From positions 1-64,000 of the forward strand of contig JANCIK010000004.1 of assembly GCA_028532985.1 (NCBI GenBank): a DNA stretch of 64,000 bases, given 5' to 3'. The DNA comes from Stropharia rugosoannulata (taxonomy: Eukaryota; Basidiomycota; Agaricomycetes; Agaricales; Strophariaceae). The notes beneath the pieces are model-generated. The model had not been told where the DNA came from and did no database searches. It was given only the letters and a program-made list of their open reading frames with translations. This document shows, piece after piece, positions 1 through 64,000 of this stretch. The stretch's first letter is position 1. Each line of letters begins with the position of its first letter. The position numbers and the translations under genes are program-made.

Positions 1-113
1 CCCCCCCCCCCCCCTAAACCCTAAACCCTAAACCCTAAACCCTAAACCCTAAACCCTAAACCCTAAACCCTAAACCCTAAACCCTAAACCCTAAACCCTA
101 AACCCTAAACCCT
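1..113. repeat. Telomere, CCCTAAA heptamer repeat (left chromosome end)
   Basis: About fourteen units of CCCTAAA (TTTAGGG on the other strand) run from base 12 to base 113, with the C-rich strand on + as expected for a left chromosome end. The first eleven or so bases are extra C and look like a sequencing or polishing artefact at the contig tip. The unit is the 7-mer rather than the TTAGGG hexamer best known from fungi. The repeat passes directly into coding sequence of the TLH gene at about base 114, with no spacer. Confidence 0.97.
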
Positions 114-3100
114 TCAGACGCGGAAACGGTGCAGTGGTCGTGGTGGTGGGGGAAACGCTTCCAGTCGCGCCCAAGACAGATGCAAGTAATACATGCATCC
201 TTTGAAACACGGTCGAGGGCAGCGATCATGGGTTTCACGATGTTGCGCTCGAAGCGTGCATCGCTTGTGAGAGCGCGAGCACTATCGACCCTCGCCATAA
301 CTGAGGGGGTGCCGCGATCGAAAGGGGAAGGGGGCAGCAAAAGGTCTCGGTCCTGGGGCCTAGATGCAGAGGATGAGGTGCTCATCCGTCCAGAGGGGGT
401 CGATTGGGCTGTGGATGGTGGCGGTGGCTGCGGCGTCTGTCGATGCTGTGTACGCTGTTGCGGAGGGGACGATATTGCATTTGAACCCATGGAGGCGACA
501 CTCATGCGCCCGGAATTTGTGGACTGAGCAGTGGGCGGGCGAGATTGGGGGGCCCGTGGCGGGCGAGAGTGCGGGACCGGGGGAGGTGGCATAGACGTCT
601 TAGCACTCGAGGAACTTGGCGTACGTTTTTGAGATCCAGACGGCGGTTTGAAAGCCGAGCTCGCAGAGCGCGAGCTTCCCGGAACTGGGGCAGACGTCTG
701 AGTCTGGGGTGCATACGATGCACTGCGAGGTTTTGCCGAATTCAACTGGGAGCTGGGCGTCCTTGAAGAAAGGCCTCCATAGAACGGAGGCTTCTTTGCA
801 GGAGCAGCCTTTGAGGCAGCGCTGGTACCACGCGGGGGAGACGGATTGGATAGTCGGACGCGTTTACTGGCAGAGGATTCATCCAGGGAACTACGCTTGT
901 TCGTAGCGGTGGCAGGGGACGTAATAGCGGGAATGATAAACTGAGATGTGGACGGCGTAAAGTCGCTATACGCAAAGTAATGAGTAAGAAACCACATATA
1001 TACATTTAAGAACTACTTACCTATCGTCGAACGATGCCAGAGAGATAAAGATATCTTCACCAGGTGTATCTTCGGGTACCGGGGACAGCAAATCAGGAGA
1101 CGACCTGGAGCGCAAAGCAGACGAAGTGTGAACAGAGAGCGGCACGCTACCTCGCACGGATTGGCTGTCGGCATCGAATTGAGGCATGGCAATGTTGATA
1201 AAAAGGGTGGTAAACGGTTGTAGGAGGCACTCCCTGCAGTACGCGCAAAGTGTCGCACCTGGGATGAGCATACAGGTAATGGCTACTCCGTCAATAGCGC
1301 GGGTGGGTATGATACGAAGGCACTGAATTTTGTGAGTGGCAACCCATTCAGTGATGTGGTCAGTGCCGAAGGCATTGTAGGGGGACAAATAAGGCTCGAA
1401 GGGGACATAGGTGATGCATAGAGCCGGTTGTCCATCACGGCCACCGCGAGACTCCTGCTGATACTGGTCAACCACAGACCAGGCAGGCTTTGCGTGTACG
1501 ACGACCTTGACGTAAGGGTGGTCAAACCCGCAACCGAGAACACTTGTTGCGACAATAATGGCGTCGTTGCCGGAGAGAAAACGGGCCATGGTCTCGTCAT
1601 TGGTTTCGTTGTTGCCACTAACAAAAGGTTCGACTCCGAGGTTCGCAGCCAATTGCTCTGCATCGTCGCGAGTCTGACAGAACACGATCATGCGCTCGTG
1701 AGGTTTGAGCCTTTGTGCTATTTCCTTGACATCGGCTGCAACGCGATCCAGTAGAATCTCACCCCTCGCAATACGTCGAATTTCGTACCCAAGCTCGGGG
1801 CGGACGCAAGTAGACCGGACGACGCGCCAGGTGGTATTTGTGAGCGCTGTAAAGTTGTCGAGTGCCTCGCGAGGAATGGAGCCGCTCAGTCCGATGATTG
1901 GAGTGCTGACGAGATTCAGCGTCGAGAACGCACGAAAGCACTTGCGGTAGCTTTGATCCGTGAGAACCTTGTGTATCTCGTCGAAGATGATTATGTTGAG
2001 CCGTTTCGACGCCTCGAGCGTACACAAGTAGCTATAGACCGTTGAATAAGTGAGGTATATTTAAATAAGACCAGAGAACATACGATTTAAATGTTGCATT
2101 TTGTAAATGCTCGACAGCAACATAAACCAGCGTGGCAGCAGCGTTAAATTTGCCGTTCGGAGTCCACTGGGAAGCCGTGAGGTTGTGCTCGCGAGCACGA
2201 CGTGCAAAGTCGTTGTGTAGAGCAGAGAGAGGTAGGACAACAACGGTTGTCCCTCGTGAGCGGAATAACCAAGCATACAACAGAATGAGAAGCGTCTTCC
2301 CCTTCCCGGTGCCTAGAACACCGAGGATACTCTCTTCGCCCCTACACATTAGCTCCAAGAGTAGCGCCTGCTCCGCACAGGTAAATTTGGCATTGGGGTC
2401 GTCTAAGAACTCGCGCAAATGCACAAGCAGGGAGGGATGGGGCGATATAAGCGAGGGAGCGTGCGGATCGTTATCGTCGGCAGACGTAACGGTTTTGGGG
2501 ATAAACCGTGCGATGGCGTTGGCCATACCATTGAACGAAGCCTCCTTGAGGCGCTCCTCGAGCGTATCAAGGACAATCTTGCTGACACCGTCCGAAACGG
2601 CGTCGATAAGCTTCTCTGTTAGAGGAGCATCTGGTAGTATAACATACATGAGTATATATTAAAGTAATAATAACGATAAACATACTACTATTGCCTTGAT
2701 TCTGCGAGCTATCAGGCGGAGACGGCTCAGGAGCGCGGCCTTGACCTATCCCGACGTGCTTCTGCATTTTGAGTGCTGCACGGATGGCTCCGTCGATGAT
2801 CCGCTTATCCGCGGACTTGTGCTGCTCGTCCCGCCGTCCGTAGCGACGATTGGCCATATCAGTGCCGTGCATCATGGCAAGATCGGTGTACGAGTCTGAC
2901 GTGCTGAAGTAATTACGAGCATCGGGTACGTAGTGAGATAAGGCTGTCATGAAAGAGCGGAAGCGCAGGGGGCGAAGGTCAATGCCAAAGTACGGCGTCG
3001 TGATCTCGGCAGCGAGGTTGCTGAATTTCTCACCAGACATCGTTGACTGCAGACCTGGCCAGAGCTGGAAGCGGTAGCGATTAAGAACGTCGTCGTCCAT

Positions 3101-6057
3101 AAGCGACTTGACAAGGAATTCCATAAAAGGGCGAATGATAACGAGGAAGTTGATCAACTCGTTTGCCCAGTCATCTGTTACAGGGTGCGGAACATACGCC
3201 TTGCGATTAAAGCGGTGCGTCGTTTTGTCTTGCAAAGAAACAAATGCCAGCCGATGGTTCTCAATGCGAAGGTTCCGCTCTGCTGAAGAGGTGTTGCGAA
3301 GAAGTAGGCGAGCGATCTCGGACGCCCTGGGGATCAGAAGCGCAGAGTATACTGCCCCAACAGCAAGCTTGCCCTGGATAGACTCGAGGCGCTGAAGAAG
3401 GGCGCAAGCGGGCTCGCTCTTCCAGTGTAGCTTTCCCTCGTGATGAAAGGTGTATGTCGCCGCCCGTTCGGGGTCAGACAGAAGCCATTGGCCATACGAA
3501 GTGCGGTAGGCATCAAAGCCATTCCGTGGGTCGTCGATGAAGGAATAACCGGCCGCGGCATTGTTCGCATGGTCAACAAGCTGGTCAATTACGAACGAGG
3601 GGCGACAATAGCTGGGGATTTCATCGCCGCAGAAGATATCCTGCTCGATGAGCTGCCTAAAGTTTATGAGCTCGTTATCGTGCATGCGTTTAATGTCCGT
3701 GGTTCGAAGAACATTGCCCTTGTATGTGACTTCGCGGCCAAGAGAGTCAGACAGGTGAAAATCACTGTTGTTGACTTCGGTTTCGCCGATGCCTTTCAAG
3801 ATACGATGAGCATTACATATAAAGCTCATCGGGGTCTCGTGCATCGTATGTAGGAACCGCTCAAGTGGAGCAAGTGCTCTGTTATTAATTAGCAGATGAT
3901 AAACAAACATGTAATATGACGAACTCACTCAAAGGAGGAAATGTTCGCTCCAGAAGATACCTTGTCGACCTCGATAAGTATGTTCCCGCGAATGCAATAT
4001 TCGAGGGCGGCACAGGTCCCTGTGATCTCTGACGCCTGCTGAAATGATCCGTGGGGCTTGACAGATGAATACACGAGGAAAAGGGGGACGGGCGAGAAGA
4101 AGCGCCCGAGATCTTTGCTGCATTCGTACATGTGGCGTTCATGTGCAAAGATGGCGTAGCACGACTGGTGAAAGTGTAGATCTATTGAGTCGTGGTCTCC
4201 AGCGTGAAGAGCAACAGACAAAGCATGGAGAATATCGATCTGCGCCTGGTCAAGAGCAGGGAACAGACGACAAAGAAGTGATCCCTCCTCATCAGCTATG
4301 GTGCGCAGAATACTGAATAGAAGACGGCATAACTTGTCGCCGTATTTGCGCTCGAGTCTTTCTGAAGCGCACGAAGATCATGCTTCCGGGATCGACACTG
4401 ATATCACATAAGTATTATATATTTAATTGTAAAGTAGACGACGTACTCTGGGTAAAACTGTGCGAGCTTCTCTGTTAAACCGTAGCCGCGCTGCCTCAAG
4501 AGCGTGGTCTGGATCAGCGCCATGTAGCGACGTGACGCTTGCTGTAGAGCAGTACCCCACGGCTCTGACTCGGCATCAGGTAGGCGGGTAGCTTCGATGA
4601 GCTCCTCTGGAGTATAGCCACTAATGGCGTCCATCCAGTTCTGGTTATAAAAAAAGGATCCCGTATTGAGCGAATCGTCATCCTCGCGCAAAGGGAGTGC
4701 GCTATAATCTGTTGTCGAGCACTGGCGCTTGAACATGCTGCGGAGAACGTTAGGATCAGGAGCAGAGGTGCTCAGGTTCGAGACGTCGACAGGAAAGTAG
4801 TGACGGCTCTGGCCGTGATGTAAGATCTGCGCAGGGTATGTGTAGTGAATGCGGTCTTCAAGAGCAACGTAGCCACAGCGGTCAAGATTTGATTGGTGAC
4901 TGGACAGCGCCGCCCTCGTTTTGTAACCCCTGAAGCACTCGCCGCAGAAGTAGAGAAGGTCTGGCTCGATAGGGACAGCGAATATGGGCTGAATCCTCTC
5001 GGATGGATAACTAACTTGGGCGAGCGGCAAAAGCTCGAACTCGCGAATAAGAGCGTTGTCCATGTCGACGGGGGCCGTATAGAACGGGTTGTGTCCATTG
5101 GCGTGGTCGGTAATTGTTTGCGGCTCTATGGCGCGCTGGCAGATGGTACAGATGACGACGTTCAGCCCAGTATCGATGGCTATCGCCAATGCTTCAAAGT
5201 TGTACATGGGATGAGAAAGGACCGTGTTCTTGGTGGGCACAGGTATGTACGACGAGTACTCCACTTCAGATGCATCGTGTTCTTTCATAGGCGAGCCCGC
5301 GCGCAAGGGGGAGGGAACGGTTGTCGCAGGCGCCTGAAGTGACGAGGGTTCGGTGTCTGTTACATAGATATCAGAGCATTCCGAGCTCGGCGACACTGAG
5401 CGCGACTGGTCCGGAGATGAAAAGTCGAGATCGACGATGGGCTGGGGCGCTGCAGGGAGGGCTCGTTACTTGGGTTGCTGTTGAATGTAAAAACTACGTA
5501 CCAGGTTTAACTGCATGCGTTGGAGTTGGAGCCGCAGACGGGGCTTGGTTTGCAGCAGACGCGGTCGATTTACCGCCTGGTAAATCGATTAATACATAAA
5601 GAACGAAGCATATATATTAAATATCACGTACCAGAGAAAGAGCCACGGTTTGCAGGGGTGCATGCTGCTGCTTCGTCCGTAGGAGTAGGGGCTGATGTAC
5701 CTACAACTTTGCATTAGGCATATGTCGTTATAGATAAATAATTACCGTACCTGTAGACGAATTTACGAGCCCCGAGGTCGAATTCACAGCTTTAGTAGGC
5801 GTCTGCGAACCGTGCGCCGAGTCTACATGACGCTGGGAGGAAGGTTATCTACAGAATCTATAGTCTGAATGAAAACAGACGAGACATACCTTCATGCTCT
5901 GTGGATCCTTGTAGACAACCGTGCATCCGGGGGCGATGCATTGGAACATGTCGTTTGCATTACGCGTAAGCTCAACTTTGAAGTCGAGGTGCGGATATTT
6001 CACCAGCAAGGTTTTCTGCTTCAAGCGTTTAAGGTATTTGTCGTTGTTGGCGGGCAT
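98..6057 (-). CDS. TLH: Telomere-linked RecQ-type helicase (TLH), 10 exons, C-terminus cut by the telomere
   Basis: Exons I place on the minus strand: 6057-5890, 5832-5751, 5700-5632, 5576-5502, 5449-4447, 4357-3929, 3878-2686, 2630-2084, 2031-1021, 965-98. The introns are 50-131 bp with GTRNGT-like donors and AG acceptors; all phases agree, giving about 1814 residues. The N-terminus has a C/H segment near residue 40, low-complexity A/P/T exons, then two Cys/His finger-like segments (about 230-255 and 295-325), as in the DUF3505-type N-termini of fungal TLH proteins. The helicase core has Walker A GTGKGKT (about residue 1113), motif II DEIH (about 1205) and a motif VI-like QESRGGRDG. A Ser/Pro-rich linker follows, then a C-terminal Cys/His segment (DACITC...HHHDHC). 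The last codons GGG TTT AGG GTT TAG are telomere repeat, so the natural C-terminus is missing. Transcription runs toward the telomere. In other fungi such genes sit at chromosome ends; their function is unsettled. The family is certain, the small 5' exons less so. Confidence 0.9.
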
Positions 6058-7908
6058 CGTTGACGACAATTAGACACCGGTTCGATACCAGGTGTGTAAC
6101 TGTGCCAGAGATGATGGACCAGGGGGAGACACCGTAGAAAATGAGCGAGGGGAGACACCGTAGAATGGGAGCGAGAAACAAGGCACGAAACGAGGAAAGG
6201 TCGCTATACACCCTTGAACGGTCGCGCGTCGTCCTACGGTTCTGCGAATCCCGGACATAGGGCGGTCGCGTCGACTGGCAGGCATTACTATGCGTAGCAG
6301 AGGGATCACCCTTGTTGCTACGCGCGTCTCGATGGTTCTTGATGTAGGATGATTTGATGTACCAGGTACATGAATATACGCTGGACATATTATATCAACG
6401 CTATTAAGCAATGTATATTAAGTATATATGTTTACTTCAGTAGAATAAAGAAAGTAAACCTTGTAAAGACTTAAGTTCGGGCAACGCAAGTGCAGGAGCG
6501 ACGTCCTTAGTTGGTCCTCGGAGGTTGATACTTGCGTCGGTGTTGACACGGCGAGAAGACGATGTCTGGATGAGGTCGCGTCCGAGAAGGCACCCAGATC
6601 TCCTCGGGCTGGCCGGAAGCAGGTACCGTCGCCCGAGATCTCTCAAGATGAGCAAGATCGGTACAAGCGATACGAGGAACGTAGGCTTGCTGCAGATCTG
6701 GCTGCTGTGGGGGAACTGGGGCTTGTTAGTAGATGTTGAGCTTCGCTGACGAAGCAATTTCTGATATTTATTTGACATATGCTGACGGCTGCTACGTCTG
6801 AGTTGGGTGCAAGCGAGAGGGATAATGTTGTAACTAAAGCAAAAGGAAAACAGAGCCTGCTGATGCGGTAACTTGCAGTATGCGCCGATGCGTAGCTGCT
6901 GCAGACGTATGACCTGAAAGAGCCGTACGCGTTTGCACCGGTGCAGGCAAAGTAGAAGGGGCATGCATTTTAAAAACCCTACGTTCATGTCACATAATCA
7001 CACCTGCACAAACGCAGGTCAGACAAGGGGCGTAGGGGACAGGGCAAGAAAATAAACGGATATATTTTTACTGCTACGGATATGGTATACGTACTTAGAG
7101 TGTACAGTAGGTGGAGTTGCCGCTGCGAGGTCTCAACGCCGTTCCGCCTCCGTGAGTGGAAGTAGCGACGTCGAAGGGGACTGTACTGAAGCCTTCAGTT
7201 GAAGAAGTGGAGGGGTGCTGCTTGATATGGGGGCTCCCTGCCAGCTGCTTGTGCAGTCATTCCAGGAGCCGCGCGATAATAGTGGCCGGGTGGGGGTAAT
7301 GCAGACGTTGATGTGGGATGCAGCGGGACAGAGTCGAGATGGCGTGCAGACGGAGGGTGCCAAGGAAGCGGCAATGAAAGCTTGACGCCGCATCGATGGC
7401 GAGCAAAGGCAGGGTACGGGTATGGGCCTATGTGGGAAGGGTGGCCTGGTGGGAAGGGACAAGGCAGGCATCGCCACCGTTGCTCACAGCGGTAACGTCC
7501 ATGCGGTTTCTGGGTCTACGTTATGTGGATTGGAGGATGAGGCCAGCGAGGTGGGGACCGGGGTGCAAGGTAAGTAACAGAAACGTAGAAGCGAGAATAA
7601 CCAGAACCCACTCACCTCGTAAACCCATGCCCCATTAGATTATCCATCAATGCTTCCATGCCCTCTATATCCTGAACGCTTGCCATAGGGACTTGATTGA
7701 GGCTGCCCGGCTGAGAACGAAGGTCGAAAAGCTCCTGGTAAGGAACCGGAGGAGGGGAAGGGGTGAGTTCAGGTGGGCAGTATCGAGATCGATCAATTGA
7801 GAGGACGGCTGAAGGCAGCGGCGTGGTTCATGGATGAGGGACGGCAAGGTGAGGGTAAGAAGGAAAGGTGCTCACGTCCGTTGTAACGCGGAATGCGCGG
7901 GTTTAGGT

Positions 7909-8765
7909 GTTGGGCAGGGGGAATGAGAGTACGTCGATGGCAGGGATTCGGTGGCCAGGTAGGCGATTCGAGGGAGGCGGACCATGTACGGAGGGGCGGA
8001 AAGAGTATGCAGGGAGCGGCGCAGCCCGCTATGTAGTGCCTGGGATGAGGGTCCTGAATGAAGATGGGATGTAAGAAGGGCGGGTGACGCAAAGTAACCA
8101 CATGCAGTGTAAAAAGTTTTCATAGAATACACTCACCTTGAACCCCAAACCCAAGGGTTTATCTCCCATCTTCCCCTGATACGTCGTTGCCTTGTTGCCC
8201 GAACCGTTTCGAGGCTGGGCGGCTGAAGACGAAGGCCGGTAAGTCCCTGGTTAGAGACTGGGGGAGGGGGACAACGCAGCCAGCCGGCTTTGCTTCTACA
8301 CCTTTCCGTTGGCATGACCGATGCAAAGGGTGGTGATGTTGGGTAAAGGGGAGAGTGACGGCGTGGTGGGGGTACGAGGAAAAGAGGCATGGATCCGTCA
8401 CAGTGCGTGTGACCCCCGGAACGGAACAGCCACGGGTGTGACAAACTGAGACCGGACGGGGGACGTTGGGCGCGGGCAGCGTGGGTGGGGAGCACCGAGT
8501 CCGCGTGCACAGGATGCAAAACCTGCGTGCAGGTATGCGGGTGAAGGCGGCAACGAATGGCAAAAATATATGCGTGGTTGACTGCGTGCGCATCGCTAGG
8601 TTTCACGGAACAGGCGGGTGGGCGGCGTGCGTGCGTGGCAGGGGATGCATGGCTGGCGTTGGCGGGTAGGCGCATGGCGGGTGAGTGTGCGTGGTGAGCG
8701 TGCATGGCGACCATGCGTGGCGGACTGCATGGTGAATGGCGGGTGGGCGCATGATGGGCGTGCGT
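7909..8765. repeat. Subtelomeric duplication, copy 1
   Basis: This stretch aligns by eye with 34166-35040 in the same orientation over almost its whole length, with scattered substitutions and small indels. Shared landmarks are the GTTGGGCAGGGGG start, the ACACTCACCTTGA segment, and the onset of GTGCGTGGC repeats. It lies between the TLH gene and the minisatellite, so it is ordinary TLH-proximal subtelomere; copy 2 lies directly inside a fossil telomere. Confidence 0.85.
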
Positions 8766-9420
8766 GCGTGGGGCGTGGCAGGGTGGGCGTATGGCATGCG
8801 TGCGTGGCGTCGCGGGATGTGCGTTTGCGTGGCTGCGTGGCAAGGGTGAGCGGCGGCGCGGATGCGTGGCTGCGTCGTTGCGTGGACGTACGGCTGTGTG
8901 ACGGCCGGGGCAGGGGACGGGCCAGCCATGCAGCATGGCAGCGTTGAGGTGAGGGGGTGAGCGTGGCTGAGTGCGTGGCGGGGTAGCTGCGTGGCTGCAT
9001 GGCGAAGCGGGGCGGGTACGGGCGGGGCTGGGCGTGGAGGCTGCGTGGCAAGGCGGCGTGGCGGATGTCGCTGCGTGGCTGATGCGTGGCGGGGCGGGAT
9101 GCGTGGCGGGGCGGGACAGAGGAGCAGGCTGCGTGGCGGCGACGTTGGGCGTGGCGTGGCGTGGTCGGATAACCGGCTGTGAGATAGCCGGCTGCTGGCC
9201 ACGCGCTGCGTTGCTGCCGTGCGTGGCAGGAGCCTTGCGTGGCTGGCACATGAAAGCCGTGCATGGCAATGAAGTAGCCGGTGTTGCCGACTACGCCATG
9301 TTCGGCATAAAGCGTGGCAAGATATGCCGTGAGCTGCCGGCGTGGCGGCGACGCGTGGCGGGAATTGCCGGTGAGCCTGCCACGCACGGCAGCCACGCAC
9401 GGCCAGGCTGGCCTGCCACG
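8600..9420. repeat. GC-rich degenerate minisatellite (GTGCGTGGC-type)
   Basis: The stretch is built of variants of GCGTGGC and GTGCGTGGCG, with no fixed period that I can define by eye. It yields long open frames on both strands rich in His, Ala, Pro, Thr and Arg, a by-product of the repeat. I see no protein domain and treat it as non-coding. Confidence 0.75.
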
Positions 9421-9480
9421 CAGCCTTACAGTATTTTATTTGTACAACTCGTAAAACAAACAAATAAAATGTTGTGAGAC

Positions 9481-10789
9481 ATCATATGGGGGTTTTCAAG
9501 GCGTGGGAATCCGAATCTGCAATCAGATTGGTTCCCACGGCTACCGTTTGGGCCCATAACCCATGCCCCCGCTCCGCGGGGGCATAGGTATAGGTCCGTT
9601 TTCCAACATCGATACATGATTCAAGAACTACATATACGAAGTACCATGTTAGAAGCAGACACGGAACATTTGTGTTTCTAATCCTGAAAATAAGTAGGAA
9701 AAACGATTTAAATGGACGCATACGCCGTGTGATTAAGCTGACTAATGACATTTAAGTGGGGGGATCCCCACTTTTCGCCGTTCGGCATACGCATAGCAAG
9801 TGCGTGTACCTACCGTGCATTTAGTAGCACGATAGGCGCAACCATCACGGGCACTGTGCGCAAACTCATCTGCTGCGCATACACAGAACATGCAGAAATG
9901 GAGATCGACAAGCCACATTTTTGTTGTGCATGAGCCCACCATGCTACAAAATACATGGAGGGTGAATACACCTGCTCTGCGTATGGGACCACAGAGAATT
10001 AGTGATTGCACGGGCTGCATATGTGCAGAACACGAGTCTGAGCCGGGATGGATTCGTTCGAAAGGTACCATTCAGCCCTTTAATCCCGTAACAATGGGCG
10101 TACACGTGTCCCTAGCTTTAGCAAATTGCCTGATGATCTCCATAGGTCATGGTCCAACGTGCTGCCAGAACCGCAGCCGGATTACCCTCCTCATTCCACG
10201 CCAAGTCTGAACACCTTGAACCGGCCGGGACGCAGAAGAGCCCATTACAGAGGCACGTACGCGGCTACGCTATGAGATCTGCACACCAGCTCAAATACGT
10301 GAGTACTGCAGTCTGCCCGTGCACTTTGACTCGTTGAGGTTGATCTCAACTCACAAAACAACGAACGGCGCGCAGATGCAATGCCGTGAGACCTAAGGAT
10401 GGCCTAAACGAGGTAGGTGCTTATTTGTTGTGTGTAGATCATGGACTCACTTCTTACCCAGCCCGCCTTCGTACAAGAGCCTGTATCTTGGTTTAGAGTG
10501 AGTAGAACAAGGCACCAAGGTGGTCCGGACATGTAGACGGCCCCATTAGCCTATGATCTTGCAGAGACCGAGGTAAGAAATTTAGTCCGTGCGTGCTCAG
10601 TTAGACTGACGTCATTACTCACCTGTCCTGCGTTGACAAGCGACGTAGCTGCATCCCGAACGCATTTACCAATGAGGGACAGCCCCATGCGTCCTGTGAC
10701 CTAGATCGGGGTCTGGACAATGCTGATTGTCTTTGCCACTGCATCCAGCGAGCAGGGAGCGCTTCGTTGTCTGCGTAACTTGGAGGGAT
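9481..10789. other. Gene-free stretch with isolated palindromes
   Basis: An imperfect inverted repeat beginning CGTGGGAA lies at 9502-9539 and a GCCCCCGC/GCGGGGGC hairpin at about 9561-9583. A single short form of the GTGGGG...CCCCAC palindrome lies at about 9757-9776. These are the same palindrome types that later build the arrays at 24-33 kb. The segment near 9725 (CCGTGTGATTAAGCTGA) is echoed near 14801, so the two flanks share an old element. No gene is recognisable. Confidence 0.6.
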
Positions 10790-10795
10790 GACGCA

Positions 10796-11863
10796 TATGG
10801 CTGTCCATGTGAGGAAATATTCCGCGAGAATGTTTTGAGAAATCCTGTGCCCGCGGAAAAACTCGTCATGTGCGCGAAAGTTTACACACACTGCGCGGAA
10901 AAGTTAAAGCATGCGCGAAAGTTTTCGAGCTTGCGCGGGAAAACTTAGCATGCGCGAAAAATAGTTCAAGGTCAAATATGACTTGCGCGGATTTTTTACA
11001 GTCATTTCTGTGTGCGCGGAAATACTTGTACGGTGCGCGGAAAAGTTCGCAAAGTTGCGCGAAAGTTTTGAGAATTAAGGTTTACTGATGTGCCGTGCTG
11101 CCGTGCTTAGTTAATTGATGTGAACGGCAGAACGCCGGCATGCTGAATGAGAAAATTCACACGGGTTTCCTTCCATGAAATATCGCCTGCTGTCTGGCTT
11201 ACTACTAAAGTAGAACACTCTCAAAATGCACAAAATAGTTAAGGAAGTCAATGATATGGTTGGGAATACATTTTAATGCTTGGGTAGAACTGATAAGACC
11301 TAGGTATTGTTTGAATGCCTAAATTCCGACGTAACCACCCCATATCTAAGTATTATTAGGCAAGAACACAACATCTCAGAACAAAAATACCTATCGAAAG
11401 TCATTATTGGTGTTTTAAATTGTATAAATGACGCAATACAGCTGATTTTCATGCATAGTGAAGGAAGTGCAGGCGGAAGTTCATGGAAGGAAACCCGTGT
11501 GAATTTTCTCATTCAGCATGCCGGCGTTCTGCCGTTCACATCAATTATCTAAGCACGGCAACACGGCACACTAGTAAACCTTAATTCTCAAAACTTCCGC
11601 GCAACTTTGCGAACTTTTCCGCGCACCGTACAAGTATTTCCGCGCACACAGAAATGACTTTAGAAAATCCGCGCAGGTCATATTTGACCTTGAACTATTT
11701 TTCGCGCATGCTAAGTTTTTCCGCGCAAGCTCGAAAACTTTCGCGCATGCTTTAACTTTTCCGCGCAGTGTGTTATAACTCTCGCGCACATGGCGAGTTT
11801 TTCCGCGGGCACAAGATTTCTCAAAACATTCTCGCGGAATATTTCCTCACATGGACAGCCATA
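10796..11863. mobile_element. Foldback element, ~385-bp inverted arms, 6-bp target duplication
   Basis: The left arm (10796 to about 11180) is repeated in reverse complement at about 11480-11863, with a spacer of about 300 bp. The outer tips are TATGGCTGTCC and its complement. GACGCA directly precedes the left tip (10790-10795) and directly follows the right tip (11864-11869), a perfect 6-bp target site duplication. The arms carry about ten spaced GCGCGAAA/GCGCGGAAA motifs each. No transposase is encoded; short ORFs mirrored on both strands come from the arms. It is a non-autonomous foldback/MITE-like element. Confidence 0.9.
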
Positions 11864-12079
11864 GACGCAGGGGTTACAAGAGGACAAATTTGTTCTGCTC
11901 ACATCGTCCCCCTGTGGACTCAAACAAGCCTTGATGAGGTACGTCCGCATATGTCCCATCTCCATGTTTAATCGTGCCCGTCGTCGTCCCGTGTGGTACC
12001 TAGCTAGCCAATACGAGTCCCCTTTCAGCCTGCAGGTACATCCGGGCCTCGTTGTGCGGTGTTCCAACCCACAAGTCAT

Positions 12080-12905
12080 TGGGGCCTACAGAAAAGTCTG
12101 TGCACGTCCGTGAGGAGTTTCACGGACGTTGCACGGACTTGGCCTCCTTTGCACGGACTCAGCACGGACTTGCCTTGCTTTGCACAGACTTTGCACACAC
12201 TATTATGTGGAAAATCCACGGACGCAGAATGTATGCACGGACGCGCACGGCCTGCACAGACGCAGTTTCTTTTCTGTGTCTGTAAGCAAGTTATAAGCGA
12301 TGACTGGTGACTTGACACTGCATCTGCGTATGATAAATTGGCGCAGTTTATTGCGTCTTACATATCAACTCTGTTGCTATGGCACACAGCTTCAAGTTAC
12401 AGCGCCAATAACTCTTCTTACTAATAGAACACTGCCATACCATAAGTGTTGACAAAGCCGGTAAAAAGGCCTGCCCGCGACCCGGTACTTACAAGTCCGT
12501 GATACGGCATGTCCACAGCATTGCTTCTCCCGTTAGGATCTCGGTACGGCTGACTTCAGCTGCTTGCCATCTGACTTCAGACCTTAAAACTTGCTACATA
12601 GTATATGAGTATGCGGGCACATATCCAGTACCATAACAAAGAGTATCTGAAGGACTTACGCATTCACTCTGTTCAAAATTTATAATTTCAAAAGTTGGAG
12701 AGTGTGGAGTACAAGCTGTTACACGGACCAAACACGTATGTGCAAGGAGTTGGCACGGATGAAGTTACACGGATGCACACAGACTTGGCACGGACGCACA
12801 CGGATGCCGCATAGACGTGCACGGACGTGCACGGACGCCGCACAGATGTGCTCGGATGCCACACAGATGTGCACAGACTTCGCACGGACGCGCACGGGCT
12901 TTGGT
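12080..12905. repeat. Degenerate CACGGAC-rich repeats
   Basis: Two clusters (about 12080-12260 and 12715-12905) consist of GCACGGACT/GCACGGACGC variants at roughly 8-20 bp spacing; a weaker third cluster lies near 13715-13870. Between them, 12.3-12.7 kb is A/T-richer and shows nothing recognisable. Local reverse complements (GTCCGTG with CACGGAC) could form short hairpins. Confidence 0.65.
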
Positions 12906-12906
12906 T

Positions 12907-13548
12907 GAAGATATTCTCGCAAATCCAGCATCCGTCTTATACACCTCGCAAATAGCGGATGTTCTCACCCTGTTCAAGTCGTCACTCCAGCAACTCCTCC
13001 AAGCTGAAAATTCAAATGATCTTATTCCAGCAAAGCTTTACCTCGAAGAGGGCGGAAAGTCGCATAAAACAACAGTAATGCCGTACGTTGGAAGTCTGTC
13101 TATCATGGAGCGTGCACAAACTTCGAACTGGTTTGAAACACACATTGCGGGTGGTGACAAGAACATTCGACGGTACTGGCTCGGACTTCTACCGATTGCA
13201 CATGCCTTTACTTTATATATAGCGGCACAACTCAAACAGCAACCGAAGTATATAAAGACTACAACGATAACACTTTGCTTAAGGCAGCGTGGGAAGTACA
13301 ATTAAATGTGGTTCCATCCATCTATACAGATGTTGACGTGGACCGTGAATGCCTTCTACAACTAGAGGAGGAGATGTTTGATGTTTCAGCTCGTGCTGGG
13401 GTAGCTGGAAATCACCAATGGGGTATTGACTCTGGTGATCACCAGTACTGGAATCCGTATGCAAGACTTCCAGACCACTGGAATCACAATGACAGAGATG
13501 GCACAGAAAGCGAATTAGAGGTAAGCAGGTTCCCTATCACAAAATAAT
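12907..13548 (+). pseudogene. Decayed fragment of an unrecognised protein-coding gene
   Basis: From 12907 the + strand encodes a protein-like stretch (VEDILANPASV... to ...AHAFTLYIAAQL), ending near 13235. A good continuation (TATEVYKDYNDNTLLKAAWE... to ...ELEVSRFPITK, stop near 13546) is in a different frame. No intron-like sequence separates them, so one frameshift has probably broken the ORF. There is no start codon of its own, and the left end abuts CACGGAC repeats. I do not recognise the family. Confidence 0.5.
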
Positions 13549-14884
13549 CAGTCATATAGCTCATTCCTACCACAGATAGGCCCTGGTTACTCTTCAAATC
13601 CTCCTCTACCAGAGGTATAAGAGAGACCACGAGCAAAACCACGCCCAAAGCGGCAGACGACTTAGATATATTCTCTATATACATGTCATAATCTGTATTA
13701 CTCAGTAGCTATAGACTTGCACAGATGTATTACAGACGTGGGCAAACTCTGTACTATTATCCAGACGTTTACTGGCCTTACACGGACCTCCTTACAGCTT
13801 GCACGGACACATGCGCAATTTGCACGGATCTGACATTACCTTGCACAGATGTTGAACGGACGCACGGACATGCCATATGCACTCATAGCATTTGCGCTTG
13901 AATCACACGAGCAACGTGCTAGGTAATTAACGTTGTATTCACGCTCGTCTCGGACCACGTACTAAATAAGGATATGTTCCAAATATGAATACATGACGGT
14001 TTGAGAAGCGGGGTTGATGATTATGCACAAGACAGGCGCTTGGCCAACCTGCGCTTAAAGCGGGGTGGGTGCATGAGCTTCACCCGCATTGAAAAGTGGG
14101 AGATTGTCATTTTTGTGGCTGTACCTAAGCACAAGGTGCACTAAGTAGCACGGTGAGCATGGTCGCTCACCAACAAATAACAAATTCTCTATGTTCGGCA
14201 CGCTTGAGCATAACCACAGCAAAGTTAGTGATCACACGTCGTGCATTTAGCAACACAGCAGGTGCATGAGTCCCAGAGGCATTGAAAAGTGGGGATCCCC
14301 ACTTTCATTGCTGTGTACACACACACTCACACACAGCGCGTGCATTCGCCCGCCGTGCCTCCAGTAACACGGATGCCGCACGACTGCATGACCCACAGCG
14401 GGGATCGACGATCCCCACTTCTCGCTGCATTGCATACACACATTGTGTGCGTTTGCCATCCGTGCATGTAGTGACACGGTGCGCGCACGAGCTCCAGCCG
14501 CAGCGAAAAGTGGGGATCGTCGATCCCCACTTTTCGTGGGTCTACACATGTATAAGGCGTAGGCTCTCCCACCGTGCACTATGTATTAGGGCGGACGTGC
14601 TTGTTCTATACCTCTGTAACAACCCACCGACCATTTGTTGCACGGCGGTGTTATTATTCCACGTCACGGGCAGACCCAGTGTACCAGACAGCCACCAATT
14701 ATACTTAGACATGCCAAGCTCAATGTTAGACATAGAAAAATGTTCTTTGTCCGCCTAACAACCACGCAAATGAAGGCGAAATGCTATTTATTTCTACACA
14801 TATGCCGTGTCATTAAGCTGAATAAGCATACCACCGAGACCAATAATAGACTTAATACATGTACCGTACCGCCAGAGTGCAATC
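13549..14884. other. Gene-free stretch with early copies of the palindrome module
   Basis: From about 14085 to 14545 there are four copies of the GTGGGG...CCCCAC palindrome, one short form (GTGGGGATCCCCAC) and two with the CGWCG centre, spaced about 110-120 bp. Linkers contain ACACAC runs and differ from those of the large arrays. The + strand ORF near 14.6-15.1 kb overlaps the tail of the SNF2 gene on the other strand and has no recognisable features. Confidence 0.6.
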
Positions 14885-17800
14885 TTAGAACGTTGAGAGA
14901 CACATTACTGGATGAAGTGCATGCCCTGCATTCATATATGACATGGCCGGCGCTGCACATTTTTCAGAACATATGTACAGCAGCGAGCGACTTTCTATGT
15001 AATCAACGACGTTCACCATTCGCATTTTTGCGTGCACAGGGTTTGTTGTCTTCTTCGGTGGTAGAGGCTGCGGTGGAGTTACTGGCTCAAACGTAGTGGG
15101 AAGCCTGTGAATGGGAACTTCCATGGTTCCGTCAACATGCATGCCCCTGCATGCTCAGAAAATGGACGTACTTGTCGGACGGGCTAAAGACTTAGTGTGG
15201 GCAGGCTGCACAGAGGAAGCATGGTTCGTAACCCCTGACCCTCCCGTGCGATGAATGAGTGCGCTGTCCCCAGATGAAGGGCCAGCAATCGCATTCTCCA
15301 CGCGCTTAGACTGCTTCACAGGCTGTGATTGAGCTTTAAGTGTTTGGACCATCACATTGGATGGGCCCAGCCCGAACAACTTCCCTGAATCTTTAAAAAA
15401 TGTCAGACCGGCATATATATCAAGCTCCGCTGTGAATACCTTTAGAAGCAGTTGCAGTGTCAAGGGTTCGTGCTGCAAAAAACGTTGAGCATATTCAAGG
15501 GCTATAAAGCAGGTCGAATCTTGCCTTTGCTTTTAGTCGGTTGTGTCTGAGGTATGTCTGCATATGCTATGGCTGCGACGGTATGTTACTATAAGAATTC
15601 AGCTAAGAGAAAACGGTACAATCTTACTATTAGAAGGATGGGGGTTAAACGCAACCTTTGGTGCCGTTGAATGTTCTTGAATGTCTGAAAAGCAGGGTTA
15701 GAACATCCTCATCTTGACCAATGGTGATGGAAATGGTGTTACTTTGATTCACATCTCGCATCTCCATACTGCGATCAAAAAGTTCTATAGAAAAAGACAT
15801 TAAATTGAGTTGGTAAAAGTAGATATTAACAGACGAACCTAAAGAGAAATCATTGTCGTGGAACTCGCCAGACGTTCTTTGACGTTGTCCTCGATGGGAA
15901 AGAGGAGACGGCGGGCTGGCCATCTGAAAGGCAGGTCTTTTCTGTCTCTGGCGTGCGTTATTGGTTGCGCCTGCATACATGTAGTAAGGTCCATGAGTAA
16001 GCACAGGCGGTTTTACGCACCATATGAGACATCATCCATAGAAGAATCACTTTGCTCAATCTCGTCATCTCTGTCAATGTCCGACGCGCGTGATGATACG
16101 TGTGTGGACATGTTTGTAGAGGAAATGTCTGTGTTGGGATGGGGACCCTCGTTTGCGTTTCCGAACCCCGAGCTGCTAGCAGCGTTGGTAATCTGACCCT
16201 CTTGGTTATTTTCTCTAAGCTCTGGAGCGCCTCTATGGTCCTGATTGGCCTGGATCTCCTGTTGATGTTGTTGGTGGTTTGGAACATCAGAGTCCGACTG
16301 ATGAGTGCCTCTAACTACATGGCGTGGCCGCAATACTTCAAGGATAGGTTTGGCCGAGGAAACGGATGGGTTTGCCCGTGTGCCTAAGTCTAGGTCGGAA
16401 TCATTGACAACTTGCTTAGATTTGGGTATGGCGCGTTTCTTCGGTTTAACGGAGGTATCTGCGAGTGCGTCCTTGTCCTTATCGTGCACCTCAGTGTCTG
16501 ATGGCTTGGGCTTAGTCTTTCCCTTTAAATCCCGCTTGTTGTTGGCCTTGGTACGTTTAGCTGGCTTGCCCACAGATGCATCATCTTCGTCCGTTCCAAG
16601 CTCAGCACCTCCCGTAAGAAGCTGAAACAAGCCTAGAAACAAACTGAATTAACAACAAATTCAGAAACCACAAAACGATGACTACACCTTTTCCAGATTC
16701 CTTGAGAGAAACGCCTCCATCATGTCACGTTTTCCTCTAGCCATGCCGTCCACGATAATATCAGATGTTTCGTTTGCAAGCAAATGAAAGCAGTACACTT
16801 TGTTCTTCTGTGGCTGTCGGTGAACACGTCCAGTCATCTGCCTAACATCCTGAGCACTCCATGGTTGATCCTGTGTTTTAGACATAAGAGCATGGTTAAA
16901 AATGTGGTGCGCTGGGACATACCAAAAATATAACAATGGAACAGAAAGATAGATTAATGCCCGTGGTACCCACAGACGATAGTGCAAGAACACGATGATT
17001 TGACCCCTCCCTGAACTTTTTGATAACCGCAGCACGTTTATCAAACGACATAGATCCGTTAATTTCTAGCACACTAACTCCATAGAGCTCAAATACCTGG
17101 GAATGCTGAGCATTTATATGTGGCAATCTGGAGACCTGACTTACATTGATAAAAAGAGAAATCATTGATGGAAACTCCGAAAAGACCACAATTTTGCATG
17201 AGGTGGACACCTTATCTTTCCCCTTTGGTGGTGGAGGAATGGGAGGAAAGACAACTCCACCATCGACAAAATTTGGAAGAGGGAGATTGTCGCGTGTGAG
17301 AAAGTATTGACACAGTCGAGCAGCCGTATCAAGTTTGGTTGACTTAATTTTTTCCCACTCGGAAAGGCTTTTCAGTTTTGGAAGCGGTGATGTTGGATCG
17401 CTCCGTGCAAAAACTAAAGAAAGACGGTATTCAATATAAAACCCCCGAGTAATAATCTTCTGTGATAAATTTGCAGTGCCAATGCTAAGAGGCTAATGCG
17501 TTAGACTTTGAAACATGTGAATTAAGCATTTAGCAGCTTACGTCTCCTCCAAACCGCGTCCGTTTGCAGTGATTATTTCGAGCTCACGTTGTGTCAGATC
17601 CAGATACACATATATCGTCTCACAGGGAGGGAGGGGAACGAGTTCTTGGCCTGAAAAGTTTCTGCTGGCAGTCGTACGGCGGAGAATATGGCCTTGTGAT
17701 TTGCTTTGGATTCTCTGCGCTATTTCCACCTGTAGTGATTTCACAAGGTCTTCTTCTTCTTCCTCATCTGGCATCTCGTCCCTGTCTTGCATAGCTTTGC

Positions 17801-20070
17801 GTGCGCTACGTAGGTTGCGATTGTCTTCCTTCTCCTCATCATGTGCCGCTGATGTAAAGAAGTAGGGAGACCAATGAGGCGACCCATTGCAGAAAGGTCC
17901 TAGAATTTATTAGTACGTAGTTATGGAGTAAAATGTAAAAATACCTTTGTGGCCGTTTGTAGCGGTGTTGCAGTGAGGGGCAGACGTACAACAGCATTGT
18001 TGAGAATGGCAAGGGCAGCAAGGTGCTTAGGGCCATGGTTACGAAAATTATGTGCCTCATCTATAACAACTGTTAAAAACTTGTGTCCAAACAGAGTTTT
18101 CTTTATATCAGCACGCGCTTTCTCTGGACGTAAAGATGGAAATGTCCATGGCAAATTGGTGGGCTTGTTTCTTTGTGGCATGTAGAGCATGCCATAATCT
18201 TTCCCAGAGCCTAAGGATAATCTATCAGTGAGACAAACGTTGGGATGGGTATAAAAAGTTACCGAGTGTGGTGCCAGAATTATTCGACTTGAGAATGATT
18301 GCTTTGACAACTGAAAAGCTCCACCTTCATCCCAAACGCAGTGCGATCCCTTTGCGCTGTTGGATATATGAAAAGATCGACTCCCAGGTTGGAACAGTAT
18401 GCGAAGTTCGTCAAACCATTGGGAGGCCAAGGTTCCTGGCACAAGAATTAAGTGAGGAAGAGACGGAATTTCCTTTTTCCCAGACAAATACGGATGAGCA
18501 GCTAAAGTGTGTTATTAAATCAGTACTGCTTTCTTTTATTAAAGTAAAGATGAGGTCTTACATAGAATAGGGGCAGGCTTTAGGTTTTCCCTTTGCCTTG
18601 TAACGGCATCAGCAAGAAATGCAATCAATGCTGCAGCCTGGTATGTTTTGCCCAATCCCACTTCATCGGCTACAAGTATGCCACTGCAATGTTCTGGGTC
18701 TGGATCCGCCGTAAAGCAAGCACGTAGTATGGCGTGAACACCTGCCAATTGATGCCAGTGAAGGTTTAAATTTACAAGTTCTGGCGGCGGACGAGCACTA
18801 TCTTCAATAACAAAAGCCTTTGGTGCCGTCCAAGGTGTGAGTCCTGCAGTATGTCGAATGTCGTTAAAAAGAAGCGGAATTTCGTCAACAAAGCCCAGGT
18901 TCTGTGCAAGAATGTCTCGAGGCTTATTGGCCTCATACTCCGTCCCAACATCAGTCCCATTCACGGGCTGTTTAAACGGAATATTCAAAGCGAGGTTTTC
19001 GATGAGAGGTGAATCATCAACTGCATTGGCAGCTGTCCCAAAGAACTCATGATACAGAGCAATGACTGACTGTATGTCCTGATCCGTTGCCAGAGTCTTG
19101 AGTACCTCATTAGACACCTTTATACGACCTTACAAAGAATATCAAGCTTTGTAATTCTGAAAAGAAACCGTGAGACTTACTAGGCACTATAGGTTTTGAT
19201 GTTCTCTTTGCCTTCTTTAATTCACAAACTTGGGCACCAAAGCCAGCCATAAGAGAATCCAATTCCGCTTCCATGTCTTCAACTTTCTTGAGGTTTTCTG
19301 CAGTGTCCAGTACTTCAACTGCGTTACGCCATTTAGCAACTGCACGAATTACATTTGAAAGCGCGGTTTTTGTCAGATTCTTTTCGTTCAAAGCTGCAAT
19401 TGGCATATAAGTAAAGATTAATGAGCTAATAAGAAGACTCACTATCAAAAGCGGCACATGCTTCTTTTTCCAGGGTAGGCAGCCTGGAAAGAGCTCTTGA
19501 GATGCGTCGGATTAAGCAGTTCCAAGTTCGCTGAGCAAGAGCCTGTGTTCCTGCACGGTAAATCTCTGGAAGATACCCAAAATCTCCCAAACATTCTTCG
19601 CCAAACAACTCCAAAGCAATGTCATCCAAGCACGGCGGGATCCACTGTGCACCTGAAGGCCATTTTGCAGTGCTAAGGTCATCAGAACTTCCCTTGTTTT
19701 CGGCAAGAAATCGGGCATATGGGTGACAGTTGCGTAGGGACAGGACAGAGATGATTTTGGCCTGAGATCCGGAGGAATTCCAAAGCGCATTTGCCCATTT
19801 CTGCCATTTTTTACGGCCAGGAAGAACGGTACCCCGAGAATCCGAGAGAAACGCCGCTTTCTTCTCCTCCGACTCCAATGCGCTGTATCGTGACAAAAAA
19901 GAACGAATGTCAGAGGAATCCTCCTCAGTCCATCCTCTGGGTCGATGCTGCGGATTAACGGGGAAGAGGCCATGAGTAACACCTGTAGCCTCCTGCCATG
20001 CAGGATAATCCCAAGGAATACCCAAGTCAGTGAGCTGTATAAGTGCAGCTGCAACAGTCAAGGATGGCAT
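14885..20070 (-). CDS. SNF2-family DNA-dependent ATPase/helicase, multi-exon
   Basis: The start is the ATG at 20070 (MPSLTV...). Checked introns are 19442-19394, 19180-19129 and 18561-18502; another lies near 17.9 kb. The ATPase core is in order: LHWHQLAGV and Walker A DEVGLGKT (about 18.64-18.68 kb), LILVPGTLASQW (Ia), DEAHNFRN (motif II, about 18.05 kb), LTATPLQT (III), KIVVFSEFPSM and SSVGTTGINL (IV/V, about 17.2-16.95 kb) and RQMTGRVHRQPQ (VI, about 16.83 kb). The tail is hydrophilic, K/S/D-rich, then Pro-rich, and stays open to 14885 through a plausible intron near 15.15 kb. SNF2 enzymes use ATP hydrolysis to move along DNA and remodel nucleosomes or displace proteins; the target here is unknown. 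One junction near 18.24 kb did not resolve cleanly. It is divergently paired with the gene at 21033. The last exons are the least certain. Confidence 0.85.
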
Positions 20071-20289
20071 GTAGACAAGTAGATGAGAAGATAGGCGTGT
20101 TAAGTGTGGTGTTTTGCGTTGGAAAACTTACGACCTTATATATGGGTTCCTGCAGGTGTTCAAACGTTTGGGCAGCCGCACATATCAGGCATTGTGCGTA
20201 ACCGGCTACAAGGTATGTAACCTTGCCTCTCAGAAAACGTTGTTTGCACAATGGCTTGGACAAGATAATCTTTAATCAACGCCATAAAA

Positions 20290-20535
20290 GGGAAGCTTCA
20301 TGCTTGATACAGATCGGCTCTAGCTGATATTTCTACACGTATAACTTGGCGGTATGCTTTGTCATAAGCTTGGTAGCACGGATGCGAATAAGACTCGCAT
20401 ATGTGGCAAAGAAATAGGCCGGCTCTCGCTGACATTTTTACCGTTTCATCTTGGCAATACACTTTGTCAAAAATTTGACAGTACGGATGCAAACAAGATC
20501 CGCACATGTCGTGAAAACGTATACGGCACAATTCA
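20290..20535. repeat. Two-copy tandem repeat, about 104 bp
   Basis: In the SNF2/unknown-gene intergenic region two diverged copies share CGGCTCTNGCTGA, CACTTTGTCA-like and GCACGGATGC-like segments at about 104-bp spacing. No gene is seen in the 960-bp intergenic stretch. Confidence 0.55.
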
Positions 20536-20936
20536 ATAAATAACAACATGAATGAAATGAACTCAAATAAGTTCCAGCCGGACTGCATTGTCAGAGAACA
20601 TGGCTGTATGATACAGGGTTGTATTGGTCATGTTATCGCCCACTACGGGAAAGAACATGGAAAATGAAATAAGTCCGACGTGTATAGTGCTGACCCTGCA
20701 TCGGATTTTGGTTTTATCCGACTACAGCATCAGAACAACATGTATCTTCATTTTAACAGCGCCTTGTTCATCACAACAACGTATGCGGTTGTAGCATTGG
20801 AATAGAGTTTGTTAGTGCACTGTGACGTTACATTGTTCTTCTGTGCCACAATTGTATCATCGTGCACAAGAACATGCATGAATGCACTGCATTAGAATCG
20901 CCCCGTCGCTGCATGAGTTATATAGCACTCTCGTTC

Positions 20937-20943
20937 TATAAAA
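20937..20943 (+). promoter_or_regulatory. TATA box candidate for the gene at 21033
   Basis: TATAAAA lies about 90 bp upstream of the ATG at 21033, in a pyrimidine-rich leader typical of fungal core promoters. It is assigned from position and sequence only. Confidence 0.5.
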
Positions 20944-21032
20944 GCCCGTCTTTATGTATCAGAGAGCACATCTCCACATCCACTTTTGCCCACATCTGCA
21001 GACGCCATTCTCCATCTAAACTACATACCATT

Positions 21033-23947
21033 ATGGACAGTGGTACTCACGCCTTTGACCGCGACTCTTTGTTTGGCGATTTCAACGAGGACGCAATGTT
21101 TGAAACCTTGGATGAAATCAACACAGGCACCCTTTCTCCTAATCCCCTTAATGAGGATCATATGATGTATGATAGTGAGCAAAGCAACCCCGAGATCCAG
21201 TCATTATCTTTGGAAGAATTTGTCTCTGCAGCACAGGCCTTCCATCATGCCGATCAAATGGACGACTTTTGTCGCTTTGTTCTCAACGGACAGCATGGGC
21301 ATAGGCAGTACCAGGTTGATCCCATTAAAGATACGCTTAGGGGCAACCACGCTACCAGCATGCTTCGCGACTATGACAGTCTGCTTGGGTTGCATAAGGA
21401 CATTTGCATTGAAGGTTATCTTGCAGTATTCCCTGTGGCCAGATTCTCAGACACTCTGCGACGCAATATACACATCAAGTATTCGTTTGTAAGTAATGTA
21501 TATTTCTTGGAGTATATTCAGTAAGCTTGACATATCTCTTTCCGTTTCACAGGGAGAACATGAGCATATTCCCGTTCACACCATTCCAAACCTGTGCATA
21601 GGCAAATGGGGCACACACACGTTAATTCGTGCCATGTTTCCTAGTTTATATGACGACCAGCAAAAATCCCCGCTTCTCACCAAGGACCAGCTAATAACAT
21701 TCTATGAAAAGGGCCTCCGTCCTGCCATTCAACGCCTGTCAGACATCTCTGCATCGGAATGGCCACCCACATACTCCGCAGAAATGATGCGTGCACGGGG
21801 AAAGGATGGGACGCTTTCGTTTCAGTCGAAGACTATTCCGAGTTGGCTGGTCAGTAGCTTGGGTGACCATATACGAGACGCTCTTTCAAGTAACGGAATC
21901 ACTTGGGGTGAAGGGCTTATATTTCTCCATCAAATTCGAGGCGTCAAAAGATCCAGCAATCATTCTGTGTCTAGTCAGGCTGCATCCGCTGCGCTTGACG
22001 AGTTCTTCACAGAGAATCACCTTTCGGAAATTTGCTATGAAGAAGGCCATTGGTGGATTGATGTTGGGCTGGAGATATCGTCTCAGAGGGATGAATGCCT
22101 TGCATGGAGGACGGACTCCCATTTCCACGTCGTCAAGCACGTTCTAGACATTCCATCCAGGCACGCGGAGCGCATCACCTCTCCAGGAAGCTCGAAATAC
22201 ATGCGTGATTTAACTTCACATCTCACATCTGTGTCTGGATGTCGAATTTCTCCTGGAGTTCGAGCCCAAGGTCCACACGAAGTGGCATACCTCCAGATGT
22301 ACACCACAGACAAGTCAATCACCTACCGTGAGGAAGGAAACCACTTTGGAAAATTTCTTAGAGGCCAGGATATTTTGAAGGGTAAGGCTGATGATTTCTG
22401 TCGTGACCTATACGACTTATACACCGGAGCATCGGAAAGAAATCACGGCCTTGCCCGTATTGAAGTTCGGGTACCTCTTTCAGAAGCAGCTTTAATCTTG
22501 GTCGATGTCGATGTTGGCATTCTTCGCAGGGGACTAGTGTCAATCAAACCTGTTGTGTGGTGGTGAGTGGGTGGTTTTTGTTTTGCAGGCTATTTTCTCA
22601 CATCTACTCCCAAGGAGCCTACGTGCCTACCGATTGCTCGCATTTAAACACATTCTTGAGCAACAGTCGCATGGGGAGGCAAGGCATCGTTCAACAGACT
22701 CTGCCCTGCTCTTGACCGCAGCAGCACCGTGGTTTATTAATGGGCTTCATTCAACTCCAGATAACGGCCCTGCATCTCGCGATCTCATGGGAAAGATTCT
22801 CCCACTTGTGCATAGAACTGAGGCGGAAGAGAATACCCTTGCCTACCCCATCAGCACTCGTACTCGTATGGATGAAGTGCAGCTTGCTCAAGCCGGGATT
22901 GAATCGCTGGAGGAGGATGAAGAAGATGGTGAAGGCCAACCTATATTTGTCAATTACGACCAGGAGGACAACATTTCTGTGGAATCTGATTGCTCCGATA
23001 CAAACAATCCAGTTCCCCATAATCCTCCCAGCAACCGCCCCGAAATGCTGCCTCATAACCCCTATGGCATAATTTTCCTGCGTCCAATCCGTGTAGGAGA
23101 AGGAATCACGGTTCCCCGCTTCTACGACCACACTATCCCTATGGTAACCTGGAAAACATTCAAATACATCTTTGGCATTCAATGAGAAAGCGTGGACACG
23201 CACTTTTTCAAGTCAAAACTTGTAGTCCCAACTCACCCATATCGTGTACCCAACAAAGTTCGCCGCACTCCCCGCCATGCTCCACAGAATTCTGTGCCTC
23301 CCATCTTTGACTTATCGCGGAGGGGCTATCGGGTACAACGTCCACATGCCCATATCCACAGTGATTTTGAGTCACTACAGAGTGAGATTGAAAGCCAGTC
23401 AGACAACGAGAATGAGAGCATCGACTCAAAGCTAACAGCCATGTGGAACCAGTTTCTTCTTGACATCACCTTGAAGGCACCAAATCAAAAGCAGTCGACA
23501 GACGTGTCATATTGCATCCTTTCTAACCTCGAGCGTCAGGTCGTGTCCGAAGCAACCTACCAGAACATGCGGTTAAGGGACTACTTCTCGGACTGTCAGT
23601 ATCGTATGGCGAAAAAGGCAGATTGGGACTCAGCATTCAACAAGTTCTGGCCAGATGATCCCATTCTATCAGGCAAACCGCAGAACCTTCCTAGTATGAC
23701 TTATTACACGGACTGGGCAAAGTTAATTGAAAGGTTCAGAAGATGCGATAACGACGATATCATTGCAGATATGCGCAAGGTTCTGCGGAAGAGATTCTAT
23801 ATGTTAGGGTGGATACCAAACATACAGTCCGATCGCGTCTGGTATACTAAATTGGACTTAAAGCTTTTCAAAAAATTGCCTGGTTCCAATCCACAAAAAG
23901 CAGCACCACGAATCTTGATCAGATGGGATTGTGTGCCTGTAGTTTAG
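21033..23947 (+). CDS. Large unrecognised protein with one in-frame TGA (possible recent pseudogene)
   Basis: The ATG at 21033 opens MDSGTHAFDRDS. Exon 1 ends at 21488, exon 2 is 21553-22562 and exon 3 starts at 22615; introns of 64 and 52 bp with GTAAGT/GTGAGT donors keep phase. The joined frame is 932 residues and is continuous except for TGA at 23183-23185 (...YIFGIQ-stop-ESVDTHFF...), after which the same frame runs on for about 250 residues to 23947. Either the protein ends at about 677 residues, the stop is read through, or the gene has just been inactivated. Composition is that of a soluble protein with an acidic stretch (ESLEEDEEDGEG) after residue 600 and no membrane segment. I recognise no domain. 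The 3' part from 23216 is duplicated at 29480. Its divergent neighbour is the SNF2 gene. Confidence 0.7.
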
Positions 23948-24169
23948 GCTGTACAGAGTGAGGGGTTCTTTCAATAGTAGCACTGACGTTGTTTATATTA
24001 TTTGAAGCATTTATCTGCATTGTTATTGTGTGGGAAATATGTAATTTGAAGTATGGCATATGGAGCACAGCATCTAAACGTAACCAGCATACTTGAAACA
24101 GCAGAGAAGATTTTATAACATGAGAGACTGATTGCATACATATAAATGTAACAGAACTTATTACGGCCG

Positions 24170-27100
24170 TAACATGAGAGCCGTGGGAAGCAATTGTCCC
24201 ACGGAGACATGGACGGGTATGGCGCGCTGGTAGGGAGTACGGATAAGGCACCCAGGATTTAGGGAGCATCCGTTAATGCTTCTCCGGATTCCTGTGCCAA
24301 TCCTAGGTCCACCACATTGTCCGCAGGGGTGGGGAGTGTGATAGGGAGAAATGTGAAAGGCGTGGGAAAGGATTCTCCCACGGATACAGCTAGAAGGGTG
24401 GGGATCGTCGATACCCCACTTTTCACTGTCCATGACCACCGTGCAACAGTGCACGGTGGGCTGGACGTGTGTACTCCGTGCGCACTCAGAAAAGTGGGGA
24501 TCGACGATCCCCACTTTTCTGTGTCTTGCGTTCACCGTGCGACAGTGCACGGTGTCACACGGACTTCCATATCTTTTGATCAATTGGCAGTTCTACCAGC
24601 CCTGATCATAGGGTGGATAATAAGTGTCGCACATGTAGGTCACCCGCGTTGTCATGCTGTACGTGGGAACCCGTTCTCCCACGGGTATGGAGTACGTGCG
24701 TGGAGCACAAGTGGTTGTGCGTACTGCGTGCACACGCAGGAAAGTGGGGATCGACGATCCCCACTTAGCACTGTGTCGTTCCCACCGTGCTAAAGTGCAC
24801 GGTGGGGGGAGGACATGGGTACTGCGTGGCCACACAGAAGAGTGGGAAGCAAGTGTCCCACGGATACAGGGACCAGTATGGCGCGCTTTTAGGGTGAACA
24901 GATGAGGCACTCAGGAATTTGGTGAGCATCCTTGAATGGTGCTCCTCATTTATGTGCCAATCCAAACTCCACCACAGGGTCCGCAGAGGCGGGGAGTGTG
25001 ATAGGGAGAAATGTGAAAGGCGTGGGAAAGGATTCTCCCACGGATACAGCCAGAAGGGTGGGGATCGTCGATCCCCACTTTTCTGTGTCGCTTGCCCACT
25101 GTGCTACATTGCACGGTGGGGGGACTTGTGCACAGCGTGAGGAGGCTGAAAAGTGGGGATCGACGATCCCCACTTTTCAGAGTGGTGTGCCCACCGTGCT
25201 ACATTGCACGGTGGGCGTTGATGTGCATACTGCGTGCGTATGCAGAAAAGTGGGGATCGACGATCGCCACCTTTCTGTGTCCGGTGTCCACCGTGCTACA
25301 GTGCACGGTGGGCGAACTTGTGCACGGCGTGCGTACGCAGAAAAGTGGGGATCGACGATCCCCACTTTTCTGTGTCCTGTGCCCACCGTGCTACATTGCA
25401 CGGTGGGGGGACTTGTGCACGGCGTGAGGAGGCTGAAAAGTGGGGATCGACGATCCCCACTTTTCTGTGTCCTGTGTCCACCGTGCTACAGTGCACGGTG
25501 GGCGTTGATGTGCATACTGCGTGCGTACGCAGAAAAGTGGGGATCGACGATCCCCACTTTTCTGTGTCCTGTGTCCACCGTGCAACTATGCACGGTGGTG
25601 GGACATGTGCACGGCGTGAGGAGGCTGAAAAGCGGGGATCGACGATCCCCACTTTTCTGTGTCCTGTGCCCACCGTGCAACAATGCAGGGTGGGGGGACT
25701 TGGGTACGGCGTGAGGAGGCTGAAAAGTGGGGATCGTCGATCCCCACTTTTCAGAGTCGTGTGCCCACCGTGCTACAGTGCACGGTGGGCGTTGATTTGC
25801 ATACTGCGTGCGTACGCAGAAAAGTGGGGATCGTCGATCCCCACTTTTCTGTGTCCTGTGCCCACCGTGCTAGATTGCACGGTGGGGGGACGTGTGCACG
25901 GCGTGCGTACGCAGAAAAGTGGGGATCGTCGATCCCCACTTTTCAGAGTGGTGTGCCCACCGTGCTACATTGCATGGTGGGCGTGGATGTGCGTTCTGCG
26001 TGCACAGGCTGAAAAGTGGGGATCGTCGATCCCCACTTTTCTGTGTCCTGTGTCCACCGTGCTACATTGCACGGTGGGGGGACTTGTGCACGGCGTGAGG
26101 AGGCTGAAAAGTGGGGATCGTCGATCCCCACTTTTCAGAGTGGTGTGCCCACCGTGCTACAGTGCACGGTGGGCGTTGATTTGCATACTGCGTGCGTACG
26201 CAGAAAAGTGGGGATCGACGATCCCCACTTTTCTGTGTCCTGTGTCCACCGTGCAACTATGCACGGTGGTGGGACATGTGCACGGCTTGCGTACGCAGAA
26301 AAGTGGGGATCGTCGATCCCCACTTTTCTGTGTCCTTTGCCCACAGTGCAACAGTGCACGGTGGGGGGACTTGTGCACTGTGTGAGGCTGCTGAAAAGTG
26401 GGGATCGACGATCCCCACTTTTCAGAGTGGTGTGCCCACCGTGCTACAGTGCACGGTGGGCGTTGATGTGCATACTGCGTGCGTAGGCAGAAAAGTGGGG
26501 ATCGTCGATCCCCACTTTTCTGTGTCCTGTGTCCACCGTGCAACAGTGCACGGTGGGGGGACTTGTGCACGGCGTGGGGAGGCTGAAAAGTGGGGATCGA
26601 CGATCCCCACTTTTCAGAGTCTTGTGCCCACCGTGCTACATTGCACGGTGGGCGTGGATGTGCGTACTGCGTGCGTATGCTGAAAAGTGGGGATCGACGA
26701 TCCCCACTTTTCAGAGTCGTGTGCCCACCGTGCTACAGTGCACGGTGGGCGTTGATGTGCATACTGCGTGCGTACGCAGAAAAGTGGGGATTGACGATCC
26801 CCGCTTTTCAAGACTGTCTGTCCACCTTGCTGTTAAGGGTTCAGGGTTTAGGGTGCACCGCTTCACGGCGCACTGAAAAGTGGGGATCGACGATCCCCAC
26901 ATTTCACTAACCTGTACCCACCGTGCTATAGCCCTATGTGGGTACAGGCATGACCGTGTGTGCAGCACCCAAAAAAGTGGGGATCGTCGATCCCCACTTT
27001 TAATCATGCCATGAGTGATGGCACTGTAAACCCTGAACCCTTAACTCACCATGTGCACATGAACATAATTGCTGCATTTGAATGTTGAATGACTAACATT

Positions 27101-27485
27101 CACATAGAAGTGGGGATCTTCGATCCCTTCTTTCCAGTATGCTGCAGCAGACCCACCATATTGACATTGACGTGGTCAGTTAAGGGTTCAGGGTTCACAG
27201 TGCACTGCTTCACGGCGCACAGAAATGTGGGGATCGACGATCCCCACTTTTCACTGTTCATGCCCACCGTGCAACAGTGCACAGTAGGGGTAGACGTGCA
27301 TACTGCTTCTGCACACAGAAATGTGGGGATCGACGATCCCCACTTTGCTGTGTCCTTTGCCCACTGTGCTACATTGCACGGTGAGCGTGCATGTGCGCTC
27401 TGCGTCCGCACGCAGAAAAGTGGGGATCGTCGATCCCCACTTTTCAAGGCTCTGTGCCCACTGTGCTACAGTCCACTGTGGGCAT
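24170..27485. repeat. Palindrome-module satellite array 1 (~96-bp unit)
   Basis: About 28 copies of palindrome A (core GGGGATCGWCGATCCCC, flanked by AAAAGT/ACTTTT) alternate with palindrome B (CCACCGTGC, loop of about six bases such as TACATT, GCACGGTGG). Between 25.1 and 26.8 kb the period is about 95-98 bp and two linker types alternate (one with GGACTTGTGCACGGCGTG, one with TGATGTGCATACTGCGTGCG), giving a roughly 190-bp higher-order unit. The left part is looser and also holds palindrome C (CGTGGGA, spacer, TCCCACG) at about 24179, 24360, 24660, 24839 and 25020. The right part contains TTAAGGGTTCAGGGTT-like blocks in both orientations. Because the unit is close to 96 bp, several frames on both strands stay open; I do not call them genes. 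Confidence 0.95.
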
Positions 27486-27556
27486 GGATTTGCGCAGTAC
27501 GTGAGTACCCAGATAATTTGGAGAGTCCAGTGTGCATTGCACTAGATCAGAACTAA

Positions 27557-27735
27557 TCTCCACCCAACCCAACCCACCAGTAGTACCTCTCCCCACCCAA
27601 CCCATTCCATCCCTATCAATTGCAACCCAACCCAACCCATCCCTACCATTCCCAACCCAACCCATCCCTCTCAGTCCCTACCCAACCCATCCCATCCCTA
27701 GGGCTGAACCCTACTCCCAACCCTACCCAAAAAAC
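27557..27735. repeat. CCCAACC-rich minisatellite, copy A
   Basis: The stretch consists of variants of CCCAACCCAACCCAT and CCCTACCCAACCC at irregular spacing, strongly C-rich on + and G-rich on -, which may allow G-quadruplexes. It sits at the right end of the duplicated block, immediately before the retroelement tail. An essentially identical copy lies at 32827-33005. Confidence 0.9.
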
Positions 27736-27744
27736 AAAAAGTAG

Positions 27745-28596
27745 CCCATAACACTTCAATGGAAACCGTTTGTGAAAGCTGGAAACAATAAGGAACGAAT
27801 TCCATGGGTATCTCATCATCCTCATGACGTCAAACGTGGCGTTTACATAGGAGAGTGCTCGCGATTAGCCGTGCTATGTAGCACTAAGGAAAACTACATA
27901 GGAGCAATAAAGGACTTAAACACCCTTTACGTGATGCGCGGCTACCCGCCACAACTCATCGGCGCGTGGTGCAAGAAATATATACAAGAACGTTGGGACA
28001 AAAGGTTTGCGTTAAAACCTATCGTGCACGACGAAGGCGTCCTTGTCTTGAAAACACGCTTTGACGATGTATGGAATTGGTTCTCAGCTACCGAACTTGG
28101 AAACATCATGACTGGGTATTGGTCAGAGTGGTACACCCGCGCTGAACAAGGTAGATACTCTGCGAGTTCTACCCCAGCCTTTTATGCCCCAGATACGGAT
28201 CCACGCGGCCTCGACTCAGTAGATCCCGGATTGTTTAGCGCAGTCCGGGACTTGAAAGGTCAGGAAGTAATGATCCCCGATCTTCGCAAAACAGGTATAC
28301 TCGGGCGTCGTTGGCTTGTCTCGCGTAAGCGGAACAAGAACCTTTACGACCTTTCAACTCAATGGAAGAAGATGGTGTTTGAAACGCTAGATGAAGTCGC
28401 CGCTAATCATAACGCCGACGAACTACAGGTTCAAGACATGGATGTTGTAGAAGAACCCAGAGCACAGATACAGTTACCTGGACTCGGCACCGGTATAATA
28501 CATGACGGTGACATCTTACTACATCAACATGAAAACTCTTCTGACGAAGAGCAGTATCATCCAGCATTTGGTAGAGCCTCCAAACGCACCAACTAA
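27745..28596 (+). pseudogene. C-terminal fragment of a reverse transcriptase-like protein (RT thumb and tail), 5' truncated
   Basis: The open frame follows a TAG at 27742 and has no proper start. It reads ITLQWKPFVKAGNNKERIPW, then WVSHHPHDVKRGVYIGE, CSRLAVLCS and LYVMRGYPPQLI, then a KRFALKP / TRFDDVWNWF / ELGNIMTGYWSEWY region, and ends RASKRTN at 28596. The pattern (HP..VKRG...GE..RL...CS, later a RGYP segment) is what I expect of the thumb after the catalytic motifs in Penelope-like and related RTs; the palm with its catalytic Asp residues is absent. The frame has no stops, so the insertion is young. The last 60 residues are acidic and low-complexity. Similarity is recalled, not computed. 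Confidence 0.6.
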
Positions 28597-29342
28597 AAAG
28601 ATACAAACATACGATTCAGGACTAACGCGTTCTAAACCCAAAACCCTAACGTATGACATCTTTCTCAATAATTTGCATTTAATTATTGACTTGTATATCA
28701 AGCCTAAACCTAAACCTTAACTTATCAACGACGCAGATTACCTGCGTGTTGGCTCTCATGGCTTATTAGAACGGTTGTTTTTATCCGGCATGGGATGCCG
28801 CGGTTTGAAAAGCAAAGACGTAACTCTCAGAAAAGGTAAATCCTCACGGTTCTTAGTAAGGGACGCACGACACTGGCCCAGTACGCGAGCGCCTTTCGGG
28901 TATTTATGGTGAAAGAACACCGCACGCTCAGGCGGAGACTTCTTAGTACTTTAGGTCGTACCCATACAAAGGGAAAACGAAACGAGATAAGATAAGATAA
29001 GGATGTGGCTGTGCCAGATCTAATCAGTTTAGATAAGATAAGATAAGATAGGACGCTGATCATCTGGTAAAGATATACAACACGCCAACATATCGTTTGC
29101 ACAAGGCATCTTCGATGCGATCTCACCGATCGACGAGATCGCGAGGTTGTACCGCGAAACACCCGCGCAGGTATACGCAGCCTTAACGCTGCCGCGCGTA
29201 GCCATAAGGCTATGCCTGTTATACTTGGCAAATACGCCGAAGATGAAACGATATTGCTACATTGGTACGCTAGGCAGCGCGAAACACTTACTGATATCCA
29301 GATATGTAACGCTGCCCCGAGGCTGCGTCTGACGACGCATCC
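28597..29342 (+). other. 3' untranslated part of PLE-1
   Basis: It contains telomere-like words (ACCCAAAACCCTAACG near 28635, CCTAAACCTAAACCTTAAC near 28703) and GATAAGATAAGATAAG runs near 28987 and 29036, but no ORF of note. Together with the ribozyme these are expected of a structured retroelement RNA. Confidence 0.5.
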
Positions 29343-29344
29343 TA

Positions 29345-29419
29345 GTCAAGTACAGCCACTGACGAGTCTATAAAGACGAAAGGGCCAGCTGGATTAATCC
29401 CCAGCCCTTTGGCTTTGAC
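29345..29419 (+). ncRNA. Type I hammerhead ribozyme HHR-1
   Basis: The core CTGACGA (29359-29365) is followed by stem II GTC-TATAAA-GAC (29366-29377) and GAAA (29378-29381). Stem III pairs GGGC (29382-29385) with GCCC (29404-29407), with a further CTGG/CCAG pairing inside. The cleavage triplet is CUU; predicted cut after 29409. Stem I pairs AGCCA (29354-29358) with TGGCT (29410-29414), and beyond a four-base bulge GTAC (29350-29353), GTCAA (29345-29349) with TTGAC (29415-29419). All conserved core bases (C3 U4 G5 A6 N7 G8 A9, G12 A13 A14, A15.1-U16.1) are present. Stem I is open, so it is type I, the form described in Penelope-like elements. The stem I bulge and loop II could make the usual tertiary contact. 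Confidence 0.88.
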
Positions 29420-29451
29420 TTTCTCCCCTCTCCTCAGCTAATTAGTCGCTC

Positions 29452-29466
29452 ATCGCCTTCGGCGAT
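29452..29466 (+). other. Terminal hairpin of PLE-1
   Basis: ATCGCC and GGCGAT pair around a TTC loop, 43 bases downstream of the predicted ribozyme cut and 7 bases upstream of the C-run leading to CCCTAAAC. It occupies the same place as the hairpin at 34072-34098 in PLE-2. Confidence 0.75.
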
Positions 29467-29479
29467 TTCGCTCCCCCCT

Positions 29480-30210
29480 AAACTTGTAGTCCCAACTCAC
29501 CCATATCGTGTACCCAACAAAGTTCGCCGCACTCCCCGCCATGCTCCACAGAATTCTGTGCCTCCCATCTTTGACTTATCGCGGAGGGGCTATCGGGTAC
29601 AACGTCCACATGCCCATATCCACAGTGATTTTGAGTCACTACAGAGTGAGATTGAAAGCCAGTCAGACAACGAGAATGAGAGCATCGACTCAAAGCTAAC
29701 AGCCATGTGGAACCAGTTTCTTCTTGACATCACCTTGAAGGCACCAAATCAAAAGCAGTCGACAGACGTGTCATATTGCATCCTTTCTAACCTCGAGCGT
29801 CAGGTCGTGTCCGAAGCAACCTACCAGAACATGCGGTTAAGGGACTACTTCTCGGACTGTCAGTATCGTATGGCGAAAAAGGCAGATTGGGACTCAGCAT
29901 TCAACAAGTTCTGGCCAGATGATCCCATTCTATCAGGCAAACCGCAGAACCTTCCTAGTATGACTTATTACACGGACTGGGCAAAGTTAATTGAAAGGTT
30001 CAGAAGATGCGATAACGACGATATCATTGCAGATATGCGCAAGGTTCTGCGGAAGAGATTCTATATGTTAGGTGGATACCAAACATACAGTCCGATCGCG
30101 TCTGGTATACTAAATTGGACTTAAAGCTTTTCAAAAAATTGCCTGGTTCCAATCCACAAAAAGCAGCACCACGAATCTTGATCAGATGGGATTGTGTGCC
30201 TGTAGTTTAG
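29480..30210 (+). pseudogene. Truncated, frameshifted 3' copy of the gene at 21033-23947
   Basis: It carries only the last roughly 245 codons, from KLVVPTHPYRVP on, without promoter or start. Near 30070 the run TTAGGGTGG of copy A is TTAGGTGG, which shifts the frame and ends the ORF at 30124 instead of reaching the native stop equivalent near 30210. Confidence 0.92.
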
Positions 30211-30439
30211 GCTGTACAGAGTGAGGGGTTCTTTCAATAGTAGCACTGACGTTGTTTATATTATTTGAAGCATTTATCTGCATTGTTATTGTGTGGGAAA
30301 TATGTAATTTGAAGTATGGCATATGGAGCACAGCATCTAAACGTAACCAGCATACTTGAAACAGCAGAGAAGATTTTATAACATGAGAGACTGATTGCAT
30401 ACATATAAATGTAACAGAACTTATTACGGCCGTAACATG

Positions 30440-32760
30440 AGAGCCGTGGGAAGCAATTGTCCCACGGAGACATGGACGGGTATGGCGCGCTGGTAGGGAG
30501 TACGGATAAGGCACCTAGGAATTTAGGGAGCATCTGGGAATGCTTCTCCTGATTCCTGTGCCAATCCTAGGTCCACCGCTAGGTCCGCAGAGACGGGCGT
30601 GTGATGGGGAGAAATGTGAAAGGCGTGGGAAACGATTCTCCCACGGATACAGCCAGAAGGGTGGGGATCGTCGATCCCCACTTTTCAGAGTCGTGTGCCC
30701 ACCGTGCGACAGTGCACGGTGGCACACGGACTTCCATTATCAGCATAGTATGTGTAGTATACAAATATGTGACGGTAGTCACTCAAAGTGAAGACACTAT
30801 AGGTATACTGGTCGCCGTCGATTTTGATTTAAATAACCTCTCAGTTTGTATTTATCATCAGAGATGTACTTGATTATAAGCGAGATTGAGATTGACGTTA
30901 TCAAATGTATGGACTGTGCAATCTTTTGATCAATTGGCAGTTCTACCAGCCCTGCTGATAGGGTGGATAATAAGTATCGCATATGTAGGTCACCCGCGTT
31001 GTCATGTTATGCGTGGGAACCCGTTCTCCCACGGTTATGGAGTGCATGCGTGGAGCACAAGAGGTTGTGCGTACTGCGTGCACACGGAGGAAAGTGGGGA
31101 TCGACGATCCCCACTTTTCTGTGTCCTGTGTCCACCGTGCTACATTGCACGGTGGGGGGACTTGTGCACGGCGTGGGGAGGCTGAAAAGTGGGGATCGTC
31201 GATCCCCACTTTCCAGAGACTTGTGCCCACCGTGCTACATTGCACGGTGGGCGTGGATATGTGTACTGCGTGAGGCAGCTGAAAAGTGGGGATCGACGAT
31301 CCCCACTTTTCAGAGTGTTGTGCCCATCGTGCTACATTGCACGGTGGGCTTGGATGTGCGTAGTGCGTGCGTACGCAGAAAAGTGGGGATCGACGATCCC
31401 CACTTTTCTGTGTCCTGTGCCCACCGTGCTACATTGCACGGTGGGCGTGGATGTGCGTACTGCGTGCGTACGCAGAAAAGTGGGGATCGTCGATCCCCAC
31501 TTTTCTGTGTCCTGTGTCCACCGTGCTACATTGCACGGTGGGGGGACTTGTGCACGGCGTGGGGACGATGAAAAGTGGGGATCGACGATCCCCACTTTTC
31601 AGACACTTGTGCCCACCGTGCTACATTGCACGGTGGGCCTGGATGTGCGTACTGCGTGCGTATGCTGAAAAGTGGGGATCGACGATCCCCACTTTTCTGT
31701 GTCCTGTGTCCACCGTGCTACATTGCACGGTGGGGGGACTTGTGCACGGCGTGGGGACGCTGAAAAGTGGGGATCGTCGATCCCCACTTTTCTGTGTCCT
31801 GTGTCCACCGTGCTACATTGCACGGTGGGGGGACTTGTGCACGGCGTGGGGACGCTGAAAAGTGGGGATCGTCGATCCCCACTTTTCAAGACTGTATGCC
31901 CACCTTGCTGTTAAGGGTTCAGGGTTTAGGGTGCACCGCTTCACGGCGCACTGAAAAGTGGGGATCGACGATCCCCACATTTCACTAACCTGTACCCACC
32001 GTGCTATAGCCCTATGTGGGTACAGGCATGACTGTGTTTGCAGCACCCAAAAAAGTGGGGATCGGCGATCCCCACTTTTAATCATGCCATGAGTGATGGC
32101 ACTGCAAACCCTTAACCCTTAACTCACCATGTGCACATGAACATAATGGCTGCATTTGAATGTTGAAATACTAACATTCACATAGAAGTGGGGATCTTCG
32201 ATCCCTTCTTTCCAGTATGCTGCAGCAGACCCACCATATTGGCATTGACGTGGTCAGTTAAGGGTTCAGGGTTCAGGGTGCACCGTTTCACGGCGCACAG
32301 AAAAGTGGGGATCGACGATCCCCACTTTTCACTGTCCTGTTCCCACTGTGCTACATTGCACGGTTGGTGGGACTTACATACTGCGAGAGCACGCAGAAAA
32401 GTGGGGTTCCACGATCCCCACTTTTCACCGTCCTGTGTCCACTGTGCAACAGTGCACAGTGGGGGTGGACGTGCATACTGCTTCCGCACACAGAAATGTG
32501 GGGATCGACGATCCCCACTTTTCAAGAATGTGTGCCTGCCTTGCTGTTAAGGGTTCAGGGTTCAGGGTGCACCGCTTCACGGCATACTGAAAAGTGGGGA
32601 TCGACGATCCCCACTTTTCAACAGTCTGCGCCCACCGTGCTGCAATGCACGGCCGGTACGGACATGGGCGTGCATGCGCACACAGAAAAGTGGGGATCGT
32701 CGATCCCCACTTTTCAAGGCTCTGTGCCCACTGTGCTACAGTCCACTGTGGGAATGGATT
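30440..32760. repeat. Palindrome-module satellite array 2 (~96-bp unit)
   Basis: About 18 copies of palindrome A alternate with palindrome B in the same arrangement as array 1. Palindrome C occurs at about 30445, 30625 and 31012. The most regular part is 31090-31900. Degenerate members (GATCTTCGATCCC at about 32191, GTTCCACGATCCCC at about 32405) and TTAAGGGTTCAGGGTT blocks match array 1 in order, showing that the right half is the conserved part and that units were lost or gained in the middle. Confidence 0.95.
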
Positions 32761-32826
32761 TGCGCCGTACGTGAGTACCCAGATAATTTGGAGAGTCCAG
32801 TGTGCACTGTACTAGATCAGAACTAA

Positions 32827-33005
32827 TCCCCACCCAACCCAACCCACCAGTAGTACCTCTCCCCACCCAACCCATTCCATCCCTATCAATTGCAACCCAA
32901 CCCAACCCATCCCTACCATTCCCAACCCAACCCATCCCTCTCAGTCCCTACCCAACCCATCCCATCCCTAGGGCTGAACCCTACTCCCAACCCTACCCAA
33001 AAAAC
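32827..33005. repeat. CCCAACC-rich minisatellite, copy B
   Basis: Near-identical to 27557-27735, at the right end of duplication copy B and immediately before PLE-2. Confidence 0.9.
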
Positions 33006-33957
33006 AAAAAGTAGCCCATAACCAATAAACCCGATTGCGTATTGCACGTGACCGGGGCTGGTCGTTTACACCAGGTATACGGTTGGCCAGGCGCACCTGG
33101 CCTTAACATACGTATCATCATACGATGCCCTAATAAGGCAGTCGATGTTATGATGCTCTATAAATATATGTCTGGATGAAAGGGCCTTAGGCTCGGCTTC
33201 TTAGTTCTTAAAACCGACCTGAAGTAACAAGGAAACGACGAGCGATTGCGTTGTCTGGAGAGTATGGTCCTGGGACCGTTACGCCAAAGGCTTCGTGATT
33301 GCACTGGTCCTAGAGTATGCGCCCAGGCGCGTTACGCCAAGGCCTTAAAGCGACGTAACTGCGTGAAAGCGGTCCTGCAGTAGGAGGAACGGCGTGAAAA
33401 CGCGGCTCGTGTAAGTCCCAATGAGGCCTCGGGTCGCTTAGTACGCGTCGGTAACTTCTGCGCGCGCGCAGACATCACCGGCGGTGTCACACGCACAGGT
33501 AATAATCCAAACCTTAATAGTCGTCACCCAACTTAGGCACAGCCGAAGGGGACTGACGGCGCAGCAAGGGTTATTGTTATTTTAAGAACAAAAGAGGCTT
33601 CCACGACCGCACTCCCTTAATCGGGACCGCGGGCGGTGTGAACCCGTAATTACACCGGCGCGAAACGTCGCCGGTGGGAGATAGTCATTATTTATAGCTG
33701 CACTCACGCAGAGGCAGTGTATTTTTGTCTTTATTTTATATTTAGACAGCATGAGACGTTCTACTTCTTCGTAGAACAATGGCTGGGAGCGTTGAGCTAT
33801 TCTTAGAGTAGCCCGCGCATGAGAAGCATCGGTTATGATGGGCCAAAGTGCCCGGATGACCTGGTGACCTGATCATGCGGTGTGGAATGGTCCTCGGGGT
33901 AGACAGCGTGTAAACGCATTAGCACCCTCTCATGCGCACAGACTGTCGCCAGACGTC

Positions 33958-33964
33958 TATAAAA
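33958..33964 (+). promoter_or_regulatory. TATA-like box upstream of HHR-2
   Basis: TATAAAA lies 16 bases before the hammerhead core CTGATGA. In Penelope-like elements promoter and ribozyme can share the terminal repeat, so a start near the ribozyme is plausible. Position-based inference only. Confidence 0.4.
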
Positions 33965-33973
33965 GCAGGCCAG

Positions 33974-34041
33974 GTTGCACTGATGAGGGGTATCCCGAAA
34001 GCGCCCTTTACTCCTTCGTTAGGTGTAGGGTCCTTTGCAAC
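33974..34041 (+). ncRNA. Type I hammerhead ribozyme HHR-2
   Basis: The core CTGATGA (33980-33986) is followed by a GGG/CCC stem II with GTAT-type loop (33987-33996) and GAAA (33997-34000). Stem III is the imperfect hairpin 34001-34033 (CCCT with AGGG, AC with GT, CC with GG around TTCGTTA). The triplet is CUU, predicted cut after 34035. Stem I pairs GTTGCA (33974-33979) with TGCAAC (34036-34041) without mismatch. Every conserved core base is present. The sequence differs from HHR-1 in all stems while the pairing is kept, which is covariation-type support for a functional fold. Confidence 0.87.
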
Positions 34042-34071
34042 TGGTCGATACCTCATACAGCTAAGTAAACG

Positions 34072-34098
34072 CCACCACTCACCGAAGGTGAGTGGTGG
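34072..34098 (+). other. Terminal hairpin of PLE-2
   Basis: A perfect 12-bp stem, CCACCACTCACC with GGTGAGTGGTGG around a GAA loop, ends three bases before the first telomeric unit. Confidence 0.85.
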
Positions 34099-34100
34099 AT

Positions 34101-34130
34101 CCCACCCTAAACCCTAACCCCTAACCCTAG
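34101..34130. repeat. Interstitial (fossil) telomere repeat
   Basis: Four degenerate units read CCCTAAA, CCCTAA, CCCCTAA and CCCTAG, C-strand on +, in the same orientation as the terminal telomere. Left is the 3' end of PLE-2; right is subtelomeric sequence homologous to 7.9-8.8 kb. It marks a former chromosome end. Confidence 0.85.
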
Positions 34131-34165
34131 CAAACGGTGGCTTGTATCAACAGTGTCGACTGGGC

Positions 34166-35040
34166 GTTGGGCAGGGGGAATGCGAGTATGTCGATGGCAG
34201 GGATTCGGTGGCCAGGTAGGCGATTCAAGGGGGGCAGCCATGTACGGGGGGCGGAGAGACTATGCAGGGAGCGGCGCAGCCCGCTATGTAGTGCCTGAAA
34301 TGAGGGTCCCGAATGAAGATGGGATGCAGGAAGGGCGGGTGACGCGAAGTAACCACACGTAGTGTAAAAATGCCTTCATAGAATACACTCACCTTGAGCC
34401 CAAATCGAAAGGGGTTGTCCATCTAACATCTTCCCTCGTTACGTCGTTAGTTTGTTCCCCGAACCGTTTCGAGGCTGGCCGGCTGAAGACGAAGGTCGGT
34501 AAGTCCCTGGTTGGAGACTGGGGGAGGGGGGCAATGCAGGCGGCCAGCATTGCTTCTACACTTATCCGTTGGCGCGACTGATGCAATGGGCAATGATATT
34601 GGGTAAAGGGGAGAGTGATGGCGTGGTGGGGGTACGAGGAAAAGAGGCATGAATCCGTCACAGTGCGTGTGACCTCCGGAACGGAACAGCCACGGGTGTG
34701 ACAAACTGAGAGCGGACCGGGGGATGTTGCAAGGCGCGGGCAACGGAATTGCAGGGTATGGCAGGGGGCAGTGGTAAAGGCGTGGGTGGGGAGCGGCTCC
34801 GCGTGCACGGGAGGCACAACCTGCGTGCAGGTATGCAAGTGGGAGGCGGCATGACTGGCCCGAGTATATGCGTGGTTGGCTGTGCGTGCGCATCGCTGGG
34901 TGTCACGGCACAGGTGGTTGGGCAGCGTGCGTGCGTGGCAGGGGGTGCATGGCAGGCGTTGGTGGGTAGGCGCATGGCCAGCGAGCGTGCGTCGCGGGCT
35001 GCGTGGTGCGTGGCGGGGTGGGCACATGATGGGCGTGCGC
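34166..35040. repeat. Subtelomeric duplication, copy 2
   Basis: Homologous to 7909-8765 in the same orientation. It starts about 35 bp inside the fossil telomere, so the former end broke within TLH-proximal subtelomere and had already lost its TLH gene. Confidence 0.85.
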
Positions 35041-38000
35041 CTATAGACGATGCCTTGATTTTCTGAAGTGGTTGTTATCGTCCGAGAATCATTATTAGTG
35101 GTTGTCCCGCTTCAATAGTGCCATGCAGCAACTATTGAGGTGAGGGCTGTCTAGGCGGAGCTGCCTTGCTGGCCTGAAATTTGAGGAAGGCCGGCAGTCA
35201 TGAGTAAACGATGTAGGTAGGCCGCGAAGCATTGTTTGACCTACATGGATTGGCGAGACGACGGCGGAGTGGCACCCAATCACACTTAACCAGCATCTCT
35301 TCTAATCGCCAAATGTGTGCGCGGGATAACTTGCAACGCAGCAGAGATGTGGACGCGTTCGATAGCAGGTGCAGGGAGGCGGACGTCGACGTTCTTGAGA
35401 TTCGGGCGGAGTAGAGGCTGGTAGACCAAGCTAAGTAACGCTCAGTTCTTTGATAAACCTGAGACTCACCGTGCGGCCTTGATATCATCTCCCGGCCCTC
35501 GTCTATCCGACACCTACAGTCGCCGAAGTCGTGGTCTAATCAAGACATGGAACAACATACCTTACGGAACTGGACGTCGTCGCCATGGTGCAATGGCGTA
35601 TCATTCGTCTGAGTTTCCGTAGGATTGCGTATCTCGTTACGTGGATTCGGTGGATGAAGTTTCATGCGGGAAAGAAAGGGCGAGAACAGTGGTGATGGTG
35701 AGGACGAAGGGAGAGGCGAGTGTGGCTTGAACCCGTGATCGGGGACCGCGGCCTCGGAACGGAGCCACGGAACAGCGTTATGACCGTTTGCGGGCCTTCG
35801 CAGAGGACGTTGAGGACTTAAACCTGCAAATGCGCATACGAATCTTTAGAGAACCATTTAAGCGGTGTGGGGAGAAGAGCTGTGGCCGGTGTGACTTCAC
35901 GCGAGGCAGAGGCCGTGTACAGCGGAGGTCAGGGTAGGCGGCACCCGGCATTCACGATGCTCCAGATATCATGAGCGGCGCCGAACGCAATCGTCCTTGC
36001 TTGTATGAGCCACGCAGTGGCGCTCGGCCGTGGGTACACGTGGGGTATGGAAGGTGGAGGCGAGGGAGGGCGCAGTGGGCAGAGGGGTGATGGAGTAGGC
36101 CGTGGTAGGAAGATACGGCGCGCTGTAGATTGATGTGAGTAGGATCCACTGCTTGTAATCTGTAAAATCGGAAACTCACGAGGATTTTTTTTACCCCACC
36201 AAAACATACCAGTCCTATTCCCGAACATCTGAAGGCTTGCATAAATGACAGTATCTTAGGATTAATCCCCGGGGTCAAGGTTGAACGCCCCGGCAGTGAT
36301 TCGATGCCAGCGCGCTGGAGGGGAAATAAGGGGCGAGTAACGTCGTGATCAACGTGCTAGAGTTGGAGGGCCGCTTGAGAGGCGGTGATGGGTTGCCCGA
36401 GGCCCCGGAACGGGTCCCGCTCCGAGGGACAGCGAGGGTTGCAGCATACACGTTTCACCGTGGTGGCGCCGTCGAGCAGGGTGGATGGGGGTAAAGTTGT
36501 GGAGGATGCATCGCCGTGGGGGCGGCGGTAGACAACCAGGAACGGTAAGTCGGCTCCGAGGGCTGAAAAACACATGATAGGATAAAGGGCTCAATACCCA
36601 CCCACAGATTTTTCCAGGCCCTCCCCCGCCCATTTTATGCCTGATCCCTGCGACGGACCGCACCTTCTTTTTCCCCTCCCTCTGTCCCCTCACATTCTCA
36701 TTCGCCCGATCCCAAGCGTTGCGTGGGTTGAATTTTATTTCGCAGGGGCGGTCGAAGTCGAGGATGGCGGTAAGCCAGCGATTCCGTCGTCCGAGGTGGG
36801 TCGCAGTGTGCAGGCATGGTCGTACTCGCGGCAGAAGGCGCGCGAGGCCCGCCCGAGTTCATGCTGCTGCTGAGGCATGGCTGCGGAAGGCGTAACTAGA
36901 GCACAAAAGTTGGCACTGACGCGTCGTTTGAAGGCCTCCGTTGCCGCTATGACCCCGAAACGGGTGTGATTCCGTCTCTTATCCCGGTGCAAGAAGGTCG
37001 TTACAACTTGAGGGGTGCAGCATGCGAGGAAAACGAAGGCATGTGATGGGCCGTGAGGATGAAAAAGAAAAACTCGAGGCATGTCGAGCTAGGATGGAAA
37101 TTGCTGTTGGAAGGTCGGTTCCGTCGCGTCAGGCAAGTCTGAGGACGGTAGAAACCAAAGGGTCTGGCCTCGGGCATCGCGGGATGCTCTGGCGTAGTCA
37201 TGAAGGCGTTCTTGTTCCAATCGCGGAAGGGGCTGAGGACGGTGGTAACGTCCCGGACCTGGGTGTTGTCCCCGCCGGGACGTACCGCGCCTACGATGCC
37301 GCGAAGAACGGCCGCTTCGCTCCGTACACGGGCGCAGACTGAAGGTTATACATCAAGCGCTGGTTTTGAGGGTCTGGGGGGTAAGCGTACAGGGCAGGGC
37401 GCGGAGAAGGCGCGGCCGGGGGGGAGCATAGGCTGGCTGATCGAGATGAACACGGATGGGAGGGCGGGTAAATGACTGCCAGTTCGCGGGCGCACTCTCA
37501 CCTATCGCAGAGCGTTCAGGCCTGTTTGCCGTCAATTACTTCTTGCTGCGAGCTGCGAAACGTTACTGACCGCTAGTTGCGTACATTGCCCGCGTGGTCC
37601 AAAGCACGACCTCTGCCATTGCCCATCTGCAGCAGATCTGCTCTCCCTCTCCGGGCGTACGTCCCTTGTCCCCTCGCAACTAGCGCGTCATTCCGGTGTG
37701 ACCGTCCATGGGCAGCCAAATCCCGCTGCTCTGTGCTCCGTGTAGAAATCCCTGGTGTCCTTCGTCGTGCTAGCGCCAATCGTCAAAGGCGGGGTGTTGC
37801 CAGCTGCCACCAATCTGCTGTAGAAAAGAGCGGAGCACGTCGTGCTGGGCAGGAGGGATCCAGATAGGGGCGATGATGACGGGAGGCATACAAGGAATAG
37901 GCCAATGCACGAGTGGGAGGGGCAGGGCGAAAGCGAGATCGAGGGCGACGGAACCGAGAGAAGATGGCGGAGAGACGAGGGTATTTTGAAGGAGTCAGCC

Positions 38001-38421
38001 AGAGGTCCTGGCTAAGTGTCAGCATCAACGAGCCTCGAGGAAGGTGACGATGAAGACCTGATGCGGGTGAGGGGTCGCGAGCGCGGGCGTGATGATGGTG
38101 ACGGTGAAGGAAAGGAAACGTCGTGGAGAAACGTCTGCTCCGGGTCCCGGTGCCGGAACGTGTGCAGCGCCAAACGTCGACTAACTGCAGATCTTTGTAC
38201 AAAAATTGCATTCACTGCACGCCCTATTTCTTGCCTTCCAGTGCATTTGACATGTAGAACATGCTCAAAACTTATGTCAACTTGCCAAATGGGTACCTAA
38301 CAGTTACCTTGCGTCATATTTCTCTGATAGTGCGCAACATTGCTCATAAGCCTGAGCTAACTTCTTTTGAGATGTCATATAAACCTTAACAGTCATCATT
38401 CTTCCTTGCTTTCTTGGCAAT
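35041..38421. other. Gene-free stretch, old subtelomere
   Basis: Several ORFs of 60-115 codons occur, but none shows a domain or a consistent exon chain. Minus-strand donor-like GTGAGT sites at about 35465 and 36175 hint at spliced non-coding or decayed transcripts, and an A/P/S-rich minus ORF at 36735-37082 could be a gene remnant. Base composition is GC-richer than the gene region to the right. Confidence 0.5.
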
Positions 38422-40756
38422 ATGAAATCCCTTACAACTGTAATCCTGCTTTCCATCCTCGTCGTCGCGAGGGGCGCGGAACAGGTACTGTTATCTTCCA
38501 ACCACCATGAATACGGCTCAGATAACACTCATCATCAATTCACACGCCCAATAAACCGAGTGGCGATTGTTGGGGCCGGCGTCGGGTGCGTGGCCGTCAT
38601 GACATTCCAGCTGTCGTTCTAAGACGACATTGCTCCATACAGTGGCCTGATTGCGTACCGTGAACTTACTGAAGCTGGACTCTCCGTTCACATATTTGAA
38701 CGGGATAGCGTTCCTGGAGGGAACTGGCACTATACAGAAGAACCTCCGGAATTCGCCCCAGTGCCAAACAGACACATAGCCGAAGGAGACTATGTACCAT
38801 CTCTACCGCCTGTAGGAGTAGAGCTGCCATATGCACAGATCATTGAAGAGGACGAGGCCGGAATACGAGCACGCAAAAGGGAGCACCGGGCGCCGAAGCC
38901 TGTATGGGATTCACTGACTTCGAATGCGCCTGCGGTACGTGTTTCTTAGCAGTGTGTGTTTGTTACATGGCTTAATCAGTGAATTTCTGGGATGCAGCCC
39001 ATTCAGCAAATTCGAGAACTTCCCTGGCCGGCTGGTACACCATGGGGTACGTATGTTCGCTTTTATCATGGATTACCGCGGTATACCAACAATCTTATGT
39101 GCAATATTTCAACAGCGCTCCATAACCGCAAACTGCAGGGATATCTTCGAGCATTTGCCTCATTCCATGGACTAAATAGCAACGATGGAAATCCAAATAT
39201 ATCATATAATACGCGCGTTGAGCTTGTCAAGAAGCATATCGGTGCAAGTGGTGAGGAGAACGGATGGGATCTTACTGTGAGCACTCTCGAAGAGGTCAAG
39301 ACAGGTGTATTGAAAGTGGTGTGGAGGAAAGAGGTACGTTAATTCGTGATATTCAGTTTTTGTCGTTTCACTAATGTTTGCGGGGTCAGCACTTCGATGC
39401 TATTATTGTTGCCACAGGACGTTATAACGCACCAAATATGCCTAACATTCCAGGACTGCAATCGCTAGTAGAGCATTTCCCGGCACATATTCAGCACTCG
39501 CGAGCGTACCGAGTACCGCTGGGCTTCAGGAACCAGACGGTTCTGATCGTCGGAGCTGCGGTACGTTGCTCTGCATCTTTACTGCAACCCCAGAAATAAC
39601 TGACATATACTTTAATTGAGACGAGCGGAGGTGAAATATCTCGCGAAATTATCCGATATGCAAAGCAGGTTTATCAATCCGTCCGAGTAAGTCTTACTTA
39701 ATTTGTCATCTATATGTGTATACTAAGCTGTCATTGTCGCCTAACTAGCCAGAATCGAGTCAGTAGAAACTGCTACCAAGCCTTGTTCAACGCTTCGCAA
39801 GGTGACTGACAGTATCTCGTGTGTATTCTAGGTCCCATCCCTCAACGGCCACAAGCAGACTTTCTGCGCCGTTTACCGCACAACGTCACACTGATCGGGG
39901 AAATCAAGCGGTTCGTCTTACCGACCTCACGGACGTCTGAATTCTCCGAGACAAAGATCGAGCTTGCTAACGGTACGGTACGTATAAGTTGTCCTACTCT
40001 CATTCATTTTCCCACTGTAACTGACTGTCCTGTAGATCATTTCCGGTATAGACCACATCATATTCGCCACGGGCTTCCGGTACTCCTACCCGTTCCTACC
40101 GTTACACCACAATCCAAAACTTGGGCTGAACGATAGTGTACCTCGCACAGGTAGCAATCGGGTACAGCCCATAGTTACGGATGGGACTCATCTCAGGTCG
40201 CTTTATTTGGATGCATGGTATATACCAGACCCGACCTTGCTTTTTATAAATGGTACGCTATGCTCCTACACTGTCTACTCCGTGCGTGTAAGCTGCAATT
40301 TTATTACATTAGCAAACTTCGGCATGCAGTCTTTTACGCATGCTGAATTCGTCGCGCTTGCAGCCGCAAAGATCTGGACGAGAACCGCAGACCTGCCTAA
40401 CACGGATCAGCTCTGGAAAGCGTATGATGTGCTGTACTTTGAACGTCGTGGCTATGGACGACATTTCCAGTTCTTAGGTGCTGTGAAGACGCGCGGTAAG
40501 CCTATCTTCATAACTTTTTCCTATTGTTGACGCGGTCACCAGAGGTTCTGCGGTTTTATAAAGGATGGCTGGATGCGGCCGCCGTAAAGTATGGTGGGAG
40601 ACAGGTATGTCTTCTCTTGTTTTATTACTGCACAATGTATGCCATGGGTGGCAGCCGGTTCCAACATACTGTGCACTGCACTGTCTTTTCGTGTAACCTG
40701 CATGTTTTTTCACACATACTGACATGATTCAGATTGACGGTCTTCCCAAAGAGTAA
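38422..40756 (+). CDS. FAD/NADPH-dependent flavin monooxygenase with N-terminal signal peptide
   Basis: The ATG at 38422 opens MKSLTTVILLSILVVARG, a signal peptide or anchor. The FAD motif is VAIVGAGVG + GLIAYRELTEAG, restored by an intron from GTGCGT (about 38586) to CATACAG (about 38640). FERDSVPGGNW follows, then the FMO linker (PIQQIRELPWPAGTPW...ALHNRKLQGYL) with introns removing GTACGT-led stretches, then DAIIVATGRYNAPNMPNIPG, the NADPH Rossmann motif VLIVGAA + TSGGEISREI, and ATGFRYSYPFLP (ATG motif). It ends ...KYGGRQIDGLPKE, stop 40754-40756. Every candidate intron restores the frame, so the gene looks intact. FMO-like enzymes insert one oxygen atom into a soft nucleophile; the substrate is unknown. 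A signal sequence suggests the secretory pathway. An inverted decayed copy lies at 49.4-51.4 kb. Confidence 0.88.
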
Positions 40757-42041
40757 GCCCATGACCATCACATCATTTCTTCGCATTTCTAACTGTGATC
40801 TTACTAAACGCAGCAACGACCAAATCAATGCGCTGTGGGCAAAGGCTCGGTTCAGTGGCGAGTCCTCGCCTGCTATTATCAACGTGGCACTGCAAAGTGA
40901 CTTTGGGCTGGATATTGTCTCTCAGAGGATGCTCAACGGAACCGCCAGTCTGGACGAGATAACAGGACATGAGTCATGGGTGCAAGATGCGGTGTATAGT
41001 GATTATTGGTAGAAGGTTCGGACGCTGTTTTGCTTATTCAGGCCAGACTCGCAACTCGTGCTCGGTATGTTATCAACGTGTGCTTTTTGATAGTAAGAAT
41101 CTAGATCATGTATCTGCATGTTCCCGCCGTATTACGGATTCTCGGCCCAACCGGTACGGGCTTAAGATTAATAGGCCACCCACAGCATCAAAGTGTACGT
41201 ACGCGTATAGTACAGGAGCTTCTGGAGGATACGCATTATAAGTATGCGGCGAATTATGTCCGTGCCTGGATAACGTACCTGGAGTGGGTATGCTAGACTT
41301 GTTCTCTTGGTAGGACATTGGTATTGACTACAGCGAGAATGGAGAACTTTCACCAATCATGTCCTACATAAGTCCATGTACCTTGAATATTCCAAAGATT
41401 CACTGCAATGACGGTTGACCTTAAAGCTTGAGATGTATATTCCGAGCTCTCTAACTTTACAAGCGCGTCTTCCAGTGACACGGTGCTGACTGTTCTGCAA
41501 GCCAGTCAGGGAACTTCGTTGATACCCATAGATCTGCATGGTTTAGGGAAGCTTCACCAGGCGTTATCAATGGAAGCAGCTTATTTAAACGATTACGCAG
41601 AAAAGGAGGCGGTACACGACGGTATCTACAATTCGTAGTTCAAAATCTTCTATTTTGTCAGCGTCAAATATATCATGTTGGAAATTCATAAGCCAGACGT
41701 CCTGCAAGGCCATTTCGATAAATATTCAGACAGGCTAGATGTTTATGACAAAATATGAGGTAAACAGTGCTTTCTATCGGGAGATGTGAGCTTACAGCTC
41801 CGTAAGTGCATGAGGCTCAAGTAAGCATTTCACAAATTTCAATTTGGGACCGCTTCCCAGCTCCAGCTGTATAAACCTCACCAACATAGGCCCTTATTCA
41901 TGAGATGCTTCATCAGCTTCTTGATATTTCTCAAATTCTGAAGTCATTCATGGGACACCTTGATTGCAGTCTCCGCTTACGAATGCTACATATGCATTTG
42001 TTCCCGAATGTGAACACTATGAGGCACGAGCTATATAACTA
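40757..42041. other. FMO-SDR intergenic stretch
   Basis: A + strand ORF (40779-41012, MTITSFLRISNCDL...YSDYW) and another at 41108-41296 have protein-like composition, but no family is recognised and neither extends by splicing in an obvious way. They may be remnants of a gene downstream of the FMO. Confidence 0.4.
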
Positions 42042-43089
42042 TTACCAGGCAATTCTTTTCCCATCGATATCAATAAACTGCCCCCCATCCTTTATTCGAG
42101 TAGATTCATTGATAATTTTGAGTAAAGCTTGCGCTGACTGCTCTGGTGTCAATACTTCGACATGTTTAATCAGATTTGCCAACGTCTCATCTCTTTGTAA
42201 GGCGATTTCCACTAGATAAACAATTAGGCATATGTTTTGGTTTGTGCGGATATGAGTAACCGTTAAATACTGACTTGCATCAGTGCTCACTGCACCCGGG
42301 CAGAGTGCAAAAGTAGCTGCAGAAGACATCAAATTCAAGTCAAGTAGGAAGAGATGTAAAATGAACACGAACTCAGCCAGTCGTTCTCGAAGTGAAACTT
42401 GCGTGTGATATGGTTGAGAGCCGCCTTGCTTGTTCCATATGCCGCATTCTTTATCGGAAACTCCATCATAGGGCTGCCAATTGATCCTGCAGGGCTACTG
42501 ATTGGGATAAAACGCGGTGTTTGGCTCTTTTTTAGGAGCTTATGCATAGACTGAAGCAGGACAATAGTTCCTATAACATTGACCTGAAGCGCATCTGAGC
42601 TGTCACTTCAGCTTTGGAGACAGCAATATTGAGTCGTACCAGAAGATGTTCGGTATATTCTTTGACCGTGGTCTCCAGCGCTGTCTTCTCGAAATTGGCA
42701 TAGGCTGATAGTCGTATTTAGAACATAGATGGCATGTATTCTGGAACACAAACCTGCGTTGGCAATCACGGTATCCACACGGCCGTGTCTCTTCTTAATC
42801 TCTTCAGCTATTGCTGTATTTCCCTCCTCGTCGCCGGAGACACACTTGACTATGCTAATACGAGCCGGGTACTTCTCCATCAAGCTCTGTAAGGCAGTAG
42901 CGTTCTCTAGATTCCGTGCTCCGGCATAGATGAAAGCATCAGGGTGAGCTACGGCAATATGCTCAACAAGCGCAAAACCTTCAACAAAATCAATATATAA
43001 TCAAAATGTTCCAAACGTTAGGATTTCGTACCAATTCCGCGGTTTGCACCTGTTACAAGATATACGACAGCGGGCGTAAAAGACGACAT
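42042..43089 (-). CDS. Short-chain dehydrogenase/reductase (SDR)
   Basis: The ATG at 43089 gives MSSFTPAVVYLVTGANRGIG, the TGxxxGIG cofactor motif. After an intron (GTACGA donor) come FALVEHIAVAHPDAFIYAGARN and GRVDTVIANAG (NAG motif). Another intron joins TEHLL to VNVIGTIVLLQSMHKLL, followed by PRFIPISSPAGSIG (catalytic Ser region) and AAYGTSKAALN (YxxxK). The end is CPGAVSTD, EQSAQALLKIINES and QFIDIDGKRIAW. Length and order match the classical fungal sniffer/norsolorinic acid ketoreductase-like group, which use NAD(P)H to reduce carbonyls. It looks intact. It sits between two FMO copies, which suggests but does not prove a shared oxidation/reduction pathway. Confidence 0.87.
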
Positions 43090-46000
43090 TGCTTTGATTT
43101 CCAATGTTGCATACCTGGCCATATTTATAAAATTTCTATCATCACATTGTCGAGCCGTTAGCTGACGTGGCACGGCCGACACATCTACTAGGAGGTCAAA
43201 ATTCTCCGAAAGCTTCAAGGAATTTGTAAGTCTGTTTCTAGAAACGGACCAAACCTCAAGAGTCTGGGGCCGAGAGTCTGGGATGTAGTGACGAGTATAC
43301 CCGTCCTTGTAAGGAAGAGGCACACGCAAAGCTTAAAGCTTAAAGTATCACTTGAGTATTACACAGGCTTGCGCTGCTAGGGTATCTCCTGATTACTACG
43401 TACGTTATGTCAATTGTCAGAACATAGTCTCATTTTATCTTTACAGATGGACCAAGGAAATAAGGCCAGAGAAAATGTTTCTTAAAATTTACGGCCATAA
43501 TGTCTCCAGATACACACACTTCAAGCGGAGCAAAAGAGAGCTGAGTATGCAACTAAATTTAAAGCATCCATTTCAGTAGGTTCGTGCTGAACTCTGTCAT
43601 TAACCTCTGTGCAATCAATTTACTGTCAGGCTTAGGACGACAACGAATATATTTTGTATGAAAATCGAGTAATTGTTTGTTACATCTCAACGCAGTATGC
43701 CCTAGCAATGGAGAATGAACTCATCTTCGCGGCATCGTTTTGTAACGTGGGAAATCATCCATGACATCAAATCTACTTTGACTAACATCGCTATCGCAGG
43801 CACGAGTTCTTTTCGAAACTGGCGATAATGACGACGCCGGCGCCTGTTCTGCAATGTCAAACTTGGCCTCTGTGTCATGCTATAGTACAGATTAGTATTC
43901 GTTTACGACATGGTGCATACGTCTTTGCTGGCCGATGTCGCCCTCGACCGCAGCGCATCCCGGTTACGCGGCCCGCCAAAAATGCCCCGTGTCCGCATCG
44001 TCTGCCCCGCCCTGCCCGTTCTCCGTAGTGAACCAGCTTGCGCCATCAACCCGACATCGTCATAGCAGAGCATGCAACGTAGTAAGGCCAACAAAGGGCA
44101 AACTAACAGCAGTTGTACTATGCCGCGAGCTATTCGAGTCGATACCCTTGGCATATGTATCCTATGATCATCCTTCCGTATTCACGCTCCCTGTCACAGA
44201 TGGGAGCATTCGTGCTCGCATACGCACTGGTGGGCTGGTCCTTTGGACCCAGGGACAACGACAATGACGACTGTGATGGATGCAACGGCGGCAATGGATA
44301 ACTGCTGCAACAACTGCAATAATCACGACGACAGACGTTAGTATGTCCCTGTTCAACGCATGTTTTCCCTGCTTACCTTCCAATGTCAGCTTGACGTTCA
44401 CTTTGTGGTTTTCGTCAACATCGAATTAGTATTCATTCCACCACCTAGGCGAAGTCCGCACCTAGCTAGCAACTCTTCCTTGTCCAGGCCACCGGCTCTC
44501 ATTTTCTTGTTTGCTCTCAACCGCTTAGAAGTTAGCACAACCTCCTGTTCTCGCTGCTGCTCGCGCGACGCATGTCGCATGGGCACCGTGGATGGCGCAA
44601 GGAGCGCCAAGGGAACTCGACTTCACCATTTCTCCGGAGGAGGTGAGGGTCGCGTACCATGGACTCTGCCCAAGAGAGGAAATCGTCTGAACCGGGAAGA
44701 GCACGCTAGTGGTTCTCCTCAGCCCTGCAACGGCTGCACGTAGCCAAGCTGAGGACGTGGTGTCAATCAGCAGATGGGTGAAGAAAAGTCTGTGAACGTC
44801 ACATCCCGGATATCATCTGCGAGGCTCCTCCAATCTCTTGCGTCTGCGCAAGCCCGTGCACCGGCGCGTTATGGATCGTCTGCGGCGCCTGCGACTTCAT
44901 TCAAGGGAACAGCCTTCCCTAGATGAAACTGGCGCCCCCTACCATCCCCCAGGCCCTTCTTTCAAAGCCCCCCCCCCCCCCACGACACAGCGCATGCGAT
45001 CAAACAACAGGTCCCGCTTGCCCACATGTGTTCCCTGGTTCCATGATCAACAGTCGCTGCAAAGCGCTCACGTACGTCCCCGTACGTCGGCCCCAACAAC
45101 TCCTGGAAGCAACACACGACGAAGACGCCACGGAGCTCTTTGCGCGACTTGACAGGGCGACGACCGAGGGCGTGGTCACTCCTACACCCACCCGGACTGC
45201 ATTCCTCACAATCTTCAGACCTCAGCAACGACCAACATTTATCGAGCGTGCTGGGTGCACTGAATCAGATGCCGACTCCCGCCCAAGTTCCCGGTCTTTG
45301 ACTTACTCAACCCCGACTTACTAAGATGTTTGACGCTGCCATGCATTCATTCAGAATGCGAAACGTTACTATGAGCGAGTCTAATGAGGACAGTGCCGGT
45401 AAAAGGCACAGGAACAGACGGCAGCGAGAGGGAGAGAGGGAGAAAGGAAAAGTTGATGAAGAGGGCGTAAAGACTTCAGGCGAGGAGCCGTTGCGTAGCT
45501 GGAGAGCACAAACTTGTGAAGAAAAAGTATTAGCACATTCGGCTCGCATGGACAGCCCTCGTTCGCTCTGGAACATCCACCATTCACTATGGTCAACCAG
45601 CGCACGGCCGTGCAACGTGCTATACGGTTCTCGGGCTCGGGCGGCGCTTTCACGAAAGCAAAGGCGAGAGCTTTATGTGAATGAGGTGTTGCATAGCGAA
45701 CATCGAGAGCGCGCCGTCCGAGGCAGCATGACGTCCGTTCGTTCCGGTTGTTTGTGACTAGAACATTTGTCGTGGTCAAGAAGTGGGCGTGTTGTAGGAG
45801 TGGTGCAGGCCGCAGATGAGACATGTAGGACCAGCAAGAGCAAGAAGTGGCGTGTAGAAAGGTGTTCAAATTCATTCACAGCTACCGGGAAAATGAAGAC
45901 GTCCTTTGTGTGCGTCCGTGGCGGCATTAGCCTTGTTTGTAGTGGCGAGGTGAGGGTAGGTCGCTGCCACGGGTCTTAAACTCCAACTAATTGTATGCAT

Positions 46001-47913
46001 AAGGGGCCAGTACGTGAGACGTTTTACCTCTCGGAAAGTGGACATGAACAGAAGGGTTACCAGTGACTAGACTACGTCCGCAGGGTCGAGTTGAGGGATG
46101 AGGGCAGGTGAAGGGAGATCCTACATAGGTCGAGAAGAAGTTGCCATACATGGTTCTTGATATATGGATTACGCGTAGAAATGTTTCTGCTGCGCGCACT
46201 TGACATGACAAATGGGCAAGTAGTAGCTACGACACCGTTGGCTAGTGAGGGGGCGTGCCAACGACGAAGTCCAGGAGGGAGGTCTGAATGGCGGTAACGG
46301 GGGACAGGAAGCGATGAAAGATAGGTCTGAACTTTGTAAAAGATACAAACGCTTAGTGAAAGTGGGGATATGATTAAATCACTGCGTACCAATTCAAATT
46401 CATAGAGTCTTGCAGTTCCCTACTCGACTCGCCAGACTGTATAAGCCTTCGCCATCCCGAGAATAAAATATGAACCGCTGTCAACAGGATGTGCACGGCC
46501 AGGAGAAGCGTGTACCTGGTCCGGGTAGCGACCAATTATGTGGAGCGCAACTTGGGCCAAACGGTGACCATCCCTGCAGTCGTTCCCTGGCATCTCGAGG
46601 CGACCGTCATTTCATCGTTCCCTCAACTATGGAAGAGAAGTTAGGCCCGTAGTCGGTATGCTGAAAGAATTGATGCCTTGGTGCTCTCAAACGGCAAGCC
46701 ATCGGCTGTGTATCTTGCGTCTGTCCGAATTCATTTTCCCTGCAGCTCAAGTGGAAGAGCGGGCACAAGCTGAGTAGTCTCTGTATTTTTACGGAGCGTA
46801 ACCTTGGAGGATCCAAGATCAGATTAAGCCCCTTGAAACGGTGAGGCGGATGGACGCTCCTTAGTCGCCAACGCTTGCCCTCGCTACACGGTAAAGCCAC
46901 CGCTCATGTTGTGGCATAGATTGAGGAGAAAGAATAAGAAGAACGGTGAATGAGACGGGCAATGGTCATGAGTGTGACGGAACGCGTCGCGGCATATCTC
47001 CGTTCCGGAAAGGCCCCCCCCGGACCGGAGGAACATAAGGGGGAGCTCTCCTGGCAATACTCTTGTATGTTCTTCTGTGTTCTTTCGTGCCAGGTTTGCG
47101 GTGACATCAAGACGGCACTGAATAAGGTAACTAATACATTACATCGAGTATATTAGGTGTAACATAAACAGGAGGATCCGATAGGTGAGAGCGGTGTTGA
47201 ATTGATGTCCCACCCAAGAACCACCGCTCGTCATAGAAACCGACACAGTGGGATGTCCTCTGCATGCAGTACTGCAATAGGTATAGACGATGTATGAGTC
47301 GACAGAGAGAGAGATATCAAAGAAATACTTTATATAATAAATGAACCGATCCCATTGCCAATAAGCCTCATTCTTGTAAAATACCGTAAGGCACCACACC
47401 TATTAGAGCATTTGCCCGCGCGCTAGTCCATTCTCACGCGTGCAGTCCGGATCAGCGCCTCACATACACACGCCTGAAAAATGAACGGAACTCGAAGCGT
47501 GGACTCAAGCAGGCGGGACTTGTTGGCATCGAGTGCGCGAGAGTTCACTCAGCGCCAGTTGTCCATGTCAACGTTCAACGTCAACCTCTAACCGTACTCA
47601 TCGTAAGCTACTAGTTCTAAATGATGGGTTTATTGCATTACGTGAACAAAAATATGTTGCAGGTCCTTGAACTACTTTTCCATATCCTCAGTGAGCGGTT
47701 CGTCCCTACACAGCTCATTCCCCGTACATTGAGTTGCATTGACAATTGGGTGGTGATTGAATCGAAGAGTCGACAGACCTCCTAAATCCGATCCTTGCAC
47801 TTCGATAGCAGGTTGTGAGCGAGTGAACATGATGTGAGCGACCATTAATGTCGGTAAAATCCCCTACAAAGACGGGTCTCAGTATGTCAAATTTTGTTCA
47901 ATGATATAAGACG
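43090..47913. other. Long gene-poor stretch
   Basis: ORFs up to about 165 codons appear (minus strand near 45.4-45.9 kb, plus strand near 44.4-45.3 kb, minus strand near 46.1-46.9 kb) but lack domains, signal peptides or splice-consistent neighbours. Homopolymer C runs near 44970 and 47017 are noted. I see no repeats of the subtelomeric types here. Confidence 0.45.
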
Positions 47914-49002
47914 TTAACCGACCGTGGCCATTACATACACATTGGTGGCATATTGACTTGCTTGGTATACTTGAGGTGTCGTCACAAAGCAAATGGTAAC
48001 ACTGAGGACAGCACTGACTAGGGAGATTCCCGTGTATATCAGCGCAGACTGTACCAATATTTGAAGAATATTCTTGTATCTTGCTTTGCTGTTTGACCCG
48101 TCTTGAATATTTTCCATGGATGTTACCATTTTACGGCAGATAATGAATGTGGCAGATAGACTGGTAGCAGCGGAAAGGGCATAGACGCCGGCAATCGTAG
48201 CATTCACTACATCAGCTAGCACAACTGTCACATAATCTCCATCTGCTCCTGCAATGCAGGTGGCCACAGTACTTGTTACACTTACACCTGTAGGATTTAT
48301 ATGTCGTTAGAAACCGGTTATGACAGTGTTTTTATTGGTCGAATGTAGTCTTTAGATTGTCCTCACCGATTTCAAGAGTGAACAGAAGAAGAGGAATGCA
48401 CATCCACCGGATGGAACCCCGAACCATATGGAAGCAGCGCCATATCTAAAACTCGGTTCATCAGCTATATAAATGGACTAGAAAGCAACCAAAGAACTCA
48501 CTAGTAGTCCATCAGCGAGCACAAATCCAAGGGTAGGGAGAACATATGTTGCTATCGTGGCACCAATATCCCCGGTCGTTATGAAGTTATAAATTGAGAG
48601 TCTTGTCTCTCCGTTGTCGATAAACTCTTGCTTCGTAATAATCCACAACAGGATAAAATACGCGCATGTAATGGCAAAAAGAGTTGAAACCACAGCAATA
48701 ACAATCGGGTTCTGCTCCGTCTGCCTGTGTGCTGAAACGAGTCAATGACAAGACGGGAAATGCCACATGGGTCGACAATACCATAAAGATAAATCGTTCC
48801 GACAAATACAACAGTGTAAACCCCTAAAGATATAGCGTGTTCATAGAGCTGTACTTCATATTTTAATGAGTGTCATCCACTAACCCATACACAGCGTCAC
48901 CATTAGAGTACAGTTCAGCTGAGAGTTAATAAATGCAGTTTGAACCGCAACGGATACCTCTGCATCCATTGTAAGGGGTGGCGGCAGAGAATATCGTATC
49001 AT
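47914..49002 (-). CDS. Seven-transmembrane-type integral membrane protein of unknown role
   Basis: In-frame ATGs at 49002 (MIRYSLPPPLTMDAEV) and 48969 (MDAEVSVAVQ) are both possible starts. Exons read FINSQLNCTLMVTLCMG, then the helix YTVVFVGTIYLYG, VSTLFAITCAYFILLWII, IGATIATYVLPTLGFVLADGLL, a WRCFHMV...IRWMCIPLLLFTLEIG loop and helix, ATIAGVYALSAATSLSATFII, and LVQSALIYTGISLVSAVLSVTI, ending YVMATVG at 47914. The pattern of about seven hydrophobic helices with short introns is typical of lineage-expanded Agaricomycete membrane proteins; ligand and function are not known. I see no stop inside the exons. Confidence 0.72.
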
Positions 49003-49364
49003 GGTGGATCCCGGCTCTTATTATATAGCTGTAGCAGTGTAGATATATATAGCTCGTAGGTATTAGTCAATGATTTAATCAAAGAAGTTCCCCTATGATA
49101 CTTGATGCAGATGGAGGAATGATCAGCAAAACTGAAGTACTGATGTGTATATTCACCTACTTATATCCACAGCCTCCCACAGCCACGGGGTACACAGGCG
49201 GTATGCGAGCCTCGCCATTGAACGCATGCGGTAAGTCCCCTCATATGTTGGACATAAAATTAAGTCTTCTACTGCAGAACAACCATCACCGAGAGACGAG
49301 AGTTGGAAAGCCTATAACCCGGTTAGTGAGATGGATGTAAAGACGAGAATGATGCCACTGTAGA

Positions 49365-51354
49365 AGGCAGATCTGCCGTTCATGTCTACACCTTCGCTGC
49401 TGCAAGCGCGACGAATTCGGCGTGCGTGAAAGACTGCATACCAAAGTTTGCTAACCAGTCGAAATGCATTTCATATAGACAAATAGGACGACGTAGGAGC
49501 ACAGTGTATCATTAATGAAAAGCAATGTTGGGTCGGGAATATACCACGCATCCAAAGTGTCCCATCCCTGACTATGGTTACACCTCATTGCTACCCGTGC
49601 GAGGTACAGTGTCGTTTAGTCCGAGTTTGGGATTATGGTGTCGAGGCAGGAATGGGTAATACCGGAACCCTGTGGCAAATATGACATGGTCTATACCTGA
49701 AATCGTCTAAGCATCGATATATATTATCGATATATTATAGGCATATTATAGGCAATCAAAAGGTGAATTAAATGTAGAAGAAGATAGCGGTGCTTGGACG
49801 CACTGTACCGTTGTCAAGCTCGATCTTTGCCTCAGAGAAAGCAGAGTCCCCTGACGTCGACGAGATGAACTGTTTGATTTCTCCGACTAGGGCGACATTG
49901 TGTGGCAAACGGCGCAGGAACTCTGCCTGGGCTGTCGAAGGATGGGACCTAGCGTACGCACGCAGTACCTTCAATCACCTTCTGAGGTAGTGAGTCGTGA
50001 CAATATAATTCTACTTACTCTAGTAGGGTTAATTAGAAATTTACATATACATTGCATAGAGAGAATGACACATGAAGCGGGACCCACTCTGACAGACTTA
50101 TAGACCTGTCTTGCAAGTTGCATGTCGGATAATTTCGTGAGATATTTCGCTCCTGCTCGTTTTAGTTGCAGTGTATATCAGTTATTTTTTGTGTACAGAT
50201 AAGGAATACAGTTGACCGTACCGCTGCTCCGACTATGAGGACCGTCTGGTTCTTAAAGCCATGGGGCACTCGGTATACTCTTGAATGTTGAAAATGGGTG
50301 CGGAAATTTGCCGCAAGGGCCTCCAGTCCTGGAATGTTAGGCATGTTTGGAGCGTTTTAACGTCCTGTAGCAACGGCAATAGCGTCGAAATTCTGGCATT
50401 CAAAATTAGTATGAATCTCCAAATGTGCTGAGCACTATTATGAATTTGTTTACCTCCTTCCTCCACACCACTTTCAGCGCTCCTATTTTAACCTCTTCTA
50501 GAGACTTTACAGTAAGATCCCATCCGTCCTCTTCACCATATTCATTGATGTACTTCTGAACGAGCTCAACACGTGTATTATAAGATATATTTGGGCTCTC
50601 GTCGTTGCTATTTAGGCCGTGAAAAGAGGCAAATGCACAAAGGTAGCCCTTCAACTTGCGGTTATGGAGCGCTGTTTACGGGTGGTCAATATAAAGTCAG
50701 GATATAAGGAGGTGATTTGACATGGGCACAAATAGACGTACCCCATGGTGTGCCAGCTGGCCGGGGAAGCTCTCGAATCTGTTGAATGGGCTGCATCCAA
50801 TATGTACTGGTTAAATCATGTAAATATTACATAGCACCATCGAACACGTACCGCGGGCGCATTCGAAGTCAGTGAGTCCCATACAGGCTTCGGCGATTGG
50901 TGCTCTCTTTTCCGGGCCCGGAGTTGACCTCGTTGTCCGTGATGAGCTGTGTGAAGAGTAGGACTGCGCCGACAGGGGGCAGAGACGGAATGCAGTCCCC
51001 TTTAGTTATGTTCCCGTTTGGCACTGGTGCAAATTCCGGGGATTCTTTTGTGTAATGCCAGTTCCCTCCAGGGACACTATCCCGTTCAAATATGTGAGCG
51101 AATAGTCTAGCTTCAGTGAGTTCGCGGTAAGCAATCAGGCCCCTGGAATGAGAGGTATGATATCAGACATTGATCTGTGAATGACATGATGGCCATACCC
51201 AACGCCGGCTCCAATGATAGCCACTCTGTTGATTGGTAGGAGGGGTTATTCAAGTCGTCTCGGGCTTGTTTGAGGAAAACGGCTCCTGTTCCACATCTCT
51301 TGCTGTGACAACGATGCAAATGCAAAGCAGAATGACAATTGTAGGGGATTTCAT
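49365..51354 (-). pseudogene. Decayed inverted paralogue of the FMO at 38422
   Basis: The start MKSPTIVILLCI at 51354 and most exons of the FMO can be matched: VAIIGAGVG, GYLCAFASFHGLNSND, MPNIPGLEAL, VLIVGAA, FLRRLPHNVALVGEIK and ATGFRYYPFLP. It is broken in several places. There is a TGA and frame change between the signal peptide and the FAD motif, stops and a small deletion after VPRTGSN, and TAG and TGA where the intact copy has the TGG and CGA of IWTRTADLP. The last exons are absent beyond about 49370. Two of the stops are explained by G-to-A and C-to-T changes. Confidence 0.82.
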
Positions 51355-52059
51355 GTTGAAACTTGACACAAAAGCAAGAAGGGATGGTGATTACAGACGG
51401 TTATATTGCAATTCAAAATAAGTTCGCTCAGGCTTGTGTGCAATTTTGCGCACTTACTGAGGAATATGACGCAAGACCCAAGTAAGACTGTTACTGTTTA
51501 AAGCCTCTAGTAGCTACTAACCTCGTACTAACCGTTTCAATTTGGCAAGTTACCGTTGAGTTACTGTAACTGTTTTGAGCTTGAGTTAGCACAGAACAAC
51601 AGTAAGCTGACCCAATTTCCATTCTGGAAGAGATGATTCGCCTTGAAGAGCCTTAATTCGGATAAGTAGATGATTGACAAATGATTGAGGAGCGTTGGAG
51701 GAGCGAGCTTGAAGGAGTCCAAAGCTTAGTCAGCGATAACTAAGTTTCTGATGACAAAGCATTCGAGACTGGACATCGTGTGAATTTCGCAGTTCCCTTC
51801 CCGGCAAGTTTCCCGGCTTGTTCCCGGTTATGCTCGAGCGAAGTCATTGAAGAGTTGTGTCACTTGCCATTGTTCTTGCGAGACTATTGGTCTAATTCCA
51901 GTGTACATAACTAGCGATATATTAATTACATGGACAGCCAGTATACTCTATACTCAATGTCAATATGTCAAAAATATTATGTAGGTTTGATGTAGATTGA
52001 ATTGAGATTGAATGTAGGTTATGCACTGGCAGCTCCAGTATGCATAGAGAAAAATGTAG

Positions 52060-52321
52060 TTATTTGCTTCTCTGTGCGTCCGGTTCAGTCATATCTTTTG
52101 TGGAATATAGGAGAGAGGCTCTATTAGGCTCGGCCAGCTGTGATTTTATCCTCCGGAATGTGCTGGTCTGGCGCTCTGAAATACCATCAGTGTTGACATA
52201 AATGCGCAAACAATTTAACAAGAAACTTACCAACACCTTTACCATGCATAGGAAGAGCAAAGGCAAGGACGAGCAACGATGTAATAAAGAACAATATCCT
52301 GACAATGTGTACATGAGCCAT
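52060..52321 (-). CDS. Small secreted protein, ~68 residues, two exons
   Basis: The ATG at 52321 opens MAHVHIVRILFFITSLLVLA followed by FALPMHG, a clear signal peptide with a likely cut near ALP. An intron 52230-52176 (GTAAGT...CAG, 55 bp) joins GKGV to ERQTSTFRRIKSQLAEP, ending DAQRSK at the TAA near 52060. The mature part of about 45 residues is basic, without cysteines. Small secreted proteins of this kind include effectors and peptide precursors; nothing here shows which. Confidence 0.65.
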
Positions 52322-52986
52322 GGTGTACTGTCAAGCTGCGCGATAGAATGCAAGAAAATGTTTTACTGGATGAGCTCATGAATATGAAGCTTATATATAG
52401 ACCCTCATAGTCCTATATTTACCGCACATTGCATACTCTGATTCATTTTTAATTGTACTTACGGCGCGCACCTGTAACACAACACCTACATACTAGAGAT
52501 GGATTGAATTACGAAACTAAGATCGGGTTTTCGATAAAAAGCGGGTTCGTGCCTGCTACTATACAATGGTATACTCTCTAAACTGGATCTACACCTGCGA
52601 TATAACCTTTATACACATTTACAGGATATTTAAGTCGGTGAGGCAACATTACGATTAGATCAATACCAGGTATCAGGCGAGAATAAATTTCTGCCTGACT
52701 ACAACCGTACATACCCATCATACACAATGCAGATGTATCAAAGGTTAAAGACAGGAATTCCAGTCTGAAACACTACGTACGTCTCTGGCCTCATATTTTG
52801 ACGTATCAGTACTGTATCATTGCAATGAATTCTGAATTTCAAACCACCGGAGTTGCCCAGTCAGCGCCCATCGGGAAACGCTTGGAATTCCCGTCATTCA
52901 TAAATACACGTAGGTCCCTGTCCGGCGTCTACAAGAATGAGCAGTTTGAAGCGCCTGTGGAATATGAAGAAGGAAAATTCTGATTG

Positions 52987-53645
52987 TCAGGCATAAGGCG
53001 GTGGAATATCGTTGGAGTCTAAGTGATGAAGATGGTGTCTAATCCCCAAGAAAATACCACCAAGTCCACTTGAAGGGTATGCTGTCAAGACATGCGCTTC
53101 AAACTCGTCTAACTGATTCTCATTCTCAGGATGAGGCGTTATTGCAGTCACGGAGCTCTCTTGACGAAATAACATAGGTGAGTCGATAGGACGCCTCTCT
53201 GTATAACTTGGATTGCGCTTTAAGCTCTGTGTTGCCGTATACACCATCTGGATTGAGACAGGTCAAATTATTAGTGGCGTAGATCATCAGGCACTTGAAT
53301 CGTACCTTCTTTGCCGCTACCTTCTTCTATGCACAGATGCTGGTAGTGGGCCTTGCGGCGTTGCAAATACCAGAGTACCAAGAACACAAACACAAGAAGA
53401 AAAATGAATCTCGCGAATATAGACCCAACAATCGACCCAATAGAAGAAAAGGATAGCTAAGTCGTACTGCTATTTGACGAGGTTCTACTACTGATAGAAA
53501 GGGTATCCGAGGCAATGGCTGCCGTACTTGAAAAAAACTGAGTATTCAAAACAATCGAGACTATAGAAGGTACTTGAACAGTTATGGTCTTTGTAGAAAG
53601 CGCCGTGGTTGTTGCTGATTTAGTTTGTGTCAATTGGTGGCGACG
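52987..53645 (-). pseudogene. Broken single-pass membrane protein with Ser/Thr-rich ectodomain and PPPY tail
   Basis: Read from about 53640 leftward: a Ser/Thr-rich stretch (TKSATTTALSTKTITVQVPS...), an in-frame TAG near 53457 just before LSFSS, a helix SIFARFIFLLVFVFLVLWYL with basic stop-transfer QRRK, and, after an intron near 53.25-53.31 kb, a cytoplasmic tail (MVYTATQSLKRNPSY...) ending NDIPPPYA. The intron junction does not restore the frame in the simple reading. Both faults point to inactivation. The domain plan matches common Agaricomycete mucin-like membrane proteins. Confidence 0.55.
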
Positions 53646-54288
53646 GTTAAACTGGCATTATAACGCTCCCAATAATGGTAAATTTATCCAGTACCGGCGC
53701 GTTCCCTCCACTCGGGTTACCATTAGAGAGTATAAGGATCTGCTGTCGATCTGAGAGGTGCCCGGAGTCGAACCAGCTGTCCCGGTAGAGCACCATAGGA
53801 TGGTGTCTTTGGTGATGGTAGTGAGGACGCCATCAAGGACAGCATTTCCAGTACCTACGGTATTTCCGATTGATGAATGATAAACAGAATATGAGCTAAG
53901 AACGCACCTGTAAAGGTCGTCGCCGACGCTCCGTTAACCGTTGTCTGATGCACTGTCCTGTCAAATTGGCTATCAGTTGTGTCTGTTAGAGTAAATGATT
54001 GTTGGGCTGCAATCATCGACGTCCAAGGAGCTCATTGTAAATGAATGTGGAATATCCGCCTCGTGGCGGATAAGCTGAGAAAGTTGGGGGAAAAAAGAAA
54101 TCCTGAGACGAAGCGCATAGTACGGTATAGATTTATGTATACCGAGCGGTTTCACATCATTTTGGCAACCTGGATTGTACAAGGACACAATCAATCATAT
54201 AATATCCATAGACACGCACTTGGCAGATACTATGCCGCATTGACATGGTGCGGCCTCCCTGTATCTTTTGGTTTTGTTCCTGGGGATA

Positions 54289-54573
54289 CTGTACCATTCG
54301 AATGGTTCGTCTAGGGGGGGGGGACATGGGACACCGTGGACGAAATTTTCGTCCCCCCACTTTTGGCAGGACCCGTGACAATCCAAAAATATCGCCCAAA
54401 ATATTTCGTCCAGCGAGTTTTTTTAGGTTTAAAGCCAGTTTTTGGAGCATGGTCCCAGCCATTTTCAAAAATTTCTTCGTCCACTGGGCTTGGGACACGG
54501 GACAAAGCACCGATTTCGTCCACGTACATGGCCCTTGGGACATGGGACGGACGAACCATTTAAAATGGTACAG
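54289..54573. mobile_element. MITE with ~24-bp terminal inverted repeats and TA target duplication
   Basis: The ends read CTGTACCATT...AATGGTTCGTC on the left and its near-complement on the right, each flanked by TA (54287-54288 and 54574-54575). The interior contains further inverted GGACGAAAT/ATTTCGTCC and GGGACATGGGAC words and no transposase. TA duplication suggests mobilisation by a Tc1/mariner-type enzyme. Confidence 0.75.
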
Positions 54574-54721
54574 TAGTAGCAGACGTACGTGAATGGACAT
54601 GAACGCAAGCCTGTGCATACCTTTGGTATTTTGTGTCTTCTCCCTGAAATACTTAAAAAAGACGGTTGTCAACTTCAGAATTGTCACTAGAGCGTTCTAG
54701 TATCGCTGCTGGCGCCAACCC

Positions 54722-54905
54722 ATGTTTGATGGCCAAAAATGTGCCGGCGAATATGTCATGTTTTTCAAATTGACATGTATGGCTCAGAAAAAAGCAGCAA
54801 AAGTCCTCGGGGTTTCTTTAAAAGGCAAAGCCGATGCCTTTTTTCCGGCCAAAACGATGCCGTGAAAAACATGACATTTGGAAGCATCTTTTTGGTCACC
54901 AAAGA
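54722..54905. repeat. Short foldback repeat
   Basis: GTCATGTTTTTC near 54756 and GAAAAACATGAC near 54864, with imperfect extension into CCAAAAATG/CATCTTTTTGG, form arms of about 35 bp around a 100-bp centre with GGCAAAGCCGATGCC. Non-coding. Confidence 0.55.
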
Positions 54906-55296
54906 CAGGTTGGGGCCAGCGGTATATGTATCATTTAATCTATCCACGTTATTCTCCGATGTGAGGGAATGTATGCACCCACTGACAACTCATCCCGTGC
55001 GTTGCTGACGACAATTAACACCATCACCACCATGATTATTAGACCCCAGAGGTATTCCACTACTAAATGTTTTTATTACCATAATGTTGTGCAGGCCACA
55101 TATGTAATTGCCAGGCACATGGTTAAGCACCGCCGCTCCAGAACAGCTGTCTATCTATAGAACAGCCATAGTACAGCCAAGGGAATCACAAGGCTATGCA
55201 TATGGGCCTGAGGCCTGACAGGCGGGGTACTTAAAGTGGTTGATTGTATCTGGGCGATGCGACACTTGTCCCCCACCTCTACTTCACGCGCTAGGC

Positions 55297-55900
55297 ATGT
55301 CTACAAATACGACAAACCCCGTCATCAGATATGTAGGAGTGGTTATCGCGTTGGCCGTTATCGCAACATGTTTTGCCATATTACGAACTTACTACTTCAG
55401 TCGGCTGCGTAAGCTACAAATCACACTCCTCTTAACTTGAACTTACAATGGCACAGGAAGACAAAATGCTCGAGTTGTACCAATAACAGTTCCATCATAC
55501 CCGGCACCTGCTCCGAGTTATTCTTACAACCCCAGTCAGTTGATTTGACATATTCTCTACTTACAGGCTGATAATAAGACGAGGAGCGGCAGGGAACTAT
55601 CCAAGGAATTATCCGATCTATCCATCAACCCCACATTCGCCTTATACACCGTCGAATCCCACTTTTCCGCATTCCCCATCTCCGTCAACCCCCCAAATCC
55701 CCAAGCCTACCGTTGCAGTACCCGACCGTAGACCACGTCATCGATTAGACAGCACTGTGGATGGGCTTGACAGTCCACGGCAGTCCGGACGTGAGAAAGG
55801 GGCATCAGGTGATGGGCGAGACGGTCCTCGGCCTGCGAGTTCAGTGACGTCCGCTGGACGTGATATGCCGCCCCCATACATGATGGACGGCCGTGATTAG
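55297..55900 (+). CDS. Single-pass membrane protein with Pro-rich tail ending PPPY
   Basis: The ATG at 55297 gives MSTNTTNPVIRYVGVV with a helix VGVVIALAVIATCFAILRTYYF and basic stop-transfer SRLRRQNAR. Intron 1 is 55409-55456 (GTAAGC...CAG). The second junction joins PAP or YNP to RLIIRRG; the GTCAGT donor would leave an intron of only 32 bp, so the upstream GTTATT donor near 55515 may be used; the frame is the same. The tail is rich in Pro, Ser and Tyr, then acidic/basic mixed, and ends GRDMPPPYMMDGRD before TAG 55898-55900. The PPxY motif is a possible docking site for WW-domain ubiquitin ligases. Confidence 0.62.
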
Positions 55901-57614
55901 TTATTTGTACATCCCCATGGAGATCTAGCTGTCCGATTAGTCTTTGGGTCTTGGTGACTATTGGTTCTGCATCGCAACTGCATCGCGTATGGTATAAGCA
56001 AGCTGGATGCAGTCGAGTGCAGGGGGATGGCAGATGGTAAGCGGTGTTGTGCCTGGGACTTATTATATACATTCGTATGTAAAGTCTAATACACAGCTCG
56101 CACACGCAACGAGCGTTAAGTATGTGTTGTACGCCGCACGCTTGCCGCACGTTGCATGATACAAGCATGATAGCTAGCCGATATATCTTAGTCAGCAGTT
56201 TCTCAGCTCTCAATTCACAGCCATCCCGAACGCACATTAATTTAGTACACGCATGTGTAGTCCATGTCACTATTGAATGACCGCAAAGTACATGCCGCCG
56301 TGTAGATTAGAAAAGGTATGTAAAGAGCATTGACTTTAGGGTTAGTAGTAAAGTCCCAATTTTTTCTAATATTGTTTTTTGATTGTTTTTTGTCAGTTTC
56401 TTGACCGTACATTCCAGACATCATAACTTTGTAAGCAGGTGTATAGCACCGAATAAACTTCGATTCTGCTGAAATTGATATGCTTCCCAGAGTGATTTGT
56501 GTTGGCATGGCTGACTTAATAGCCAAGGGACTCAGCGCAGCTCGCGTTCGCATCCAGAGCGTAAGAATGCGTGCACAGGCACGCCCTGTTTGTCTTGTGC
56601 ACGCACAGGTACTGTGTAAGGTACTTTGTAAATCAATGACCAGTAGCATTGGCGGGTGCTTATACATACTACATCATATTAACCAGCAACCAATAGTTCC
56701 ATACAGTTATCTAAACCGGACCAAACCTGTTAGTATGTTGCCATTTATGGCAAGTTTGTAAGCATGCCCACATGCTCACTAATTTCTCCCCTATTTCTCA
56801 ATCTCCAAATACAGACAACACACCCATAAGGCACGTCGATTATACATTAACACAGAAAGACTCAAATTAACCTGATGGTTATTCAACTGTTCAGTACTCA
56901 CCTACTACCAAGTATTAGGTACATAGTAGACTATTTACACTCCGCCACTCTCTATGAGCCTGGAACACATCCATCCGAGTAACTGGAATATCGATGTCTG
57001 CATTCAAAGCTATTGCCCTATTGTTGGCATAACGCATCAGCTCAGAAGAACTCAAACTGGGGAGAACGGGGCCAAATTCAAACACGTTACCCGGGATCAA
57101 GCCGAGTAATAAACGTCACCCGGAAGACAGCTGGCGATAAACTGAATCAAAGAGCTGTGGCGGGATTACTCTCAGAATCTTCTGAATAGAAGCTATTCAT
57201 CTTCAATATAGTCAACAAGTCACCCTTACCTAAAGAGTGTAAATACATAGAAGCATTTATTGTTGTTCGCCTAGAGACATCATCCACCAGCGTATTCAGT
57301 CAATAGAAATTATATTTCGGTTCGGCAAGGATCCTTATTGGTCAGAGAATGACGGGCAGGTTTTCATTGGTCATTTGCAGGTGCTGGTTTACATCGAGGA
57401 TCGTCCTAGAGGTTTACGAGGCGGGCCACGTGCATGACAGCTATCGGCGTGACAATGTCATTGTGTCGGACGAAAAAAAAAAACCCCCCTCTTACAACCC
57501 CCATTCAAGACCTTCCGTTCAGCTATCACTGCACCCTGCCTGGTAGTAAGACGTGCCCTACACCAGCACCAGCATTGTATCTAACTTTTAACGTTTCCCT
57601 CAGAGTGTAAAAGT
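55901..57614. other. Intergenic, no recognisable gene
   Basis: ORFs of 60-190 codons on both strands show no domain. The minus ORF overlapping 55.7-56.3 kb is the shadow of the PPPY-tail gene plus flanking sequence. Confidence 0.45.
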
Positions 57615-59030
57615 ATGTCAATATTAACAGTGTCGACACGCAACATTGCATCACGACTTCCAGACGTCGTTCTACGCAAAATCTTAGCCTCCACGCTGCA
57701 GGGAGCTCCAATATTCATACCATTTCAGACCAGTCACTCTCTACAAGCGACCCTCTCCCTCGTATGTCAAAAATGGGCCGCTATTATTTCAAGGACCCCC
57801 ACATTTTGGAATAATATCCTGCTTTCCGCGTTCAGAAATCCAACTCAGCTAGACCCACTATTTCCAACTGTTTTGCGCCAGTTAATGTCGTGTATATCAA
57901 AACTCAGCGACAAGACGCCATTTACTCTTGTATTTGAGCGAGGAGATTACAACTGGTCCTTCGACACTTTCTACGCGATTCTCGAGATCTGTGGTGCAAG
58001 ATTAAACCACTTGACGACCCCGGTATTTTTCAATGGGGACATCAATCGACTTCTCACCCTTCCGTATGGCTGGCTGTGCTCGCTGGAGCATATCGATGTT
58101 TGGCTCATCAATTCTAGGCCTTACGTCCCCGTGCAACTTCAACGACCCAATCTCGCCATATTTTTCAATATGCCACGGCTTAGAAGCATATCAGTTCACT
58201 ATATTGAAGGCGTCCACCCGCAAATACTCGGTGTCCAGTGGAGTCGGCTTATGCACATTGATATGGGTGGATCGGCTATCCCTGAAGACGTGTTTTTGAG
58301 CATCATTCAATCCTCTTCGCCCCATCTGCAAACTGCGTTTTTCTACGTCCGATTTACTGGTTCCAGTCAAAGGCGCCGTCCAGCAATATTTATGTCCAGG
58401 CTCACTTCACTTCGCCTTCGATTGATGTATCCCAACGAAGGGAGAGGGTTTTTCTCGAGTATACGACTTCCCGTTCTAGAAGACTGCTGGATTAGCATGT
58501 ACAGCACTTTGCAAGACTGGAATATAAAGCAATATGCCATCTTATTCCAAGACGCACGTAACAGTCTTCGTAGACTGAAATTGTCTGACTTTCTTCCTGC
58601 ACGGTCATTAACTCTGAAGCACCCCGGCAAACAAACATCGTATTCAGAGCTCGATAAACTCTTCTATGCAATCCCAAACGTCTCTGAATTATCACTACCG
58701 CCTTCAATAATAGTCCATGCAGCTACAGTCAGCAAGATTTCTACATGTACCATTCTCCCGAATTTGACTGCGTTAGAGCTATCATATACGAACGCCCTGC
58801 ACCTACTTTCAATGCTTCAAAGGAGAGAAGAGTATTTACAGTCATACATTGCCGGCATGGGGAGTTCCTCTTCCAATTTTATTCCATCCCATAAAGCTTT
58901 ACGCACTGTTTCTCTCTGGCTACCAGGAAATTGGTGCACCATGGATGACCTGTGGCAGATCTGTAGAGCTAGAAGTCATCTTGTTGAAAATGGGTTAACA
59001 TGTCAGTGCATCATTCAGCTGCTTGATTAA
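57615..59030 (+). CDS. F-box protein with leucine-rich C-terminal part
   Basis: A single exon of 471 codons starts at ATG 57615 (MSILTVSTRNIASRLPDVVL). The N-terminal F-box-like segment reads LPDVVLRKILASTL, then SLVCQKWAAIISRTPTFWNNI, which fits the LPxEll...C+.W..i...p.lW pattern within residues 15-70. The rest has irregular leucine-rich segments (LRSISVHYIEG, MSRLTSLRLRL, NLTALELSYTNAL) and ends CQCIIQLLD. F-box proteins recruit substrates to SCF ubiquitin ligases; Agaricomycetes carry large expanded sets. No disruption seen. Confidence 0.88.
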   Translation: MSILTVSTRNIASRLPDVVLRKILASTLQGAPIFIPFQTSHSLQATLSLVCQKWAAIISRTPTFWNNILLSAFRNPTQLDPLFPTVLRQLMSCISKLSDKTPFTLVFERGDYNWSFDTFYAILEICGARLNHLTTPVFFNGDINRLLTLPYGWLCSLEHIDVWLINSRPYVPVQLQRPNLAIFFNMPRLRSISVHYIEGVHPQILGVQWSRLMHIDMGGSAIPEDVFLSIIQSSSPHLQTAFFYVRFTGSSQRRRPAIFMSRLTSLRLRLMYPNEGRGFFSSIRLPVLEDCWISMYSTLQDWNIKQYAILFQDARNSLRRLKLSDFLPARSLTLKHPGKQTSYSELDKLFYAIPNVSELSLPPSIIVHAATVSKISTCTILPNLTALELSYTNALHLLSMLQRREEYLQSYIAGMGSSSSNFIPSHKALRTVSLWLPGNWCTMDDLWQICRARSHLVENGLTCQCIIQLLD

Positions 59031-59693
59031 TGGACCGGCAGATATTCGGTAGTCTCGTACGTACGATACAATACAAAGTTTGAACTACTTTGAGGTGGTT
59101 GGCTTTCTTGTCGCTTTGTTTAGTACTTGATCATCAATGTTTAGTATAGGGCAAGCATAAAACACCTCCGAGTCCTCCGTGAAGGACAGTGAGTTTTTTT
59201 GCCTGTAATATTACATTGTCCACTATATGCCTTGATAAGAATTTAATCAGAACTGATAGCATTCAACTTGTATATTCAACTAAATTTTGCACCTAATTTG
59301 CTCGCCTTCTAGAGCGCAACATGATCGGACTTTTAAATTTGATGTGCACCAACAAGTTGAACATCAACCTTTTCTCCTTCGCATCATTCATCTATCAGCA
59401 ACCCAGTTCCTTTCACTCTTTCTCTCCGTGATTGGCGCCGCTCACATTGCAACACCTAATTTTTTTCGCCTATCAACTACCAGTTAACAATTTGCTAATA
59501 GTGGGCTCATGATTTCTCTCAGAATAACATCGAGGATCACTGAATGTCCGTCCAATGTCCGTCTATAAATAATTTACTTCGAAACCAGCACTACTACATT
59601 ATAATCTATGTCTCGCTGAGTGTAGACTCCTTCTTAGGGCGATCATCCTCAACAATTGAGTCAGTAGGGTTCTGGAAGTGATTTGGGGCAAAA

Positions 59694-61523
59694 TCAGCTT
59701 GAATTACGGTAGAACGGTGAGATGCCTACATTTCTTCCGCGGTGTACTATGGCACTGATATCCTGTATTCCGGAGACGTTGTAAGATACAGCAGGGTTTG
59801 CATCGCGGACATCATGCGGTTCTCGAATGTTGAGGTTTGCAAGTATACAGTTTGCGTAGACTGGGTTGCAGAGAATGAAATGTCGTATCGCACTCAGTCA
59901 GACTAGACGCACCTTTGGTGAAAAGGAAATTTGATCCTAAAAAGATCATTGTCTTTGGGTAAACAACAAACTCGATCAATCACAGTCAGTACTCCAGTAA
60001 AGCCTGAGGAGCGCTACACGGACTCACTGTAATGATGTTGGTGAGAGATGTAAGACTTGAGATAAGACCGGTATTTATTGAAAAGGCCACTGAACGACGG
60101 ATAAGTCGCTTCAAACTTCCAAGCAACATGAGTTAGAGTGTCAAAGAAGATGGTAGGTATTAAATTTAAACGCTCACCCCCTTTCTTGGGCCTTTTGCTT
60201 CAGCAGGTAGGTGCAGAGTACGCCTGAAATAAAGATGTCAAGGAAAACATCGACAGATGTCCCTGCCAGTCCCAACGACTATATGCGGTTCACTGTAGGC
60301 CAAGTCTTGAGGAAGAGAGCCAACCATACCTGAACTGCAACCATCTCTGTCCATAACTCGAATCGGAAGCTGTATCCGTCATTACGAGTATATAGATCGA
60401 CGTAGCGGATCACATACCTAATGACAGCCGACGCTTGCAAATGCATCTGACTTCAGCAAATATCAAAGCAGATACATACACCAACATTGCTTACCTATTG
60501 CAAGGCCTAATTAACGGGAAATTAGCACATCTAAGACTGATGAACAGAGCAGATTCACCCACTGAATCCAGCCAAAGAGCATGATACCAGAAGTATACCA
60601 ATGAGTAGATTTCGGCGGCAAACTATGCTCCATGAGGCTACGTAGTCAGAGCAGAAGGACGAGAAGAGTTACCGTTCCACGCACGCCATCCGAGATAACT
60701 GAATAAAATGTTGGTGAAATCTATAGCGAAATCAAATTGCTCCTCACCAATGAGTAAGGAGGGTTAACGCTCCCTGGATAATTGTGAATATGTATATATC
60801 TTGTCGGTAAGAAGAGCGTACCATTATAGCTGGGTCTAGCTAAGGAAAGGTTGTCCCGAGGGGTTTCACAGAAGAGTCAAATAAAAACGCTCACATCAAG
60901 TGTCCTATGTTAGAGTTGTACTTGAAATTAACCTCGTCTTTAATGGACTAATGGACACAAAGCATTTTCACCTGTTCACAAATAAACGCCTCAGAGGGTT
61001 TGCCATGTCGGTGACCACTGTAGTGTTGGACTTCAGCAGCTTATGAGTAGTAATCCAGCCAAAAAAAAGTGCTTACAGTATCCGTACATTGCGTTGATGA
61101 CGAAACCGAGTGAAATTGTGTCCAGCAACCTGCCTTTGTAAAGAAGGCGTGAAGAAGAAAGCACTCAAGTAGACACTTACCAAGCAGAAACTGCCTGATG
61201 AAATGTGAATCTCGCTCGTGTAAGTTGCAATAGAATTTAGCATACCAGCAGTTTAAGAAGAGCCCTGTCCCTTGGGTAACGAAGAAAGTAGATGTATCTG
61301 CACAAGTCATGTCTCCGCTGTTACACGAACTCTTTCCACTGAAGTATGATTTACTCACAGCTGCAACGTTGTAACGCCATACAAGCTGTGTACGTTCAGC
61401 AATCGCATGTAATATTACATATGTTGACGTTATTTAGGGTAGGGACTCGACTCACATAGACGCGCCAACCATTCCAATAAGAGCTGTCCCCCAAGTATTA
61501 TCGAGTGTTGGATAAACGGTCAT
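59694..61523 (-). CDS. DUF6534-type seven-transmembrane protein, many small exons
   Basis: The ATG at 61523 gives MTVYPTLDNTWGTALIGMVGASM, the hallmark N-terminus. Recognisable exons then follow leftward: a DTISLGFVINAMYGYCKHF segment (about 61.14-61.08 kb), FSYLGWRAWNG, RNLLIGILLVSCSLAGFSG, FRFELWTEMVAVQ, SLGLAGTSVDVFLDIFISGV, KRLIRRSVAFSINTGLISSL, and YANCILANLNIREPHDVRD, ending ISPFYRNSS with TGA at 59694. Introns are 45-70 bp with GTRNGT donors. The order matches the DUF6534 family, abundant in Agaricomycetes; localisation is membrane, function unknown. I did not verify every junction, so small breaks could be missed. Confidence 0.78.
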
Positions 61524-62162
61524 ACTATGGACGTCCGTTTCTCCCAGGGTCTCGATATGGAAGCCGGTGTACTGGTGATTTAACGTCGCAGTGCCGTCTC
61601 GGGTCTACGTGACGCCTTCCTGTCTGATCAAATAGCCTCGAGGTGTAGAAGAAAGATGATATTCCGTGGGAGTCGACGTTGTATACACCAGTATTTATGG
61701 ATCCTCGCTAACCGAAGGGCTCATCGACGGTGGGATGTTTTGAGTTCGTGAAAACAGTACGTGTGCCGTTGTTGGATACGTCGCCATGCATACACTGATG
61801 CTACTCTTGTGTACAGTTACCCTTGAATTACCCATTCTAACCATTGAATCGTGATACAACGAAGCTGTACAGTGCTGGAATCAGTCGCCGCTCTGCTTTG
61901 CAGGGTATGGTATGGTTTGCGACGGGACCGTGAATTTGACGTAACATAGACCTGAAGTGTTTTACATCTTTTGAAATTCCGTCAAACATACTTTTATACT
62001 ATACAACACCCGCAATCAAGGCATCTAGTGTCAATAATGGTGCATTCGGACACATCTTATATATTCCAAGAGCACTGAGGTACTGTAATCAATATGCAGT
62101 GGCCTTTTTGTCTTGCTTGAAAGGATACTTAGATACTCTCGTAGATTATGACTCGAGCGTTA

Positions 62163-62770
62163 CAGTCGAACCCCTTATAACCCATGCCCCCCAAAACCCA
62201 TAACCCCTCATAACCCATAGAAAAGTCCTTCCACCGAGTTGGTAGGCGGGAATTTGCAGCACATAACCCATAGGTCTGCACTAACCCATAACCCATAGGA
62301 TGTGAAGGTCAAGTATGGGTTTTGGTTCCAGCATAATTGGGGCTGGACTTACCAAATTATGACTCTGTTGGCCGAAATACCTTAAAAATCGCATTTCGAT
62401 CCAAAATCATTACTTTCATACTGACTCTCGAACCAATTGATGCTCGGAAAACTAACCAAAAATGGTCTTCTTGGGTACAAAAACGAATTCAAGCTCCGAC
62501 AGAGGGCATTTTATTGTCCGACAAAGAGCGGTAGGACAACAAAAAAGGCATTGAGTAACGTGTCATCGACAGACTGGAGCCATTCTTGTATAACGAAGAG
62601 GTGTCATAGAAGCCGCGCGACAAGTAGAGCACAATTATTAGGAGTTTGAAAAAGTTGGAGTGTAAAATATTTTTAGTCTATTTTTATCGCACCTCTTGCA
62701 ACCCATAACCCCTCAAAACCCATAGCCCGGGGTGATTCCGGATGGCTATGGGTTATGAGGGGTTCGACTG
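62163..62770. mobile_element. Pogo/Tc1-type MITE, TIR CAGTCGAACCCC, TA duplication
   Basis: The left end CAGTCGAACCCCTTATAACC and the right end GGTTATGAGGGGTTCGACTG are inverted repeats, each flanked by TA (62161-62162, 62771-62772). Subterminal AACCCATA words repeat inside both ends. The interior ORF of about 65 codons is not a transposase. The tip resembles those of pogo/Tigger-like elements. Confidence 0.82.
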
Positions 62771-62772
62771 TA

Positions 62773-64000
62773 TTGTCTATACGTGCTTGCCAAGGGTATT
62801 GGGGCCCTTACAAACGGTACGGCACCGGCATAGTTTACTACGATATGACCTCCATTACTTGATGCACTGCCTTCTGGTCCCTGGATGCATGTACCCATGG
62901 CACAAAAAGGTAAATGCTAAGTCTTACCAACCTTATAGAGATTTATTAAGGCTCGAAGCAACCACAACGAAAGCCTTATCAAACACGTTGCCAGTGATGA
63001 CCTTCTATCAGATGAAGTCTGTAATGCACTGTGGTATTACCTACAAAGCGGCAGATGTTTCACACCGAAGTCGTGGCGCGCCTCCCAGTCTTACTAGAGT
63101 AACTTTACCACAGGTCATTTTGAATTCAAGTGTGATAGGCATGTATTCTCTAAGCCTTATCTTCCAGAATAAAACAGTACTCGGAGTTCACCAGCCCGGG
63201 TGTTTTGGGCGCTAATGTTCGGCATGACTCGCGTCACGAGTCGCAAACGGGCCTGCCAGTATTGGTGGCAGGACACCGACGGCTTGAACGACTGAGGTCA
63301 CTTGCACAGATGTATCTTCGAAATTTATCCGTCTAAATGAATGAGATTATTGAAAAGTGAGGAAGAACAGAAGGTAGGAGAGGGTATAACGCCATTGGAT
63401 AATTAACAAATCCGTGTAGGTGATTGTAGTGTACCTAATTTTAAGTCATTCCAAACATAACCTAGGCCATTTATTCCCAATTCCAAGTCGCTGCAGTTAA
63501 GTAAGGACAGTGCTAAGTATAATGAGCGTGTGCACTTATATCGGTCTTTGAAGGCATAATTAAATACTATACTCAAAGAAATATATGGGGTTGCTCGCAG
63601 GAACAAACATACTGGAAGACCTGCCATGTCGGTCATTAAATAAAGACACACAGTTACAAGTTCTCATTATACATTTGTATTTGTAGCATCAGCATAGTTT
63701 TGGCACACCTCAGTCATGGTACTGACCGACTGTCAAGACAAGCCCTGCCGGACAGTGCCGCCAGATTCCATCTTGCTGACGAACAATGCGACGCCGATGC
63801 CGAGCGCAATCAGGCGCAATCGGACTACAAATGCATGACGGCACGGTTAGCCAGGCTGCGGGCATCCATCTGATGGTGGATTCGATTGACTTAAGACTTG
63901 GCTTCGCAGGCACATACATATTTCCGGTATAAGCCAGTAGTGCAGTGCGGCCTCGCAACTATCCGGAAGGAGAAAGAGCGGTGCGGGTGCCTTTCCTTTA
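62773..64000. other. Right edge of the window, no recognisable gene
   Basis: ORFs of 80-157 codons exist, one starting inside the MITE end, but none shows a family signature. A gene truncated by the window edge cannot be excluded. Confidence 0.4.

Follow-up and report, generated by a model that had tools for sequence, protein, structure and literature searches.

Two retroelement tails buried near one chromosome end of this fungus carry, in the same order, a predicted hammerhead ribozyme, a CAGCTAA box, a hairpin and telomere C-strand sequence, as the preliminary description had claimed. The tails probably belong to two anciently separated families, A and B, of endonuclease-less, telomerase-like (Penelope-like) retroelements whose RNA would dock by its 3' end on chromosome ends. 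We consider this explanation as a whole, family identity and docking mechanism together, to be well favoured by the evidence. The claim that ribozyme and hairpin are needed for attachment did not survive: the same genome holds 28 tails of a third family, C, with a constant 3' end, and the hammerhead descriptor finds no ribozyme in the two C copies of the window.

The tails and their surroundings

The window analysed covers the leftmost 64 kb of contig C4 in a 48-Mb, 20-contig assembly with telomere repeats CCCTAAA. Between 20.7 and 34.1 kb it consists of a stack of elements, C, A, C and B with telomere remnants, in which every 3' end points inward. The features, in window coordinates, are:

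12-109, plus strand: CCCTAAA repeats that form the present telomere here
20700-27752 (at least), plus strand: element C, first copy, in which the sequence that A is joined to continues unbroken (23216)
27741-27752: tail of the first C copy, GTAGCCCATAAC
27750-29483, plus strand: element A, 5'-truncated, with RT C-terminal fragment, 3' UTR and tail
27753-28596, plus strand: RT C-terminal fragment of family A, in a frame opening at 27745, with matches in its own genome
29344-29420, plus strand: type I hammerhead ribozyme predicted in A, with a complete stem III (descriptor, fold and pair table)
29359-29365 and 29378-29381: core of the A hammerhead, CTGACGA and GAAA, predicted cut after 29409
29369-29374, plus strand: TATAAA within loop II of the A hammerhead, a weak possible promoter
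29435-29441, plus strand: CAGCTAA box of A
29452-29466, plus strand: hairpin of A, 6 bp stem, loop TTC, starting at nt 43 after the cut
29476-29483, plus strand: CCCTAAAC end of A, constant in all five A copies, its last four bases AAAC common to the next element
29480-33023, plus strand: second copy of element C, its 5' part cut off where it joins A, with C-rich end GTAGCCCATAACC and 97-bp palindromic minisatellite
33020-34111, plus strand: element B, 5'-truncated, only 3' UTR and tail
33958-33963, plus strand: TATAAA 16 bp upstream of the B core, a weak possible promoter
33970-34044, plus strand: type I hammerhead ribozyme predicted in B, its long stem III containing a C.C mismatch (descriptor, fold and pair table)
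33980-33986 and 33997-34000: core of the B hammerhead, CTGATGA and GAAA, predicted cut after 34035
34058-34064, plus strand: CAGCTAA box of B
34072-34098, plus strand: hairpin of B, 12 bp stem, loop GAA, starting at nt 37 after the cut
34105-34130, plus strand: CCCTAAAC end of B, then degenerate telomere remnants

Beside the present telomere, helicase-like frames occupy 98-5465 on the minus strand (Helicase_C above the cut-off, DEAD sub-threshold) and resemble RecQ-type genes at other fungal chromosome ends.

Element A is 98.9% identical over 1734 bp to a copy on contig C7, element B is 97.8% identical to the copy at the right end of C8, and the second C copy matches window positions 23216-24000 with 100% identity across 785 bp. 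At its 5' side A is joined onto the C tail at 27750-27752, and its other join, at 29480, corresponds to position 23216 of the first C copy, where the sequence runs on unbroken. The tail ends had been placed at 29484 and 34130. In B the part common to its copies stops near 34111, the letters 34112-34130 being degenerate telomere sequence left over at this locus, and in A the AAAC at 29480-29483 occurs in the neighbouring C element's own sequence too.

The hammerhead descriptor demanded a stem I of at least 5 bp, CTGANGA, a stem II of at least 3 bp, GAA, the A15.1-U16.1 pair, stem III and H17. It matched the window exactly twice, at 29359 and 33980, and never in 60 dinucleotide shuffles of the window. 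Both candidates possess the CUGANGA and GAAA core, three helices, UH at the cut and an open stem I, which places them in type I. Of 18 helix positions, 14 are paired in both candidates, six of these differing on both sides, with the core kept; MAFFT was unable to align the two. Rfam at gathering cut-offs called neither ribozyme. With relaxed thresholds the A hammerhead gave sub-threshold matches only (Hammerhead_3 20.1 bits, RAGATH-1 13.9) and the B tail gave no hammerhead match. RF00163 run over the whole genome called no ribozymes and missed the known copies too, and is thus uninformative on other hammerheads. In fold stability the B ribozyme does not exceed shuffles (z -0.4).

CAGCTAA starts at nt 26 (A) and nt 23 (B) after the predicted cut. 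Together with the hairpin starts at nt 43 and 37, this reproduces the spacings first proposed (23-26 and 37-43 bases), while the telomere sequence, put at about 65 bases after the cut, starts at nt 67 (A, 29476) and nt 70 (B, 34105), with 66-69 nt intervening. A common 7-mer in such register appeared in 49 of 5000 shuffle pairs, so the agreement is above chance but modest. The hairpins had both been called stable. This is true for B, which is exceptionally stable in relation to shuffles (-23.2 kcal/mol, z -5.0), but not for A, which is unexceptional (-8.7 kcal/mol, z -1.3).

The A and B RTs share 41% identity across 208 aa, and the frame of the C7 A copy is 57% identical over 360 aa to Psilocybe cubensis protein P0075. 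The RT homologs include proteins of Agaricus bisporus, Psilocybe cubensis and Bondarzewia mesenterica, and the structural model of one homolog is closest to telomerases. A Pfam scan of the RT frames P0001 and P0002 (E<=0.1) gave RVT_1 alone. It found no GIY-YIG endonuclease at this cut-off, in a frame that lacks its N-terminus in this copy. A sequence search of PDB gave nothing at E<=0.1, and none of the 18 stretches of viral contigs which matched the pattern of the RT profile was confirmed. Attachment to telomere repeats with the 3' end inward and the 5' end truncated, seen in both A and B, is a trait of endonuclease-deficient Penelope-like elements.

Copies and joins across the genome

Five copies of A and 18 of B were found; the B search gave 28 matches, 10 of which are the palindromic hairpin on the opposite strand. 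The 3' end points inward in 22 of these 23 tails, and 19 are both inward and within 75 kb of a contig end, zones which together cover about 4% of the genome. One of the copies so counted is on C15, a contig of 161 kb which is not necessarily a chromosome end. Exceptions in position are a stack at C10 275-276 kb and an old B copy, 90% identical, at C9 2.82 Mb. The sole outward-facing tail is the A copy at C7 3.32 Mb, which stands head to head with a C unit. There, at C7:3320679-3321559, a minus-strand C tail joined to a unique gene meets a plus-strand A body, telomere repeat being absent between them; the site probably marks where two element-capped ends fused with each other, or a terminal inversion.

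The genome search suggested earlier, for the hammerhead core followed by CAGCTAA, largely led back to the two families: 21 of its 24 places are A (five) or B (16) copies. The other three lie elsewhere, none of them among the CAGCTAA...CCCTAA matches, and the reversed-pattern control gave five. CAGCTAA...CCCTAA itself occurs at 31 places, 22 in A or B and nine others, with 20 in the control. The order of core and box is kept in 21 of the 23 copies; the order of ribozyme, hairpin and telomere sequence is less constant, the hairpin being absent in five of the 18 B copies. Nor is the terminal module fixed as had been stated, since the B hairpin loop reads TTC in 10 copies and the reverse complement GAA in three, and the B copy at the left end of C8 terminates in CCCTACCC and not in CCCTAAA. 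The 3-nt loop (window 34084-34086) in both orientations shows that the whole palindrome was flipped in some copies. Read by eye, the hairpin-less copies retain GCCA-CCCTAAA, which would fit a skip over the hairpin from one of its flanking CCACC repeats to the other.

The longest B copy, about 4.2 kb, abuts a telomere, and no full-length A or B unit was found among the genome copies. In 23 of 23 copies the predicted cut site lies inside continuous sequence, even in the shortest (C11), which begins 5 nt before it; this suggests that integrated copies derive from RNA uncut there. A ribozyme at the 5' end of the elements, pseudo-LTRs around A or B, and ends shared by chance were all considered: queries of 1101 bp (B) and 201 bp (A) match 3' ends only. 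Two repeated ends with the look of telomere tails, ...GGAAGCTATTCA and ...GGAATAAGGCTAG, are by eye better read as ends of other transposons.

The 28 C tails end in GTAGCCCATAACC; they come from 31 pattern matches, three of which lack upstream C sequence, and the control gave three. They point inward in 27 cases, in 25 of them within 75 kb of a contig end, and long, nearly identical C copies lie on four contigs. The C gene is intron-bearing (by eye), has 127 homologs at E<=0.001, and its product has no Pfam match above the cut-off. Through these homologs the gene is widespread in Agaricomycete-type data. What C has in common with A and B is the telomere-like end alone, which indicates that attachment in this genome can do without ribozyme and hairpin. 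C may use the A or B RT in trans and, by analogy, could be a HeT-A-like partner lacking RT.

The terminal 3' letters are constant among A and B copies, and the sequence beyond them differs from copy to copy. Telomeric tracts at their joins measure 5-27 nt (6-27 by script, 5-27 by eye) and those at 16 real contig ends 83-159 nt. Of 23 contig ends inspected seven lack a telomere, among them the left end of C12, which the script scores at 9 nt though no telomere is there; the script also undercounts variant repeats (C10, C15). The shortness of the join tracts in relation to real ends indicates that the ends which received the elements were almost bare, unless tracts become shorter once buried. 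Eleven joins between elements were chosen because both sides were known, and they are thus not all joins; the nine resolved by script overlap with the tail by 4, 3, 4, 4, 3, 1, 3, 1 and 0 nt. The overlap is at least 3 nt in six of nine, compared with 4.9% of simulated blunt joins. Two joins read by eye, at the left ends of C6 and C8, overlap by 0 and 6 nt. Priming of a matching 3' DNA end on the RNA end would explain these overlaps; they could possibly also have arisen by telomerase healing at matching bases, or by end joining.

Mechanism of attachment and the role of the ribozyme

According to the docking explanation, the 3' region of A and B RNA would comprise a type I hammerhead, the CAGCUAA box, usually a hairpin, and at least one telomere-complement unit (CCCUAAAC). 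On a worn, healed or broken chromosome, the G-rich 3' end would pair with the RNA end, for which 3-4 nt would suffice, and would prime reverse transcription inward along the RNA, with box and hairpin presumably recognised by the RT. The element would be added outside the old end, 3' end inward and mostly 5'-truncated, and telomerase or a next element would then cap it, so that stacks would grow. Orientation, position and joins all fit this part of the preliminary description, priming by the chromosome's 3' end. A ribozyme cut as a step of docking does not fit: it would part the element body from the docking end, and every copy spans the site, which argues that cutting lies off the path leading to copies. 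The most likely role of the ribozyme is trimming of surplus or read-through transcripts.

The conserved region could instead be chiefly a 3'-end promoter for the inner neighbour, as in HeT-A, with the hammerhead trimming the 5' end of that transcript. Head-to-tail stacking agrees with this, as does TATAAA in both tails (29369, 33958) within a common GTCTATAAA. Two matches so short are weak, though, and their position differs, within the ribozyme in A and 5' of it in B, while among the joins read no copy starts at the cut site. We find the promoter explanation unlikely.

It is still less likely that the tails spread mainly by DNA recombination, through break-induced copying or end joining between chromosome ends. 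Their telomere-complement ends would then be seams of telomerase-healed breaks, and ribozyme and hairpin passengers of an old element. Some exchange of this kind is visible. The B copies at the left ends of C7 and C8 have one common 5' border and different 3' joins, one with the hairpin and one without it, a pattern which we read as recombination between chromosome ends inside B. The long C copies on four contigs also speak for recombination, and the 3-4 nt overlaps equally fit end joining. Against it, the 23 A and B tails and the 28 C tails hold identical 3' terminal letters with differing flanks, which recombination would have carried along, and 5' ends vary where 3' ends are constant.

We give little credence to the ribozyme as a switch, with uncut RNA copied whole as a cap and cut RNA freeing a 3' template that acts as a mini-telomerase. 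The freed piece would start at 29410 or 34036 and read CAGCUAA - hairpin - CCCUAAAC. In telomerase RNA a template-boundary hairpin stands just 5' of the template, and the freed piece would be laid out alike. A telomerase-like RT holding it could add TTTAGGG and heal ends before the next docking; if true, such an element-encoded mini-telomerase would account for the few repeats at joins. That the hammerheads are chance or decayed motifs, inactive in cleavage, is most improbable: the missing Rfam call, the stem III mismatch and the ordinary fold of B favour it, but the empty shuffles, an invariant core within altered helices in two families, and the retention of core and box order in 21 of 23 copies oppose it.

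Comparison with known systems

In Drosophila, HeT-A, TART and TAHRE form 3'-inward stacks on chromosome ends and include an abundant partner without RT. The elements described here are alike in their inward stacks and in having such a partner (here C), but differ in that telomerase-type repeats persist, the RT is telomerase-like, and a telomere complement replaces poly(A). Closer in host is Coprina, which Gladyshev and Arkhipova reportedly described in 2007 as endonuclease-deficient Penelope-like elements of basidiomycetes, telomere-associated and without GIY-YIG. By this description A and B resemble it as fungal, telomere-associated elements in which no GIY-YIG was found. Fungal Penelope-like hammerheads are said, by Cervera and de la Pena in 2014, to be stable as monomers; if so, the long helix III of A and B is not new. 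Agaricus bisporus likewise has Penelope-like elements at ends free of telomere repeats and subtelomeric RecQ-like helicases, but its description, in the passages of PMC7473861 considered, mentions neither a ribozyme nor a tail structure. In the literature searched, which does not reach the founding papers, no telomeric tail that combines ribozyme, box and hairpin is described from a fungus.

The tail layout had been thought undescribed, which, within the literature searched, holds only for the box and hairpin in between. In passages of the review PMC6431247 on the work of Arkhipova et al. 2017, Terminons have a hammerhead and, directly after it, reverse-complement telomere repeats for pairing with the G-rich overhang, so that the docking principle is already published in outline for rotifers. 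Like A and B, the Terminons/Athena of bdelloid rotifers have an endonuclease-less telomerase-like RT, a hammerhead near the 3' end, downstream reverse-complement telomere repeats, 5' truncation and head-to-tail telomeric stacks, according to the same passages. In Terminons the repeats follow directly after the ribozyme (same passages of PMC6431247), whereas in A and B 66-69 nt with the box and usually the hairpin intervene. Hammerheads of Penelope-like elements and Terminons are minimal, without helix III, in the part of PMC7761336 consulted, unlike those of A and B with their long helix III. Terminons are also giant units of up to 40 kb in which accessory genes are combined with the RT; here C, without RT and with its own gene, is joined separately. 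The origin of A and B copies from uncut RNA agrees with in vitro work on a lizard Penelope element, in which, as far as the excerpt of PMC11167929 goes, ribozyme mutants left insertion unaffected.

What differs here from Terminons is the box and usual hairpin, the long helix III, the companion without RT and the evidence from joins. The Terminon layout is extended to a culturable type of fungus which still has telomerase repeats. Two independent families can be compared in it, with the ribozyme-free C as a natural control, and the joins record the attachment targets, nearly bare ends with few matching bases. Hammerhead function in Penelope-like elements becomes directly testable, and the system bears on how end-capping is divided between telomerase and retroelements.
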